The notes under the pieces are model-generated. The model saw only the letters and a program-made list of their open reading frames with translations, was not told the origin of the DNA and ran no database searches. A program made the translations under genes and the position numbers. A stretch of DNA of 64,000 nt from Candidatus Sphingomonas phytovorans. Lineage in GTDB: Bacteria; Pseudomonadota; Alphaproteobacteria; Sphingomonadales; Sphingomonadaceae. This document shows, piece by piece, positions 1 to 64,000 of this stretch; the first letter of the stretch is position 1, and each line of letters starts with the position of its first letter. Where the stretch lies: the NCBI GenBank assembly GCA_029202385.1, contig CP119314.1, positions 1,428,501 through 1,492,500 on the forward strand. The letters are read 5' to 3'.

Positions 1-408
1 GTCCTTCTTGCCCTTCGCTAGCGCCAGCTCAACCTTCGCACGTCCCTTCGAATTGAAGTAGATCATCAGCGGCACGAGCGTCATGCCCTCGCGCGCCACC
101 GCGCCGTGCATCTTGTTTATCTCGCGCTCGTGAAGGAGCAATTTACGCGGCCGCTTGGGCTCGTGGTTGAAGCGGTTGCCATGGCTGAATTCGGGAACGT
201 TCGAATTGATCAGCCAGACCTGGCCGTCCTTCACCTCGGCATAGCTCTCCGCGATCGACCCGGTGCCGCTGCGCAGCGACTTCACCTCGGTGCCGGTCAG
301 GGCGATTCCGGCCTCGTAAACGGTATCGATGGCATAATCGAACCGCGCCCGCCGGTTCTCGGCGACGATCTTGGTTTTCTCGAAGACGGGGGGCTTGGGA
401 CGGGACAT
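1..408 (-). CDS. smpB: SsrA-binding protein SmpB (3' end cut by window edge)
   Basis: SmpB binds tmRNA and delivers it to stalled ribosomes for trans-translation. The minus-strand frame starts at an ATG (406-408) and reads [20 protein letters not shown], then [20 protein letters not shown] with EVKSLR, the characteristic SmpB N-terminal beta-barrel signature; [20 protein letters not shown] and [10 protein letters not shown] follow. 136 codons are present without a stop. The family is usually about 155-160 residues, so only the basic C-terminal tail is missing. The 222 bp between this gene and the next (409-630) contains the divergent promoters but no further gene that I can support. Confidence 0.96.
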
Positions 409-630
409 GGGACGCGCGATGTAGGCGCTCCCCGCGCAGAACGAAAGCGGGGTTGGTGAGGATTCGGTCGAGTTGCCGGAGTAACCGATGTTTCAGCGAG
501 GCAAGTCCACTGATAAAACATGAAAAGATGATACCACTTCCTCGGGGGACTTGTGGTTGTTCTTGTCACCATACCGACCTGAGCCTATCCGAAACGTCGG
601 GCAGCGTTAAGCTGCCGGCGGGGCGAACTC

Positions 631-1482
631 ATGTGGCTGAACAGACTCTGGAAAGTCCGAAAAGCTGCGCCCTCCACAATGGTTCGGGCACGCATAGGGT
701 ATCTCGCCGACGGATCTTCCCGTCCCCGCGCTGACCGCATCCAGCCGGAACGGTCACTTGTCCCCTTCGAGGACAGGGAACTCCCGATTCACGACATGCG
801 CTACGCTGCCGACCCGGCCTCGCTGTCCGACGAAGGGTTCACGCTCGTCCGGCACGAAAGCCGCGTCGCCGACTTTACTGATGCCGCTGAAGTGGAAAAG
901 GTCTATCTCGCCGAGGTCGAGGAGCTGGTGAGGCAGGCCAGCGGCGCAACCCGGGTGTTCGCACTTCCGCGCCCGGTCCTGCGGTCCAGCCGTCACACAC
1001 CGGACGCGACCGGCATGATCACCGAGGTGCCGGCCCCGATCGCGCACACGGATTTTACCGATCGTTCGATCCAGGCAGCCGCAGCCACGGCGCTTGAACG
1101 GGCGGGCGCTACTGGCGCCGGCACAGACCGCTTCACGATCTACACCGTCTGGCGTTCGCTGCGCCCTCCTCCGCAGGACAGGCCGCTCGCCCTATGCGAC
1201 ATCCGCACGGTGGCGATGACTGACCTCGTGCGGGCGGATGCCGTCGGGAATCCGGGCAGTGCCGAAGTCGAATCGGAATTCTACCTGTTGAAAGCCAATA
1301 GCCGCCATCGCTGGTGCTATTATTCGGCCATGACACCCGACGAAGCGCTGATCTTTCGCCAGTCGGACTCACTGTCGGGCGAGCCGTCGGGGTGCCCGCA
1401 TACCAGCTTCATTCATCCGGAGAGCCAGGGAGCTGTGCCTCGCCTGAGCATCGAAGCCCGCGCATGCGTGTTCCTTGACTGA
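631..1482 (+). CDS. CmcJ/NvfI-family putative oxygenase/desaturase
   Basis: The 283-residue protein resembles the CmcJ/NvfI/AsaB family of hydroxylase-methyltransferase-like proteins found in fungal and bacterial secondary metabolism. Supporting stretches are AHTDFTDRS near residue 137 (an HxD-type metal-binding motif), IYTVWRSLRPPPQDRPLALC, a D following it, and HTSFIHPES near the C-terminus supplying a second His. These match the general family layout (vWRpl...PLalcD...H). The ATG at 631 is the first in frame. The stop overlaps the alternative TTG start of the acyltransferase gene, so the two are probably co-transcribed. The substrate is unknown; metal/2-oxoglutarate dependence is a family inference, not shown here. 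Confidence 0.7.
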   Translation: MWLNRLWKVRKAAPSTMVRARIGYLADGSSRPRADRIQPERSLVPFEDRELPIHDMRYAADPASLSDEGFTLVRHESRVADFTDAAEVEKVYLAEVEELVRQASGATRVFALPRPVLRSSRHTPDATGMITEVPAPIAHTDFTDRSIQAAAATALERAGATGAGTDRFTIYTVWRSLRPPPQDRPLALCDIRTVAMTDLVRADAVGNPGSAEVESEFYLLKANSRHRWCYYSAMTPDEALIFRQSDSLSGEPSGCPHTSFIHPESQGAVPRLSIEARACVFLD

Positions 1483-1549
1483 AGGATCGGTCTTGCCGGC
1501 ATCGGGCTCAACGGTGACGGGACAGGAATCCTTCGACCGTCATGAGGGT

Positions 1550-2587
1550 ATGAGCGCCCTGCTCACTGTTCCAGACGCCCACCGGTTCCTGACGCTCGAC
1601 GTCCTGCGCGGCATCGCCGCGATCAGCGTCCTTTTCGTCCATATCGGCTATCTCGGCGGCTATCGATGGCTGGCGCCACTTGGCTATCTCGCCGTCGATC
1701 TGTTCTTCATGATGAGCGGCCTGGTCATCGGCTATGCCTATGAACGCAAGCTGCTCGACGGCATGCGCTGGCGCAGCTTCATGGCCGTCCGGATCGCCCG
1801 CCTCTACCCCGCCCTGTTCCTTGGCGCCCTGATCGGCCTGGGTGTTCAGGTCACGCTGCACGGGACATCCGGCATTGGCTTGCATTCCCTCGGCCAGTTC
1901 TTCCTAGTGCCGGATTTCACCTCCCCGCTCCTGTTCCCGCTGAACGGCGTCATCTGGTCGCTCTTCCTCGAACTCATCGCCAATGCCGCGCATGCGGGTG
2001 CCGTGCGCAGGCTGTCCACATCGCGTCTCGCCATAGTGACGATAGCCTGCGGCATCGCCTGGGCCTGGATCGCCGGATCGACCGGCAATTGGGGCGGCGG
2101 CGGGAACTGGTCGACCCTCGCCGGTGGTTTCGCGCGCATCGGGTGGAGCTATGGTGCTGGTCTTCTGCTCTATCGGCTGATCGTCGCGGGACGCCTGAGG
2201 CCGCCCGCCTTCTCCGCCATCTGGCCGATCGCAACGACATTCTTCCTGCTGATGACGCCCCGCTTCGGCGCGATGGTCCCGCGGATCGGCGCGACGCTGT
2301 TCCTGCTGTTCCCGATCATCGTTCTGCTGGCGACACATGCCCGCCTGGCCACGGCCGCGATACGGCTCGCCAGATGGCTGGCGGCGTTGTCCTATCCGCT
2401 CTACGCCGTCCATTATCCCCTGCTGCTGGTTGCCGCGGACTTGATCGGCGCTCGTTCGGGGGCAATTGCGTTATGGGCCCTTACCGCGGTAGCCATCATG
2501 CTCTTCGCGACGATCGCCGCCTATCTTTATGAGGCGCCGGCGCGACAATGGCTGAGAAGCCGCCTCCGGCAACCGGCAGGAGTATAG
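1550..2587 (+). CDS. Acyltransferase 3 (OafA/OpgC-like) membrane protein
   Basis: A membrane O-acyltransferase that transfers acyl groups to extracellular carbohydrate or lipid acceptors. The N-terminal signature FLTLDVLRGIAAISVLFVHI is diagnostic of acyltransferase family 3, with the catalytic His in the first membrane helix. About ten hydrophobic segments follow, ending in a short basic tail. The ATG at 1550 puts the LDxLRG motif at the usual distance from the N-terminus; an in-frame TTG at 1475 would overlap the preceding oxygenase stop by 8 nt and add 25 polar residues. Neither start has a well-spaced Shine-Dalgarno. It is convergent with mutL, 31 bp away. The acceptor is unknown; a metabolite made with the upstream oxygenase is possible. 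Confidence 0.85.
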   Translation: MSALLTVPDAHRFLTLDVLRGIAAISVLFVHIGYLGGYRWLAPLGYLAVDLFFMMSGLVIGYAYERKLLDGMRWRSFMAVRIARLYPALFLGALIGLGVQVTLHGTSGIGLHSLGQFFLVPDFTSPLLFPLNGVIWSLFLELIANAAHAGAVRRLSTSRLAIVTIACGIAWAWIAGSTGNWGGGGNWSTLAGGFARIGWSYGAGLLLYRLIVAGRLRPPAFSAIWPIATTFFLLMTPRFGAMVPRIGATLFLLFPIIVLLATHARLATAAIRLARWLAALSYPLYAVHYPLLLVAADLIGARSGAIALWALTAVAIMLFATIAAYLYEAPARQWLRSRLRQPAGV

Positions 2588-2618
2588 CGCCGCCCGCCTC
2601 GGGCATGCGCATTGTCCC

Positions 2619-5595
<2,977 letters not shown>

Positions 5596-5652
5596 TCAGA
5601 TGATGAAGTCCCGGTGCCGATAGGCGGTACCGGGCCTTCCTTGAGGGGGAAT

Positions 5653-6525
5653 ATGGCGCCGTCTCGTAACCGGCGCCCGGGTTTTTCGCGGCGGGCGCAA
5701 TACAGCCTATTCCTGAGCTACGTGATCGCCGTTGCGGGTTCGCTCGTCGGCGCGGTGCTGCTTGCCCTGGCGACGCTCGACCCACCGGCTTTCGCCGCGT
5801 TGCGGGCGACCGTTGCCGAGGTGACCACTCCGGTCTCGTCAGGCGTCGCCGCGATCGGCCGGGGCATCGCCTCGATCCCTGCCTCGGTTTCCGACTATAT
5901 CGGCGTTCGCAGGCAGAACGAGCAGCTCCGCAAGCAGCTCGCGGACAACCATGCCCTACTGATGCGTGCGCGGACGCTGTCCTACGACAATCGCCGCCTG
6001 AAGGCACTGCTGCAGCTCCGCGAGCGTTCGCCCGGCCCCGTGGTGGCGGCGCGTCTCGTCAGTTCCTCGGCATCGAGCACGCGGCGTTTCGCGGTGCTCA
6101 ACGCTGGTGCCTGGCAGGGTGTGAAACCGGGCCAGCCAGTGCGCGGTCCCGAAGGACTGATCGGCCGGATTCTCGAAACCGGTCCGAATACGGCACGCGT
6201 CCTGCTCCTTTCCGATCCTGAGAGCATCGTTCCGGTACGCCGTACCCGGGACGGCCTGCCCGCCCTCGCCGCAGGGCGTGGCGACGGGTTGCTCGATATC
6301 CGGTCAGCCTCGCTCGCCAATGTGGGTTTCGAGCCCGGCGACATCTTCGTGACCTCGGGCACCGGTGGCATCTATTCGCCCAACATCCCCGTCGCACGCG
6401 TGTTGAAACGCGCCCGCGATACGGCGCTGGCCCGCACCTTCGCGCAGCCCGACACGCTCGATTTCGCGCTGGTCCAGCAGGCTTTCCTGTCGGTCGCACC
6501 GCCGGCGGCCCCGCAAAAGCCATGA
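5653..6525 (+). CDS. mreC: Rod shape-determining protein MreC
   Basis: A periplasmic scaffold of the elongasome that links MreB/MreD to PBP2. There is one N-terminal membrane helix (about residues 15-45), a coiled coil around RRQNEQLRKQLADNHALLMRARTLSYDNRRLKALL, and then the beta-domain with VVAARLVSSSASSTRRFAVL, NAGAWQGVKPGQPV and GLIGRI. The chosen ATG 5653 has an excellent ribosome binding site (GAGGGGGA, short spacer); an in-frame GTG at 5614 lacks one and would only add residues before the normal N-terminus. It has 290 residues. The stop overlaps the mreD start by 4 nt. Confidence 0.96.
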   Translation: MAPSRNRRPGFSRRAQYSLFLSYVIAVAGSLVGAVLLALATLDPPAFAALRATVAEVTTPVSSGVAAIGRGIASIPASVSDYIGVRRQNEQLRKQLADNHALLMRARTLSYDNRRLKALLQLRERSPGPVVAARLVSSSASSTRRFAVLNAGAWQGVKPGQPVRGPEGLIGRILETGPNTARVLLLSDPESIVPVRRTRDGLPALAAGRGDGLLDIRSASLANVGFEPGDIFVTSGTGGIYSPNIPVARVLKRARDTALARTFAQPDTLDFALVQQAFLSVAPPAAPQKP

Positions 6526-7034
6526 GGCAGCCGACCCGCGGGCCTTTCGACGCCGCGCCCCCGCCCGCGGCGGCCCGGCTGTTGCCGCCCGCATCGGTGC
6601 TGCTGGCATCGCTCGCCACGACCTGGCCCTTCGTCGCGACCTTCCCCTTCCTGCCGCCGCTCGGGCTGATGGTGCTGCTCGGCTGGCGACTGACCAGGCC
6701 GGACGTGCTTCGAATCTGGGCGCCGCTGCCGCTTGGCTTCTTCGACGATCTGGTCAGCGGGCAGCCACTCGGCAGCGCGATGCTGCTCTGGACCCTGTGC
6801 TTCTTCATGATCGACCTGATCGACCAAAGGCTGGTGTTCCGGGATTTCTGGCAGGACTGGCTGATCGCATCCGGCGCGATCGGCTTCTGCCTCATCGTGG
6901 GACGTCTCGTCGCAGCCCCTATCGGCGCCCATGTCGATACCGTGTTATTACTCCAGATCGTGATCTCGACGATGCTTTTCCCCCTTGTGGCGCGGTTCTG
7001 CGCCTGGCTTGACCGCAAGCGCGAGGGCGCATGA
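6522..7034 (+). CDS. mreD: Rod shape-determining protein MreD
   Basis: A small integral membrane component of the elongasome. It has 170 residues with five or so hydrophobic segments; the pattern of ATTWPFVATFPFLPPLGLMV and LGFFDDLVSGQPLGSAMLLW is the usual MreD signature (the G-x-x-x-D-x-x-x-G-x-x-x-G motif). ATGA overlaps join it to mreC and mrdA, implying translational coupling within the operon. Sequence conservation in MreD is weak, so position in the operon adds much of the certainty. Confidence 0.93.
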   Translation: MRQPTRGPFDAAPPPAAARLLPPASVLLASLATTWPFVATFPFLPPLGLMVLLGWRLTRPDVLRIWAPLPLGFFDDLVSGQPLGSAMLLWTLCFFMIDLIDQRLVFRDFWQDWLIASGAIGFCLIVGRLVAAPIGAHVDTVLLLQIVISTMLFPLVARFCAWLDRKREGA

Positions 7035-9115
7035 ACCAGCCGACCCGCGTGATTACCGAGGCGACGCAGACTTACAGCTTCTCGCGCCGCGCCCTGGTGT
7101 TGGGCGCCGGGCAGGCAGCGGTCGGCCTGCTGCTCGCCGGCCGAATGACCTGGCTCGCGGTGGCCGAGAACGAGCATTACAGCCTGCTCTCCGAGAGCAA
7201 CCGCGTGAACATGACGCTGGTGCCGCCCCGGCGCGGCTGGATCGTCGATCGCAACGGCGTTCCGATCGCCAACAACCGAACCGACTTCCGTGTCGACATC
7301 ATCCCCGACCGGTTGGAGAACAAGGATCGCACGCTCGGCTTGCTCCGCGATATCCTCAGCCTTCCGCCAGAGGCGATGGATCGGATCACGGCCGACCTGA
7401 AGCGCGCCGCGGGATTCCAGCCGGTGCAGGTCATCGAGAATCTCGATCTGGAGAAGTTCGCCGCGGTTAGCGTCCGCCTGCCCGAACTGCCCGGCGTGGC
7501 GCCCTCGCGCGGTTTCGCCCGCAGCTATCCCTCGGGCGCGGCGGTCGCGCATCTGACCGGTTATGTCGGCGCCGCGTCGGCCGAACAATATCAGAAGACC
7601 AAGGATCCTCTGATGGTCACCCCCGGCTTCAAGCTGGGCAAGGACGGCCTTGAAAAGACGCTCGAGCCGGAGCTGCGCGGTTCGCCCGGCGCGAAGCGCG
7701 TCGAGGTAACCGCCCGCGGCAAGCTGGTCCGCGAGCTCGCGACCCGGCCCGACGTACCCGGCAAGACCGCGCGGCTGACCATCGACGCGGGCCTGCAGGA
7801 ATATGCCGCACGCCGCCTCGGCACCAATTCGGGCTCGGCGGTAGTGATCGACTGCCTGACCGGCGAGATGCTCGCGATGGTCTCGATGCCGGCATACGAC
7901 CCGAACAGCTTCTCCGACGGGATCAGCCATCTCGAATGGAAGATGCTGTCTGACGATGATCACGTCCCGCTGATGAACAAGGTGCTGCAGGGCCTTTATC
8001 CGCCCGGCTCTACCGTGAAGCCGATGAACGCGCTTGCCCTGCTCGAAGCTGGCGTCCACCCGGACCAGTCGGTCAACTGCTCGGGTGCCCTGAAGGTCGG
8101 CAACGGCACCTTCCATTGCTGGAGGCGCGGCGGCCATGGGAGCGTCAACATGCGGCGTGGCGTCGCGCAGAGCTGCGACATCTATTTCTATCAGATGGCG
8201 CGCGACATCGGATATGACCGGATCGCGCCGATCGCCCGCAAGCTCGGCCTCGGCCAGAAATTCGATCTGCCCTTCAGCTCGCAGCGTTACGGCACCGTCC
8301 CCGATTCGGCGTGGAAGCTCCGGCGCTACAAGCAGAACTGGACGGTCGCCGACTCGCTAAACGCGTCGATCGGCCAGGGCTATGTTCTCGCCAATCCCCT
8401 TCAACTCGCGGTCATGGCGTCGCGCATCGCATCCGGACGCGCGCTTCAGCCGAGCATCCTGATGGACAAGGTGCATCCCGCCGCAGCGCTCGATGTCTCG
8501 CCCGAGCATCTTGAGATCGTCCGCGACGCGATGTTCGCGGTGGTGAACGACGGCGGCACCGGCGGCGCTTCACGCCTCCAGATCCCGGGCATGACCATCT
8601 CGGGCAAGACGGGCACCGCGCAGGTACGCCGCATCTCGATGGCTGAACGGCGCAGCGGCGTGCTCAATAACGCCTCCCTGCCCTTCAAGATGCGCGACCA
8701 CGCACTCTTCATCTGCTTCGCGCCATCCGACAAGCCGCGTTATGCCGCAGCCGTGGTGCTCGAACACAACGCCCATCTCATCCGCAATCTCGATACGCCG
8801 ATGATCGGGCGCGACATCCTGACCTATTTGCTCGACCGCGAGCGGGCTGTGGCGTCACTGGCCGAGGTCGAGCCGACCTGGGGTGGCGACATCAAGACCC
8901 GCATGACGGCGCAGGCCACCGCCTATCGCGCCGCCGCCAACGCGCCACCGCCGATGGTCGGTGCGGCGACGGAATTCAACGCCACCGCGGCCACCGACGC
9001 GCCGGCCGTGGAGGCTGCGACCAGCGCCGCCGACGCAAGCGCTGAGGCGCTGGCCAACGCCACACGGGCAGGGGCCGGGGTCGCCGAGACCGGTTCGACG
9101 GAGAGCGACCGATGA
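7031..9115 (+). CDS. mrdA: Penicillin-binding protein 2 (peptidoglycan DD-transpeptidase)
   Basis: The transpeptidase that works with RodA in lateral wall elongation. It has 694 residues with an N-terminal membrane helix (around 20-40), a dimerisation domain starting at VPPRRGWIVDRNGVPIANN, and a transpeptidase domain with all three active-site motifs: YPPGSTVKP (SxxK), DSLNASIGQG (SxN) and SGKTGTAQ (KTG). The C-terminal 60 or so residues are an Ala/Thr-rich low-complexity tail beyond the catalytic domain. It shares 4-nt overlaps with mreD and rodA. Confidence 0.97.
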   Translation: MNQPTRVITEATQTYSFSRRALVLGAGQAAVGLLLAGRMTWLAVAENEHYSLLSESNRVNMTLVPPRRGWIVDRNGVPIANNRTDFRVDIIPDRLENKDRTLGLLRDILSLPPEAMDRITADLKRAAGFQPVQVIENLDLEKFAAVSVRLPELPGVAPSRGFARSYPSGAAVAHLTGYVGAASAEQYQKTKDPLMVTPGFKLGKDGLEKTLEPELRGSPGAKRVEVTARGKLVRELATRPDVPGKTARLTIDAGLQEYAARRLGTNSGSAVVIDCLTGEMLAMVSMPAYDPNSFSDGISHLEWKMLSDDDHVPLMNKVLQGLYPPGSTVKPMNALALLEAGVHPDQSVNCSGALKVGNGTFHCWRRGGHGSVNMRRGVAQSCDIYFYQMARDIGYDRIAPIARKLGLGQKFDLPFSSQRYGTVPDSAWKLRRYKQNWTVADSLNASIGQGYVLANPLQLAVMASRIASGRALQPSILMDKVHPAAALDVSPEHLEIVRDAMFAVVNDGGTGGASRLQIPGMTISGKTGTAQVRRISMAERRSGVLNNASLPFKMRDHALFICFAPSDKPRYAAAVVLEHNAHLIRNLDTPMIGRDILTYLLDRERAVASLAEVEPTWGGDIKTRMTAQATAYRAAANAPPPMVGAATEFNATAATDAPAVEAATSAADASAEALANATRAGAGVAETGSTESDR

Positions 9116-10224
9116 ACGGGCTCAATTTCGTTCCGGAGCCGCTGGCCCAACTCCCCTGGAAGATCATCCTGCTGGTCATAGCGATCGGCACCTTCGGGCT
9201 GCTGGTGATGTATTCCGCCGCCGGGGGCAGCATACGCCCCTGGGCACTGCTTCAGGGCACCCGCTTCTTCATCTTCCTCGCCGGCGCCGTGGTGCTGTCC
9301 CGCGTGCGCGAATCGACGTGGCAGGCACTGGCGATCCCGGCCTATGTCGGGCTGATCGTCATGCTCATCCTTGTCGAACTGATCGGCGCGGTGCGCGGCG
9401 GCGGGCAGCGCTGGCTCGATCTCGGCATCATTCGCCTGCAACCGTCAGAACTGATGAAGGTGTTCATCGTGCTCGCGACCGCGCGTTTCTATCACGCGTT
9501 GCCGCCCAACGAGACCCGGCGCTTTACCGCGATCTGGCCCGCGGGGGTGCTGATCCTGATCCCGGCCGCCCTGGTCATGAAACAGCCGGATCTCGGCACT
9601 GCACTAATGATCGTCGTGGGCGGGACGACCGTGATGTTCCTCGCGGGCGTGCCTTTGCGATTGTTCATCGGTGCCGCGCTGGCGCTGGGCGCGGCGATCC
9701 CGCTTGCGGTGAACTTCGTTCTGCACGGCTATCAGCGCAACCGTATCCTGGTCTTCCTCGATCCCGAAAGCGATCCGCTCGGCATCGGCTATCACATCAG
9801 CCAGTCGAAGATCGCGATCGGGTCCGGCGGCATCTTCGGCAAGGGTTTCCTTAACGGTACGCAAAGCCATCTGGATTACCTGCCCGAAGGCCAAACCGAC
9901 TTCGCGCTGGCGACGATGATGGAGGAATGGGGGCTTATCGGCGGCATATTGCTGATCGTCGCCTTCTTCATCATCATCCAGTGGGGCGTGATGGTCGCGT
10001 TGCGTGCGCAGACCCGCTTCGCCCGGTTGACCGCCGCAGGCATCGCGACGACGATCTTCTTCTACGTCGCGATCAACATGGCGATGGTGATGGGCCTTGC
10101 GCCGGTGGTGGGCGTTCCCCTCCCCCTGATCAGCTTCGGCGGATCGTCCCAGATGACGATCATGCTGTGCATCGGAATCCTGATGTCGATCGATCGCCAG
10201 AACCACCAGACGGTGCGCTGGTAG
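9112..10224 (+). CDS. rodA: Peptidoglycan glycosyltransferase RodA (SEDS family)
   Basis: A SEDS-family polymerase that forms glycan strands with PBP2. It has 370 residues and about ten membrane segments. Motifs: VRGGGQRWLDLGIIRLQPSELMK, the family hallmark; KQPDLGTAL with the essential Asp; GIGYHISQSKIAIGSGGIFG and GKGFLNGTQSHLDYLPEGQT with DFAFA-like DFALA following. The C-terminus PLPLISFGGSS is intact. It is the last gene of the mre operon, with a hairpin 10 bp after its stop. Confidence 0.97.
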   Translation: MNGLNFVPEPLAQLPWKIILLVIAIGTFGLLVMYSAAGGSIRPWALLQGTRFFIFLAGAVVLSRVRESTWQALAIPAYVGLIVMLILVELIGAVRGGGQRWLDLGIIRLQPSELMKVFIVLATARFYHALPPNETRRFTAIWPAGVLILIPAALVMKQPDLGTALMIVVGGTTVMFLAGVPLRLFIGAALALGAAIPLAVNFVLHGYQRNRILVFLDPESDPLGIGYHISQSKIAIGSGGIFGKGFLNGTQSHLDYLPEGQTDFALATMMEEWGLIGGILLIVAFFIIIQWGVMVALRAQTRFARLTAAGIATTIFFYVAINMAMVMGLAPVVGVPLPLISFGGSSQMTIMLCIGILMSIDRQNHQTVRW

Positions 10225-10234
10225 ACGGGGCGAG

Positions 10235-10260
10235 CTTTTTTTTCCGTTGCGGGAAAAAAG
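10235..10260 (+). terminator. Possible A/T-rich hairpin terminator after rodA
   Basis: A run of eight T followed by CC, a short GTTGC loop region, and GGGAAAAAAG can pair as an inverted repeat (CTTTTTT...AAAAAAG). It begins 11 bp after the rodA stop and lies 85 bp before tRNA-Lys. It is not a classic GC stem with a T tail, so termination is only suggested. Confidence 0.4.
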
Positions 10261-10345
10261 GGTTTGCATCCGGCGGGCCTGATGCTAACCGGCGCCCTCC
10301 CCGATGCGGCGGCGCTTCCAACGCGCCACTTCAGCTGCCCGGTAT

Positions 10346-10421
<76 letters not shown>

Positions 10422-10666
10422 TCCTTCATATCCGATCGTCGATGCCCCTGCATATGCATCCATTCCAGAGGTGTTTCCGCAGCCTCGAATGGTGGCACCC
10501 CCAGTCGCCGCGTGAATTGAATCCATTCTGATCGCAGTTGGCTGATTCCGCCTTCCGACCCTATCGACCTTGTCCGCGAACCATGGTTTTCTGGCACTTG
10601 CCCCTCGCGCCACGGCCTTCCCGGCCAGTCGCGGGAGGCATCGGGTTGACGGTCACGGGAACTGCT

Positions 10667-11221
10667 ATGTCGGATAGTTGGCTAAGCGAAATTCGAATCT
10701 TTCCCTACGGCAAGATACCGACTGGATGGCATCTCTGCGACGGCACGATCATGCAGGTCACGGCGAATCAGGCATTGTTCGCCCTGCTGGGGAATCGGTA
10801 TGGCGGCGATGGCCGGGTCACCTTCGGGCTGCCCGACATGCGCGGACGCGTGCCGATCCACTTGAATCCCGCTGATCCCACCTGCAATCAGGTCGGCATG
10901 GCAGGTGGGGCCGAAGGCGTGACGCTCACCGTCAATCAGATTCCCGCGCATAGCCATCTGGTCTCCGCCTTCAGCGCCAACGGGACCATTCCTATCCCGG
11001 TGAACGGCTATCCTTCGGCAGTAGCGCCCAACGGGACGGCCGGGACACCGTCGCCCCCGCAGATATATGGCCCAATACCCACCGGCACGGGCACGACCAC
11101 GCTATTCAACACCGGGTCAGTCCTTGCCGAAGGCGGTGGACAGGCACATGAGAATCGCCAGCCGACCATGGCGATGAACTGGTGCATCTGCGTTTCGGGT
11201 TTCTTCCCATCCAGAAACTGA
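10667..11221 (+). CDS. Phage tail-collar domain protein (MdpB-like), copy 1
   Basis: First of three tandem genes for tail-collar (PF07484-type) proteins, named after microcystin-dependent protein MdpB. It has 184 residues. The N-terminal domain shows SEIRIFPYGKIPTGWHLCDG, NQALFALLGNRYGGDGRVTF and GLPDMRGRVP, the full collar signature. The middle is Gly/Thr/Pro-rich and variable, and the end (GGQAHENRQPTMAMNWCICV) is the conserved C-terminal motif. The start is ATG 10667, with GGGA 7-8 nt upstream; an in-frame upstream extension to 10538 is outside the domain. The cellular role of these chromosomal, prophage-free proteins is unknown; surface or secreted fibre proteins are a common suggestion. 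Confidence 0.88.
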   Translation: MSDSWLSEIRIFPYGKIPTGWHLCDGTIMQVTANQALFALLGNRYGGDGRVTFGLPDMRGRVPIHLNPADPTCNQVGMAGGAEGVTLTVNQIPAHSHLVSAFSANGTIPIPVNGYPSAVAPNGTAGTPSPPQIYGPIPTGTGTTTLFNTGSVLAEGGGQAHENRQPTMAMNWCICVSGFFPSRN

Positions 11222-11243
11222 GCGGACAGCAAGGAACGCAATC

Positions 11244-11768
11244 ATGGATCCCTATCTCGGCGAAATTCGCCTGTTTGCCAGCATTTACGCGCCACGTGGG
11301 TGGGCCCTGTGCGCAGGCCAACCACTGCCGATAACTGGTAACGAGGCTCTCTTCACACTAGTTGGCACGACCTATGGCGGTGACGGGAGGACTACGTTCA
11401 ACCTTCCGGACCTCCGCGGGCTACTGGTCTGCGGGACGGGGCAGCCCCCCGGTTCACCCAACACATACACGTTGGGACAGTCCTTCGGCGTTGCGCAGGT
11501 CACGGTAACCGAGGCGCAGATGCCGCCACATACCCATTCGATCACGGCATCCACCCAGCCCGCGAACGCTCTCGTCCCGACAGGCAATGTCTTCGCGGCG
11601 CCAAGCAGCGTGCCGGAATACGTCAATTCCGGCGCGACCGGGTTCGTCGCCCGCAACTTGGCGGCGACCGCGCTTTCCAGCGAAGGGGGGAGCATGCCGC
11701 ACGCCAACCTGATGCCGACAATGGCGGTGAACTACATCATCTGTATCCAGGGCATCTTTCCCGCCTGA
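11244..11768 (+). CDS. Phage tail-collar domain protein (MdpB-like), copy 2
   Basis: Second tandem tail-collar protein, 174 residues, 22 bp after copy 1. It begins MDPYLGEIRLFASIYAPRGW and continues ALCAGQPLPI, NEALFTLVGTTYGGDGRTTF and NLPDLRG, so the collar motif is fully conserved. A variable Thr/Ala-rich middle is followed by GGSMPHANLMPTMAVNYIIC, the conserved C-terminal element (H-x-N-x-x-P). It is diverged from copy 1, showing an old duplication and not a recent one. Confidence 0.88.
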   Translation: MDPYLGEIRLFASIYAPRGWALCAGQPLPITGNEALFTLVGTTYGGDGRTTFNLPDLRGLLVCGTGQPPGSPNTYTLGQSFGVAQVTVTEAQMPPHTHSITASTQPANALVPTGNVFAAPSSVPEYVNSGATGFVARNLAATALSSEGGSMPHANLMPTMAVNYIICIQGIFPA

Positions 11769-11782
11769 AGGGGACCAATAAA

Positions 11783-12367
11783 ATGAGCGATCCATTTATC
11801 GGCGAAGTTCGCGGCTGGGCGTGCACCTACGCTCCCCGAGGTTGGGCGCTGTGCAACGGCCAGCAGATGCCGATCGCCCAGGCACAGGCCCTTTTCGCCA
11901 TCACCTCCAATCTCTACGGCCCTTACACGCAGCAGGTGTTCACGTTGCCCGATTTGCGAGGGCTTTCACCGATGGACGCGGGCAATCCCGCCCCAGCCTG
12001 GGTTGCGACGGGCTTGCCCTCCACCGTCGCAGTCGCCCAAAAACTTGGGACGAGCTCGGTCACACTGAACTACAGCCAGATGGCCAATCATACGCACCAG
12101 GCGGTCGCCGCGACGGCCCCCCCGGCTTCCATGACCGTGGCGCCAAGCTCGAACAGCTTTGTCTCACGACCGCTGATACCCCCGTCTACGAGCTTTCCTA
12201 CGGGCGTTTCCTATAGCGCATGGACCAATAGCGGTTCACCCAACGTCGCGATGGCGCCTCAGTCAATCAGCGCGGTCGGTGGCGGTCAGAGCCACGAGAA
12301 CCGACAACCCTTCATGACCTTCAATTTCTGCATCGCGCTTGAGGGCGTCTACCCGTCACGCAACTGA
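11783..12367 (+). CDS. Phage tail-collar domain protein (MdpB-like), copy 3
   Basis: Third tandem copy, 194 residues, 14 bp after copy 2. GEVRGWACTYAPRGWALCNG and QMPIAQAQALFAITSNLYGP identify the collar domain, but the usual YGGDG turn is replaced by YGPYTQQVF before TLPDLRG, a copy-specific change. The C-terminus GGGQSHENRQPFMTFNFCIA keeps the H-E-N-R-Q-P motif. The region after it (12368-12577) has no supported gene; a 37-codon frame from 12468 overlaps the next start but shows no ribosome binding site. Confidence 0.87.
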   Translation: MSDPFIGEVRGWACTYAPRGWALCNGQQMPIAQAQALFAITSNLYGPYTQQVFTLPDLRGLSPMDAGNPAPAWVATGLPSTVAVAQKLGTSSVTLNYSQMANHTHQAVAATAPPASMTVAPSSNSFVSRPLIPPSTSFPTGVSYSAWTNSGSPNVAMAPQSISAVGGGQSHENRQPFMTFNFCIALEGVYPSRN

Positions 12368-12577
12368 TCGTCCGCCTCGTCGGCGCCTCTTTCAAGAGGC
12401 ACCGACGGAGTGCCGAATACACGATATCGGACATGGTTTCCCGCGCCGGATCGGGTATTCGGTCGTGATGAAATCGGTGTCGCGTAAAGAGGTCGCGGAA
12501 ATCGCTATTCCCGATCGGGAGGAAAAGACGAAGAATCTCTCACGGGCTTTCGTACCGCATAGCCGTCTGTCGCGACG

Positions 12578-13762
12578 GTGAGACCATTCCGTCGCGTCGC
12601 CACCGCACTGAGCGCCTTTAGCCAATATGGCTTCCCGTTTCTGCCGGGCCCCGCCCCTACGCCTACGGCACGGCTCAGACGGCTCACCGGACCGAGCTAC
12701 CTGCCGAAACGGCGCCGGTTCCTTCGTCCGCTGGTGTTCGTCACGATGATCCTGGCGTGGCCCGTGGGCGCGCTGGCGACGGCAATCAGGGTCCAGCGGC
12801 GGGACACGCCACCCGGACAGCTGCGTCGCATCGTCGACGCATGGTGGCTGGCGGTGACGCGCAACGTACCGCCGTTCGAATATCGCGCCTACTGTCTCGA
12901 CCAGCCGGGGTCACGCGCTGACCTGCTCCAGTTCGTCTTCTGGACTGACCTACGCGCATTCGCCGAGCTGAACGCGCGGCGCGGGGCGGTGGAACAGGCA
13001 GTCAAGGACAAGGCTCGTTTCGCCAGCATCTGCGAGACCCACGGACTGGCCTCCGTGCCCACGCTGGCGGTATTCCGGGACGGCATCCAGGTGACACCAA
13101 CGGCACCGTTCGTTCCCGAAGCACCGGAACTGTGGGTGAAGAGCCTCGCTGGTCATGGCGGCCAAGGCGCCGCGCTGTGGCGGCGTGCCGATGGCTCCTA
13201 TCGCAACGGGGAGGACGCGGCCATTGCCGCCGACAAATTCGCCCAACATGTCAGCGGAGCCGACTGCATCGTCCAGCCAAGGGTCCTGAACCATCCAGCG
13301 ATCGCCGATATGACCAATGGCGCCCTTGCCAGTCTGCGGATCATCACTGGCGTGGATCGCGAGCGTCGTGCGACCGTTGTAGGTGCGATGCTCTATCTGC
13401 CCAGCGGCGATCGGATCACCTCGGTCGCTGGCATCGGCTGCGCCATCGAAATGGACCAAGGTGCGCTGACGAGGGCGCTCGACTTTCGCAACGGTGCCCC
13501 GGACATCACGCGACACCCCGATACGAACGCGCAGATCACGGGAAGGACGCTACCCTTCTGGCCCGAAAGCCTGGCGCTCGCCATCCGGGCGCACGAAACC
13601 GGGTTCGGCCGGTTCGCCTTTCTCGGCTGGGATATCACCCTTACCGCGGAGGGGCCCCTGCTACTCGAAGCCAATTCCGGCTGGCTTGCCCTGCATCTTC
13701 AGCTACTGAACGGCCCCCTCGGCCGGACCGAATTCTCGCGCATCCTAAACGAGCATCTGTGA
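12578..13762 (+). CDS. Sugar-transfer-associated ATP-grasp domain protein
   Basis: An ATP-dependent carboxylate ligase-fold protein of the ATPgrasp_ST type, 394 residues from GTG 12578. Residues 45-70 (FVTMILAWPVGALATAIRV) are hydrophobic and could contact the membrane. The grasp-fold core includes ELWVKSLAGHGGQGAALW (glycine-rich ATP loop), NGALASLRIITGVD (a typical family stretch) and the Mg-binding ending PLLLEANSGW. The true start is uncertain: the GTG overlaps the stop of a short frame, no strong ribosome binding site is seen, and ATG 12746 is an alternative. It faces the minus-strand RiPP operon (32 bp between stops). Its substrate is unknown; a ligation or capping step in the adjacent RiPP pathway is only inferred from position. 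Confidence 0.75.
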   Translation: MRPFRRVATALSAFSQYGFPFLPGPAPTPTARLRRLTGPSYLPKRRRFLRPLVFVTMILAWPVGALATAIRVQRRDTPPGQLRRIVDAWWLAVTRNVPPFEYRAYCLDQPGSRADLLQFVFWTDLRAFAELNARRGAVEQAVKDKARFASICETHGLASVPTLAVFRDGIQVTPTAPFVPEAPELWVKSLAGHGGQGAALWRRADGSYRNGEDAAIAADKFAQHVSGADCIVQPRVLNHPAIADMTNGALASLRIITGVDRERRATVVGAMLYLPSGDRITSVAGIGCAIEMDQGALTRALDFRNGAPDITRHPDTNAQITGRTLPFWPESLALAIRAHETGFGRFAFLGWDITLTAEGPLLLEANSGWLALHLQLLNGPLGRTEFSRILNEHL

Positions 13763-13793
13763 ACAGGTCGCCCCGCGGCTTTGAGGGCCCGCT

Positions 13794-14087
13794 TCAGGCA
13801 ATGCCGACAAGATTCTCCCCGACAAGGTGTTCGATTACCGACCGGACCTCGGCACGACAGGTCTCCGGGTCGACATCATATTCCCCGGTCAGGCACTCGA
13901 TGAGGTCGGCCAGGGTCCGGGGTGTTTCGAGAAGCTCCCAGATTCGCCGCGTAACCGGCGACAACTCGAAATAGCTTCCCTGTTCCACGCTGAGCATCAG
14001 CAGCTTTTCACCCAGCGGGGCGCCAAGCGTGCCCGGACCGCGCCGCAGAACCATGGCGTCGTCGATCGGAACTGACGAAATCATCAC
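13794..14087 (-). CDS. PqqD-family protein (RRE; lasso B1-like)
   Basis: PqqD-like RiPP recognition element domains bind precursor leader peptides and present them to modifying enzymes. The protein has 96-97 residues, typical for a free-standing RRE. GEKLLMLSVEQGSYFELSPV, TRRIWELLETPRTLADLIEC and LTGEYDVDPETCRAEVRSVI match the PqqD winged-helix pattern (YyxLnxvaaxIWxllxxprTxxeLxxxLxxxYdvd). GTG 14087 or ATG 14084 can serve as start. It is the last gene of the minus-strand operon precursor - kinase - sulfotransferase - PqqD, 37 bp after the sulfotransferase. In lasso pathways this would be protein B1, here without a recognisable B2 protease partner. Confidence 0.88.
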   Translation of the reverse strand: MMISSVPIDDAMVLRRGPGTLGAPLGEKLLMLSVEQGSYFELSPVTRRIWELLETPRTLADLIECLTGEYDVDPETCRAEVRSVIEHLVGENLVGIA

Positions 14088-14124
14088 ATGCTTTCCCGAA
14101 ATATGAAAATTGAAGCCGGCATCC

Positions 14125-15012
14125 CTATGGCACCGTCATGGCCGCTGCCGCGCGATCGCGCGGATAGCCCAACCTGTCCATCATGGGACCATGCGCGCGC
14201 TCGAGCGAGGCCACAAGGTCGCGATCGAGCAGCGCCCGGCCTTCCCCGGGCTCTGCCCGGCGAAAGAAGGGGATATCGGGTTTGAAGCGTTCCGAAAATC
14301 CATGTTCCAGCTCTTCCCGCTGGAGCCGCGCAAAATCCGTAAAGGCAATGGTGCGATCGACATCATCGGGCGCGACCCGAATTTTCAGGAACTCAAGCGC
14401 GCGCGTCAGCCATTCTGCCGGTGACACCAGCAAATCCTCATAGCGGATGAGCAGGGTGGGCACAGCATCCTGGTCGAGCCAGCTTGCAACATGCGAGCTC
14501 CAGTCCTGAGTCTTCTGGAAGATCTGCTTCGAGAAATGTTTCGGGATGCCCTGAAGGTCACCCTCCGGATCGTTCATGAAGGATACCGTCCTATCCAAGG
14601 ACCAGTTCCAGAAGGTGGCGAGGGACAAGGCAATGTCGCGGGGATCCCGCACTAGGTAGAGCGCCACCTGGCCTGGGCTGGCTCCGTGAATCGGAATGCC
14701 CTCGCGATTGAAGCGATAGGCATCGTGGCTCTTGAAAAAACATCGGTCAGCCTCGGCGCGGGCTTCCGCGTCGCACAGCCAGGGCCGCAGCAGGTCCTGC
14801 TCCTCCGCGGTCAGCAGCGAGGTTTCGATAAACGATGCCTCGTCGACGACGCTGCGCGGCAAGGGCCCCGTGCCCACGGTGATCTGCTGATCCGGAGTCC
14901 ACCGCGCCGCTTCGGGTTTCAGGAGATGCATCATCATGAGACGCATCCAGGTGTTGCCCGACTTCATGTAGGACGCGATCCACACGGGACCATCTGGCCC
15001 GCCGGAGGACAT
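14125..15012 (-). CDS. PAPS-dependent sulfotransferase (sulfotransferase domain)
   Basis: Transfers sulfate from PAPS to a hydroxyl or amine acceptor. It has 295 residues. The 5'-phosphosulfate-binding loop is seen in WIASYMKSGNTWMRLMMMHL near the N-terminus, and the 3'-phosphate site in LYLVRDPRDIALSLATFWNW; FFKSHDAYRF supplies the usual KTH-like segment. Start ATG 15012 overlaps the kinase stop as TGATG, so translation is coupled. An upstream ATG at 15030 in the same frame would overlap the kinase by more. Within this RiPP operon the likely acceptor is a Ser/Thr/Tyr of the precursor or its phosphorylated product; lasso clusters with sulfotransferases are known, but the activity here is inferred. 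Confidence 0.88.
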   Translation of the reverse strand: MSSGGPDGPVWIASYMKSGNTWMRLMMMHLLKPEAARWTPDQQITVGTGPLPRSVVDEASFIETSLLTAEEQDLLRPWLCDAEARAEADRCFFKSHDAYRFNREGIPIHGASPGQVALYLVRDPRDIALSLATFWNWSLDRTVSFMNDPEGDLQGIPKHFSKQIFQKTQDWSSHVASWLDQDAVPTLLIRYEDLLVSPAEWLTRALEFLKIRVAPDDVDRTIAFTDFARLQREELEHGFSERFKPDIPFFRRAEPGEGRALLDRDLVASLERAHGPMMDRLGYPRDRAAAAMTVP

Positions 15013-15953
15013 CACACCAGCGATTCCCAATGCGCCTTCAGGCAGGCGACGCTGCGCGGATTATCAGCAACGGCCACTGAACGCCGAAAGACATAGACGG
15101 GCACGCGATCGACAAGCCGCGCCATCAGCGCGAAGCGTTGAGAGACATCGTTGATTTGGTTTGCGAGAAGACGGCGATAACGCTGGTGATCAAGCACAAC
15201 TGCGGCCTTCCCGGCGGGCAGCAGTTCGACGGTCGGATCGGCACCATCCGGCAGGGCTTCGAGAATATAGATAGCGCGGAGCGGCAGCACGGTTTCAGCA
15301 CGCTGCGCCGGAAGCTCGACATGGAATTTGTGGATCTCGCTGCGCACTGCCTTGCGGCGGTGGTCGGCCACCTCCATCCAATCGATCACATCTTCCCACA
15401 AGCGGAACCTGCGCCCATCCGCGTGAAGAACGGGGATGTCACCGCCAAGATCCAGAGCGGAAACGTCGTCGCTCACGATTTCGCAGCCGCCGTGCAGACA
15501 GAGGAGCGCCGCGAGCGTGGACTTGCCTGCACCCGAGGCGCCGCTGAACGCGAACACATTGCCGTTAAACGCCACTGCCGACGCGTGCAGGACCAGCCCG
15601 CCCCGCTGATAGAGCGCGATCGCGATCGCCGTTCCGATGATGAAGATCGCCGCATCATCCAGTGCGACGCCAATCAGAGGCTCGACGAGGATATCGGTGC
15701 CGGACGTCACCAGGAAACGGACGACTCCGGGCACTTCGACCAGGAACGAGGGAGGGGCGAACTGCCAGTTCGGCCCGATCAGGGCCGCGCCGTCCAGAAC
15801 AGCAGGAACGCTGCCAAGCCGGATATATATATCGGCGTGCTCGCTGCCGCAGTCCTCAATACTGCCGTACAACGGGATATCCGACTGCACGCGCAAACCG
15901 GATATCCGATAATATCGGGATTCACCGACTGCTACCGGCGCGGGCATGCGCAT
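15012..15953 (-). CDS. HPr kinase-like protein (RiPP-tailoring kinase)
   Basis: A P-loop kinase related to HPr Ser kinase. It has 313 residues. The C-terminal kinase half begins GGLVLHASAVAFNGNVFAFS and contains Walker A GASGAGKST (about 138-146) followed by LAALLCLHGGCEIVSDDVSAL, the HprK pattern with acidic catalytic residues. It is quite unlike the short PTS HprK at 49981. In paeninodin-type lasso clusters such a kinase phosphorylates the C-terminal Ser hydroxyl of the precursor; the precursor found 35 bp upstream here ends in Ser. ATG 15953 or ATG 15947 can serve as start. Its stop is coupled to the sulfotransferase start. Confidence 0.87.
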   Translation of the reverse strand: MRMPAPVAVGESRYYRISGLRVQSDIPLYGSIEDCGSEHADIYIRLGSVPAVLDGAALIGPNWQFAPPSFLVEVPGVVRFLVTSGTDILVEPLIGVALDDAAIFIIGTAIAIALYQRGGLVLHASAVAFNGNVFAFSGASGAGKSTLAALLCLHGGCEIVSDDVSALDLGGDIPVLHADGRRFRLWEDVIDWMEVADHRRKAVRSEIHKFHVELPAQRAETVLPLRAIYILEALPDGADPTVELLPAGKAAVVLDHQRYRRLLANQINDVSQRFALMARLVDRVPVYVFRRSVAVADNPRSVACLKAHWESLV

Positions 15954-15988
15954 CCAGCCGGCGACCGAATGTCAGATCGAGCGAAGCG

Positions 15989-16147
15989 TCAGGACGCCGG
16001 GCCGGTCGTGGACGTGAATTCGGTCACCGTCCTGTATTTGCCCTGGGTCTCGCGATTCAGGTCATAGCGCTCGAAGGTGGGCGTTTCCCAAGCCTTGCGA
16101 TCGCTGGAAAGTGCGTTCCGCTTGGCCGGCTGGGTCTCGTGATCCAT
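15989..16147 (-). CDS. Putative lasso peptide precursor (52 aa)
   Basis: An unannotated short gene, first in the minus-strand RiPP operon. ATG 16145-16147 is preceded by GAGGGA with a 9-nt spacer; the stop is TGA 15989-15991. The leader starts MDHETQPAKR and carries W20-E-T-P23-T-F25-E-R-Y28-D-L30, equivalent to the Y/W-x-x-P-x-L/F motif bound by lasso B1 proteins, and Thr34 is the penultimate (-2) leader residue, as in most lasso precursors. The predicted core is GKYRTVTEFTSTTGPAS (codons 15992-16042). Gly1 and Glu8 are spaced for an 8-residue macrolactam ring, Phe9 would follow the ring, and the C-terminal Ser17 suits the downstream kinase. Identification rests on motif and context; the cleavage site is predicted. 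Confidence 0.82.
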   Translation of the reverse strand: MDHETQPAKRNALSSDRKAWETPTFERYDLNRETQGKYRTVTEFTSTTGPAS

Positions 16148-16261
16148 CCCAATATTCCCTCAGTTACCTCGAAGCTGCGACAGATGCCATCGACGGTGAC
16201 GGGCCCCGCGTCAAGACGATATGGTGCAGTTGCGAACAAAGCTGCCATGCTACAGGGCTAA

Positions 16262-16303
16262 ATTATAACAACATGTTGCTCGATTGTGACTCGTGCACAA
16301 TCG
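16262..16303 (-). promoter_or_regulatory. Divergent RiPP promoter with two palindromes
   Basis: On the minus strand a perfect -10 hexamer TATAAT (16262-16267) lies about 115 nt before the precursor ATG. Immediately upstream is the perfect 10-bp palindrome CAACATGTTG (16269-16278), and then the inverted repeat CGATTGTG-N7-CACAATCG (16281-16303, 8-bp perfect arms). Both sit where a repressor or activator would overlap the -35 region. The region 16148-16544 otherwise holds no gene I can support. No regulator gene lies in the cluster. Confidence 0.55.
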
Positions 16304-16544
16304 GAGCGCGCTAGGCCAAACTGGATTGCCCGGCGTTTCCCGGCCGCTGTGTTTTGCGGGCATCTTGCTGTTCCAGCCAGCTGGAAAACGCTCTACGGCA
16401 AACCATGCCCGCTTTCGAGATCCTTATCCTTCGCCGTAGCGCCGGTTCGCATTTCCCCGGCGGGCTTGCGGACCTACACCGCGCACTACACCTGGAATTT
16501 CCGACGGAATCAGGGCTTCGCATCGCACCGTGGCCGGGAACGCA

Positions 16545-18425
16545 ATGCGCCTGATCTGCGGCATATGGCATCTCGACGGCAAGCGAGCCGACCCCGCCAT
16601 GCTCGACGCGATGGCGGCGGGAATGATCGCCGCGGAGCTCGCCCCCGAGATACGGCGCTCCGTCGAAGGCAATGTCGGCTTTGTCGTGGTCGATTTTGCC
16701 GCGCCCGCTTCCGGCACCTCTGCGCCCGTATCGAAAAGTGGCACCATGCTGGCGGCCGATCGCCGGCTCGACGCCCCCAGGCAGCTTGCGGCATTGCTGG
16801 ATTGTCCGGGCGCGGACCAGGATATCCTCATTGAGAGGGCGATCGAGCGCTGGGGAAGCGACGCACCGGGCCATCTGTCCGGGGACTTTTCCTTCGCCCA
16901 TTGGAACGCCGAGGCGGGCCGTCTGCTGTGCGCGCGCGACATATTCGGGGTGAGACCCTTTTACTATGCGTGGCATCCGGGAAAGTGCGTTGCCTTCGCA
17001 TCCTTTCCGTCCGGTCTCCATGGCGGCGGGCTGGTGCGGCGAACATTCAACCGCATGGCGCTGGCCCGTCACCTCGTCCAGCAGCAAAGACCCGATGAAG
17101 CGTTGTTCACTGGCATGGCGCGGCTTCCCGCCGCCCATCTTCTCGAGGTTTCGGCGAACGGCCTGGCAGTGCGACGCTACTGGGCGCCGGATGCGCGCAT
17201 TGCGGGTCGCCGGCATGTGATGCCCGACGAGGCCGCCATCGGCCTGCGCGCCCGGCTCGATGCCGCTGTCCGCAGCCGCCTGCCCCAATCGGGCGACGTT
17301 GCGGCGCATTTGAGCGGCGGGCTCGATTCGTCCGCCATTGCCACCCTGGCCGCACGCCAGCTTCACGAAAGCGGCCGACGCCTGCATGCTTGGTCATTCC
17401 TCGACGTCCAGCGCAATGACGTCGTGCTGGACGATGAAACCGCGTTCGTTCAGGCCGTGCTGGAACAGGAACCTGCAATCGCCTGGACCGCGGTGCGTCC
17501 ACCGCGCGATGATATCGACCCCGGGCCGTTCCATTCCGACCTTCCGCTACCGGTCGGGCCGGAGGACCCCGATTGCGCGGTCTGCGCCGGCGCGGCTGCG
17601 GCTGGAGCGCATATCGTCCTGTCTGGCTGGGGCGGAGACGAAGCCGCCACCTTCAACGGACGCGGTGCGCTAGCCGAGCTTTTCCTCAAGGGGCGATGGC
17701 GTACGCTGGCCCGCGAATGCTCAGCGCTCAGGCGCGAACGCGGCGTGACGATCGCCGACATCCTGCGCGGAGAAGTGATCGGCTATCTGCTGCCCACCTT
17801 CTGGCACGCGAGGCGATCCCGCAAACGCGGCGACGGGCTCAGGCATCGCCTCCTGCAGTGTTTACCGAACGACATTGCGACGACACTTGGGAAAGATCGG
17901 GATGGAGCGCTGTCCATGGGGCCGGACGCCGGGGCAAACCGTGCTCGGCTGATCGGTTCGTCCCACATCGCTCAGCGATGCGAGAATTGGGCGGCGCTGG
18001 GTGCTCAGCATGGCGTCGCCTTCGCCTTCCCAATGCTCGACCGCCGGGTCGTGGAGTATGCCCTGTCGTTGCCCAGCGACCTGTTCCTCCGTGACGGATG
18101 GAAAAGGCGGGTGTTCCGGGATGCGATGCAAGGCGTGCTGCCAGATATGATCCGCAAGCGCCACGCCAAGGCCACCCCCTTCCCGGCCCTTCCATTGATC
18201 ATGGCCGAGCAGAAGGAAAAGCTGGCGGCGCGGATCGAGGACGTGGCGGTGAACGACACCGTACGATCCCTTCTGGATATCAACACGCTCCGCGCGCAAG
18301 TCGCCGCCCTGCCCGATCCGGCGAAGATCAAGGCCAGGCTCAGCGGCAATCCGGCTCCCTCGGCTGATGCTGCCGCGCTACGCCAGGTCCTGCGCCTCGC
18401 CGCCTATATAGCCCAGGACCGTTGA
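16545..18425 (+). CDS. Asparagine-synthetase-like protein (lasso cyclase C candidate)
   Basis: A homologue of asparagine synthetase B and beta-lactam synthetase; in lasso pathways such a protein adenylates the ring Asp/Glu side chain and closes the macrolactam. It has 626 residues from ATG 16545 (GGGAA ribosome binding site). The N-terminal Ntn-like domain begins MRLICGIWHLDG, so the Cys is at position 5 and not at position 2, meaning no working glutaminase nucleophile, as expected of a cyclase. The synthetase domain has the PP-loop HLSGGLDSSAIATLAAR (SGGLDSS 257-263) and SGWGGDEAATFNGRGALAEL. The C-terminus (PSDLFLRDGWKRRVFRDAM, PDMIRKRHAK) matches the family. It is divergent from the precursor operon and convergent with the methyltransferase (8 bp apart). 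Confidence 0.88.
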   Translation: MRLICGIWHLDGKRADPAMLDAMAAGMIAAELAPEIRRSVEGNVGFVVVDFAAPASGTSAPVSKSGTMLAADRRLDAPRQLAALLDCPGADQDILIERAIERWGSDAPGHLSGDFSFAHWNAEAGRLLCARDIFGVRPFYYAWHPGKCVAFASFPSGLHGGGLVRRTFNRMALARHLVQQQRPDEALFTGMARLPAAHLLEVSANGLAVRRYWAPDARIAGRRHVMPDEAAIGLRARLDAAVRSRLPQSGDVAAHLSGGLDSSAIATLAARQLHESGRRLHAWSFLDVQRNDVVLDDETAFVQAVLEQEPAIAWTAVRPPRDDIDPGPFHSDLPLPVGPEDPDCAVCAGAAAAGAHIVLSGWGGDEAATFNGRGALAELFLKGRWRTLARECSALRRERGVTIADILRGEVIGYLLPTFWHARRSRKRGDGLRHRLLQCLPNDIATTLGKDRDGALSMGPDAGANRARLIGSSHIAQRCENWAALGAQHGVAFAFPMLDRRVVEYALSLPSDLFLRDGWKRRVFRDAMQGVLPDMIRKRHAKATPFPALPLIMAEQKEKLAARIEDVAVNDTVRSLLDINTLRAQVAALPDPAKIKARLSGNPAPSADAAALRQVLRLAAYIAQDR

Positions 18426-18433
18426 TCGCGGAT

Positions 18434-19507
18434 TCAGAACTCGGTCCATTCTCCCGGCTCAGCCCAGATGCTGAACGTTTCCCGATCATGGGCTCCGACC
18501 ACGGCGACCGCCTGGCCGGCCACCACATCCATCGTATCGCGAAACGGATAGAATAAGGTCGCCCAGCAGGACGAAGTGCCAGGCCCCGGCCGATTTTCGT
18601 AAACGATCTCGTCGTCCATCTTCAGGCGGATCCATTGCAGCACGCCGTTGATGGGGCGGCCATCGGCAACCACCGTGGCGCGCTGCTCCCGGGGACGGAA
18701 CGGACCACCCGAACGGAAGTCGAATTGCATCAGATCAGCGCTCGAACTCCGAACGTCGAGGCTCGGATCGCCGACAGCATGCGGCCACACCGGGGATTCC
18801 AACAGGTTGAACCCGGAAAGGTCGAATCCGTCGATAATGCCCATGCGCCGCTTTTCCAGAGCGCTGCTCCAGGCGAGCGCCACCCGGACAGTCCCCGCCT
18901 CCGGGATCATCCGTCCATCGGGCTTCAGCCAGCGGGCCGATTCTTCCATGACAGCGAGGCACCCTTCGCCGATCAGGTTGTTGCTGACGATCTCGGATAC
19001 CAGCACATCCACTAGGCCGCCCAGATCCTGCTCCACGTCGAGCTTGGACGAATGCCTGGCGATCAGCCGGACACGGCCTGCAAACCCGTTGGCATCGAGA
19101 ATCCGCGTCGCGGCCCCGGAGACCGCCGCATTCTGCTCACAGGTAACGACGTCCTGCGCTCCGGCACGCGCTGCCATCATCGCGAGCAAGCCGGTACCCG
19201 TGCCAATATCAAGAACGCGGGATTGGGGAGTCACCGCACGGCGCAGGGCCTGGTCATAAGCCCGGTTACGGGCATGATCGCGCACGATCACGAAATGCCA
19301 GTCGGGCACCATTTCCTTGAGCAGCGTTTCTGCCGCGCGGGCAACAGAGGGTGCCGGCGCCATCGCAAGCACCTCGTGGACAAGTGCTGCCGCGCGATCG
19401 GGCCGGGTCCCGGTCATGGCCTTCGCGATGTTGACCAGGGCTTGCGGATCACCTGCTCCCTGTTGGGCAAGTATCTCAAGCGCGTCATGCATATCGGCTC
19501 TCACCAT
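18434..19507 (-). CDS. PRMT-like class I SAM methyltransferase
   Basis: The 357-residue protein has an N-terminal helical region (about 1-80, TPR-like: VNIAKAMTGTRPDRAAALVH), then a Rossmann methyltransferase core with SRVLDIGTGTGLLAMMAARA (motif I) and DVVTCEQNAA (motif II with the acidic ribose-binding residue). LVSEIVSNNLIGEG resembles the double-Glu loop of protein arginine methyltransferases (SE-x-M-G-x-x-L-x-x-E). A beta-rich C-terminal domain follows (GVLQWIRLKMDDEIVYENRP). ATG 19507 or 19492 can be the start. Sited at the border of the lasso-like locus, it may methylate the peptide (the core has one Arg and one Lys) or be unrelated. A PRMT7-like or L11-methyltransferase-like annotation is likely in databases. 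Confidence 0.75.
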   Translation of the reverse strand: MVRADMHDALEILAQQGAGDPQALVNIAKAMTGTRPDRAAALVHEVLAMAPAPSVARAAETLLKEMVPDWHFVIVRDHARNRAYDQALRRAVTPQSRVLDIGTGTGLLAMMAARAGAQDVVTCEQNAAVSGAATRILDANGFAGRVRLIARHSSKLDVEQDLGGLVDVLVSEIVSNNLIGEGCLAVMEESARWLKPDGRMIPEAGTVRVALAWSSALEKRRMGIIDGFDLSGFNLLESPVWPHAVGDPSLDVRSSSADLMQFDFRSGGPFRPREQRATVVADGRPINGVLQWIRLKMDDEIVYENRPGPGTSSCWATLFYPFRDTMDVVAGQAVAVVGAHDRETFSIWAEPGEWTEF

Positions 19508-19732
19508 GCGCGGATCTCCAGGCGCTCCTCTGGACGACGGTGCGCACCCTCAGCCCGTTAAGACGTTCGGCGATCCGATGCGAATGGTGTTTTGCGACAA
19601 AAACATCCGATACGCGCGCTTGTGCGGCAAGAATCGAGCGGGTGACATAGCGCTCTTCTCAGCCTTGTCCAATCCGTCGCAATATCGGTTACATTCTGAT
19701 GACATTGCGATGACTCGCGGCTAGTCTGCCCT

Positions 19733-19906
19733 GTGCTTTCAGACCCATCCCTGGTTGCGGCCCGCCGGCCCGAGCATGAGCTACGGGGTCAATGGGGCAT
19801 CTACTCGGCCCGAAACGGTCGCTGGATAGATGTCGTCTTCGCCTCGGAACGTGAGGCAGTTGACTCGATCAGGGTACTCAATGGCGAACGGAACCGCCGC
19901 GGCTGA
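19733..19906 (+). CDS. Possible small protein (57 aa), unknown
   Basis: A short frame from GTG 19733 to TGA 19904-19906 in the 449-bp gap between the methyltransferase and the DUF6958 gene. Its middle, GQWGIYSARNGRWIDVVFAS, followed by EREAVDSIRVLNGERN, looks protein-like (alternating beta then amphipathic helix), unlike random sequence. No clear ribosome binding site is visible, and I do not recognise the family. The remainder of the gap (19508-19732) holds promoter sequence and nothing else I can identify. Confidence 0.35.
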   Translation: MLSDPSLVAARRPEHELRGQWGIYSARNGRWIDVVFASEREAVDSIRVLNGERNRRG

Positions 19907-19956
19907 GTCTCGACTTGCCGCCAGAACCAGCCAATATTGGAATCTTGGGCAGGCAG

Positions 19957-20259
19957 CTAGAGGCGATGCAGGCGAAGCGGCTTGCTGTTCTCGCGCACGA
20001 TAATCCTCTTCACTTCCAGATCCAGTTGCACGCCCTTGAGCCACCAGCCTGCCTTAGCCCCGCCCGGGAACAGCGAGTCAGGCAATAGCGGCAGCAGTCG
20101 CTCCTTCGCTTCCGCTACCGTCAGTCCAGGCGTGCCCGCCGGAAGAATCATCAGAAGGGCATCCCGCATCGCGTGATATTTGTCCGCGTCCACCCGCCCC
20201 GGCCGGTCAGGGCTGTTCGGGTTCTCCATGGCGACCTTGGCGGGTCTCACGGCGGTCAT
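19957..20259 (-). CDS. DUF6958-like hypothetical protein
   Basis: A small conserved protein of unknown function, 100 residues from ATG 20259, whose ATGA overlap with the preceding gene indicates translational coupling; an internal ATG at 20229 (MENPNSPDRPGRVDADKYHA) would match the shorter family N-terminus. Conserved-looking segments are MRDALLMILPAGTPGLTVAE, LLPDSLFPGGAKAGWWLKGV and QLDLEVKRIIVRE. I recall this pattern as a family of unknown function (DUF6958), but no activity is known. It forms an operon with the GFA-like gene. Confidence 0.7.
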   Translation of the reverse strand: MTAVRPAKVAMENPNSPDRPGRVDADKYHAMRDALLMILPAGTPGLTVAEAKERLLPLLPDSLFPGGAKAGWWLKGVQLDLEVKRIIVRENSKPLRLHRL

Positions 20260-20789
20260 GAGCGCAAGCCCGCGACGCCAGGCGCGCGAAAACCCATCGC
20301 TATCCAGGCGCCGAGCAGCCTCCACATGAATTTCCCCGAATGCGTGGCGTAGTTGGGCATGTCATCCGGCAACACCACGCCGTCGCGCCGGTCCCGGGTC
20401 ATCACGCGCATTTCGAGCGGCGGCGCGCTGGCCATCCGGTCGCGATACACGCTCAGCCAATGGCCCTTGCTGAATTCGAGGAACATCGCCGAATTGCAGC
20501 ATGTCGCCACCACGCGCCGCGTGGGTGCGCCGGGCGTGAGGCGATGCTCTTCCAACTGATCGCCACCTTTGGTGCAGCGGATTCGATCCTTCCGCTGAAG
20601 CACGAAATCAGTGCCGCCGCCGGCACCAAGGACCGGCGGCGCGCCAGCAAGCTGCTCGATCAGCGCGCCGGCCTTCTGACAGCTCGCACAATAACAGGAG
20701 ACGCTGATGATCGGCGTACCGGTCATTTCGAACGTCACAGCGCCGCATCGACACGAAGCGGTCAGGGATTCGGTCCGTTTCACGCTCAT
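20256..20789 (-). CDS. GFA-family (DUF6151-like) zinc protein
   Basis: Related to glutathione-dependent formaldehyde-activating enzyme (GFA/CENP-V fold), which binds two zinc ions through Cys clusters. It has 177 residues: LTASCRCGAVTFEMTG (first CxC), SCYCASCQKAG (CxxC with a further Cys) and RVVATCCNSAMFLEF (C-C pair with the usual position near ...tCCn). The N-terminal half is typical; the C-terminal half carries an RRDGVVLPDDMPNYATHSGK segment seen in the DUF6151 subgroup. It is divergent from a tetR gene across a palindromic operator, so it is likely repressed by that regulator. The substrate is unknown. Confidence 0.78.
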   Translation of the reverse strand: MSVKRTESLTASCRCGAVTFEMTGTPIISVSCYCASCQKAGALIEQLAGAPPVLGAGGGTDFVLQRKDRIRCTKGGDQLEEHRLTPGAPTRRVVATCCNSAMFLEFSKGHWLSVYRDRMASAPPLEMRVMTRDRRDGVVLPDDMPNYATHSGKFMWRLLGAWIAMGFRAPGVAGLRS

Positions 20790-20814
20790 CGGATTCTCCG
20801 CTGGAGACCTTGCC

Positions 20815-20837
20815 TAGAACTGGACCGTCCAGTACTA
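20815..20837. promoter_or_regulatory. TetR-type operator palindrome
   Basis: A perfect 15-bp inverted repeat ACTGGAC-C-GTCCAGT (20819-20833) extends outward with TAG/CTA arms to 23 bp with one mismatched pair. It lies between the divergent GFA-like gene (start 20789) and tetR (start 20868), the usual place and size for an autoregulated TetR-family operator. Confidence 0.7.
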
Positions 20838-20867
20838 TGAGTCAATCGAGACCAGAGGCTGCAAACG

Positions 20868-21527
20868 ATGGCTAACGCGACAGACCCGAGCGAGATCGAA
20901 CCGGCCAGCCGGTCGGAACGCAAACGCGAGGCGATCCTCGATGCAGCCACGGACATCTTCCTGCACCATGGCTATCTGGGCAGCAGCATGGACGAGGTTG
21001 CAGCACGAGCGGCCGTTTCCAAACAGACCGTCTACAAACACTTCGCGAGCAAGGAGGCGCTGTTCGTCGCGATCGTCAGCAGCATGACAGGCGCAGCCGG
21101 TGACAAGGTCCAGCGCGAAATCGCCGATCTGGGCGAGCAGGACGACCCGGAAAGGCAGTTGCTAGCCTATGCCGAGCGGCAGCTCATGGTGGTGCTGACG
21201 CCGCGGCTGATGCAGTTGCGCCGCCTCGTCATCGGCGAGGCAGGCCGCTTCCCGGAACTGGGCCGCGCGCTCCAGGAAGGCGGCCCCGGGCGGGCCGTCG
21301 CCGGTCTCGCATCCGCCCTCGCGCGCTGGACCGATCGCGGCCTGCTTGCGATAGGCGACCCGCAGGCAGCAGCCTCGCATTTCAACTGGCTGATAATGGG
21401 CGAACCGGTCAACCGGGCCATGTTTCTCGGCGATGCTGCCATCCCCGGCCCGGCAGCGCTGCGCCGCCACGCCGCAGACGGGGTACGCGTGTTCCTTGCG
21501 GCCTATGGAATGGGCTATCGCTCTTGA
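20868..21527 (+). CDS. TetR/AcrR-family transcriptional regulator
   Basis: 219 residues. The N-terminal helix-turn-helix is clear: KREAILDAATDIFLHHGYLG, SSMDEVAARAAVSKQTVYKH and FASKEALFVAIV. The C-terminal ligand domain (LMQLRRLVIGEAGRFPELGR, ...ALARWTDRGLLAIGDPQAAA, HFNWLIMGEPVNRAMF) resembles the AefR-like TetR_C subgroup. It is divergent from the GFA/DUF6958 pair and probably represses both itself and that pair through the palindrome at 20815-20837. The inducer is unknown; aldehydes or solvents are plausible from the neighbour only. Confidence 0.93.
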   Translation: MANATDPSEIEPASRSERKREAILDAATDIFLHHGYLGSSMDEVAARAAVSKQTVYKHFASKEALFVAIVSSMTGAAGDKVQREIADLGEQDDPERQLLAYAERQLMVVLTPRLMQLRRLVIGEAGRFPELGRALQEGGPGRAVAGLASALARWTDRGLLAIGDPQAAASHFNWLIMGEPVNRAMFLGDAAIPGPAALRRHAADGVRVFLAAYGMGYRS

Positions 21528-21587
21528 GTTGGATCACCCGACCAAATCATTCGACTTCCGACACAACCCGCCGAGCAAAAACCTTGG

Positions 21588-22703
21588 CTAGCGCGTTGCG
21601 GGGTAATCTTCGCTGAACCCCGTTCTCGCATTCGTGACCTTCATCCGGCGATCCGGCCAGACCGAAACGTCGAGCGAAAAGCCGCCATCCTCCCTTCCTC
21701 CCGGATTGGCGATGAAATCGGCGGGCCTGTTTACCTCCGGGCTTCTGGTCGCATAGTGCAACTGCCATATCGCAGGATGCGATGGCGCTACGGCAACCGT
21801 CTGGAAAACCCGCGCGTCACCACCTTTGGTCGCGCCATTGGCCATCAATGCCACGCGCGGCTGCAGGGCCGCCAGCAACGGTGGCGTCGTGCTGAGCTGC
21901 GATCCGTGATGCGACACCACGAGCAGGTCGGCGCGCCCGAGCCGATTGACCGGGCAGACCAATCCGATCTCCACATCCGCGGTGAGATCGGCGAGGCTGA
22001 CGATCCGGGCTTTGCCATAGCTCGCGATGACACCGATCGAGCGCGGATTCTCTTCGCCGCCATTGCCCATGTCGCGCAGTCTCGGTGCGTCGCAACCCGG
22101 CGTTGGCCCGCCCGCCCCTTCGAGTATTCGGGGCAACAGGTCGCGGTCCGCAGAGACGATGTCCAGCGTCAGCGGCCCGATGGTAATCCGGTCGCCCGCC
22201 TTGACGCTTCGATGTTTCCGACCGCCGAGCAATGCCTCGTAGCGCGCGTATAGCGACGCGATCGCATCGGGGCCCGCCACCGCACCAGCCGGCGGCATTT
22301 CCCGATTGGGGCCGTGGTCGATGATCTCGCCGACCGGCATCACTGCCAGCAGATCCTGGATGCCGCCTACGTGATCGAGATGGTAGTGAGTGATGATCAG
22401 GTAATCGATCCTGGTGACGCCCAGTGCCCTGGTCGCGGCAAGGATGCGGTTCGCGCTCGATTGCGCCAGCGGCGTGCTACGCGCCCCCGCCGGCCATCCG
22501 GCGTCCAGCAATACCGATTGCCCCTGCGGTGTGACGAGCAACGTTCCGCCGCCGCCCTCCATGTCGATCGATACCACGCGAAGCGGTTTCTCCGGTTGTG
22601 CGGCAGCCGGCGCGGTCGCCGGAATAGCGAGCAAGCCGGTCGAAAGCGCCGCAGCCAGCCCGAGCACGGAATTCCTGCCATATCGGGCAATTGTCGCTGG
22701 CAT
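21588..22703 (-). CDS. Secreted metallo-beta-lactamase-fold hydrolase (ComEC-like)
   Basis: 371 residues with a Sec signal peptide (LGLAAALSTGLLAIPATAPA, cleavage near AAAQ). The MBL fold is shown by LLDAGWPAG, LIITHYHLDHVGGIQDLL (HxHxDH), DLLVVSHHGSQLSTTPPLLA and MANGATKGGD. Such proteins resemble the C-terminal domain of ComEC but are freestanding and periplasmic; many carry phosphodiesterase-like annotations. The metal ligands appear intact. The 300 bp upstream to the cytochrome c gene contain two related TTGyATACA-type sites but no gene. Substrate unknown. Confidence 0.85.
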   Translation of the reverse strand: MPATIARYGRNSVLGLAAALSTGLLAIPATAPAAAQPEKPLRVVSIDMEGGGGTLLVTPQGQSVLLDAGWPAGARSTPLAQSSANRILAATRALGVTRIDYLIITHYHLDHVGGIQDLLAVMPVGEIIDHGPNREMPPAGAVAGPDAIASLYARYEALLGGRKHRSVKAGDRITIGPLTLDIVSADRDLLPRILEGAGGPTPGCDAPRLRDMGNGGEENPRSIGVIASYGKARIVSLADLTADVEIGLVCPVNRLGRADLLVVSHHGSQLSTTPPLLAALQPRVALMANGATKGGDARVFQTVAVAPSHPAIWQLHYATRSPEVNRPADFIANPGGREDGGFSLDVSVWPDRRMKVTNARTGFSEDYPATR

Positions 22704-22794
22704 TCGCCATTCCTCTCAACTCTCCGGACCATGCACGGACCGGCGATCGCGTCATGTCGATCAGCCTAGCCTCGAGCCACGCGCATCACAATCA

Positions 22795-22953
22795 TTGTAT
22801 ACAAAATAGGATGTCTCAAAACCCATTGTCGTCCGACCGGGCCGACCCTGGTAACCTTGATCAGCTTCGAGAAATTTCACCCCTCCTGACATCACCGCCA
22901 GACCAAAGTCGCCTTGCCGGTTCAGCGTTGCGAAATCTTGCATACATGATAGG
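22795..22953. promoter_or_regulatory. Paired TTG(T/C)ATACA-nn-ATAGGA sites
   Basis: The perfect 10-bp palindrome TTGTATACAA (22795-22804) is followed by AATAGGA, and a second copy TTGCATACATGATAGGA occurs about 142 bp later (ending near 22953). They lie between the divergent MBL and cytochrome c genes. TATACAAAAT could also serve as a -10 box. Similar GTATACA cores occur at 25216 and 25495. Confidence 0.45.
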
Positions 22954-23003
22954 AGGCCCGACGCGGCGACAGCCTCGGGAAGCCATTCCTCACTGGAGTT
23001 CAT

Positions 23004-23354
23004 GTGACAATGCGGATGAAGCGTGGTTTCGCAGCAAGTGCTGCCGTCCTGACCCTCGGCCTGCTGATCGGCCATAGCCTCTCGGCACAGCCGCCGGTCG
23101 CGATGCCCGATTCCCGGGTACCGCCGCCTGGCCCGGCCCTCGATCTGATCGACAAGCAATGCAGCGCGTGCCACACCACCGCGACCGTCTTTGCGCAGCG
23201 CAAGTCCGCCGACGACTGGGCCTCGACGGTCCAGATGATGGTTGATCGCGGTGCCGAACTGAAGCCGGCAGAGACCGACACCGTCATCGACTATCTGACA
23301 AAGAATTTCGGTGACGCACCGGCCGCACCGACTCCGCCCACGACCACTCGCTGA
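23004..23354 (+). CDS. Small periplasmic cytochrome c
   Basis: A c-type monohaem cytochrome of 116 residues. A signal peptide (MKRGFAASAAVLTLGLLIGH...SAQ) precedes one haem-binding motif CSACH (LIDKQCSACHTTATVFAQRK), and MMVDRGAELKPAETDTVIDY includes a Met suitable as the distal ligand. GTG 23004 has GGAG 5 nt upstream; ATG 23010 is an in-frame alternative. It is convergent with a PQQ-propeller gene and close to a PQQ dehydrogenase, so it may be the electron acceptor of a quinoprotein that lacks its own haem domain. Confidence 0.88.
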   Translation: MTMRMKRGFAASAAVLTLGLLIGHSLSAQPPVAMPDSRVPPPGPALDLIDKQCSACHTTATVFAQRKSADDWASTVQMMVDRGAELKPAETDTVIDYLTKNFGDAPAAPTPPTTTR

Positions 23355-23359
23355 ATCGA

Positions 23360-23386
23360 AGAGGGCGGAACACCGGCCCGCCCTCT
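23360..23386. terminator. Hairpin between convergent genes
   Basis: A perfect 9-bp stem AGAGGGCGG / CCGCCCTCT with a 9-nt loop lies between the cytochrome c stop and the stop of the convergent PQQ-propeller gene. It has no long T tract, but position and strength suggest a bidirectional terminator. Confidence 0.6.
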
Positions 23387-23411
23387 CCTTCCGCCCTGTC
23401 CACACTCAACG

Positions 23412-25127
23412 CTATTTACGGACGCCCAACGCATAGACCCGCGCGTCGTGCGACACGAGATAGACTTTCCCAAGCGCCACGACCGGCTGGCTGAAATGGG
23501 TCCAGTCCTTGATCATGTCCTTGCTCGAATAAAGCTGCTTTCCCGTCTCCGCATCGAACGCGTACAAAATCATGTTGCCGACCGGCGTGGAGCGAAAGCG
23601 TGCCGAGGCAGCGGTGGCGCTGTTCAGGCGCGATCCGTCCGGCAGGGTCGGATTCTGCATCGCCTGACCGCCGGTCTGGGTCGCATAGACCACCCCGTTC
23701 GCCACCACGGGCGGATCGGGCATGATCATGTTGCCGGAGATCCATTCAGGGCTCAGCGAGATCTTGTCGCCTTCCTTCATCACCTGGAACGCCATGATGC
23801 TGCCATTCGGCGACTCTCCGGCATCGCTTTTGAATGCCGGCGCGAACCTGGATCGCGGGCCCCACATGGGGAGGTAGAGATATCTCTTGCCCTCGGGGTT
23901 CTCATAGGTGGTGATCGCCCCCCATACGCCCTGGCTCGGATCGGTACCGGCCGCCGCGTCATTGCCGAGCTGCGGCGATTTGTAGAGCGGCATCTGGTGG
24001 TTCCTCGCCTGGCCGCCACCCATGTCGTTGGCGTCGAGCAGATAAAGGATACCCTCCTTCTGCGCGGTGGCGACCAGAGTCTTGCCGCCGAACGGGAAGA
24101 CCACCGGGCTGGCCGAACCGGCAAGATCATGCGCGAAGATATATTTGAAATTCTCGGGGGTGAAGGAATCGGCCACGCGCGTCGCCTTCGGCGTCAGCTT
24201 CATGATCGTGTCGCCCCAGCTTCCCGCCGCGGGATCATAGACCCCATCGGAGGTCTCGAAGATCACCGTATTGCCTGGGCCGCGGGCAAGTCCGCCCCGC
24301 CCCCACGGGGCGGCGGGGCGTCCCCCGCTCGTATAGAAGCGGGTCAGTTGAGGGCTGGCCAGGTCGCGCACGTCGACCGCGGTGACGGCTGAGGGATCGG
24401 TCATCACTGAAGGCCCGGCAGGGGCGGTGCCGCGCCGCGCGATCGACGCCACCGCCGACGCCATGGCCGAGCGCGGATCCTGCACCTCGCCACAGGCCCG
24501 GCCGCTGGTGGTGTAGACGATGTCGTCGATCAGGTTGAGGCTCCAGGCGCGCGTGAACGGGGCCACCATCTCGATCGGGGCCATGCGCTCCGCTCCGTCC
24601 CCGAGGCCGAGCGCGCGCAGCTTTCCGTCGCTGGGAATGAAGAAGATCAGGCCCCTCGCCTTGTCGACCACCGGCGTCGCGTTCGCCGTGTTCGGGCACA
24701 GCCAGGTAGCGTTCTTCTTCGCTTTGATCGGATTGGGGAACGCCTTCTGCCAGGCAATTGCACCCGTATCGGCATCGAGCGCGAACAGAGTGTCGTCGGC
24801 CCCGAGCAGGTAGACCAGGTTCCTAGGACCCTGGGGCGTCGGGATGCCGGCGGCGATGATCGGAGAGGTCAGGGTGGACAGCACCACATCGGTGACCGGC
24901 GTCGACAGCTTCGTGCTCCACTGAAGCTTCAGCTTCGAGACGTTCTTCCTGTCGAGCGTGCGCTCGCCGCGGTTCCAGGCTGTCCGTTCCTGATCATAGC
25001 CCCAGGTGGTCCATTCGTTCGCGGCGGCGGGCGCTTGAGCGGAAGCGGCCTCCTGCGCCCGCCCGGCCCCCGCACCGGCGAGCGAAATCATCAGGGCCGG
25101 AACGAGCGTAAGAAATTTTCTGGACAT
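23412..25127 (-). CDS. PQQ-binding-like beta-propeller protein (putative quinoprotein)
   Basis: A secreted 571-residue beta-propeller. The signal peptide (LTLVPALMISLAGAGAGRAQ) is followed by EWTTWGYDQERTAWNRGERT, the typical quinoprotein dehydrogenase opening, and by repeated tryptophan-docking blades such as LYALDADTGAIAWQ-type (LFALDADTGAIAWQKAFPNP) and ILYAFDAETGKQLYSSKDMI. There is no cytochrome domain. It might be a PQQ dehydrogenase or a PQQ-like structural propeller. It is divergent from a TonB receptor across a 414-bp region containing GTATAC sites. Confidence 0.78.
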   Translation of the reverse strand: MSRKFLTLVPALMISLAGAGAGRAQEAASAQAPAAANEWTTWGYDQERTAWNRGERTLDRKNVSKLKLQWSTKLSTPVTDVVLSTLTSPIIAAGIPTPQGPRNLVYLLGADDTLFALDADTGAIAWQKAFPNPIKAKKNATWLCPNTANATPVVDKARGLIFFIPSDGKLRALGLGDGAERMAPIEMVAPFTRAWSLNLIDDIVYTTSGRACGEVQDPRSAMASAVASIARRGTAPAGPSVMTDPSAVTAVDVRDLASPQLTRFYTSGGRPAAPWGRGGLARGPGNTVIFETSDGVYDPAAGSWGDTIMKLTPKATRVADSFTPENFKYIFAHDLAGSASPVVFPFGGKTLVATAQKEGILYLLDANDMGGGQARNHQMPLYKSPQLGNDAAAGTDPSQGVWGAITTYENPEGKRYLYLPMWGPRSRFAPAFKSDAGESPNGSIMAFQVMKEGDKISLSPEWISGNMIMPDPPVVANGVVYATQTGGQAMQNPTLPDGSRLNSATAASARFRSTPVGNMILYAFDAETGKQLYSSKDMIKDWTHFSQPVVALGKVYLVSHDARVYALGVRK

Positions 25128-25541
25128 CGCAGCCTCATTTTCTGCCGGTAGGGAAACATCCGAGGGCTAGCCCTCTCATGGCGACGCGAAAGCTCACCGG
25201 CAGCATCTTTATCCGGTATACATGTTTTGATGAGGCACACAATTTTGGTTGTCAATCCCGCTAGCGGGACTTCGGATCGTGGAATGAACGCCTCTCGAAC
25301 CGGTTGCCTTCAAACCGGGCCCAGCCCGTCCTTTGCGATGACAACGAGGAACAAGGTCCTCTATAATATATTGATTCTGAATTAATATTACATCCAATAA
25401 CGGTGACATATCCGCATCGGCCCATCGATCGGAAACAGCGCATGCCGACCGTGAGGGAAGCCCTGCGACACTGGTTGACGCCCCTTCGCGTAGATGTATA
25501 CAAGAATCAAATAATAGAAACCGAATCAAAAACTAGAGGGG
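25128..25541. promoter_or_regulatory. Divergent control region of PQQ-propeller and TonB receptor genes
   Basis: No gene is supported here. On the plus strand a good sigma-70-type promoter is visible: ATGACA (25338-25343), 18-nt spacer, TATAAT (25362-25367), giving a long leader for the TonB gene. Two GTATACA cores lie at 25216-25222 and TGTATACA at 25495-25502, and a perfect 14-bp palindrome TCCCGCTAGCGGGA is at 25256-25269. A regulator binding several of these sites is likely but not identified. Confidence 0.5.
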
Positions 25542-28508
25542 ATGCACGTGTCAAAGATGTTGAAGAATCTCGCCCGCGGTGGATCGAACATCGCGCTGGG
25601 CACGGCCCTGTGCATCGTCGCGACGCCGGCATGGGCGCAGAGCGCTCCCGGCGCCGAAGCGACCCAGGTGACGCCGGAGACTTCACTCCCGACCGCCGAC
25701 GACCAGAGCGTGGCGGAGCCGCAACAGGACATCGTCGTCACCGGCACCAGCATCCGCGGCGTCGCCCCGATCGGATCGAACCTGGTCGCGGTCGGCGCTG
25801 AAGCGCTGCACGATACCGGCGCGCAGACAGTCACCGGCGCGCTTGCCTCGGTCCCCTCGCTTTCCGGCATCACCGGCCAGGGCAATACCTCCGCCTTCTA
25901 CCAGCCAAGCATCCACCAGCTCGGCGCCAGCGCCAGCAATTCAACGCTCGTGCTGATCGACGGCCATCGCGGCCCGACCGGCGGCACCAACCACACCTTC
26001 CTCGACCCGAACATCGTGCCCAACATCATGCTCGAGCGCGTCGAGGTCCTCGCCGAGGGCGCATCCTCGATCTACGGGTCGGACGCGGTCGCCGGCGTCA
26101 TCAACTTCATCACCCGCAAGCGCTATGACGGCATCCAGGCCGAAGGCTCGGTCACGCTGCGGAACGGCACCACCGGCTACAGCGCCGGCCTGCTCGCCGG
26201 CCAGACCTGGGATCGCGGCTGGGCAGTGATCGGCGCGCAATACAGTTATCAGGACAATCTGCGGAACCGCGACCGCGCCTTCACCAACCCGAACCAGCTC
26301 GCCAACGGCGGCACCAATTTCCTGACGCGCAACTGCTCTCCCGCCGGCGTCCAACCGGGCGGCTCGGGCGGCATCTATTACGGCCCGTATACGAACGCGT
26401 CGCTGCCCAATAACACCGCCAACTATCAGTGCACGAATTGGGGCGTGACCGACCTGATCGGGTCGGAAGAACGCCAGAGTATCATGGGCAAGATCAGCTT
26501 CGACGTCACGGACAAGCTGACGATCGGTCTCGACCTGCTCTATGCGCGCCGCCGCAACGACACGCTGCAAAGTGCCGGCACCTTGCAGACGACGGTCTTC
26601 CGCACCGGGGCGCGGGCCAATCCCTTTTACGTGAACCCAACCGTCGTCTCGCCGTTCCTCGCCGACGGCGTCACCCCGAACCCGGCCTATGACAGCCAGA
26701 CCGTTACCTGGGATGCGACTGATCTGGTCGGGCCGGCGCATGGCCGCTCGGACTCGGATTCGATGTATGCCAGTTTCACCGCGACCTATGAACTGACCAG
26801 CGACTGGCATGTCGACTTCCTCGCCAGCGCAGGCCGCGACGAAAGCACGACCTATACCACCGGGGTGATCAACAGCAGCGTCGCCAACCTGGCGCTGAAC
26901 GGCACGACCAACAGCGCCGGCAACCTCACCCAGCCGTCGATCCCCGGCACCAGTACGATCGTAACGCAGCTGCCGCTTACGGCAGCCAACGCGCTCGACG
27001 TATGGAACCCGGCCGGTGCGACCAATCGCACCAGCGCGGCGATCATCGCCCGGCTGCTCGACAATACGAACCGCCTTCGGGCCACCAGCGGCTACCAGCA
27101 ATTCCGCGCAAGCGCGAGCGGCTCGCTGTTCGATCTGCCGGCCGGCCCGGCCAAGGTCGCGTTCGGCGTCGAACTGCTCAAGACCCAGCTCAGCCAGCTG
27201 GTGACCCGCGCGAACAACAGCGGCCCTGCCTCGACCGGCTCGCAGCAGCTGTTCTTCCCGTTCGATCGCACCGTCTGGTCGGGCTTCGTCGAGTTGAACG
27301 TGCCGATCGTCTCGCCGGACATGGATACCTTCATCCGCCGCTTCGACATCTCGCTCGCCGGCCGCTACGATCATTATGACGATTTCGGCAGTACCACGAA
27401 CCCGAAGATCGGTTTCAACCTCGAACCGATTCAGGGCCTTCGCCTGCGCGGCAACTGGTCGACCTCGTTCGTCGCCCCGCCGCTGACGATCATCGGTGAC
27501 CGCTTCGGCGCGTTCGGCACAGCCGGTTGGAATACCCAGACCAACAACATCTCCGTACCGGTCGCCGCCTATCCTGATGTCCTCAAGATCCCGTCTTTGG
27601 CCACCATCTGCTCGGCGAGCCAGCCGCTCTGCAACATCGGCACGCTCCAGGGCATCCAGAACACTACCGGCGATCCCAATGCGAAGGCGCAGGAAGGCAG
27701 CGGCTGGTCGCTCGGCTTCGATGTCGAGCCGTCGCTCATCCCCAGCCTGCGCGCCGGCTTCACTTACTGGAATACCAAATTCACCGGCGGCGTGACCGGT
27801 CCGCAGCTCGCCAACGTGATCAACACCGCCTCGGCGCAGTATCTGCTGACCTTCTACCCGAACTGCGCCACCGCGGCGGAGATCGCGGCGGTGACCCAGG
27901 GTATTCCGCAGACCAACGCGACCGCCGCGTGCACCAACTACATCTTCCACACGCTCAACACGAACTGGCTCAACCTCGATATCTCGGGCATCGATTACCA
28001 GATCGACTATGATTACCGCACCGACAATGCCGGCACCTTTAGCGCAGGTCTCTCGGGCACGGAATTCACCAAATTCGATCAGTCGTTCGGCTCGGGCCCG
28101 AAGTACAGCGTGCTGAACACGGCGGGCAACAATGGCACCTTCCCCTCACTGAAGCGCAAGGCGCGTGCCTATCTCGGCTGGGCCGACGGCCCCTTCTCCG
28201 CCCGGCTGTTCGCCAATTATACGGGCGGCTTCCGCAACTGGTCATCCAACACGGTCACCCCGCTGACCCGAGACGCCAATGGCAACCCGAACGGTGGTGG
28301 CGACAAGGTGAAGGCGCAGACCAGTTTCGATCTCAACATGGCCTATGAATTCAAGGGCAGCTTCCTGAACGGCACCCGCATCTCACTGTCCGGCCTGAAT
28401 ATCTTCGACCAGGATCCGCCCTTCTACAACACGGGCGCCGGTTACTACAGCCTGATCCACAATCCGTTCGGCCGCACTGTTACCCTCGCGCTGAACGTGA
28501 AGTTCTGA
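25542..28508 (+). CDS. TonB-dependent outer-membrane receptor
   Basis: An outer-membrane active transporter, 988 residues. A signal sequence ending TPAWAQ is followed by a TonB box region EPQQDIVVTGTSIRG, a plug domain with RVEVLAEGASSIYGSDAVAG and VINFITRK, and a 22-strand barrel ending in NPFGRTVTLALNVKF with terminal Phe, as required for BAM insertion. ATG 25542 is very close to an AGAGGGG ribosome binding site; GTG 25548 in the same frame is better spaced and may be the real start. Large sphingomonad receptors of this type import plant-derived compounds or peptides. Its place between two quinoprotein genes suggests uptake of their substrate, or possibly PQQ; this is inference. Confidence 0.95.
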   Translation: MHVSKMLKNLARGGSNIALGTALCIVATPAWAQSAPGAEATQVTPETSLPTADDQSVAEPQQDIVVTGTSIRGVAPIGSNLVAVGAEALHDTGAQTVTGALASVPSLSGITGQGNTSAFYQPSIHQLGASASNSTLVLIDGHRGPTGGTNHTFLDPNIVPNIMLERVEVLAEGASSIYGSDAVAGVINFITRKRYDGIQAEGSVTLRNGTTGYSAGLLAGQTWDRGWAVIGAQYSYQDNLRNRDRAFTNPNQLANGGTNFLTRNCSPAGVQPGGSGGIYYGPYTNASLPNNTANYQCTNWGVTDLIGSEERQSIMGKISFDVTDKLTIGLDLLYARRRNDTLQSAGTLQTTVFRTGARANPFYVNPTVVSPFLADGVTPNPAYDSQTVTWDATDLVGPAHGRSDSDSMYASFTATYELTSDWHVDFLASAGRDESTTYTTGVINSSVANLALNGTTNSAGNLTQPSIPGTSTIVTQLPLTAANALDVWNPAGATNRTSAAIIARLLDNTNRLRATSGYQQFRASASGSLFDLPAGPAKVAFGVELLKTQLSQLVTRANNSGPASTGSQQLFFPFDRTVWSGFVELNVPIVSPDMDTFIRRFDISLAGRYDHYDDFGSTTNPKIGFNLEPIQGLRLRGNWSTSFVAPPLTIIGDRFGAFGTAGWNTQTNNISVPVAAYPDVLKIPSLATICSASQPLCNIGTLQGIQNTTGDPNAKAQEGSGWSLGFDVEPSLIPSLRAGFTYWNTKFTGGVTGPQLANVINTASAQYLLTFYPNCATAAEIAAVTQGIPQTNATAACTNYIFHTLNTNWLNLDISGIDYQIDYDYRTDNAGTFSAGLSGTEFTKFDQSFGSGPKYSVLNTAGNNGTFPSLKRKARAYLGWADGPFSARLFANYTGGFRNWSSNTVTPLTRDANGNPNGGGDKVKAQTSFDLNMAYEFKGSFLNGTRISLSGLNIFDQDPPFYNTGAGYYSLIHNPFGRTVTLALNVKF

Positions 28509-28519
28509 CCCTCCCTCGC

Positions 28520-28550
28520 CCGCCTCTCGACCGGAGAGGCGGACCTTTTT
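28520..28550 (+). terminator. Rho-independent terminator of TonB receptor gene
   Basis: A perfect 9-bp stem CCGCCTCTC / GAGAGGCGG with a 5-nt loop is followed within 4 nt by TTTTT (28546-28550), 12 bp after the receptor stop: a canonical intrinsic terminator. Confidence 0.85.
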
Positions 28551-28660
28551 AGCGTTTCGCCAGGCTCTCACTGATTCAGTGCCGTTCGGGAAGTCGTCAG
28601 CATGGGAACACGCCCGCGCTACCCACGGCCTCCGCCCATGTGGCATTACAAGGTGGATAT

Positions 28661-30574
28661 ATGCTGCGGAATATAGGGTTCGTCAGCCTCGCCCTGCTCC
28701 CGGCCTCCGCGCTCGCGCAGGATCGTACGGACTGGCCGACCTATGGCCATGACAAGGGCGCGATGCGCCACTCGCCGCTCGACCAGATCACGCCCGCCAA
28801 TGTGAACGACCTGCGGATCGCCTGGGTCTACCGGATGAAACCCGCCAATACCGAGGCTGCCACTGACGCGGGCGAGACCGCCCGCCGCGCAGCCGAAGGG
28901 GCGGGCGCGCAGCGCGCCTCGCAGTTCGCCGGTTCGGAGATGACGCCGTTGGTCGTGGGCAACCGCATGTATATTTCCACGCCCTATTCTCGCGTAGCCG
29001 CGCTCGATGCGACCACCGGCAAGGAAATCTGGGTCCGCGAGATTCCCGGCCCCGGCCAGCCATCTTTGCGCGGCGTCGAATATTGGCCCGGCGATGGCAT
29101 GGCCGGGCCTCGCCTCTTCTTCGGGACGCGCGATGGCCGGCTGATCGGCCTCGATGCGGCAACCGGCGCCTATGCCCCAGGCTTCGGCGAGAACGGCGTC
29201 GTCAACCTGAAGACCGACGAGATCATGAACGGGTCCCCGGCCGCGCCCTATGGCATGACGACCCCGCCGATCGTCTATCGCAACCTGATCATCACCGGCT
29301 CCTCGGTGCAGGAAAATCCGGCGCTCGGCGCGCGCGGCGACGTCCGCGCCTGGGATGCCCGCACCGGCAAGCTCGTCTGGACCTTTCACACCGTGCCTCG
29401 CAAGGGTGAGTCCGGCTATGATACATGGGCACCCGGCAGCACGGAAAAGCGATCTGGCGTCAATGTCTGGGGCTTCATGAGCCTCGATGCGAAGCGCGGC
29501 ATCGTCTATCTGCCGATCGGCGCGCCGGCGCATGATCGCTATGGCGGCGACCGGCATGGCGACAACCTGTTCAGCAGCGCGCTGGTCGCGGCCGATGCCG
29601 CCACCGGCAAGTATCTCTGGCACTTCCAGGTCGTGCATCACGACATCTGGGACATCGACCTTGAATCGGCGCCATTGCTGTTCGATGCCAAGGTCAGCGG
29701 CAAGACAGTCCCTGCCGTCGCGGTCGTCGCCAAGAATGCGCTGCTGTTCATGCTCGACCGGGTCACCGGCAAGCCGATCCATCCGGTCGAGGAGCGCCCG
29801 ATCCCCGCCAGCACCGTGCCGGGCGAGCTTGCTGCGCCAACCCAGCCCTTCCCGATCACCCCGCCCCTCGCCCGCACCACCTTCTCGATCGAGAAGGACA
29901 TCGCCGATGTCACGCCCGAGCTGAAAAGCTGGTGCGAGAACTGGATCAGGAACAACAACATGGCGGAGGGAGTCCAGTACCAGCCGATGCTGCCGGGCCG
30001 CCCGCTGATCGTCTTCCCGGGCACCGAGGGCGGTTCCAACTGGGGCGGCGCGACCTTCGATCCGAAGACCGGCTGGCTCTTCGTCAACACCAGCAATTTC
30101 GGCCAGGTCACGACCCTGGTGAAGACCGACGGACCAGTCGCCTGGATGCCGGGCGGCATCGGCGGACGATTCCAGCAACCCGGCACCGGCCTGATGTGCC
30201 AGCGCCCGCCCTGGGGCCAGCTCAGCGCAGTCGATACCGCGACCGGCAGGATCGTCTGGCAAAGCACGCTCGGCGTGACCGACAGCCTGCCCGAGGGCCT
30301 GCGCAACACGGGCCGCCACGGCACCGGCGGGGCGATCACCACCGCGGGCGGCCTGATCTTCATCGGCTCGACCGACGACTCGCGCTTCCGCGCCTTCGAG
30401 ACGAAGACGGGGAAGGAAATATGGGCCCACAGGCTCGAAGCCTCGGCCCATGCCACGCCGATTTCCTATCGTGGCGCCGACGGACGCCAATATGTCGCCG
30501 TGGTCTCGACCGGCGGCAGCTACCACAACAGCCCCCGGACAAGTGACGCACTGACCGCGTTCGCGCTGCCCTGA
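28661..30574 (+). CDS. PQQ-dependent dehydrogenase (glucose/alcohol type, no haem domain)
   Basis: A periplasmic quinoprotein of 637 residues. The signal peptide MLRNIGFVSLALLPASALAQ precedes DWPTYGHDKGAMRHSPLDQI, the standard opening of the eight-bladed family. Further marks: AATGKYLWHFQVVHHDIWDI, a D, then PLLFD (family motif WHfQxvHHDlWDyD), GTEGGSNWGGATFDPKTGWL and GTGGAITTAGGLIFIGSTDD. It has neither an N-terminal membrane domain nor a C-terminal cytochrome c domain, so electrons must go to a separate acceptor. ATG 28661 has AAGGTGG upstream; an in-frame GTG at 28640 is less likely. The substrate cannot be told; sugar or alcohol. Confidence 0.9.
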   Translation: MLRNIGFVSLALLPASALAQDRTDWPTYGHDKGAMRHSPLDQITPANVNDLRIAWVYRMKPANTEAATDAGETARRAAEGAGAQRASQFAGSEMTPLVVGNRMYISTPYSRVAALDATTGKEIWVREIPGPGQPSLRGVEYWPGDGMAGPRLFFGTRDGRLIGLDAATGAYAPGFGENGVVNLKTDEIMNGSPAAPYGMTTPPIVYRNLIITGSSVQENPALGARGDVRAWDARTGKLVWTFHTVPRKGESGYDTWAPGSTEKRSGVNVWGFMSLDAKRGIVYLPIGAPAHDRYGGDRHGDNLFSSALVAADAATGKYLWHFQVVHHDIWDIDLESAPLLFDAKVSGKTVPAVAVVAKNALLFMLDRVTGKPIHPVEERPIPASTVPGELAAPTQPFPITPPLARTTFSIEKDIADVTPELKSWCENWIRNNNMAEGVQYQPMLPGRPLIVFPGTEGGSNWGGATFDPKTGWLFVNTSNFGQVTTLVKTDGPVAWMPGGIGGRFQQPGTGLMCQRPPWGQLSAVDTATGRIVWQSTLGVTDSLPEGLRNTGRHGTGGAITTAGGLIFIGSTDDSRFRAFETKTGKEIWAHRLEASAHATPISYRGADGRQYVAVVSTGGSYHNSPRTSDALTAFALP

Positions 30575-30734
30575 GACCTGCCCGACGCGTGGGTCTCCAG
30601 CGACAACGCGGCAGCTTCTTTCACCAAGCCGGTTCGCTTCCTCCCAGACGTGCGAGCGTGACGACCATCACGCGCATGCCATGCCTTTTCGCGCCATCCT
30701 GCCCATCATCGAACATGAGAGGTGGAGGTGTGAC

Positions 30735-31193
30735 ATGACATTGCGCGGCACGCTCAGGATCAACAATGCGCCAGGTCTCGCGGACGCTGGTAACGGCGGC
30801 ACGACCCAACGGGATTCCTATCTGGGCCAATTGACCAAGCTCTTCCCGGTTGAGGTGGTTTCCATCTATCCTGCCGGCATCATCCTCCTGAAAGCCGTGG
30901 AGGTGAAGACATGGTGGTTCGCATGGCTCTGCGTGGTCGGCATCATCCTGTTCCGCAGCATCGCGACCACATCGAAGGATGGCGGCAGCGCGCAATATGT
31001 CGCGGTCGGCGTCGCGCTCATATCCTTCCTGCTCTGGGTCGTGGTCCTGGGCGGGTGGTTCCTGCCGAACGCCGCCCCTCCATCGGAAAAGACAATCGCG
31101 ATCGCGACGGCGATCAGCCTTGTCTGGACCTGGCTGGCACCGCTTGTCGTCGCCCGGTTCGAACCGACGGCAACATCAGGAGCAGCCCGATGA
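30735..31193 (+). CDS. Unknown four-helix membrane protein
   Basis: 152 residues, from ATG 30735 with a strong GGAGG ribosome binding site; upstream ATG 30681 in frame lacks one. A polar N-terminus (about 45 residues) is followed by four hydrophobic segments: FPVEVVSIYPAGIILLKAV, TWWFAWLCVVGIILF, YVAVGVALISFLLWVVVLGG and IATAISLVWTWLAPLVVARF. I do not recognise the family. It is preceded by 160 bp with no gene and followed by 181 bp containing a small GTCGC-AAAAA-GCGAC hairpin (31327-31341). Confidence 0.65.
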   Translation: MTLRGTLRINNAPGLADAGNGGTTQRDSYLGQLTKLFPVEVVSIYPAGIILLKAVEVKTWWFAWLCVVGIILFRSIATTSKDGGSAQYVAVGVALISFLLWVVVLGGWFLPNAAPPSEKTIAIATAISLVWTWLAPLVVARFEPTATSGAAR

Positions 31194-31374
31194 TCGTCCG
31201 TATTCACCGCTTTGGGCCGGAGGCGTGATCCGACAGACGGAGGCGTTAAGATGCATCCGAAAACCGTTGAATTCCTTGCCTACTGTCTTGCCCCTGTAAC
31301 AGGACGCGCGTATCAGTTGAGAATAAGTCGCAAAAAGCGACAGCGCAATAAAGGGGTCTCAGGAAGGATGTACC

Positions 31375-31782
31375 ATGAGCTTCGCCCCAGCCGCGCCCGC
31401 TACCCCCGCCCAATCCGTTACCTCGGCGATTCTTGAAGCGGTCCGAAGCTGGCGCATCGCGCGCGACACGGGCAATTCGATTCAGCCCGCGCTCTACGCT
31501 CCCCTGGAAACGCGCGGCTATGGCCTGCTGGCTCCGGTCCTCGATGGCCTGCTGACCCTGTTCGAGGCAGCCTCGCGCCGGCGCTTCGATGCGGGCGCCC
31601 CATCGGACAGCGCCATCACCGGTGACGAACACCGCCTGCTCGACCTGCTGGAAGGCGATGACATCGTACCGCCTGCCGACCAGTTCAGGCCGGACCTCGT
31701 ATCGGCAATGCGAGTCGCGGTGCGGTCGGCCCGCGTCATGCTCCAATCGATGATCCGACCGGAGATCGCGGCAACGGCGTGA
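31375..31782 (+). CDS. Hypothetical protein (135 aa)
   Basis: A soluble, mostly helical protein with an AGGAAGG ribosome binding site before ATG 31375. The first 15 residues are Ala/Pro-rich; SAILEAVRSWRIARDTGNSI and LYAPLETRGYGLLAPVLDGL form the core, and the C-terminus (DLVSAMRVAVRSARVMLQSM) is an amphipathic helix. No domain recognised. It has normal codon use and is probably real because of the clean start and strong third-position GC. Confidence 0.6.
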   Translation: MSFAPAAPATPAQSVTSAILEAVRSWRIARDTGNSIQPALYAPLETRGYGLLAPVLDGLLTLFEAASRRRFDAGAPSDSAITGDEHRLLDLLEGDDIVPPADQFRPDLVSAMRVAVRSARVMLQSMIRPEIAATA

Positions 31783-31877
31783 TCCTCCCGTCGTTCGCGC
31801 GTGCATCCCCGCGCTATTTCCTATAGGATTCGACATGGAGCGGCGCGACAGCCGCCGATATCGAACGGGAGACATGC

Positions 31878-32627
31878 ATGCGGGCCATCGCCACCTTCAG
31901 CCTGATCGGCGCGCTTGCGCTGTCCACCGGGCAGGTTTCAGCGCAGACCTCAACGGGGTCCTCCGCGCCGACGGCGCCCGCGAGGCCGCCGGTCGGCCAG
32001 GGAGAGAATGGCGATTGGGCATTCATCGGCCGTTACCGCGAGGCCAATCACCCATTGCTTGCCGCCGCCGATCCAAAGCGCGTGGTGTTCATGGGCGATT
32101 CCATCACTCAAGGCTGGGCTGAGCAGCCCTTCGTCAAGGGCAACGCCCATTTCGTCGGGCGCGGCATTTCAGGCCAGACGACGCCACAGATGCTCGTCCG
32201 CTTCCGCAGCGATGTCGTCGCGCTGAAGCCGGCGGTCGTCCACATCATGGGCGGCACCAACGATGTCGCGCAGAATACCGGCCCGACGACGCCCGAGGAG
32301 ACGGAGGGCTATATCACCGGCATGGTCGAGATCGCGCGCGCCAATGGCATCAGGGTGGTCCTCGCCTCGATCCCGCCAGCGCTCGATTTTCCGTGGCGCA
32401 AGGACCTCTCGCCCGGTCCCAAGATCAAGGCGCTCAACGCCTGGCTGAAGGATTATGCCGCGCGGAAGCACCTTGTCTATGTCGATTACTGGCCGGCCAT
32501 CGCCACTCCGGAAGGCGGGATGAAGCCAGGTTATTCGCACGACGGCGTCCATCCCAACGCGGACGCCTTCGCCGCGATGGCGCCGCTTGCGCAGGCAGCG
32601 ATCGACAAGGCGATGCGGGGTAAATAG
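31878..32627 (+). CDS. Secreted GDSL/SGNH-family hydrolase
   Basis: A 249-residue esterase with a signal peptide (MRAIATFSLIGALALSTGQV...SAQ). All SGNH blocks are visible: VVFMGDSITQGW (nucleophile Ser, block I), FVGRGISGQTTPQML (Gly, block II), VVHIMGGTNDVAQNTG (Asn, block III) and YSHDGVHPNADAFAAM (Asp and His, block V). Such enzymes deacetylate xylan or other glycans or cleave lipid esters. Its stop is 8 bp from a stranded 3' fragment of the CE15 esterase gene, suggesting the two esterase genes were once tail-to-tail neighbours, consistent with hemicellulose processing. Confidence 0.9.
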   Translation: MRAIATFSLIGALALSTGQVSAQTSTGSSAPTAPARPPVGQGENGDWAFIGRYREANHPLLAAADPKRVVFMGDSITQGWAEQPFVKGNAHFVGRGISGQTTPQMLVRFRSDVVALKPAVVHIMGGTNDVAQNTGPTTPEETEGYITGMVEIARANGIRVVLASIPPALDFPWRKDLSPGPKIKALNAWLKDYAARKHLVYVDYWPAIATPEGGMKPGYSHDGVHPNADAFAAMAPLAQAAIDKAMRGK

Positions 32628-32630
32628 CCT

Positions 32631-32735
32631 CCTTCCTAGGGCGCCTTCCAGCCGATCTGCCGGTCGGCCCAGGCGATGAAATATTTCATGTTCGGCGCAT
32701 CGGTATGCCCGCCGTCATGCTGGCGCCAGGCAAGC
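32631..32735. repeat. 105-bp direct repeat, copy A
   Basis: Matches 35248-35352 in the same orientation with two mismatches over 105 bp (32639 G versus C, and C versus T in the ttcggYgcat stretch), offset exactly 2617 bp with no gaps. Copy B is the 3' end of the CE15 esterase gene plus 5 bp beyond its stop. Confidence 0.95.
32636..32735 (-). pseudogene. 3' stub of a CE15 glucuronoyl-esterase-like gene
   Basis: On the minus strand copy A still encodes the last 33 residues of the esterase (LAWRQHDGGHTDAPNMKYFI, AWADRQIGWKAP) and its TAG stop. Upstream of 32735 the homology ends abruptly; the frame stays open for about 28 more codons without a start codon (reading ...HEITVERPCREVVGRFHGTK) before a stop, so it is not a functional gene. 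It could be the trace of a tandem duplicate or of an insertion that duplicated its target. The stretch 32736-33083 contains no other gene I can support. Confidence 0.75.
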
Positions 32736-33083
32736 CGCTTCGTCCCATGGAAACGCCCGACGACCTCACGGCAAGGACGCTCTACGGTAATCTCGTGGTC
32801 CTTGCGATCGCCACGGGTCTATGCGCATTACGCGCATCTTCGCCAAGGTAGCGTGATCGTGCGGCCCGGTGAGCGTGTCCGGCGCGGCTGGCGGCGACCC
32901 CGGCACCATGTCGCAACGCGATCCCGCTTGATGGCGACATCGTCGGATTCCCCTCGACACGTTAGCCGGGCAGCAGATTCGGCCGTCATGATCGGGATCG
33001 CGGTGGCCTCGGATCATTCAGCCTTCCTTTTCGTTTCCGACACAGGTTACGCATCGTTCGATCGCCCCTTTGAAAGTCCGCTG

Positions 33084-33944
33084 ATGTCATTGCTCAAGAA
33101 GCTGTTCGGCGCTCCCCCACCACAGGACCGGATGCTGACCTATCCGGACTACGTCCGCCGCTATGCCGCCCTCGTCGAGAGACACTGTCCCGCCAATACC
33201 GTCGAAGTCCATGTCGGTGCCAGTGCGACCGAATCCTGGGTGATCTGGACGATGCCGAAAGGCACCCGGGCGACCCAGTATTTCGGCAACTGGTATGCGC
33301 GCTATCGGAACGGCGAAGCCGGGATCGACGCCCTGATGGCGGCGCAACTGGAAGAGGCTCGGTTCAACGACGATCTGGGCGAGACGACGGATCCCGCCAG
33401 GATATTCCCGGTAATGAAGCCGGCGACATGGGCCGGCTCTGCCAAGCGCCAGATGGATGGCGCAGGGCTCGATGCCGCCGATGCCTCGTTCATCACGAGC
33501 CCGTTCTGCGGCGATATGGTCGTCGCCTACGCGATCGATACGGGCGACACCATGGAGTACATCACCCGAAAGACGCTTTCGGCGATGCGCCTGGACGAAG
33601 CGGCTCTTCATGAGCGCGCCATCGCCAATCTGACCGCCATGCTCCCCGCATTGAAAATCGAGGGCAGCGATGGGCGCTACGCCGCGCGACTGGATCGCAA
33701 TTACGATGCGTCGATGCTGCTGATCCTGCCGCAGTGGCGAGGCGGACTGGCGCTTGAAGGACCGATCTGCATTGCCATGCCGGCGCGCGATGAGGTCATG
33801 CTGTGCGCCGCCGACGATCGCGACGGGCGAGAGTCGCTCGCGGCCATCGCCGCGGAGATTGCCAGTGTATCGGCCTATTCGCTTTCCCGGCACCTGTATC
33901 GGTGGACATCGGACGATGGCTTCTCGATCGCCGATGCGCGCTGA
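33084..33944 (+). CDS. DUF1444 (YtpQ/UPF0354-like) protein
   Basis: 286 residues from ATG 33084 (MSLLKKLFGA). TYPDYVRRYAALVERHCPAN is the usual N-terminal motif; the C-terminal section has LHERAIANLTAMLPALKIEG, NYDASMLLILPQWRGGLALE and CIAMPARDEVMLCAADD, the ordered DUF1444 blocks (A-x-x-N-L..., DxSLLL, PxRDxLLf). Function unknown; the domain occurs widely in bacteria. The frame is open upstream to 32676, but this would run through the antisense esterase stub and is rejected. First gene of the repeat-flanked block. Confidence 0.72.
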   Translation: MSLLKKLFGAPPPQDRMLTYPDYVRRYAALVERHCPANTVEVHVGASATESWVIWTMPKGTRATQYFGNWYARYRNGEAGIDALMAAQLEEARFNDDLGETTDPARIFPVMKPATWAGSAKRQMDGAGLDAADASFITSPFCGDMVVAYAIDTGDTMEYITRKTLSAMRLDEAALHERAIANLTAMLPALKIEGSDGRYAARLDRNYDASMLLILPQWRGGLALEGPICIAMPARDEVMLCAADDRDGRESLAAIAAEIASVSAYSLSRHLYRWTSDDGFSIADAR

Positions 33945-33957
33945 GCCGCAACGCCGC

Positions 33958-34386
33958 ATGGCTCATGCACGCCATGCCATCCTCGTGGCGGCACTGTCAT
34001 GGTCTGCCCACCCCGCCCTGGCCGGGAATGGCCGGCGGGACGCGACCGCTGCGGCGCTCGATCACTGTCTGGCCGATCCGGCCCATGCATCCACCGGAGA
34101 TCAGACGGCCTGCGAGACGCGCGCCGCCGGGGACTATGATCGGCGGATGAACGTCGCATACGCCGCCCTTCTTCGGAAACTCCCGCCGGATGCCGCCCGC
34201 AAGCTGCGCGACGCCCAGCGTGCATGGCTGGCCTATCGGAATGCCGAGGCCGGCGCGCGCGAGGCGATCTACGCGACGCGGCAGGGCACGATGTTTGTAC
34301 CGCTGGAAAGCGACGACGCGGTCGTCATCGTCGGCGATCGCGCGCGTCTGCTGGAGCGCTACGTGCGGGCAATGGCGGTTGAGTAA
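33958..34386 (+). CDS. LprI-domain (DUF1311) secreted protein
   Basis: 142 residues with a signal peptide (HAILVAALSWSAHPALAGNG). The LprI/DUF1311 motif is clear: LDHCLADP...GDQTACETRAAGDYDRRMN followed by YAALLRKLPPDAARKLRDAQ and RAWLAYRNAEAGAREA (the QRaWlxyRdaec hallmark with the two N-terminal cysteines). In Mycobacterium LprI inhibits lysozyme; elsewhere the role is unclear. An upstream in-frame ATG (33934) overlapping the DUF1444 stop is possible, implying coupling of the two genes. Confidence 0.82.
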   Translation: MAHARHAILVAALSWSAHPALAGNGRRDATAAALDHCLADPAHASTGDQTACETRAAGDYDRRMNVAYAALLRKLPPDAARKLRDAQRAWLAYRNAEAGAREAIYATRQGTMFVPLESDDAVVIVGDRARLLERYVRAMAVE

Positions 34387-34445
34387 GAGCTCTCGACACG
34401 CCGTTCCGTTGCCGGAGATCGTGTCTCATGCCGAGCCCTACAACG

Positions 34446-34973
34446 ATGACCACGGACGTACCTAGGAGCCGAATGAACGCCATACTGCTTGGTCGTCCGC
34501 CGTTCGTGTTGCGCCGCCGTCGAGTTACGGAGATATCGTTCGCGATCGCTGGCGCCGTCGTGATGATCGCGGGCCTGGCTTTCGCGACCCGGGAGCATTT
34601 CCGTTTTGTTGGCCTGCTGCTGGGTGGGGTCGGCCTGTTCGTATTTCTGTTCGGCATTCTTCAGGTCGTGCGGCCTACGAAGCTGATGCTGGAGCCGGCC
34701 GGTCTGCACTACAGCATTCTGGGGATCCATCGATTCTGGCCGTGGCAAACCGTTTCCAGCTTCCGAGTGGCACATATCCGCAGTGGCAAGGCCATTGTGT
34801 TCGACGTCGCGTATCCGGACAGGTCAGGCACTTTCGCCATCCCAGCCTTTTTCTCGATGCGCCCCGGTCCGCTCGCCGATCTATTGAACGACGCTCGATC
34901 GCAATGGATCGACGAAAATTATACGCGCGGCGCTCATGCGTCTGCTGTCGGAGCATCACCAAGCGTCGATTAG
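34446..34973 (+). CDS. Membrane protein with PH-like domain
   Basis: A protein of about 175 residues; ATG 34446 or 34473 are candidate starts, neither with a strong ribosome binding site. Two membrane helices (ISFAIAGAVVMIAGLAF and FVGLLLGGVGLFVFLFGILQ) are followed by a beta-rich C-terminal domain (TKLMLEPAGLHYSILGIHRF, WPWQTVSSFRVAHI) that resembles bacterial PH-like (bPH/STM3941-type) domains. Function unknown. Codon use is less GC3-rich than the flanking esterase genes. Last gene of the repeat-flanked block. Confidence 0.6.
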   Translation: MTTDVPRSRMNAILLGRPPFVLRRRRVTEISFAIAGAVVMIAGLAFATREHFRFVGLLLGGVGLFVFLFGILQVVRPTKLMLEPAGLHYSILGIHRFWPWQTVSSFRVAHIRSGKAIVFDVAYPDRSGTFAIPAFFSMRPGPLADLLNDARSQWIDENYTRGAHASAVGASPSVD

Positions 34974-35091
34974 CTGTCTCAGCCAGGGAACCCACCGGGA
35001 CTGCCTGAGCGCAGCCGAGGCCGCCGTCATCCATAGACATCAGTTTTCCCGATTTCCTTTCCCGGAACCGACTGTTGGAGATGGAGAAACG

Positions 35092-35111
35092 GGAACGCTA
35101 AATAGCGTTCC
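35092..35111. repeat. Perfect 20-bp inverted repeat GGAACGCTA-AA-TAGCGTTCC
   Basis: Nine-bp perfect arms with a 2-nt centre, in the 274-bp non-coding stretch (34974-35247) before repeat copy B. No T tract follows, so it may be an operator, recombination site or weak terminator. I see no other gene in this stretch. Confidence 0.6.
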
Positions 35112-35247
35112 GAGCAACCGGTTTCAGGACGACAGTGCGGGCGGCGAAAAATCCTAATTTGAGCGCGACTGGTGACCGGTAGCTGTGGCAGCGGCCCGCG
35201 CCGCCACCGGGCATGCGCGTTAAGTTAGCGCCTATGGGAAATGGCCC

Positions 35248-35352
35248 CCTTCCTACGGCGCCTTCCAGCCGATCTGCCGGTCGGCCCAGGCGATGAAATA
35301 TTTCATGTTCGGTGCATCGGTATGCCCGCCGTCATGCTGGCGCCAGGCAAGC
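35248..35352. repeat. 105-bp direct repeat, copy B (3' end of CE15 esterase gene)
   Basis: Partner of 32631-32735, 103 of 105 positions identical. It comprises the final 33 codons and stop of the intact esterase gene and 5 bp downstream. Confidence 0.95.
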
Positions 35353-36785
35353 TGGCCGTCGAGCATGTCGGTCAGCACCGGCGGCATCCGGGCAGTGCGA
35401 TAGTCGTTGCCGACGCCGAGGTCCCTCGCGCCGAGCAGCGTCCACACCTGCCCCGCCGCGACGGTCGCCATATAGCTCCCCTGCTGGTCGAGCCAGTTGG
35501 CGTCGCCCTTCTCCGGCACGCCATAGCTGATGAAGGTCGGCCGTGGCGCGCACAATGCGATCAACTCATGCGAATCCACCGGGATGTCGCCTGCGTTCCT
35601 GCGGCCGAAGCTTGCCTGCGATGCACCGTATTTCAGGAAATTGCCCGCCATCCAGTGATAGCCGCCTGTCCCGGTGAGATTCTCCACCGCTTCGCCGAAA
35701 TTGCGACGGTGCGGCTTGGCGCCGCCCTCACCCGACGATCCGACGAGCACCATCGCGAAGCGCTGGTCGAAGGCCATGGCGACCAGTGCCGCCTTGCCGT
35801 AGCGCGACACACCCTCGATCCCGACACGCTTCGCATCCACCCCGGGCACGGTCTCGAGATAGTCGAGCGCCCGGCTCGCCCCCCATCCCCAGGCCCGAAG
35901 CGCGCCCCAATCCTCGGGCTTGCGCGGCTGGCCCCTGTTGACGAGGCCGATGATCCCATTGCGCAGTCCCGCGCCATTGTCCGCCTGGATGCTTGCCGTA
36001 TCGACCAGCGCCACGCCCCAGCCGGCCGCGACCAACGCGGAGACACGCTCATCGCTCGGCGGCGCCGGGAAGAAGCTCGGCGGGTTGACGAACATGAAGC
36101 CCGGATGGGCCTGGAACGCGGTGGCCAGTGACGGGTCCCGAGCCACGAGGCTGGCCTTCATCGCGGCGTCGATCCGTGATGCCTCATCGGCGGTCGGCTG
36201 GCTGGGCGCCGGATAGCGCGCCGCGCCGAACATCATCAGCACGGGCACCGGGCGGGTCGTCTCAGCGGGCAGCACCAACGTCACCTTGATGCCGACATCG
36301 ATCGCGGGATGGGCGCTGTTGTCGGCACGGCCGATCAACTGCTTCGCCACCATGCGCTTGCCGGCGATGAATTCAATGTCAGTGCTGGCGACCGACCAGA
36401 CGATCCTGGGCACATTGGCCGGGACACGCCCCACCACCTCGCGCTCGAACGCCTCGACGATCTCCGGCCGGCGCTGCTTCCACCAGCCATCGGCAGTAGT
36501 GACCTTCCCGCCTTTGTTCAGTGTGAGGATCTCGGGCCAGTCGGGAAAGGGGTTCGCCCTGGCTGGATCATAGTTAGCCGGATTGGGTCCGTCCGGCTGC
36601 CCGCTATGCCCGGGACGCAATGCCTTGATGCCAAGCTGGTCCATCATGTTCTGATGGTCCTGCTCGGCGGTCCAGGGCGCTGGCGCTGCCGCCCCCTGCC
36701 GCGACAGGGCGGGGGTCGATCCGGTCACCGCCATGCCGGACAGCATGGCCAGAGCGCAGCACGAGCGCAGCAACGCGAATTTCAT
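35253..36785 (-). CDS. CE15 glucuronoyl-esterase-like secreted hydrolase
   Basis: 510 residues with a signal peptide (LLRSCCALAMLSGMAVTGST...). The alpha/beta-hydrolase core carries the CE15 nucleophile motif RVGIEGVSRYGKAALVAMAF (G-x-S-R-x-G-K) and a C-terminal catalytic His in WRQHDGGHTDAPN; DWPEILTLNKGGKVTTADGW, then WKQRRPEIVEAF, is the usual N-terminal lead-in. CE15 enzymes cleave ester bonds between lignin alcohols and glucuronoxylan. A perfect palindrome lies 39 bp upstream. It sits near a GDSL esterase and TonB/PQQ genes, fitting plant-polymer use. Confidence 0.87.
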   Translation of the reverse strand: MKFALLRSCCALAMLSGMAVTGSTPALSRQGAAAPAPWTAEQDHQNMMDQLGIKALRPGHSGQPDGPNPANYDPARANPFPDWPEILTLNKGGKVTTADGWWKQRRPEIVEAFEREVVGRVPANVPRIVWSVASTDIEFIAGKRMVAKQLIGRADNSAHPAIDVGIKVTLVLPAETTRPVPVLMMFGAARYPAPSQPTADEASRIDAAMKASLVARDPSLATAFQAHPGFMFVNPPSFFPAPPSDERVSALVAAGWGVALVDTASIQADNGAGLRNGIIGLVNRGQPRKPEDWGALRAWGWGASRALDYLETVPGVDAKRVGIEGVSRYGKAALVAMAFDQRFAMVLVGSSGEGGAKPHRRNFGEAVENLTGTGGYHWMAGNFLKYGASQASFGRRNAGDIPVDSHELIALCAPRPTFISYGVPEKGDANWLDQQGSYMATVAAGQVWTLLGARDLGVGNDYRTARMPPVLTDMLDGQLAWRQHDGGHTDAPNMKYFIAWADRQIGWKAP

Positions 36786-36823
36786 GGCATTCCTCTCCCC
36801 GAGCGAGCGCCTGGGCGCCTCAC

Positions 36824-36835
36824 ATCATATATGAT
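36824..36835. promoter_or_regulatory. Palindrome ATCATATATGAT upstream of CE15 gene
   Basis: A perfect 12-bp palindrome followed by ATACGG, 39 bp before the esterase ATG. It could be an operator or a -10-containing promoter element (TATATGATAT). Confidence 0.4.
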
Positions 36836-36894
36836 ATACGGCGAAAGGGTTGTTGCCAATCAGCTTTGTTGGATGCCCCGGACCCGGTCCGGGG

Positions 36895-37365
36895 CTAGCG
36901 CTCGACCGTATCCCGCCGCATCGGGGCGAGCTTCGCGAGGAAACGGTTCTGGGCGAAGAACGGCACCCCTTCCTTGCGCATCGCCGCCTGAAGATCCTCG
37001 ACCAACGCCCCCATGTCGGCATTCTGGATGCCGAGATCCTTATGGGCGTCCTTCATCGTCCGGCCGCTATAGTCGCAACCGCCGTTGAGGATGTAGCAGA
37101 ACTGCTCCTTCAGCAGCCGTCGCAGGCGGACCATGTCCTGCTTCTCGAGGATGGCCGAGATCCGCTTGTCGGCATTGATCCGCTCGACCAGGTCTTCGAC
37201 GATCCGGTCGATTCCGGCACGGCCATGAAAGGCGTCGAGCATCGCCGTCCCCTCGAACGGCTTCGCCCCGGCATTGCCATTGCTCTGGGTATAGGGATCG
37301 ACCGGCTCTTCGCCGGGCGGAACGGCCTGGAGCGCCGCGGCGGCGGCAAGTGCAAACATCAACAT
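36895..37365 (-). CDS. Group 1 truncated hemoglobin, exported
   Basis: 156 residues: an N-terminal hydrophobic export signal (MLMFALAAAAALQA) followed by a 2-on-2 globin fold: FHGRAGIDRIVEDLVERINA, RRLLKEQFCYILNGGCDYSG and RTMKDAHKDLGIQNADM with the proximal His in the KDAHKDLGI segment. Group 1 trHbs bind O2 and NO. Its GTG/ATG start at 37365 follows the DUF3034 gene stop by 12 bp on the same strand, so they are likely co-transcribed. Confidence 0.85.
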   Translation of the reverse strand: MLMFALAAAAALQAVPPGEEPVDPYTQSNGNAGAKPFEGTAMLDAFHGRAGIDRIVEDLVERINADKRISAILEKQDMVRLRRLLKEQFCYILNGGCDYSGRTMKDAHKDLGIQNADMGALVEDLQAAMRKEGVPFFAQNRFLAKLAPMRRDTVER

Positions 37366-37377
37366 GGCGTGAACCCC

Positions 37378-38262
37378 TCAGAAATTGCCCTGGATCGACA
37401 GGAACGCACCGCGCTGCCGCTTCACCGTCGCGATATCGCCCAGATCGACATAGGCCGCAGTCAGCCTGACATGCCGCGCGACCGCCCAGGCGGCGAACAC
37501 GTCATAGGTGCCGTTCTCCTTCGCGAAGCCAAGATTGTCCGGCTTGGTGCGATATTCGGCACCGACCAGCAGGCGTCGCGACAGCAACAGGCCGGCCGAT
37601 CCTTCGAACTGCGGACGATAGGCATCTTTCTTGTCCCCGCCAAAGCCGAGCAGGCCGAACTGGTTGGCCTTGGTGAAGCGGACGGTACCGTTCACCACCA
37701 TGCTCTTCGAGAGGATCACCTTGGTCGCGGCGACATAGAAATCGGTGCCGCGACTTTGCCTGCCGCCGACCGCCGCGATGATCGGCCCCTTGTCAGCGCG
37801 CTTGTGCTGCACACCGACCGAAATCTGCGGCAGCAGCCGATCCTGGTCATAGACCGCGTCGCCGACCAGCCTGATTTTCGCCCCGAAAACGTCCTGGGCA
37901 AAGGTGAAGCCGCGTCCGAGCCCCAGCGCCGCCCCGGCCGCGCGCGTGTCGAAGCTTTGATGCGTATAGGAAAGCTCGATCCGGTTGCGGAAGCCGATCG
38001 CGCCGCCATAGCTGGTCAGGTCGAAATCGGGCAGTGCGACATAGGTCGCGTGGACGCTGCCGCCGACGCCGGCATCGGTTTCGTCGCCGGCGATCACTGC
38101 CCAGGTGGCAAGCCCACCGCCCGCCGCGCCCTCGACACTGGAGACGCCACCGGTCAGCAACAGCTTGCCGCCGCCGCGCAATTCGCCTGCCGAAACTGGC
38201 TGCACCGATAACGCAGCCATCAGCACGGCGCACGCGAAACGCGCCGCCAGCCAGATTTTCAT
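37378..38262 (-). CDS. DUF3034-family outer-membrane-like protein
   Basis: 294 residues from ATG 38262 with a strong GGGGGA ribosome binding site. A signal peptide (FACAVLMAALSVQPVSAGEL) is followed by a beta-strand-rich body of alternating strands (RLLVGAEYRTKPDNLGFAKE, DVFAAWAVARHVRLTAAYVD) ending in Phe, as in a porin-like barrel. GGKLLLTGGVSSVEGAAGGG and LATWAVI with GDETDAGVGG are the family hallmarks. It is divergent from the cupredoxin-GGDEF/EAL operon. Function unknown. Confidence 0.8.
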   Translation of the reverse strand: MKIWLAARFACAVLMAALSVQPVSAGELRGGGKLLLTGGVSSVEGAAGGGLATWAVIAGDETDAGVGGSVHATYVALPDFDLTSYGGAIGFRNRIELSYTHQSFDTRAAGAALGLGRGFTFAQDVFGAKIRLVGDAVYDQDRLLPQISVGVQHKRADKGPIIAAVGGRQSRGTDFYVAATKVILSKSMVVNGTVRFTKANQFGLLGFGGDKKDAYRPQFEGSAGLLLSRRLLVGAEYRTKPDNLGFAKENGTYDVFAAWAVARHVRLTAAYVDLGDIATVKRQRGAFLSIQGNF

Positions 38263-38277
38263 GAAGTCCCCCGGATT

Positions 38278-38296
38278 TATATCCAATGTGGATATA
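38278..38296. promoter_or_regulatory. Operator-like palindrome TATATCCA-ATG-TGGATATA
   Basis: Perfect 8-bp arms with a 3-nt centre, 15 bp before the DUF3034 start and about 75 bp before the cupredoxin start. Position between divergent genes suggests one factor controls both. Confidence 0.55.
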
Positions 38297-38371
38297 TTGT
38301 GGATGTATCGTTTTTTTTCGGTAAACGAGGCCTTTAGAAGTTGAACACTTTTGGCCCCTAGGTACGTAATA

Positions 38372-38965
38372 ATGCGTATCGCTTCCGTCCTGCTTCTGCT
38401 TGCCGTTCCCGTATCAACCCACGCCGCCACCGTTGATATCTCGGTGCGCGGTGCCGACGGCAAACCGCTCGCCGGCGCGGTTGTCTTCGTCGATACGCCG
38501 CGCAAACCAGCGCCCCCGGTCCGCTTCGCCTGGGGAACGGAGATGGCGCAGCGCAACATCGCCTTCGATCCGCATGTGCTGATCGTTCCGACCGGCTCGA
38601 CCGTCACCTTCCCCAACAAGGACAAGGTACGGCACCACGTCTATTCCTTCTCGAAGGTGAAGGCGTTCAACCTGAAGCTCTACGGCCGGGATCAGGTGCC
38701 GACAGTGTTGTTCGACAAGCCCGGCATCGTCGCCCTTGGCTGCAATATCCATGATTCGATGAGCGGCTTCATCGTTGTCGCCGATACACCCTTCGCGATG
38801 CAGACCGATGCAGCCGGCCGCGTCTCCATCCCGGACGTGCCTGCCGGTGGGGCCACGTTGCGGCTTTGGCACCCGGCGATCCGCGCCTCGGGCAACATGC
38901 TGACCCAGACGGTGGCGATCGCGCCGACCGGTTATTCAACCACGCTCGTCATCCACGGCAAATGA
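38372..38965 (+). CDS. Periplasmic cupredoxin-like (methylamine-utilisation type) protein
   Basis: 197 residues. A signal peptide (MRIASVLLLLAVPVSTHAAT) precedes a plastocyanin-like domain with copper-ligand candidates: NKDKVRHHVYSFS (His) and IVALGCNIHDSMSGF (Cys, His, Met). DGKPLAGAVVFVDTP and AGRVSIPDVPAGGATLRLWH are typical of the methylamine-utilisation/cupredoxin family. The stop overlaps the start of the GGDEF-EAL gene by 4 nt, implying they work together. Confidence 0.83.
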   Translation: MRIASVLLLLAVPVSTHAATVDISVRGADGKPLAGAVVFVDTPRKPAPPVRFAWGTEMAQRNIAFDPHVLIVPTGSTVTFPNKDKVRHHVYSFSKVKAFNLKLYGRDQVPTVLFDKPGIVALGCNIHDSMSGFIVVADTPFAMQTDAAGRVSIPDVPAGGATLRLWHPAIRASGNMLTQTVAIAPTGYSTTLVIHGK

Positions 38966-41334
38966 CGCTCGCCCTGCTGAGTCATGGAATGCCGTTCAGC
39001 GGCGGCTTCGAGCATCTGCGCACGCGGCTCGCTGTATTGTACACGGCGCTCTTCACCATTTCGCTCATCGTCGTCGCGATCGTTGCCCAGGCGATGATCT
39101 GGAACCATGCGCGCGAATCGGTCCGCGCCGAGTTGGCGACGAGCGGCGCGGTCTATGACCGGATCTGGGCGCTGCGCGCAAAATCGCTGGCAGGCTCGGC
39201 CGATGTACTCGCCCGCGATTTCGGCTTCCGCACCGCCGTGGCGAGCGGCGATCGGCCAACCATCGAATCCGCCATCGTCAATTTGCGCGAACGGGCAGAC
39301 GTCGCCAACGCCTTCGTCGTCGACATGGCCGGCGACGTCCTGGGCGACGGGCCGGCCGATCTCCGCGCCGCCGTGGCGCGCCTGCCCTCCAGCCTTCCGG
39401 GCGACCGCCACGATGCCGTGATCGCCGCCGGCGACGGCGTGTACCGATTGATCGTGTCGCCTGTCCTCGCGCCGACGGAGATCGGCCGGGTGGTCTTCGC
39501 GGTGCCGCTCGATGCCCGCGAGATGCGGGCGCTCGAACGGCTCTCCGCCATCCCGCTGACTGCAACGATCCTCCGGCGCGGCGCCGATGGCCATTGGGCG
39601 TCGAACGACGGCACGACCGACGCCCATCCCGATATCGACAGCCTCGTCGCGCGCAGTGCGGGCGGCGCCAATATGGTTCCAGCCACGCTCGTCCTTCCTC
39701 AAGGGGCTGCCTTCGCGGTGGCCCGCCGTCTCGACGGACGTGGCAGCCAACCAGAGGCGGCGCTGCTGCTCAGCTATCCGCACGCCAAGGCGCTCGCATC
39801 CTATCGATCGCTCCAGGCTGGTATCGCCCTCGCCGGATTGCTCGGCCTGACCCTCGTGCTGGTCGGCAGTCGCCGTCTCGCCAACGGCATCGCGCGGCCG
39901 ATCACCGCGCTCGATGCCGCTGCAAGAGCGCTTGAGGAAGGCACTCGCGCCGAGGTCGAGGTCCGCGGATCGTACGAGATCGGGCGGCTGGCGGAAAGCT
40001 TCAACCGCATGTCGGCCGGCATCGTCGAGCGCGAACATCGCATCACGCATCTCGCCTTTCATGATTCGCTCACCGGCCTGCCCAACCGCACCTTTTTCCG
40101 CCAGAAGCTAGAGGCCAGCCTCGCCCGGGTGCAGAAGCTGAACGAAAAGGTCAGTGTCCTCTGCCTCGACCTCGACGGCTTCAAGAGCATCAACGACACA
40201 CTCGGCCATCCTGTCGGCGACGCCCTGTTGCGTCATGTAGGCGCAGTATTGTCTGAGCTCGCCACCGACGGCCTCGTCTCCCGCCTCGGTGGCGACGAGT
40301 TCGCGGTGATCCTCGACAATCGCGGCGCCGACGATCGCCCCCGTGCGCTGGCGCAACTCATCCTCGACCAGATGCGCCAGCCGATGCGCCTCGACGGGCA
40401 CCAGATCGCGACCGGCGCGAGCATCGGCATCGCGATCGGGCCTGCCGATGGCGACGACCCGGACATGCTGCTCAAAAATGCCGACCTCGCGCTGTACCGG
40501 GCCAAGCAGGACGGCCGCGGCGTCTTCCGCTTCTTCGAACCGGCGCTTGACGCGGCCGCCCGCAAACGCCGGCAACTCGAGCTAGATCTGCGAGAGGCGC
40601 TCCAGACCGGCCAGTTCAGGCTGAACTTCCAGCCGATCTTCGACCTGAAGAAGGATCGCATCGGCGGCTTCGAGGCACTGCTTCGCTGGGAGCATCCGAC
40701 GCGCGGCAACGTCCCCCCGATCGAATTCATCTCGGTGGCCGAGGATACCGGGCTGATCGTCGGGATCGGCGAATGGGTGATGCACGAGGCCTGCCGCCAC
40801 GCCGCCGCCTGGCCCGACCATGTCCGCATCGCGGTCAACGTCTCGCCGTTGCAGTTCCGCAGCACCGGCTTCGCCAATGTGATCTTCCAGGCGCTGTCGC
40901 GCAGCGGGCTCGCGCCGGACCGGCTTGAGGTGGAGATCACCGAATCGATCTTCCTCGAGGGCGAGCAGTCAGTCCTCGCGCTGCTGCACCAGCTTCGCGC
41001 GATGGGCATTCGCGTGGCGCTCGACGATTTCGGCACCGGCTATTCGTCGCTCAGCTATCTGCGCAGCTTTCCGTTCGACAAGATCAAGATCGACAAGAGC
41101 TTCGTGAACCATGTCGCCGACGACGAGAGCTCGGCGGCGATCGTCCGCGCGATCGTCGATCTCGCGACCGCGCTCCATATGGAAACGACCGCGGAGGGCG
41201 TCGAGGACAATGACCAGCTTGCTGAGCTGCGGGGCCAGGGCTGCAGCAGCATCCAGGGCTATATCTTCAGCCGACCGGTCGAGGGCGACAAGGTGATGGG
41301 CCTGATCGACGACCGCCAGAGCGTGGCGGCCTAG
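38962..41334 (+). CDS. Membrane GGDEF-EAL c-di-GMP enzyme
   Basis: 790 residues from ATG 38962. An N-terminal membrane helix (RLAVLYTALFTISLIVVAIV), a periplasmic sensor region of about 230 residues, a second helix (QAGIALAGLLGLTLVLVGSR), a HAMP domain (RPITALDAAARALEEGTRAE), then GGDEF (RLGGDEFAVI, 443-447, intact) and EAL (571-573; DDFGTGYSSLSYLRSFPFDK present). Both halves look catalytically intact. Coupling to a cupredoxin gene suggests that the periplasmic domain senses copper or redox state through it; this is inference. Confidence 0.93.
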   Translation: MTLALLSHGMPFSGGFEHLRTRLAVLYTALFTISLIVVAIVAQAMIWNHARESVRAELATSGAVYDRIWALRAKSLAGSADVLARDFGFRTAVASGDRPTIESAIVNLRERADVANAFVVDMAGDVLGDGPADLRAAVARLPSSLPGDRHDAVIAAGDGVYRLIVSPVLAPTEIGRVVFAVPLDAREMRALERLSAIPLTATILRRGADGHWASNDGTTDAHPDIDSLVARSAGGANMVPATLVLPQGAAFAVARRLDGRGSQPEAALLLSYPHAKALASYRSLQAGIALAGLLGLTLVLVGSRRLANGIARPITALDAAARALEEGTRAEVEVRGSYEIGRLAESFNRMSAGIVEREHRITHLAFHDSLTGLPNRTFFRQKLEASLARVQKLNEKVSVLCLDLDGFKSINDTLGHPVGDALLRHVGAVLSELATDGLVSRLGGDEFAVILDNRGADDRPRALAQLILDQMRQPMRLDGHQIATGASIGIAIGPADGDDPDMLLKNADLALYRAKQDGRGVFRFFEPALDAAARKRRQLELDLREALQTGQFRLNFQPIFDLKKDRIGGFEALLRWEHPTRGNVPPIEFISVAEDTGLIVGIGEWVMHEACRHAAAWPDHVRIAVNVSPLQFRSTGFANVIFQALSRSGLAPDRLEVEITESIFLEGEQSVLALLHQLRAMGIRVALDDFGTGYSSLSYLRSFPFDKIKIDKSFVNHVADDESSAAIVRAIVDLATALHMETTAEGVEDNDQLAELRGQGCSSIQGYIFSRPVEGDKVMGLIDDRQSVAA

Positions 41335-41434
41335 GAGTACTTCACGCCCGATCACCGCAGGGCTGAAGACGTCGCCTTGCCCCTCCCCCTCGCCGCCCCT
41401 CCACGCTATGCGGGGCGAAACGAGGAGGATGCCA

Positions 41435-41959
41435 ATGCCGCTTTACGCCATCGACGGAAAACAGCCCGTGGTCGGAACCGACGTCTGGGTCGCTCCCAGC
41501 GCGGACGTGATCGGCGACGCGCGCCTCGCCGACGGATCGAACGTGTGGTTCGGGGCGGTGATCCGGGCCGACAATACGCCGATCATCGTCGGCACCCGCA
41601 GCAACATCCAGGAAAGCGCCATGTGCCACTCCGATCCCGGCGCGCCGCTGACCATCGGTGCCGACTGCACCATCGGCCATCACGCCATCCTTCATGGCTG
41701 CACCATCGGCGACAATGTGCTGATCGGGATGGGCGCGATCGTGCTGAACCGCGCTGTGATCGGCGATGGCTGCATCGTCGGCGCGGGCGCGCTGGTGACC
41801 GAGGGCAAGGTGTTCGAGCCCAACAGCCTGATCGTCGGCAGCCCGGCCAGGCCGATCCGCACGCTGGACGAGAAGGCGGCGGCGATGCTCAAGGCATCCG
41901 CCCAGCATTATGTCGACAAGGGCAAGGCCTATGCCGAGGGATTGACCAGGGTCGGTTGA
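41435..41959 (+). CDS. Gamma-carbonic anhydrase family protein
   Basis: 174-residue left-handed beta-helix protein. Hexapeptide repeats run throughout (WVAPSADVIGDARLADGSNV, WFGAVIRADNTPIIVGTRSN) and the three metal-binding His lie in SAMCHSD and GHHAILHG. Related to Cam/YrdA/PaaY. Start chosen at ATG 41435 after GAGGAGG; ATG 41429 is equally placed. Confidence 0.93.
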   Translation: MPLYAIDGKQPVVGTDVWVAPSADVIGDARLADGSNVWFGAVIRADNTPIIVGTRSNIQESAMCHSDPGAPLTIGADCTIGHHAILHGCTIGDNVLIGMGAIVLNRAVIGDGCIVGAGALVTEGKVFEPNSLIVGSPARPIRTLDEKAAAMLKASAQHYVDKGKAYAEGLTRVG

Positions 41960-41982
41960 CCGGACCTCGCGGGCCCGGCGCG

Positions 41983-43440
<1,458 letters not shown>

Positions 43441-43612
43441 GGGGTGCCAGATTCCTGCGGGGGGCGAGTCGTGGCGGTCCATGTAAACAAAGGCCCTTCG
43501 CGACGCTAGAGTGCGCACTGACCGTGTCGCATTTCGCTATAACGCCCCCGCCAATCTGCTAATCTGAGCGCGTCGGCCGCGCCCCTCGCGGCCCTATTCG
43601 GGGGTTCGCACC

Positions 43613-44590
43613 ATGACTCTCACGCTTGCCGGCCTGGTTCTGGTCGTCGTCATTTTCTATTTCATGACCAGCATCAAGGTGGTCCGCCAGGGCTACCAGT
43701 ACACGATCGAGCATTTCGGCCGCTTCACCACGGTCGCGCGGCCGGGCCTGAATTTCTATCCGGCCTTTTTCTATCGCGTCGGCCGGCGCGTGAACATGAT
43801 GGAGCAGGTGCTCGACATTCCGGGCCAGGAGATCATCACCAAGGACAATGCGATGGTCGCGGTCGATGGCGTCGTGTTCTTCCAGGTGCTCGACGCGGCC
43901 AAGGCAGCCTATGAGGTAAGCGACCTGTATCTCGCGATCATGCAGCTTTCGACCACCAACCTGCGCACGGTGATGGGCTCGATGGACCTCGACGAGACAC
44001 TGTCGAAGCGCGACGAGATCAACACTCGGCTGCTCCAGGTGGTCGATCAGGCCACCGAGGCCTGGGGCGTGAAGATCACCCGCGTCGAGCTGAAGGATAT
44101 TCGTCCGCCGGCCGACATCGTCAACGCCATGACCCGCCAGATGAAGGCCGAGCGCGAGAAACGCGCGACCATCCTGGAATCCGAGGCCGCGCGGCAGAAC
44201 GAGATCAACCGCGCCGAGGGCCTGAAACAGGCGCAGATCCTGGAGGCGGAAGGCCGCAAGGAGGCCGCATTTCGCGACGCCGAAGCGCGCGAGCGCTCAG
44301 CCCAGGCCGAAGCGACCGCGACCAAGATGGTGTCGGACGCGATCGAGGCAGGCAGCAGCCAGTCGCTCAATTATTTCATCGCGCAGAAATATGTCGAGGC
44401 GGTCGGCAAGTTCGCCACCTCGCCCAACGCGAAGACGATCCTCTTCCCGGTCGAGGCGACCCAGTTGATCGGCACCCTTGGCGGCATCGGCGAACTGGCG
44501 CGCGACGCATTGGGCAACGACCGTTCGCCACCGGCCGCGCCGCGCCCGCCGGCTCGCCCGCGCGGCCCGTTCGAAGGAGGTCAGCCATGA
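43613..44590 (+). CDS. SPFH-domain (stomatin/paraslipin, QmcA-like) protein
   Basis: 325 residues: an N-terminal membrane helix, SPFH domain (VRQGYQYTIEHFGRFTTVAR...VEQVLDIPGQEIITKDNAMV, AVDGVVFFQV) and a long Ala/Glu-rich coiled coil (AEREKRATILESEAARQNEI, NRAEGLKQAQILEAEG). It forms membrane microdomain rings. The ATGA overlap with the NfeD gene is the classical stomatin-NfeD pair. Confidence 0.95.
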   Translation: MTLTLAGLVLVVVIFYFMTSIKVVRQGYQYTIEHFGRFTTVARPGLNFYPAFFYRVGRRVNMMEQVLDIPGQEIITKDNAMVAVDGVVFFQVLDAAKAAYEVSDLYLAIMQLSTTNLRTVMGSMDLDETLSKRDEINTRLLQVVDQATEAWGVKITRVELKDIRPPADIVNAMTRQMKAEREKRATILESEAARQNEINRAEGLKQAQILEAEGRKEAAFRDAEARERSAQAEATATKMVSDAIEAGSSQSLNYFIAQKYVEAVGKFATSPNAKTILFPVEATQLIGTLGGIGELARDALGNDRSPPAAPRPPARPRGPFEGGQP

Positions 44591-45036
44591 GTTTCCTCGG
44601 CTTCATGTGGAGCCACGGCGCGCTCTGGCTCGCCGCTGCGCTCGCGCTGGCAATCGCGGAGCTGATCGCGCCGGGTTTCTTCATGATCTTCCTTGCGGCG
44701 GGCGCCGCCTTGACCGGCTTTGTGCTTCTCGCGCTGCCTGGCCTCCCCGTGCTGGTTCAGGTCCTGCTGTTCGCGGTCTTCACCACCGTCGCGGTCGGCC
44801 TCGGCCGGCGCTGGTATCACCAGAGCGACGTCCCGACCGAGGATGCGCAGCTCAACGACCGCACCTCACGCCTGATCGGAACGACCGCGCAGGTCTGCGA
44901 CGCCATCACCGCCGGCGAGGGCCGGGTGAAGGTGGGCGATGGCGCGTGGAAAGCCCGTGGCCCGGACGTCGCGGCTGGCGCGATCGTCCGGATCATCGGG
45001 GCCTCGGGAAGCGTGCTGCTGGTCGAGCCGGCCTGA
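44587..45036 (+). CDS. NfeD-family membrane protein
   Basis: 149 residues: three hydrophobic segments (ALALAIAELIAPGFFMIFLA, AALTGFVLLALPGLPVLVQV, LLFAVFTTVAVGLGRRWY) followed by a C-terminal OB-fold (RLIGTTAQVCDAITAGEGRV, ...VLLVEPA). Partner of the upstream SPFH protein. It is the short NfeD type without the ClpP-like protease domain. Confidence 0.93.
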   Translation: MSFLGFMWSHGALWLAAALALAIAELIAPGFFMIFLAAGAALTGFVLLALPGLPVLVQVLLFAVFTTVAVGLGRRWYHQSDVPTEDAQLNDRTSRLIGTTAQVCDAITAGEGRVKVGDGAWKARGPDVAAGAIVRIIGASGSVLLVEPA

Positions 45037-45055
45037 CGGCCAGCCCTTCCCGGAC

Positions 45056-45415
45056 TCAGCTCTTGCCGAACAGTCCCTTGGCGAAACCGGCGATCTCATC
45101 CATCGGACTTCCGTCGCCATTCTGGTCGAGCATGCCACCGACCTTGCCGAGCATACCAGATCCCTGCAGCAGGCCCGCGAACTGACCAAGCGCGCCTTCA
45201 CCCCCGATATGGCCGACGATCTGCTGGAGAACATCGCTCGGCAGGCCGGTCGAGGAAGCTGCGGTATCGACCGTGTCAGTGGGTGCGGCATGCGCCTGGC
45301 CGAGCGCCACCACGGCGCTTTCGACCTGTTCGGGGCTCAGCCCAACCTTGGCCGCGAGGTTCGTGATATCGACATTCTGGGTTACCTGTCCGAGCAGTCC
45401 GTCGAGCATTCCCAT
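45056..45415 (-). CDS. Hypothetical protein (DUF937-like, 119 aa)
   Basis: A small helical protein (MGMLDGLLGQVTQNVDITNL, AAKVGLSPEQVESAVVALGQ) with a Gly/Met/Leu-rich C-terminus ending FAKGLFGKS; NQNGDGSPMDE-like residues (DQNGDGSPMDEIAGFA) resemble an EF-hand calcium loop. No assigned function. It is convergent with nfeD. Confidence 0.7.
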   Translation of the reverse strand: MGMLDGLLGQVTQNVDITNLAAKVGLSPEQVESAVVALGQAHAAPTDTVDTAASSTGLPSDVLQQIVGHIGGEGALGQFAGLLQGSGMLGKVGGMLDQNGDGSPMDEIAGFAKGLFGKS

Positions 45416-45456
45416 GATGTGTGTTCCTCAGGCCATATGGAAGAGGATTCAATCTA

Positions 45457-45909
45457 TCACAGCGTTGGAAGCGGCGCGAGGTCGGGCGGCAGGAATTTGC
45501 GCCGGGCCGCCACCGAAAACAGACGGTCCCTGCTGTAGAAGCCAAGCGGCCAGTCGCGCCTGCCGATCGGGCTCGCCAGCAGCGCGTTGACGGAGTCGAC
45601 CAGCGCCTCGCTCGTGCCGCGCGTCATGAGGTGACAGCGAATCCCGGCGACGAACACCTGCGTGATCGTGTCGTGATAGCCGTTCATGTCGTCGTTCACC
45701 CCGCCGACGCTCTCATTGTAGCGGGAGATGATCCCCGCGATCTCAGCATCGACAGCCACATCGGGCCGGTCGCGGATCAGCCAGAGCGTCGCTGCAAGAT
45801 GCCCTTCGTGAGTCCAGTCTGTCCGCGGCAAGGTGCACGCAAGAAGGCCCTCCCCGATCCGGCGGATCGCGGCGTCGTCGGCAAAGGGGCGATAGGGAAG
45901 GTCAGTCAT
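45457..45909 (-). CDS. Hypothetical protein (150 aa)
   Basis: A soluble protein of unknown function: ACTLPRTDWTHEGHLAATLW, NESVGGVNDDMNGYHDTITQ and FYSRDRLFSVAARRKFLPPD look strongly conserved. H-E-G-H and Y-H-D residues could bind metal (His-rich four-helix type), but this is conjecture. Downstream of pckA on the same strand with a 41-bp gap. Confidence 0.72.
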   Translation of the reverse strand: MTDLPYRPFADDAAIRRIGEGLLACTLPRTDWTHEGHLAATLWLIRDRPDVAVDAEIAGIISRYNESVGGVNDDMNGYHDTITQVFVAGIRCHLMTRGTSEALVDSVNALLASPIGRRDWPLGFYSRDRLFSVAARRKFLPPDLAPLPTL

Positions 45910-45950
45910 CGATCGGGCTCTTTCATTGGCCCGATCGATGACCGGGCAGA

Positions 45951-47558
<1,608 letters not shown>

Positions 47559-47739
47559 GGTCCTTGCTCTCCTGAAATTGGGCGCGCGGTCGATGCCGCA
47601 GTTGAATGCCGAAATGTGAGTCGCGCATATCGCCACGGACAGGCAAATGTCCAGTCGAGACAATCGGACGCCGCATTGAGTTGAGCGTTGCGCCGGTTTG
47701 GACTACCTCACGCGTAACAGCACAAGGGTTGCACCGCCG

Positions 47740-48447
47740 ATGACGGCTTCGATCGCGCTCGTCGACGACGACCGCAATATCCTCACCTCCGTTTCGATCG
47801 CCCTCCAGGCCGAGGGTTTCGTCACGCGTGTCTATTCGGACGGCGAGACGGCGCTGAAGGCGCTGATCGAGAATCCGCCGGATCTCGCGATCTTCGACAT
47901 CAAGATGCCGCGCATGGACGGGCTCGAGCTGCTGCGCCGGTTGCGCGAGAAGAGCACCACCCCGGTGATCTTCCTCACATCGAAGGACGACGAGCTCGAC
48001 GAGGCGCTCGGCCTGGCGATGGGGGCGGACGATTATATTTCCAAACCCTTCTCGCACCGGCTGCTGATCGCCCGGATCCGCGCGATCCTGCGCCGCTCCG
48101 AACTTGCCGTCGCCGGCACGGCGGGCGAGGAGGAAAGTCCCGGGGGCTCATTGGTCCGCGGGCGGCTGGCGATGGACACTGCCCGGCACCGGGTTACCTG
48201 GAACGGTGCCGGCGTAACCCTGACCGTCACCGAATTCCTAATCCTGGAGACTCTCGCCCAGCGACCGGGCATCGTGAAGACCCGCAACCAGTTGATGGAT
48301 GCGGCCTATCATGACGACATCTATGTCGACGATCGCACGATCGACAGCCATATCAAACGCGTGCGCCGCAAGTTCAGGCAGATCGACCCCGAGTTCGATG
48401 CCATAGAGACCTTATATGGCGCGGGTTACCGATTCTCCGAGGAATGA
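47740..48447 (+). CDS. chvI: Response regulator ChvI
   Basis: OmpR-type regulator of 235 residues. Receiver with [20 protein letters not shown], phospho-acceptor Asp53 in [13 protein letters not shown] and Lys in YISKPF; C-terminal winged helix ends [20 protein letters not shown], typical ChvI. Heads the chvI-chvG-hprK-rapZ-EIIA-HPr operon. ATG 47740 preferred over upstream TTG 47698. Confidence 0.96.
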
Positions 48448-49984
48448 CGACCGCGAGCTGACGCTTCGCTGGTCCGGGCAGGTATCGCTTACCCCGCGCA
48501 TCCTCGCGGTCAACATCATCGCGCTGGCGATGCTGGCGGGCGGTTTCTTCTACCTCGACAGCTATCGCAGCCGGCTGGTCGACAGCCGCGTCGCCCAGGC
48601 GAGCCGCGAGGCGCGCCTGATCGCCGAGGCGATGGGCTCGGTCACGCCGGAGCGCCACAATCTCCTCGCGCTCCGGCTCGCGCGCGACACCGGCGCCCGG
48701 ATCCGGCTGTACGATGCCAAGGGCAAGCTGATCACCGACACGCGCGCCCTGGGGCTGCGCAATTTCATCCTGCGCGATCCCGACAAGGAGAACTGGCAGC
48801 AGGATACGGCGCGTTTCCTCGACGCGGTGATCGATACCGTGGTCGGCGCGCCTCGCGCACCCTTGTATCGGGAACGTGCGGAGGGCCTGGAATGGCCCGA
48901 CGTCCACACGGCGCGCAGCACCGAAAGCGCCCCCGCCACGGTGTGGCGCGCGCCCGATCGCACGCCCGTCATCACCGCCGCCGCGGCATTGCCGACGGGC
49001 GGCGTGGTGATGACCACCGTCAACGCCCGCGACATCACCCAGACCGTGCGGGTCGAGCGCTTTCGCCTGGGAGTGGTGCTGGCGATCGTATCGGTCGTGT
49101 CGATCCTGCTTTCCCTGTTCCTCGCACGAACGATCGTGCGCCCTTTGCGACGCCTTGCCCGCGCCGCAGTCCGGGTGCGGCTCGGGCGCGCGCGCGAGGT
49201 GGTGGTGCCCCGCCTGCCCTCGCGCCGCGATGAGCTGGGCATGCTCGCCCGTGCGTTATCGGACATGAGCCTGGCGCTCCGCGCCCGGATCGACGCGACC
49301 GAAGCCTTCGCCGCCGATGTGACTCACGAGATGAAGAACCCCCTCGCCTCGCTTCGGTCAGCGGTCGAGGGCCTCAGCTCGGTCAAGGACCCGGAGTTGC
49401 AGGAAAGGCTGCTGGCGATCGTGCGCGACGACGTGCACCGTCTCGACCGGCTGATCACCGACATCTCCGAGGCATCGCGCCTCGACGCGCAGCTCAGCCG
49501 CGCCAAGTTCGAGGATGTCGATGTCGGCGCGATGATCGGCGCCCTGCTCGATCAGCGAGCCGAACGCGGCGTCGAGCGGGACATCCAGATCCGTTTCGAC
49601 CATCGCCCCGGCGAGACGCTGGTCGCGATGGGCGAAGGCGCGCGGCTGGAACGCGTGTTCGAGAATCTGATCGAGAACGCCGTCTCCTTCTCGCCGGATG
49701 GTGGCCTGATCGTGGTCTCGGCAGGTCGCGACGGCGATGAACTGGTCGTGCGAGTCGAGGATGAAGGCCCCGGCGTGCCCGAGGAAGCTCGCGAGCAGGT
49801 GTTCAGCCGCTTCCAGTCGCTACGGCCGGACGGCGAGGAGTTCGGCAAGCATAGCGGGCTGGGGCTCGCCATCGCCCGGACCATCGTCGAGGGCCATCAG
49901 GGCATCATCGCGGTCGAATCGCGCGAGGACCGGCTGAGCGGGGCGCGATTCGTCGTCCGCCTTCCTATATCGGACCGGCGATGA
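48416..49984 (+). CDS. chvG: Sensor histidine kinase ChvG
   Basis: 522 residues: two membrane helices (around 30-50 and 220-240) enclosing a periplasmic domain, HAMP, HisKA with His304 in [20 protein letters not shown], and a HATPase with [20 protein letters not shown] and [26 protein letters not shown] 48416 overlaps the chvI 3' end by 32 nt; no later in-frame start fits. In alphaproteobacteria ChvGI responds to acid or envelope stress. Confidence 0.95.
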
Positions 49985-50403
49985 GCCAGACGATCCATGC
50001 CTCGACCGTAGCGATCAGCGGCCATGCCGTGTTGATCCAAGGCCCTTCCGGGTCGGGTAAATCCGACCTGGCCTTGCGGCTGATCGATCGCGGCGGGGTG
50101 CTGGTGAGCGACGATTATACCGTGCTGACGCCACGCGACGGCATTCTATCGGCAAGTGCGCCCGCCACCATTGCGGGCCGGCTCGAAGTGCGCGGGATCG
50201 GAATCGTCTCCGTTACCCATGTTGAGCGCGCACCGGTCACATTGCTGGTACGGCTCTCCACCGAGGTGGAACGCATGCCGGAAGCCGAGTCGCGCTCGAT
50301 CGACGGAATCGCCATTCCCATGATTGCGATCGATCCGCGCGAGGCATCGGCACCGATCAAGGTGGAACTTGCCCTCAGTCGCCTGCTAGAGCGCGCGCCA
50401 TGA
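49981..50403 (+). CDS. hprK: HPr kinase/phosphorylase, short alphaproteobacterial type
   Basis: 140 residues, only the kinase domain. Walker A GPSGSGKSDLALRLIDRGG followed by VLVSDDYTVL; C-terminus short. Overlaps chvG and rapZ by 4 nt each. It controls HPr phosphorylation in the PTS(Ntr) pathway. Much shorter than the RiPP-locus kinase at 15012. Confidence 0.94.
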   Translation: MSQTIHASTVAISGHAVLIQGPSGSGKSDLALRLIDRGGVLVSDDYTVLTPRDGILSASAPATIAGRLEVRGIGIVSVTHVERAPVTLLVRLSTEVERMPEAESRSIDGIAIPMIAIDPREASAPIKVELALSRLLERAP

Positions 50404-51368
50404 AGCGCGACCCCAAGGATATATTGCTCGTCACCGGCATGTCCGGCGCGGGGAAATCGACCGTATTGCGGACGCTCGAGGATCTCGGCTGGGAAGTGGT
50501 GGACAATCTGCCGCTGCTCCTGCTCGACCGACTGCTCGGCGCGCCGCTGCCGGAGGGCGCCGAACGTTCGTCGCAGCCGCTCGCGCTCGGCATTGGTGCC
50601 CGCACCCGCGACTTCGATCCCGACCGAATCGTGAAACGGATCAAGAAGCTTCGCGAAGAGCATGGCCATGATATCGGCATCCTGTTCCTCGACTGCTCCG
50701 GCGGCGAGCTCGAGCGTCGTTATTCGGAAACCCGCCGGCGCCATCCGCTGGCGCTCGATCGCCCCGCCTCCGACGGTATTGCGCGCGAACGCGAACTGCT
50801 CGCCCCGCTGCGCCGCTGGGCGAACCGGCTGATCGATACGACCAATCTCACCGGCAACGAACTGGCACAGCAGGTTCGCTCGACCTTCTCCGGCGAGGGC
50901 CTTGGCGAACCGACCCTGTCGGTGACATCGTTCGGCTACGCCCGCGGCCTGCCCCGCAACGCCGACCTGGTGTTCGACATGCGTTTCCTGCGCAACCCGC
51001 ATTGGGACGAGGCCCTGCGTCCCGGAACGGGGCTGGACAAGGACGTCAGCGCCTATGTCGCGGCTGACCCGGCCTATGATGCAGCGATGGAGCAGATCGA
51101 GTCGCTGTTGCTGCTGCTGCTGCCGCGCTATCGGGCCGAGGGGAAATCCTATGTCACCATCGCGTTCGGCTGCACCGGCGGGCGGCACCGTTCCGTCCAC
51201 GTGGCGGAGCGTGTTGCTGCACGGTTGCGCAACGAAGGATTTTCGCCCACGGTCGCGCACCGCGATCTCGCTGCTGCGCCGCAGGACTCGCTCGAGGGTG
51301 TGGCAGAAAATGCCCAAGGGGACGGTCTTTCAGTGATTGAAACTGCTATGAAAGAGTCGGGGCAATGA
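50400..51368 (+). CDS. rapZ: RNase adapter / P-loop protein RapZ
   Basis: 322 residues: LLVTGMSGAGKSTVLRTLED (Walker A), GWEVVDNLPLLLLDRLL, FLDCSGGELERRYSETRRRH and SYVTIAFGCTGGRHRSVHVA in the C-terminal domain, with SFGYARGLPRNADLVFDMRF. Co-transcribed and overlapping its neighbours. RapZ regulates glmS sRNAs in enterobacteria; in alphaproteobacteria the target is less certain. Confidence 0.95.
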   Translation: MKRDPKDILLVTGMSGAGKSTVLRTLEDLGWEVVDNLPLLLLDRLLGAPLPEGAERSSQPLALGIGARTRDFDPDRIVKRIKKLREEHGHDIGILFLDCSGGELERRYSETRRRHPLALDRPASDGIARERELLAPLRRWANRLIDTTNLTGNELAQQVRSTFSGEGLGEPTLSVTSFGYARGLPRNADLVFDMRFLRNPHWDEALRPGTGLDKDVSAYVAADPAYDAAMEQIESLLLLLLPRYRAEGKSYVTIAFGCTGGRHRSVHVAERVAARLRNEGFSPTVAHRDLAAAPQDSLEGVAENAQGDGLSVIETAMKESGQ

Positions 51369-51772
51369 TCGGCCTGGTTCTGGTGACGCACGGACGCCTC
51401 GCCGAGGAGTTCGTGACCGCGATGGAGCATGTCGTCGGCAAGCAGGAACGGATCGCGACGATCGCGATCGGCCCCGATGACGACATGGAGGCGCGCCGCG
51501 CCGACATCGCCAAGGCGATCGCCGCCGTCGACACGGGACGCGGCGTGATCGTGCTGACCGACCTGTTCGGTGGCACGCCGTCCAATCTCGCCATTTCGCT
51601 GATGGAGCGCGGGCGTATCGAGGTGATCGCCGGTATCAACCTGCCGATGCTGATCCGGCTCGAATCGGCGCGCAAGGCGATGAAGGTGGTCGATGCCGTC
51701 GCCGCCGCGCGCGAGGCAGGCCGCAAATATATCTCGGTTGCCTCTGAAGTGCTTGGCGAGGCTGCCGCCTGA
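51365..51772 (+). CDS. PTS mannose-family EIIA component (ManX-like)
   Basis: 135 residues: MIGLVLVTHGRLAEEFVTAM has the phospho-His (VTHG), and IVLTDLFGGTPSNLAISLME is the usual motif. Receives phosphate from HPr. In this operon it is a regulatory EIIA without a transporter. Confidence 0.95.
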   Translation: MIGLVLVTHGRLAEEFVTAMEHVVGKQERIATIAIGPDDDMEARRADIAKAIAAVDTGRGVIVLTDLFGGTPSNLAISLMERGRIEVIAGINLPMLIRLESARKAMKVVDAVAAAREAGRKYISVASEVLGEAAA

Positions 51773-52044
51773 TGCAGGTCAGCCGCACGGTCCTCATCAC
51801 CAACAAGCGCGGGCTCCACGCCCGGGCAAGCGCCAAGTTCGTCACCCTCGCGTCGACCCAGCCGGTCGAGGTCGCCGTGGAGAAGGACGGCGCCGGCAGC
51901 GTGACCGGCACCTCGATCATGGGCCTGATGATGCTGGGCGCGGCGATGGGCGATTCGATCGTCATCAGCGCCGAGGGCGACGGCGCGGAACAGGCGGTCG
52001 GTGCGCTATGCGAGCTGGTGGAAGCCAAATTCGGAGAGGATTGA
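51772..52044 (+). CDS. ptsH: Phosphocarrier protein HPr (NPr type)
   Basis: 90 residues: VLITNKRGLHARASAKFVTL contains the phospho-His (GLHARA), and GTSIMGLMMLGAAMGDSIVI has the regulatory Ser site region. TGATG overlap with the EIIA gene. Last gene of the chv-PTS operon. Confidence 0.96.
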   Translation: MQVSRTVLITNKRGLHARASAKFVTLASTQPVEVAVEKDGAGSVTGTSIMGLMMLGAAMGDSIVISAEGDGAEQAVGALCELVEAKFGED

Positions 52045-52057
52045 CCTTCTTCGTCCC

Positions 52058-52161
52058 CTCCCGTTTACGGGAGAAGCTGGGGGTGAGCGCGCGCTCGCCG
52101 CGAATGTGCCGTTTGAGGAAACCGGGAGCCCATCCCCGGCCCCTCCCGCAAGCGGGAGGGG
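52058..52161. repeat. Cluster of three palindromes, dispersed-repeat-like
   Basis: CTCCCG-TTTA-CGGGAG (52058-52073), GAGCGCGCGCTC (52085-52096) and CCCCTCCCG-CAAG-CGGGAGGGG (52140-52161) lie in the 127 bp between ptsH and the methyltransferase. CTCCCG/CGGGAG hairpins of this form look like REP-type intergenic elements. The last may terminate the ptsH operon. Confidence 0.65.
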
Positions 52162-52171
52162 GGTAGACAAG

Positions 52172-52981
52172 ATGCCCCGCGAGATCACCGCCTATTCCAA
52201 CCCGCTCATCAAGCGCGTCCGTGCGCTGCGCGAGAAGAGGCACCGGCGCGAGGAAGGCCTGTTCCTCGCCGAGGGCCTGCGCATCCTGACCGAGGCTCGC
52301 GAGAGCGGGCGCCTGCCCCAATATCTGTTCTTCGCCCGCGACAGCGCGGGCCACCCGCTGGTCCGCGCCCTGATCGCGGATGTCGAGGCAGCCGGCGGCG
52401 AAGCGATCGAGACGGTACCCGACATTCTTTCCAAACTCTCCGGCAAGGACAATCCGCAAGCCGTGGTCGGGGTTTTCGCCGAATTCGCGACCTCGCTGGA
52501 AACGCTTGACCGGAGCAGCGCCGCGATCTGGCTGGTTGCCGAACGGCTGCGTGATCCGGGCAATCTCGGCACGATCCTGCGTACCGGCGACGCGGTCGGC
52601 GCCGGCGGCCTGATCCTGATCGGCGAGTGCGTCGATCCCTTCTCGGTCGAGGCGGTGCGCGCGAGCATGGGCGCGCTGTTCACCGTGCCGATCGTCCAGG
52701 CCGGCTGGACCGAGTTCCTTTCCTGGCTCCGCGCGGGTCCCGGGCAACTGGTCGGGCTGAGCCTCGACACCGATCACGACTATCGTGCCGCAGCCTACAC
52801 CTCCCCGACCTTCCTGCTGACCGGCAACGAGGCACAGGGCATGCCGGCGGAGTACGCCGTCGAATGCGACCTGCTGGTGAAGATCCCGATGCTCGGCAAG
52901 GCGGACAGCCTGAACGCCGCAGTCGCCACCGCGGTGATGGCCTATGAAGTGCTCGCGCAGGCGAAACCTTCGCCCCGCTGA
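52172..52981 (+). CDS. TrmH/SpoU-family RNA 2'-O-methyltransferase
   Basis: 269 residues from ATG 52172. N-terminal RNA-binding domain (SNPLIKRVRALREKRHRREE, GLFLAEGLRIL), then the SPOUT knot: LRDPGNLGTILRTGDAVGAG, FSVEAVRASMGALFTVPI, FLLTGNEAQGMPAEY and KIPMLGKADSLNAAVATAVM. The ribosome binding site GGGAGGGGGG is part of the 3' arm of the hairpin at 52140-52161. Confidence 0.93.
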   Translation: MPREITAYSNPLIKRVRALREKRHRREEGLFLAEGLRILTEARESGRLPQYLFFARDSAGHPLVRALIADVEAAGGEAIETVPDILSKLSGKDNPQAVVGVFAEFATSLETLDRSSAAIWLVAERLRDPGNLGTILRTGDAVGAGGLILIGECVDPFSVEAVRASMGALFTVPIVQAGWTEFLSWLRAGPGQLVGLSLDTDHDYRAAAYTSPTFLLTGNEAQGMPAEYAVECDLLVKIPMLGKADSLNAAVATAVMAYEVLAQAKPSPR

Positions 52982-53042
52982 ACGGTTGCGTAACGACCGG
53001 TTCAGCCGGGCTTGTCTATCCGGCGATCCGAGGAGACCCGAT

Positions 53043-53750
53043 ATGAAGTTCGCGCACGTCCTTTTCGTCCCTGCCCTGCTGGTCTCTGGCGCTGCTGTCG
53101 CCCAGACGAGTGACACATCGTACAAGGCAGTCGGCACCGAACCCGGCTGGGCGCTGACGATCGACAAGGGTCTGATCCGCTATGTCGGCGACTATGGGCG
53201 TACCCGCGTCACTGCACAGGCGCCGGTTCCCCGGCCAAGCTTCAACGGCCTGCGCTATGTTACGCCGAGGATCACGATCGACATTACCCGGTCTCGCTGC
53301 AGCGACGGCATGAGCAATCGCGACTATCCCGACAGCGTGACGGTGACGGTCGGCCGCCGGACGGTGCGCGGTTGCGGTGGCGAGCCGATCGTCTCGCCGC
53401 CCCGGGCGGCGGTGATCGAGGGCAAATGGGAAATCCAGTCGATCGAGGGTCGTCCGGTACGCGGGCCGCGGCCGGCGACGATCGCATTCGCCGGCGACCG
53501 GATCAGCGGGAACAGCGGCTGCAACAGCTTCGGCGGCTCGTTCCGCTTCGAGCGAGGCTATCTGACAGCCGGCCCGCTGATGTCGACCAAGATGGCTTGC
53601 ATGGGTCCGGCCATGGCGCAGGAACAGGCGATCATGCGCCTGCTCGGCGAGCGCCTGAGCGCGAGCACGAACCGTGACGGCAAGCTGGTGCTGAGCGCGT
53701 CCGGATTGCGGACCCTGGTACTGGTTCGTTCGGGACCGGCCCCGCGCTGA
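53043..53750 (+). CDS. Secreted META-domain (HslJ-like) protein
   Basis: 235 residues with a signal peptide (FAHVLFVPALLVSGAAVAQT). An N-terminal part resembling the COG3650-type domain (GTEPGWALTIDKGLIRYVGD, SRCSDGMSNRDYPDSVTVTV) and a C-terminal META domain (WEIQSIEGRPVRGPRPATIA, ISGNSGCNSFGGSF...MACMGPAMAQEQ). Envelope stress or copper-related roles are proposed for the family. ATG 53043; open frame upstream rejected. Confidence 0.85.
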   Translation: MKFAHVLFVPALLVSGAAVAQTSDTSYKAVGTEPGWALTIDKGLIRYVGDYGRTRVTAQAPVPRPSFNGLRYVTPRITIDITRSRCSDGMSNRDYPDSVTVTVGRRTVRGCGGEPIVSPPRAAVIEGKWEIQSIEGRPVRGPRPATIAFAGDRISGNSGCNSFGGSFRFERGYLTAGPLMSTKMACMGPAMAQEQAIMRLLGERLSASTNRDGKLVLSASGLRTLVLVRSGPAPR

Positions 53751-53760
53751 ACGGTGCATG

Positions 53761-53795
53761 GGCCCGGGCTCCGACGATGTCGCGGAACCCGGGCC
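53761..53795. terminator. Hairpin after META-domain gene
   Basis: GGCCCGGG (53761-53768) pairs with CCCGGGCC (53788-53795) 11 bp after the stop. No T tract, so termination is presumed. The remaining bases to 53904 hold no gene. Confidence 0.45.
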
Positions 53796-53904
53796 GACCC
53801 AACGTCGTTACTCCCTGCTTAGCGCCGGGAGGGGGCCAGATGATCGATCGACGTAGCGGAATTCCATTTTTTCGAGGCCATTCCGTAGCTCCACGTCGCC
53901 GCCC

Positions 53905-56900
53905 GTGACGGATTCTGCAGTGAAACAAGATCCGGACCTGTTCATCGGCAACGGCGAAATGGCGTCGCTGATGCGCGCCAAGGACTGGTCGCGAACGACG
54001 CTCGGTCCGGTGGAATACTGGCCAGAAGCGTTGCGCGTCGCGGTCCGCATCCTGCTGACCAGCAAGTTCGACATGTGGATCGGATGGGGGACGGACGTCG
54101 CCTTCCTCTACAACGATGCGTATCGGCCGACGCTTGGACAAAAACATCCCGACGCGCTGGCGACGCCGACAGCCGAACTCTGGGCGGAGATCTGGCTCGA
54201 TGTCGAGCCGCTGGTCCGGACGGTCTACGAGACCGGCGAAGCGACATGGAGCGAAGCGCTGCTGCTCCTGCTCGAACGCAACGGCTACAGCGAAGAAACC
54301 TATCACACCTTCTCCTACAGCCCGATCTTCGACGACAACGGGGCGGTGGGCGGGCTGTTGTGCGCGGTCGTCGAGGAAACCGATCGAATCATCACGGCGC
54401 GCCGGCTGGATACCCTCAGGGTGCTCGCCTCCGACCTGACCGCGGCGGACACCATCTCCGCCGTCACGGCGGCCACGCGCACCTGTCTTGAGAGCAATCC
54501 GCACGATCTTCCCTTCACCCTCGTCTATCTGTTCGAGGACAGCGTGGCGCGGCTTGTCGAGCGAACCGGCTTCGACGGGCCACACCCGGCAGCCCTCGAA
54601 TCGATCTCGCTGGACGATCCCGCGCCCTGGCCTTTGGCAGGCGGACTCAACCAGGTCCCCTTGGCCGATATGGGGGCCTTTCCATGCGGCGCCTGGCAAA
54701 AGACGCCTGATCATGCCGTGATCCTGCCACTCCAGCGCCGTGGCGGGGAGGCACCGGTCGGTGCGGTCGTGGTCGGTCTCAACCCCCATCGGCGGGCCGA
54801 TCCCGATTATCTTGGCTATCTCGATCTGCTCGCCGGCCAGATATCGTCCGGTCTCGCCAGTGCCGAAGCCTATGAAAGCGAGCGGCGGCGCGTGGCTGCG
54901 CTTGCCGAGGCAGCCGGACTCCGGGAGGCCGCGGCCGAAGTGTTGCGTGAGGTCAACGCCCGCCTCGAATCCGAAGTCGAGGCCCGCACCGGCGAACGGG
55001 ACCGCCTCCGCGCCCTGTTCCAGCGGGCACCGGGCTTCATGTGCGTGTTGCACGGCCCCGACCACGTCTTCGAATTCATGAACGAGGCCTATCTCCAATT
55101 GATCGGGCATCGCGACGTGAACGGCATGCCGGTTCGCGACGCGCTTCCCGAGGTCGACGGCCAGGGTTTTTTCGATCTGCTCGACCAGGTCTATCGCACC
55201 GGCCAGCCCTTTGTCGGGCAGAGCATGCCGGTCGACCTCCAGCGAGAGCCCGGCAGCCCGCTGGAGAAGCGGTTCCTGAACCTGGTCTATCAACCCATCG
55301 TGGAGAATGACGGGGCGATCACCGGCATCTTCGCCGAGGGCCATGACGTCACTGATCAGGTCCGCAGCGAAGCCGCGCTGCGCGCGCTCAACGCCGACCT
55401 GGAACGCCAGGTGATCGAACGCACCCAGGCGCGCGGCAAGACCTGGCATCTCAGCCCGGACTTGCTCGGCGCGCTCAATCCCCTCGGCTATTTCGAGACG
55501 TCGAATCCGGCCTGGAAGACCCTGCTCGGCTGGAGCGAGCAGGAGGTCGCCAGCATGTCGATCTTCGATCTGCTCCATCCCGACGATGTCGAACGCACCC
55601 GCAACGGCTTCACGCTGACTCAGCAGGGCGAGCCGGCGATCCGCTTCCCCAACCGCTATCGCTGCAAGGATGGCAGCTATCGCTGGATATCCTGGGTCGG
55701 CATTCCCGAAGAGGGCATGGTCTATTGCAGCGGGCGCGACATCAGCGTGGAAAAGGCGGCCGAGGCCGAGCGCGACCGGCTATGGACGCTGTCCGAGGAC
55801 ATGCTGGCGCGGGCCGACTATCAGGGCAGGATGGTGGCGGTGAACCCCGCCTGGACAAAGGTGCTGGGGTGGCGCGAGCGCGACCTGTTGACCAATCCCT
55901 ATGCCGATATCATCCATCCCGACAATGTCCCCGCCGTGGCGGCCGCGCTGGAAGAGATGAACCGCACCGGCCAGCCCACACGGTTCGAAAACCGGATCCT
56001 GTCGGCGCATGGTGACTGGAAACCGATCGGCTGGACGGTCTCGCCCGAGCCCGACGGCATCCATTTCATCGCGGTCGGGCGCGACCTGACCGAGGACAAG
56101 TCGCGCGAACGGGAGCTTGAGCAGGCGCAGGAGGCGCTGCGTCAATCGCAGAAGATGGAGGCCGTGGGCCAGCTCACCGGCGGTATCGCCCATGATTTCA
56201 ACAACCTGCTGGCCGGTATTGGCGGAAATCTCGAACTGCTGGAACTGCGCATCGGCCAGGGCAGGACGACGGGCCTCGATCGCTATATCGGCGGCGCGCA
56301 GGACGCGACCCGACGCGCGGCATCGCTGACGCAGCGGCTGCTCGCCTTTTCCCGCCGCCAGACGCTCGATCCGAAACCGACTGACGTCAACCGGCTGATC
56401 GCCGGCATGGAAGACCTTATCCGCCGCACCGTCGGCCCGGAGATCGAGGTCGAGGTCGTCGGCGCCGGCGGGCTGTGGTTGACCCGGGTCGACACATCAC
56501 AGCTCGAAAACGCCCTGCTCAACCTGGCGATCAACGCGCGCGACGCCATGACCGGCGGCGGCCGGATCACCATCGAAACGGCCAACAAATGGCTTGATGA
56601 CCGCGCCGCGCGCGAACGGGAACTGCCCCCCGGCCAATATCTCTCGCTGTGCGTGACCGATACCGGATCCGGCATGGGGCCCGACGTCGTCGCCAAGGCG
56701 TTCGATCCGTTCTTCACCACCAAGCCGATCGGCCAGGGAACCGGGCTCGGCCTGTCGATGATCCATGGTTTCGTCCGGCAGTCCGGCGGGCAGGTGCGGA
56801 TCTATTCGGAACCGGGCAAGGGCACGACGATGTGCCTCTATTTCCCGCGCTACGCGGGCGAAATGAATCCGGGCGAGGACGACGAACCCCATCTTGCCGA

Positions 56901-57276
56901 TCCCGGACATGGCGAGACCGTGCTGGTGATCGACGACGAGCCCCTCGTCAGGGCCCTCGCCGTCGAGATCCTGCGGGATGCCGGCTATATCGTGATGGAG
57001 GCAGCCGACGGCCCTTCCGGGCTCAGGCTGGTTCAGTCGGCGGCACGGATCGATCTGCTGGTCACCGATGTCGGCCTGCCCGGTGGACTGAACGGCCGCC
57101 AGGTCGCCGACGCAGCACGCGTTACCCGTCCTGGCCTGAAAGTGCTCTTCATCACTGGCTATGCGGAGAATGCAGCCGTCGGAAACGGTCTGCTCGGCGC
57201 CGGCATGGAGGTGATCACGAAACCCTTCACGGTCGTCGCGCTCGGCAACAAGGTCAGGGAAATGCTCGATCGTTGA
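53905..57276 (+). CDS. Large PAS/GAF hybrid histidine kinase with receiver
   Basis: 1123 residues, no membrane helix, so cytoplasmic. Order: PAS (about 20-150), GAF-like (160-310), short coiled coil (330-370), three PAS domains (370-495, 510-625, 635-735; the second has WKTLLGWSEQEVASMSIFDL and LHPDD), HisKA with His763 in GGIAHDFNNLLAGIGGNLEL, HATPase (GSGMGPDVVAKAFDPFFTTK, GTGLGLSMIHGFVRQSGG) and receiver with Asp1055 in LVTDVGLPGGLNGRQVADAA. GTG 53905 or GTG 53920 can start. The signal is unknown; blue-light or general stress kinases share this layout. Confidence 0.93.
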   Translation: MTDSAVKQDPDLFIGNGEMASLMRAKDWSRTTLGPVEYWPEALRVAVRILLTSKFDMWIGWGTDVAFLYNDAYRPTLGQKHPDALATPTAELWAEIWLDVEPLVRTVYETGEATWSEALLLLLERNGYSEETYHTFSYSPIFDDNGAVGGLLCAVVEETDRIITARRLDTLRVLASDLTAADTISAVTAATRTCLESNPHDLPFTLVYLFEDSVARLVERTGFDGPHPAALESISLDDPAPWPLAGGLNQVPLADMGAFPCGAWQKTPDHAVILPLQRRGGEAPVGAVVVGLNPHRRADPDYLGYLDLLAGQISSGLASAEAYESERRRVAALAEAAGLREAAAEVLREVNARLESEVEARTGERDRLRALFQRAPGFMCVLHGPDHVFEFMNEAYLQLIGHRDVNGMPVRDALPEVDGQGFFDLLDQVYRTGQPFVGQSMPVDLQREPGSPLEKRFLNLVYQPIVENDGAITGIFAEGHDVTDQVRSEAALRALNADLERQVIERTQARGKTWHLSPDLLGALNPLGYFETSNPAWKTLLGWSEQEVASMSIFDLLHPDDVERTRNGFTLTQQGEPAIRFPNRYRCKDGSYRWISWVGIPEEGMVYCSGRDISVEKAAEAERDRLWTLSEDMLARADYQGRMVAVNPAWTKVLGWRERDLLTNPYADIIHPDNVPAVAAALEEMNRTGQPTRFENRILSAHGDWKPIGWTVSPEPDGIHFIAVGRDLTEDKSRERELEQAQEALRQSQKMEAVGQLTGGIAHDFNNLLAGIGGNLELLELRIGQGRTTGLDRYIGGAQDATRRAASLTQRLLAFSRRQTLDPKPTDVNRLIAGMEDLIRRTVGPEIEVEVVGAGGLWLTRVDTSQLENALLNLAINARDAMTGGGRITIETANKWLDDRAARERELPPGQYLSLCVTDTGSGMGPDVVAKAFDPFFTTKPIGQGTGLGLSMIHGFVRQSGGQVRIYSEPGKGTTMCLYFPRYAGEMNPGEDDEPHLADPGHGETVLVIDDEPLVRALAVEILRDAGYIVMEAADGPSGLRLVQSAARIDLLVTDVGLPGGLNGRQVADAARVTRPGLKVLFITGYAENAAVGNGLLGAGMEVITKPFTVVALGNKVREMLDR

Positions 57277-57291
57277 TCGCGCGAACGCTGT

Positions 57292-58692
57292 CTATTCCGC
57301 GGCCTCGCTGACCGAACCGTCGATCAGGATCGGCGTATCGCCGTAACGGGCCAGCGCTTCGACCGGCTCCACGCCCTCGATCTCGCGCGCGCCGGGCTCG
57401 ATGTTGAGATCGCGCAGCTTGCGCGCCGTTACCAAAGTGCGGCTTTCGAAGCTGCTGACGAAGGTGTTGTAGTTGTTGACCGCCGACGTCAATCCGCCAC
57501 CCACCTTGCGCAGATCGCCCGCCGCCTTGGCGAGCCGGTCGTAGAGTTCCTTGCCGAGTTCGCCGATCTGGCGCGCTTCCTTGGCCAGCCGTTCCTGCCG
57601 CCAGACCGCCGAGACGGTGCGCGCGATGGCGATCAAATTGGTCGGCGTGGCCAGCAGCACCCGTTTCTCGAAGGCGAAGTCCCAAAGCGTGGGATCATGC
57701 TCGAGCGCGGCTGACAGGAAATGCTCGCCCGGCACGAACATGATCACATAGTCGGGCGCATCGGCGAACTGGCTCCAATAGGCCTTGTTGCCGAGACCGT
57801 TGACATGAGCGCGCATCGAAACGGCATGGGCGGCAAGCCCGACCAGCCGCTCCGCCTCGTCGACCGCGCCGAACGCATCCTGATAGGCATTGAGCGAGAC
57901 CTTGGCGTCGATGACGAGCGCACGACCGCCAGGCACGCGAACGATCGCGTCGGGGCGGAGTCGCCCGCCTTCGTCCCCGCCAGACACGCTGACCTCGGTC
58001 TGGAAATCAGTATGTTCCGACAAACCACAGGTTTCCAAAACATTTTTAAGCTGCTGCTCACCCCAGCGTCCGCGCGACTTGGGCGCGTTACGGAGCGAAT
58101 TGACCAGCTTCGCCGCTTCGCTGCTGACCTTCTCCTGGCCGACGCGAAGCCCCTCCAGCTGGCCCTTGAGCTGGTCGAAAGCCCCCTGGCGCTCGCTCTC
58201 GACCTTGCTCACGGTCTCCTCATATTTCAGGAGGCGGTCGCTGACCGGCTGGAGCATGGATTTCAGATTCTGCCCGGCCGTCTCTTCGGATTGCTTGAAA
58301 CGGGCCTCGGCGCGTTCGAGGAACTGCTTCTGCGCGTCGTTGAGCAGCTTGCTGGCGGTCTCGTTGAAATGACCGGTCATCGCCTCGCGAGAGTTCTTGA
58401 ATTCCTCGAGCCTGGCCTCGAACGCCTCGGCATGGGCGCGAAGCGTCGCATTCTCGGTGCGAAAGCCGTCGCGCTCCTCCCGGATCGCGTCGAGCTCGTC
58501 GCGAAGCTGCGCCGCGACGCGCGCACGCTCCTCGGCGCCGGCGAGGTCGACGATCGCCCGCTTGAATTCCTCGGTCCGTGCGTCGCGTTCGGTCCTGACC
58601 TCGGCGACGCCGCGCCCGGCCAGCCACCAGCCCACCGCCAGTCCGACGAGCAGAACGGCGATCATCGCCAGGGAAATCGTCAGGCCGGTCAT
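57292..58692 (-). CDS. rmuC: DNA recombination protein RmuC homologue
   Basis: 466 residues: one N-terminal membrane helix ([20 protein letters not shown]), a long coiled coil (about 30-180) and the RmuC nuclease-like domain with [40 protein letters not shown] (PD-D/E-xK-like), [20 protein letters not shown] and [15 protein letters not shown]. Limits inversions at repeats. Divergent from fhs. Confidence 0.94.
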
Positions 58693-58790
58693 GCTTTACC
58701 TCGTTGGAACATTGCGCGAACTTGTACTCTCCATTGCCATTTTGGCAATGCGGCTTGCGGCTGGCCGGGCGTTCGTTACGACTGCGCGCC

Positions 58791-60455
58791 ATGCTGACCG
58801 ATATCGCAATCTCCCGCGCCGCCACCCTGAAACCCATTGCCGAGATCGCCGCCGGGCTCTCCATTCCGCCCGAGGCGGTCGAGCCCTATGGGCATTTCAA
58901 AGCAAAGATCGACCTCTCCCGCCTCCCCGCGACCGGCAAGACCGGCAAGCTGATCCTCGTCACCGCGATCAGCCCCACCCCAGCCGGCGAAGGCAAGTCA
59001 ACCACCTCGGTGGGGCTGGCCGACGGGCTCAACCGCATCGGCCGCAAGACGATGCTGTGCCTGCGCGAGCCCTCGCTCGGCCCCTGTTTCGGCACCAAGG
59101 GCGGCGCGGCGGGCGGCGGCTATGCCCAGGTCGGGCCGATGGAGGATATCAACCTCCATTTCACCGGCGATTTCCACGCGATCACCAGCGCGCACAATCT
59201 GCTCGCGGCGATGATCGACAACCATATCCATTGGGGCAACGCGCTCGATATCGACGTTCGGCGGGTCGTATGGCGTCGCGTGCTCGACATGAACGACCGG
59301 GCGCTGCGGGACATCGCACAGTCGCTTGGCGGGCCGGCCAATGGCTTCCCGCGCGAATCCGGCTTCGACATCACCGTCGCGTCCGAAGTGATGGCGATAT
59401 TGTGCCTGGCGAGCGGGCTGGAGGATCTGGAAGAAAGGCTCGGTGCGATCGTCGTCGCCTATACCCGAGACAAGCGCCCGGTAACCGCGCGCGACCTGAA
59501 GGCGGATGGCGCCATGGCGGTGCTGCTCGCCCAGGCGATCAAGCCGAACCTGGTGCAGACGCTCGAGGGCAATCCGGCCTTTGTCCATGGCGGGCCGTTC
59601 GCCAACATCGCCCATGGCTGCAACTCGGTGATCGCGACGCGCGCCGCACTCGGGCTTGGCGACTATGTCGTGACCGAAGCAGGCTTCGGCGCGGACCTGG
59701 GTGCGGAGAAGTTCTTCGACATCAAATGCCGGCAATCGGGGCTGAAGCCCGACGCCGCGGTGATCGTGGCGACGGTGCGGGCGCTGAAGATGAATGGCGG
59801 GGTTGCCAGGGCCGACCTCGCCACGCCTGATGCCGAGGCGGTGCGGCGCGGTGGCGTCAACCTTGCCCGCCATATCGAGAATGTGCGCCAGTTCGGCGTG
59901 CCCGCGGTCGTTGCCATCAATCTGTTCGGCACCGATACCGAGGCAGAGCTTGAGGTGATCCGCGACATCGCGGCGAACCACGGATCGGAAGCGATCCTGT
60001 GCACCCACTGGGCGGACGGTGGCGCGGGCGCCGAGGCGCTGGCAGCCAGGGTCGCCGATCTGTGCGATCACGCCACCCCGCAATTCGCGCCGCTCTATGA
60101 CGACGATCTCTCGCTGTTCGAGAAGATCAACACCGTCGCCACCCGGATCTATCGTGCCGAGGAGGCGATCGCCGATCCGGGCGTCAGGGCGCAGCTCAAG
60201 CGCTGGGAGGATGCCGGGTTCGGCCATCTGCCGGTGTGCATGGCCAAGACTCAGTACAGCTTCTCGACCGATCCGGCGAAGCTCGGCGCGCCGACCGGCC
60301 ATGTCGTGCCGGTGCGCGAGGTACGGCTGGCGGCGGGAGCCGGTTTCGTGGTGGCGATCTGCGGCGAGATCATGACCATGCCCGGCCTGCCGAGGGTGCC
60401 GGCGGCCGAATCGATCCGCTTCGGCGCCGGTGGCGAGATCGAAGGCCTGTTCTGA
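58791..60455 (+). CDS. fhs: Formate-tetrahydrofolate ligase
   Basis: 554 residues from ATG 58791. ATP-binding loop [60 protein letters not shown] and [14 protein letters not shown] all conserved. Makes 10-formyl-THF, feeding purine synthesis and fMet formation; fmt and def lie just downstream. Confidence 0.97.
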
Positions 60456-60461
60456 CCCTGA

Positions 60462-60486
60462 GCCCTCTCCCCTCCGGGGAAAGGGC
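60462..60486. terminator. Hairpin between convergent fhs and def
   Basis: GCCCT-CT-CCCC / GGGG-AA-AGGGC imperfect stem between the stops of fhs and def; likely shared terminator. Confidence 0.5.
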
Positions 60487-60494
60487 AAGGCCAC

Positions 60495-61025
60495 TCAGGC
60501 GGCCTTGCGCGCCTTGGCCAGCTTTTTGAGCACCATGTCGCGCTTGAGGCGCGAGATGTGGTCGATGAACAGAACGCCGTTCAGGTGATCGATCTCGTGC
60601 TGGATGCAGGTCGCGAGCAACCCGTCGAAATCATCCTCATGCGCGACGCCATCGGCGTCCAGCCATTTGATCCGGCACCCCGACGGACGCTCGACCTCGG
60701 CATATTGCTCCGGGATCGACAGGCAGCCCTCGTTATAGACCGAGACTTCCTCGCTCACCGAGACCAGCTCCGGGTTGATATAGACCAGAGGATTGCGGAC
60801 CGGCTTCGCGCCTTCCTCGTCGCTCTCGGGCTCCTGCAGGTCGATCACGACGATTCGCTGCTCGATGCCGACCTGCGTGGCGGCAAGGCCGATGCCCCGC
60901 GCGTCATACATGGTGTCGAACATGTCGGCGACGATCGCGCGAACTGAATCGTCGATCTGCGCGACAGGCCTGGCGACGGCGCGAAGGCCGGGATGCGGAA
61001 CTTCGAGGATTTCTAATACGGACAT
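60495..61025 (-). CDS. def: Peptide deformylase
   Basis: Removes N-formyl from nascent proteins. 176 residues with all three motifs: GIGLAATQVG, EGCLSIPEQY and QHEIDHLNGVLF (metal ligands Cys, His, His). Ends with a basic helix KRDMVLKKLAKARKAA. Confidence 0.98.
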   Translation of the reverse strand: MSVLEILEVPHPGLRAVARPVAQIDDSVRAIVADMFDTMYDARGIGLAATQVGIEQRIVVIDLQEPESDEEGAKPVRNPLVYINPELVSVSEEVSVYNEGCLSIPEQYAEVERPSGCRIKWLDADGVAHEDDFDGLLATCIQHEIDHLNGVLFIDHISRLKRDMVLKKLAKARKAA

Positions 61026-61068
61026 GCAGGCGAGCTAGGAAAGCGCGGGCCCGCCGTCAAGCGACTGG

Positions 61069-61665
61069 CTATGCGACCGGCCGTCTTGCCCTGAGCGCCT
61101 GGGCAAGCGTCCCCTCGTCGAGATAGTCGAGCTCGCCTCCCACGGGCAGGCCATGGGCTAGCTGTGTCACGCGCACCGGGAAGCGCTCAATCCGCTCCGC
61201 AATGTAGTGCGCGGTGGTCTGGCCCTCGAGCGTTGCGTTCATCGCCAGCACGACCTCATCGATTCCCCCCGCCTCGATCCGGCGAATCAGCGAATCGATG
61301 CTCAGGTCCTCGGGGCGCACGCCCTCCAGCGCCGAGAGCCGCCCGCCCAGGACATGGAAACGGCCGGGGAACAGCCGTGAGCGATCGAGCGCCCAGAGAT
61401 CGGCGACTTCCTCCACCACGCAGAGCGAGCGCGAATCGCGACGCGGATCGGCGCAGATACCACAGGGATCGATCGTATCGATATTGCCGCAAATCGAACA
61501 GGTTGAGAGTCGATCCTCAACCGCGGTGAGCGCAGACAATAATGGCCCAAGCGCCGTTTCCCGCTTCTTGAGCAGGTGAAGCACCGCGCGCCTGGCCGAG
61601 CGCGGACCGAGACCGGGCAGCCGGGCCAGCGCTTGAGTGAGGGCTTCGATCTCGGGAGATGCCAT
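61069..61665 (-). CDS. recR: Recombination protein RecR
   Basis: 198 residues from ATG 61665. HhH ([20 protein letters not shown]), Cys4 zinc finger [16 protein letters not shown] and a Toprim domain ([40 protein letters not shown]). Acts with RecFO in gap repair. Divergent from fmt. Confidence 0.98.
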
Positions 61666-61719
61666 GGTGGAACAGATAGGGGGTTGCGTGGCCCTCTGCC
61701 AAGCGGCCAGAGCGTGCCC

Positions 61720-62640
61720 ATGCGGATCATCTTCATGGGAACGCCCGAATTCTCGGTGCCGGTGCTTCAGGCGCTGGCGGACGCCGGCCACGACGTCGTG
61801 GCGGCATACAGCCAGCCGCCGCGCCGTGCCGGTCGCGGCAAGTCCCTCACTCCCTCTCCAGTCCAGGCCCGTGCCGAGGCACTGGGCATAGCAGCCCGTA
61901 CGCCGGTGTCGCTGCGCGACAGCGAGGCACAGGCCGAATTCGCGGCCTTCGGAGCCGATGTGGCTGTGGTGGCGGCGTACGGCCTCATCCTGCCGCGCCC
62001 GGTGCTTGAGGCACCCCGGATGGGATGCCTCAACGTCCATGCCTCGCTGCTGCCGCGCTGGCGGGGCGCCGCGCCGATCCAGCGCGCGATCCTTGCCGGC
62101 GATGCCGAGACGGGCGTTGGCATCATGCAGATGGAGACAGGCCTCGATACCGGTCCGGTCCGGCTCGAGGGCCGGACACCCATCGACGGCAAGACCGCCG
62201 GCGCGCTGACCGATGAGCTCAGCGCCATGGGTGCGCGGCTGATGGTCGAGGTGCTCGCTGACATGGTCGGCTATCCGCCAGTGGCGCAGCCCGAGGACGG
62301 CATCACCTATGCTCCGAAGATCGACAAGGCGGAGGCGCGGATCGATTTCTCCAGGAGTGCCGTCGATGTCGAGCGGCAGATTCGTGCGTTCAACCCGGTG
62401 CCGGGCGCCTATTTCGAGCATGCCGGCGAGCGGGTCCGTATCCTGACCGCTTCGGTAGCGCCCCTGTCCACTCTCTCGTCCGAGGTTTCACCCGGCCAGG
62501 TCATCGACGATCGACTCGCCATTGCCTGCGCCGATGCTGCATTGCTGCCGCTGACCGTGCAACGCGCCGGACGTGGCGTCATGACGGCATCCGAGCTGCT
62601 GAGGGGGTTCGCCATCCCGGCGGGAACGCGGCTGACATGA
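61720..62640 (+). CDS. fmt: Methionyl-tRNA formyltransferase
   Basis: 306 residues from ATG 61720. [40 protein letters not shown] and [20 protein letters not shown] are the family signature, and the C-terminal domain ends with a basic patch. Overlaps truA by 4 nt. The frame open upstream is antisense to recR. Confidence 0.98.
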
Positions 62641-63377
62641 CGCGGTTCGCGCTGACGGTAGAATATGACGGCCGCCCGTTCATGGGCTGGCAGCGTCAGT
62701 CGCATGGGCCGAGCGTCCAGCAGGCCATCGAGACCGCAGCACGCGAAATCACCGGCGAGACGGTCGCGGTCCATGCCGCCGGACGCACCGATGCCGGGGT
62801 CCATGCAACCGGCATGCGCGCTCATCTCGACATCGCACGGTCAATCACTCCCTTTCGCCTGATGGAGGCGCTCAACGCCAAGCTGCGCCCAGCACCGGTA
62901 GCGATCCTGGCCTGCGAGAGCGTCTCCGACGCCTGGCACGCCCGCTTCTCCTGCATGGCGCGACATTATGAATACCGGATCGTCACCCGGCGCGCGCCGC
63001 TTACCATCGAAACCGGGCTCGCGTGGCGGGTGCCAACGGCGCTCGACGCAGAGGCAATGGCGCAGGGCGCCGCCCGGCTGGTCGGCCGGCATGACTTCAC
63101 CACTTTCCGGTCGGCCCATTGCCAGGCGGACAGCCCCTTGCGCACGCTCGACCGGCTCGATGTTCTCGCGGCCGACGACCGGATCAGCGTATTCGCCTCC
63201 GCGCGTTCCTTCCTCCACCATCAGGTGCGCTCGATGGTCGGCTGCCTGGCGCTGGTCGGACAAGGGAAATGGTCGCCCGACGATCTCCAGGCCGCGCTTG
63301 AAGCGCGAGACCGGTCGAAGCTGGGGCTCAACGCGCCGCCGGACGGCCTATATTTCCTGCGCGCCGACTATCCCTAG
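62637..63377 (+). CDS. truA: tRNA pseudouridine38-40 synthase
   Basis: 246 residues: [20 protein letters not shown], catalytic Asp in [20 protein letters not shown], and [20 protein letters not shown]. Length and motifs are complete. Co-transcribed with fmt. Confidence 0.98.
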
Positions 63378-63395
63378 CAACACGCATCCGGGGCA

Positions 63396-64000
63396 TCAGC
63401 GCACGAACCGCGCGGCCAGTTCCACATGGGTTGACCAGCGGAACTGACCCACCGGCTGGATCCACTCAAGCGTGTAGCCGCCCTTGCATAATATCTCGGC
63501 ATCTCGCGCGAACGTACCGGGATTGCACGAAACATAGGCAATGATCGGTGTCCTGGCCGCTGCCAGTTGCAACACCTGCTCGCGAGCCCCCGCCCGCGGC
63601 GGATCAAGCACGATCGCGTCGAACCGGTCGCATTCAGCCGTCGTCAACGGCCTGCGGAACAGGTCACGGTGATCGGCGAAAAGCGTGCGTCCGGCCCGCG
63701 CGCCAGCCGCCTTGAGCGACAGGATGGCGTCACGCGCCGCTTCCCCCGCATAGACTCGCCCAGGCAGTGCCAGCGCGAACGTCCCCAGGCCGGAGAAGAG
63801 ATCGGCGATCGTCCCCGCCTGCCCGACGGCCTCGCGCACCGCCGCGACGAGCGCCGCCTCTCCCTCGCGCGTTGCCTGGAGAAAGGAATTGTGCGGCATC
63901 GGCACCGGGATTCCGGCGAGCGTGATGCTGACAGGCTCCGGCTCCCACCGCGTCTCCGGACCCAGGCCGTTGTCGATGGAGAGGCGCGCGACGCCATGGC
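63396..64000 (-). CDS. RumA/TrmA-type 23S rRNA (uracil-5-)methyltransferase, 5' end outside window
   Basis: The minus-strand frame enters from the right edge (about 201 codons present): RLSIDNGLGPETRWEPEPVS, PMPHNSFLQATREGEAALVA, LFSGLGTFALALPGRVYAGE, a DPPRAGA motif and the catalytic-Cys region YVSCNPGTFARDAEIL, all typical of RlmC/RlmD. No stop interrupts it up to position 64000; a GTG at 63905 is internal. The N-terminal TRAM and Fe-S region is not in view. Confidence 0.92.
   Translation of the reverse strand, partial: HGVARLSIDNGLGPETRWEPEPVSITLAGIPVPMPHNSFLQATREGEAALVAAVREAVGQAGTIADLFSGLGTFALALPGRVYAGEAARDAILSLKAAGARAGRTLFADHRDLFRRPLTTAECDRFDAIVLDPPRAGAREQVLQLAAARTPIIAYVSCNPGTFARDAEILCKGGYTLEWIQPVGQFRWSTHVELAARFVR

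Follow-up and report, generated by a model that had tools for sequence, protein, structure and literature searches.

A putative precursor of a kinase-modified lasso-type peptide in Candidatus Sphingomonas phytovorans, in a conserved cluster with a sulfotransferase gene and no local B2 peptidase

Reviews describe lasso peptide clusters of the paeninodin type (PadeA/K and ThcoK; SyanA/K of Sphingobium yanoikuyae) as encoding an HprK-like kinase with a His-Lys-Asp-Asp set, a PqqD-like B1 protein and an Asn-synthetase-like cyclase, together with a precursor that ends in Ser and carries Thr at position –2. According to the published accounts consulted, PqqD-like B1 proteins bind the leader, Thr(–2) is a known recognition residue for leader processing, and the leader motif extends from –17 to –12. 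For pseudomycoidin, a review reports that a kinase phosphorylates a Ser and that a nucleotidyltransferase adds a hexose to that phosphate. In the bsf cluster of Bradymonas sediminis, the kinase BsfK is described as phosphorylating Ser3, with B1 aiding both the kinase and the leader peptidase B2. Some Firmicutes lasso clusters have been described as beginning with a putative sulfotransferase gene (PMC8498205), while no report of a sulfated lasso peptide was met in a limited literature search.

The window analysed here is the whole stretch of 64,000 nucleotides of Candidatus Sphingomonas phytovorans DNA (contig CP119314.1, positions 1,428,501 to 1,492,500). An initial annotation had placed in it, on a 52-codon minus-strand frame, a lasso-type precursor with a predicted core, next to genes for an HprK-like kinase, a sulfotransferase, a PqqD protein and a divergent Asn-synthetase-like enzyme. 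All these neighbours were found in their places, and the translation of 15989-16147(-) agrees exactly with the proposed frame (P0001, 52 aa: MDHETQPAKRNALSSDRKAWETPTFERYDLNRETQGKYRTVTEFTSTTGPAS). The good ribosome binding site attributed to it corresponds to a GAGGG sequence 9 nt from the ATG. The features of the locus are:

10538-11221, 11244-11768 and 11783-12367, plus strand: three phage Collar-domain genes adjoining the cluster
12578..13762, plus strand: ATP-grasp ligase, 394 aa (PF14397), present in this cyclase clade
13794..14087, minus strand: PqqD-like B1 protein (RRE), 97 aa (PF05402)
14125..15030, minus strand: PAPS-type sulfotransferase, 301 aa (PF00685; KSGNTW and RDPRD motifs)
15012..15953, minus strand: HprK-like kinase K, 313 aa (TIGR04352/04355 far below cut-off; catalytic residues; AF2 model)
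15989..16147, minus strand: lasso-type precursor A, P0001, 52 aa (translation, homologs, ortholog in locus L048)
15992-16042, minus strand: predicted core GKYRTVTEFTSTTGPAS, part of precursor A
16043-16147, minus strand: predicted leader, part of precursor A
16157..16161, minus strand: ribosome-binding-like GAGGG, 9 nt ahead of the ATG (read by eye)
16530..18425, plus strand: lasso-cyclase-like Asn-synthetase homolog C, 631 aa (SGGLDS motif)
18434..19507, minus strand: PRMT7/9-like methyltransferase, 357 aa (conserved in L048)

When P0001 was used as a query against 5.8 billion proteins, all five candidates examined at E ≤ 1 were matched (E values 3.7e-27 to 2.9e-10), and a nine-row alignment used in the same manner gave 12 matches among 19 candidates (E ≤ 10). 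The best P0001 match, P0122, has no listed outside source and may be the window's own protein; two homologs, P0127 and P0132, are called 'hypothetical protein' in their source. An ortholog was located at 7776-7934 of L048, a locus of an uncultured genome, upstream of the orthologous kinase, and its sequence is identical to P0127. The two genes differ at 12, 13 and 21 nucleotides in the first, second and third codon positions, respectively; dN is 0.26, dS 0.94 and dN/dS 0.28 for the whole precursor, and 0.13, 0.74 and 0.17 for the core alone, which is under purifying selection. The annotation had anticipated a homologous leader and core beside orthologous kinase and PqqD genes in relatives, and the genome of L048 is the one other genome in which this arrangement was found. 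In two further cases a precursor and a kinase homolog share the same longest-contig value (73451 for P0125 and P0004; 195351 for P0130 and P0008), which suggests that the members of each pair lie on one contig. Searched alone against 199 genomes of the family (E ≤ 1), the precursor gave a best match outside its own genome of E 0.026. The annotation had also raised the case of a real gene in another frame, and four alternative frames over the region were therefore compared with L048: the same-strand frame reached at best E 0.35, one antisense frame over the precursor region had no match, and two antisense frames matched (E 2.6e-12 and 6.7e-39) in what are read as opposite-strand shadows of the kinase and the precursor. 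The 52-codon frame is therefore real and very probably a RiPP precursor.

The ten window-type sequences (P0001 and P0122-P0130) have the W-x-x-P-x-F leader motif in common and all keep Thr34 (position –2), Glu43 (Glu8), Gly49, Pro50 and Ser52, even though the N-terminal half of the leader drifts among them. Their +1 residue, directly before Lys37, is Gly in eight rows, Ala in P0126 and Ser in P0129. In alignment A4 (15 rows, two of them entered from loci), W20, P23, K37, E43, G49, P50 and S52 are kept, and the C-terminal Ser is present in P0001 and in all 12 database homologs (P0122-P0133). The leader motif, Thr at –2, Gly at +1, Glu at ring position 8 and the terminal Ser thus stand as originally proposed; the count of seven Thr/Ser among the nine residues after the ring does not, as the tail FTSTTGPAS has five of nine and it is the whole core that has seven. 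Set against the paeninodin type, the precursor has a [Y/W]xxPx[L/F] leader motif with Thr(–2), a small N-terminal core residue with Asp/Glu at position 7-9 and, by sequence, a C-terminal Ser as a candidate kinase target.

The position of the core boundary deserves some caution. The window motif, W(–16)xxP(–13)xF(–11), is shifted by one residue towards the core relative to the published spacing which, if applied here, would start the core at Lys37 and give Lys1, Glu7 and a seven-residue ring. However, only one of five registers considered for the window, Gly1/Glu8, has Thr/Ser at –2. Of 19 precursor rows, 17 were scored by program and the last two, L061 and L144, were read by hand; all 17 scored rows had at least one register combining Thr/Ser(–2) with an acid at 7-9, but five registers were allowed per row, so this figure is supportive only. 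In a sister family (P0131-P0133 and the L137 precursor) the same Thr/Ser(–2) rule gives Lys1/Glu7, against the window register. The Gly1-Glu8 register is preferred here because Gly, Ala and Ser alternate at +1, and a seven-residue ring is kept as the alternative reading. The sister core family (KLSSTAEFYVP...RTLGPS) has, by this rule, Lys at +1 and possibly a seven-residue ring; one of its members, P0132, is named Sphingomonas alpina. For the window core minus water, the calculated monoisotopic mass is 1783.874 Da.

The kinase gene starts 35 bases past the precursor; the sulfotransferase frame overlaps that of the kinase and is followed by PqqD. The kinase contains H123, K144, D162 and D163, which are invariant in the 17 rows of alignment A2 (this includes the window protein and numbers the residues one lower), and thus has the His-Lys-Asp-Asp set as worded in the review, the match being to that wording rather than to the PadeK sequence. 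Its AF2 model has a mean pLDDT of 77.9, and a sequence search of solved structures returned only four chains, none of them better than E 0.59. A search of 20 other genomes of the genus gave no close full-length kinase relative, the best being ∼40% identical. Elsewhere in the same genome, a 297-aa frame gave a weak kinase match (G000:C1:342386-342691; 38%, E 7e-9), with no lasso-cyclase match near it. As to the target, the annotation had pointed to the Thr/Ser residues of the tail. Phosphorylation is kept as a prediction; by analogy with PadeK and SyanK, it would most likely fall on the C-terminal Ser and not on the Thr-rich tail as a whole.

A comparison of frames of at least 90 aa (blastp, >80 bits) showed the window and L048 to share the methyltransferase, cyclase, kinase, sulfotransferase, PqqD and ATP-grasp genes, with synteny ending there on both sides, so that the conserved block covers approximately 12578-19507, bounded by the ATP-grasp and PRMT-like methyltransferase genes. 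Identities to L048 were 69% for the methyltransferase, 63% for the cyclase, 69% for the kinase, 76% for the sulfotransferase, 62% for PqqD and 66% for the ATP-grasp protein. The best NCBIfam match of the cyclase is the lasso cyclase model, at 253.6 bits and under the cut-off of 525; the protein has no Cys at residue 2. In a tree it groups with other kinase-associated cyclases, those of L048, L049 and L052 (SH-aLRT 99), although this was a quick tree with several long branches, in which counts of state changes are approximate, L143 having been labelled as carrying B2 by default when none was seen there. The PqqD protein scores 63.7 bits against PF05402 (cut-off 23.4), as fits a B1/RRE protein, and 64.2 bits against NF033536, under its cut-off of 80. 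Within 7 kb of a kinase, an ATP-grasp match was seen only in the window, L048, L049 and L052 among the 63 loci tabulated, that of L052 with only 24% identity; the ATP-grasp protein matched no solved structure by sequence at E ≤ 0.001. For the methyltransferase, sequence comparison with the PDB gave PRMT7 and PRMT9 (best E 1e-26). Its action on core Arg4 was considered and is unlikely: this residue is Ala in L048, where the enzyme is kept. No transporter or isopeptidase was recognised among the ten cluster and flanking genes scanned.

A tRNA-Lys(ctt) gene (10346-10421) lies directly before the Collar genes and the lasso-type cluster. Its position, together with the lack of a close kinase relative in the 20 genus genomes, makes it possible that tRNA, Collar genes and cluster form an island; no exact repeat of at least 13 bases that could mark integration at the tRNA was present in the window, and the window Collar genes had no match in L048. 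Trios of PF07484 Collar genes stand beside several kinase-type lasso-like clusters (window 10538-12367, L003 5895-7568, L114 2968-4801, L142 14256-15978 and L065 7314-9022), followed in four of these five places by a GNAT gene, the window being the exception. All six Collar matches of the genome sit at two kinase-type lasso-like clusters, and of the 66 kinase rows 8 have a Collar match within 9 kb, L065 among them, which comes from a Verrucomicrobiota MAG.

The most evident departure from described clusters concerns B2. Neither a PF13471 search of the genome nor a B2 profile revealed a B2 gene in the window. The whole genome contains two PF13471 genes (E ≤ 0.001): one at 4991618, in the L003 cluster, and one at 2408386, which adjoins a cyclase matched weakly by the lasso model and is taken for part of a conventional lasso cluster. 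A B2 profile built from relatives, which did not include the L003 and L062 B2 sequences and still recovered that of L003, found none in the window, L013, L014, L016 or L017 (E ≤ 10). These five and L003 are the six kinase and cyclase clusters found in this genome, only one of which has a B2 gene. The annotation had not mentioned the lack of B2, the ATP-grasp and PRMT-like genes or the five further clusters. In the genome of L048, L114 has B2 and L048, L138 and L139 do not, although the contigs of L138 and L139 end within 2.7 kb of the kinase (that of L137 is cut off inside the cyclase). Among 42 rows with kinase and cyclase, B2 was present within 7 kb in 29 and absent in 13, some of these with short flanks; when rows were restricted to those with at least 5 kb on both sides, the figures were 21 and 7 of 28. 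Since B2 is present in L049, a near relative, and in L052, where it stands beside a second, truncated cyclase to which it may belong, the window lineage probably lost its B2. All six genomes searched that hold B2-less clusters (this one, G199, G204, G211, G212 and G213) have PF13471 elsewhere, but so do 63 of 149 family genomes in a control search, so that finding one outside the cluster carries little weight. In the B2 of the L003 cluster, a Cys and an HAWLD motif are retained, which we take to have the roles usual in such an enzyme. As the window-type precursors retain Thr(–2), a B2-type enzyme would seem to cut this leader still; with none in the cluster, the protease probably comes from another place in the genome, the L003-cluster B2 being the candidate to act in trans. 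Unclustered trans-acting proteases have been described for lanthipeptides (PMC8960859). One paper argues, however, that RREs evolved to keep co-resident pathways apart (PMC13381572), which would speak against loose sharing unless every B1 stays with its own leader and the clusters have just the B2 in common.

The second departure is the sulfotransferase. Of 66 kinase rows, 13 have only a sulfotransferase within 7 kb, 40 only an NTP_transf_5 gene, 13 neither and none both (Fisher p 5e-7, on related and hence non-independent rows, the L073 kinase being split over two of them). When just the 54 genome_contigs rows are counted, the numbers are 6, 37 and, for both, 0. The sulfotransferase profile was seeded from the window protein alone, and a nucleotidyltransferase of L142, at ∼8.5 kb from the kinase, falls beyond the 7 kb limit. 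By sequence, the window sulfotransferase matches Teg12/Teg14, StaL and cytosolic sulfotransferases. It keeps the KSGNTW and RDPRD motifs. Because of the mutual exclusion with NTP_transf_5 beside kinases, the sulfotransferase may take the step that follows phosphorylation, acting perhaps on the phosphate, perhaps on a different hydroxyl or group. Tyr3 was considered as a sulfation site and rejected, the residue being Phe in P0125 and P0126.

Weaker relatives of the precursor adjoin three other kinase/PqqD/cyclase clusters of the genome (L003, L013 and L014), so that precursors were found for four of its six kinase and cyclase clusters; motif scans and inspection by eye yielded none for L016 or L017. 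Sister precursors were also found in the genome of L048 (L114, L137, L138 and L139) and elsewhere (L049, L050, L052 with a second copy, L061, L065, L144 and G091), and in the motif scans these precursor-like frames carry a W-x-x-P or Y-x-x-P leader. One scan was restricted to frames whose last residue is S, T or C, for which reason a C-terminal Ser is not an independent observation in L137, L138, L139, L049, the second L052 copy and L144, while the precursors from the unfiltered scans (L003, L013, L014, L114, L050, L052, L061, L065 and G091) were chosen by eye from longer lists. That of L003 had been missed by the strict scan and was spotted by eye, and that of L014 ends in Cys. The weak G091 match (E 0.07) from the search of family genomes fits a real sister precursor, a 70-aa frame in L025 ∼5 kb from a kinase and B2. 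Sister families show unusual residues at +1 (Asn, Lys). Judging by the MCG start and the neighbours of the cyclase-like gene at 1713082 (L015), this was taken for an XrtA/PEP-CTERM-type amidotransferase and set aside.

Several neighbourhoods of these clusters are worth recording. In L017 (6073-12050), kinase, sulfotransferase, PqqD and cyclase genes lie directly downstream of a gene for a 662-aa protein that resembles, by eye, a sensor histidine kinase. A B12-binding radical SAM protein and a DsbB-DsbA-like fusion adjoin the kinase-type clusters of L013 (8934-10850) and L014 (8978-10132). Also in this genome, L141 (G000:C1:485000-500000) contains at 4712-8075 an HprK-like kinase, an NTP_transf_5-like gene and PqqD, with no cyclase or B2 match, a gene set that resembles that of the linear polyphosphorylated peptides (LPPs).

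Taken together, these results make it likely that P0001 gives rise to a kinase-modified lasso-type RiPP through a pathway that includes a B2 acting in trans. In the proposed scheme, PqqD (B1) would bind the leader through W(–16)xxP(–13)xF(–11), and the HprK-like kinase would phosphorylate the still linear precursor on its C-terminal residue, Ser17. Sulfate would then be added by the sulfotransferase, in the slot held by the nucleotidyltransferase in related clusters, and the cut after Gln(–1) would be made by the B2 encoded in the related cluster (genome position 4991618). The Asn-synthetase-like enzyme would join Gly1 to Glu8, giving an eight-residue ring, and the ATP-grasp and methyltransferase would probably add further modifications. 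A bolder extension, in which a single B2 works as a hub for up to six kinase-type clusters and the sulfotransferase replaces the nucleotidyltransferase on the C-terminal phosphoserine to give a sulfated or sulfo-phosphorylated lasso peptide, is put forward tentatively and is in our opinion unlikely to hold in full.

Other explanations start from the same observations. The same lasso-type peptide might be made with no need of B2, a housekeeping protease trimming the leader and the cyclase then forming the ring. The title of Zyubko et al. 2019, according to which pseudomycoidin, a kinase-type lasso peptide, is synthesised without leader and leader peptidase, and the B2-less rows counted above (13 of 42; 7 of the 28 with at least 5 kb on both flanks) both point this way, but all ten window-type precursors keep Thr(–2) despite the drift of the N-terminal leader, and PF13471 occurs elsewhere in all six searched genomes with B2-less clusters, albeit in 63 of 149 family genomes too; we regard this route as improbable, though to be taken seriously. 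A product resembling LPPs, linear or cyclic but unthreaded, phosphorylated and perhaps sulfated, with the Asn-synthetase homolog doing something other than lasso closure, appears distinctly improbable. It would be in line with the use by LPPs of an HprK-like kinase and an RRE without a macrolactam cyclase (PMC13381572), with the divergence of the cyclase from the NCBIfam model and with Asn and Lys at +1 in sister families. It does not sit well with a cyclase that is present and conserved (63% to L048), with the retention of Glu8 and a small +1 residue throughout the ten window-type rows, or with the absence, among the ten genes scanned, of the signal-peptidase-like protease of LPPs.

That the cluster is decaying, with B2 lost and nothing made, could be argued from the missing B2 and from the kinase having no close full-length relative in 20 other genus genomes (best ∼40%); yet all the cluster frames are open, dN/dS of the precursor is 0.28, and L048 shows the same B2-less order, each of its cluster genes being 62-76% identical to the window counterpart, which makes decay very improbable. 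As for a chance open frame, the region is GC-rich (0.65) and has many spurious frames, but other contigs carry same-length homologs, of which one is in the right place and under purifying selection, and this leaves the explanation a practically negligible share. The kinase-modified lasso-type reading is therefore preferred, and the precursor, its Thr(–2) boundary, Gly1/Glu8, C-terminal Ser and kinase-type lasso-like cluster are supported as the annotation had described them.

A search that requires a B2 gene next to the cyclase would presumably overlook clusters of this sort or call them incomplete. Should one B2 indeed serve several clusters, processing of lasso leaders would be an unclustered function acting in trans, as described for lanthipeptide proteases (PMC8960859). 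The either-or occurrence of sulfotransferase and nucleotidyltransferase beside the kinase provides a direct test of the second tailoring step.

Compared with known systems, the window resembles the paeninodin type, as depicted in reviews, in its kinase, B1, Asn-synthetase-like cyclase homolog, Thr(–2) and terminal Ser, and departs from it in the lack of B2 in the cluster, in the added sulfotransferase, ATP-grasp and PRMT-like genes, in Trp replacing Tyr in the leader motif and in gene order. With pseudomycoidin, which we know from a review and a title, it shares a kinase followed by a second tailoring enzyme and a possibly dispensable B2, but has a sulfotransferase where NTP_transf_5 stands. 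Like the bsf cluster, as far as this is described, it would combine a kinase with B1-assisted processing, there of a YxxPxL leader; BsfA, in contrast, has Ile(–2), a C-terminal Asp and a phosphorylated Ser3, the window Thr(–2), a C-terminal Ser and Tyr3. The HprK-like kinase and RRE acting on a small precursor recall LPPs, which are reported to lack a cyclase and to use a signal-peptidase-like protease (PMC13381572), whereas the window has a cyclase-like gene. Since B2, a cluster-defining component, was sought and is missing, the cluster is not classed as a full lasso member, but as one that works like a paeninodin-type lasso system. Kinase-type lasso clusters, and a sulfotransferase gene in some lasso clusters, were known; what is new is the combination of sulfotransferase, ATP-grasp and PRMT-like genes without a local B2.
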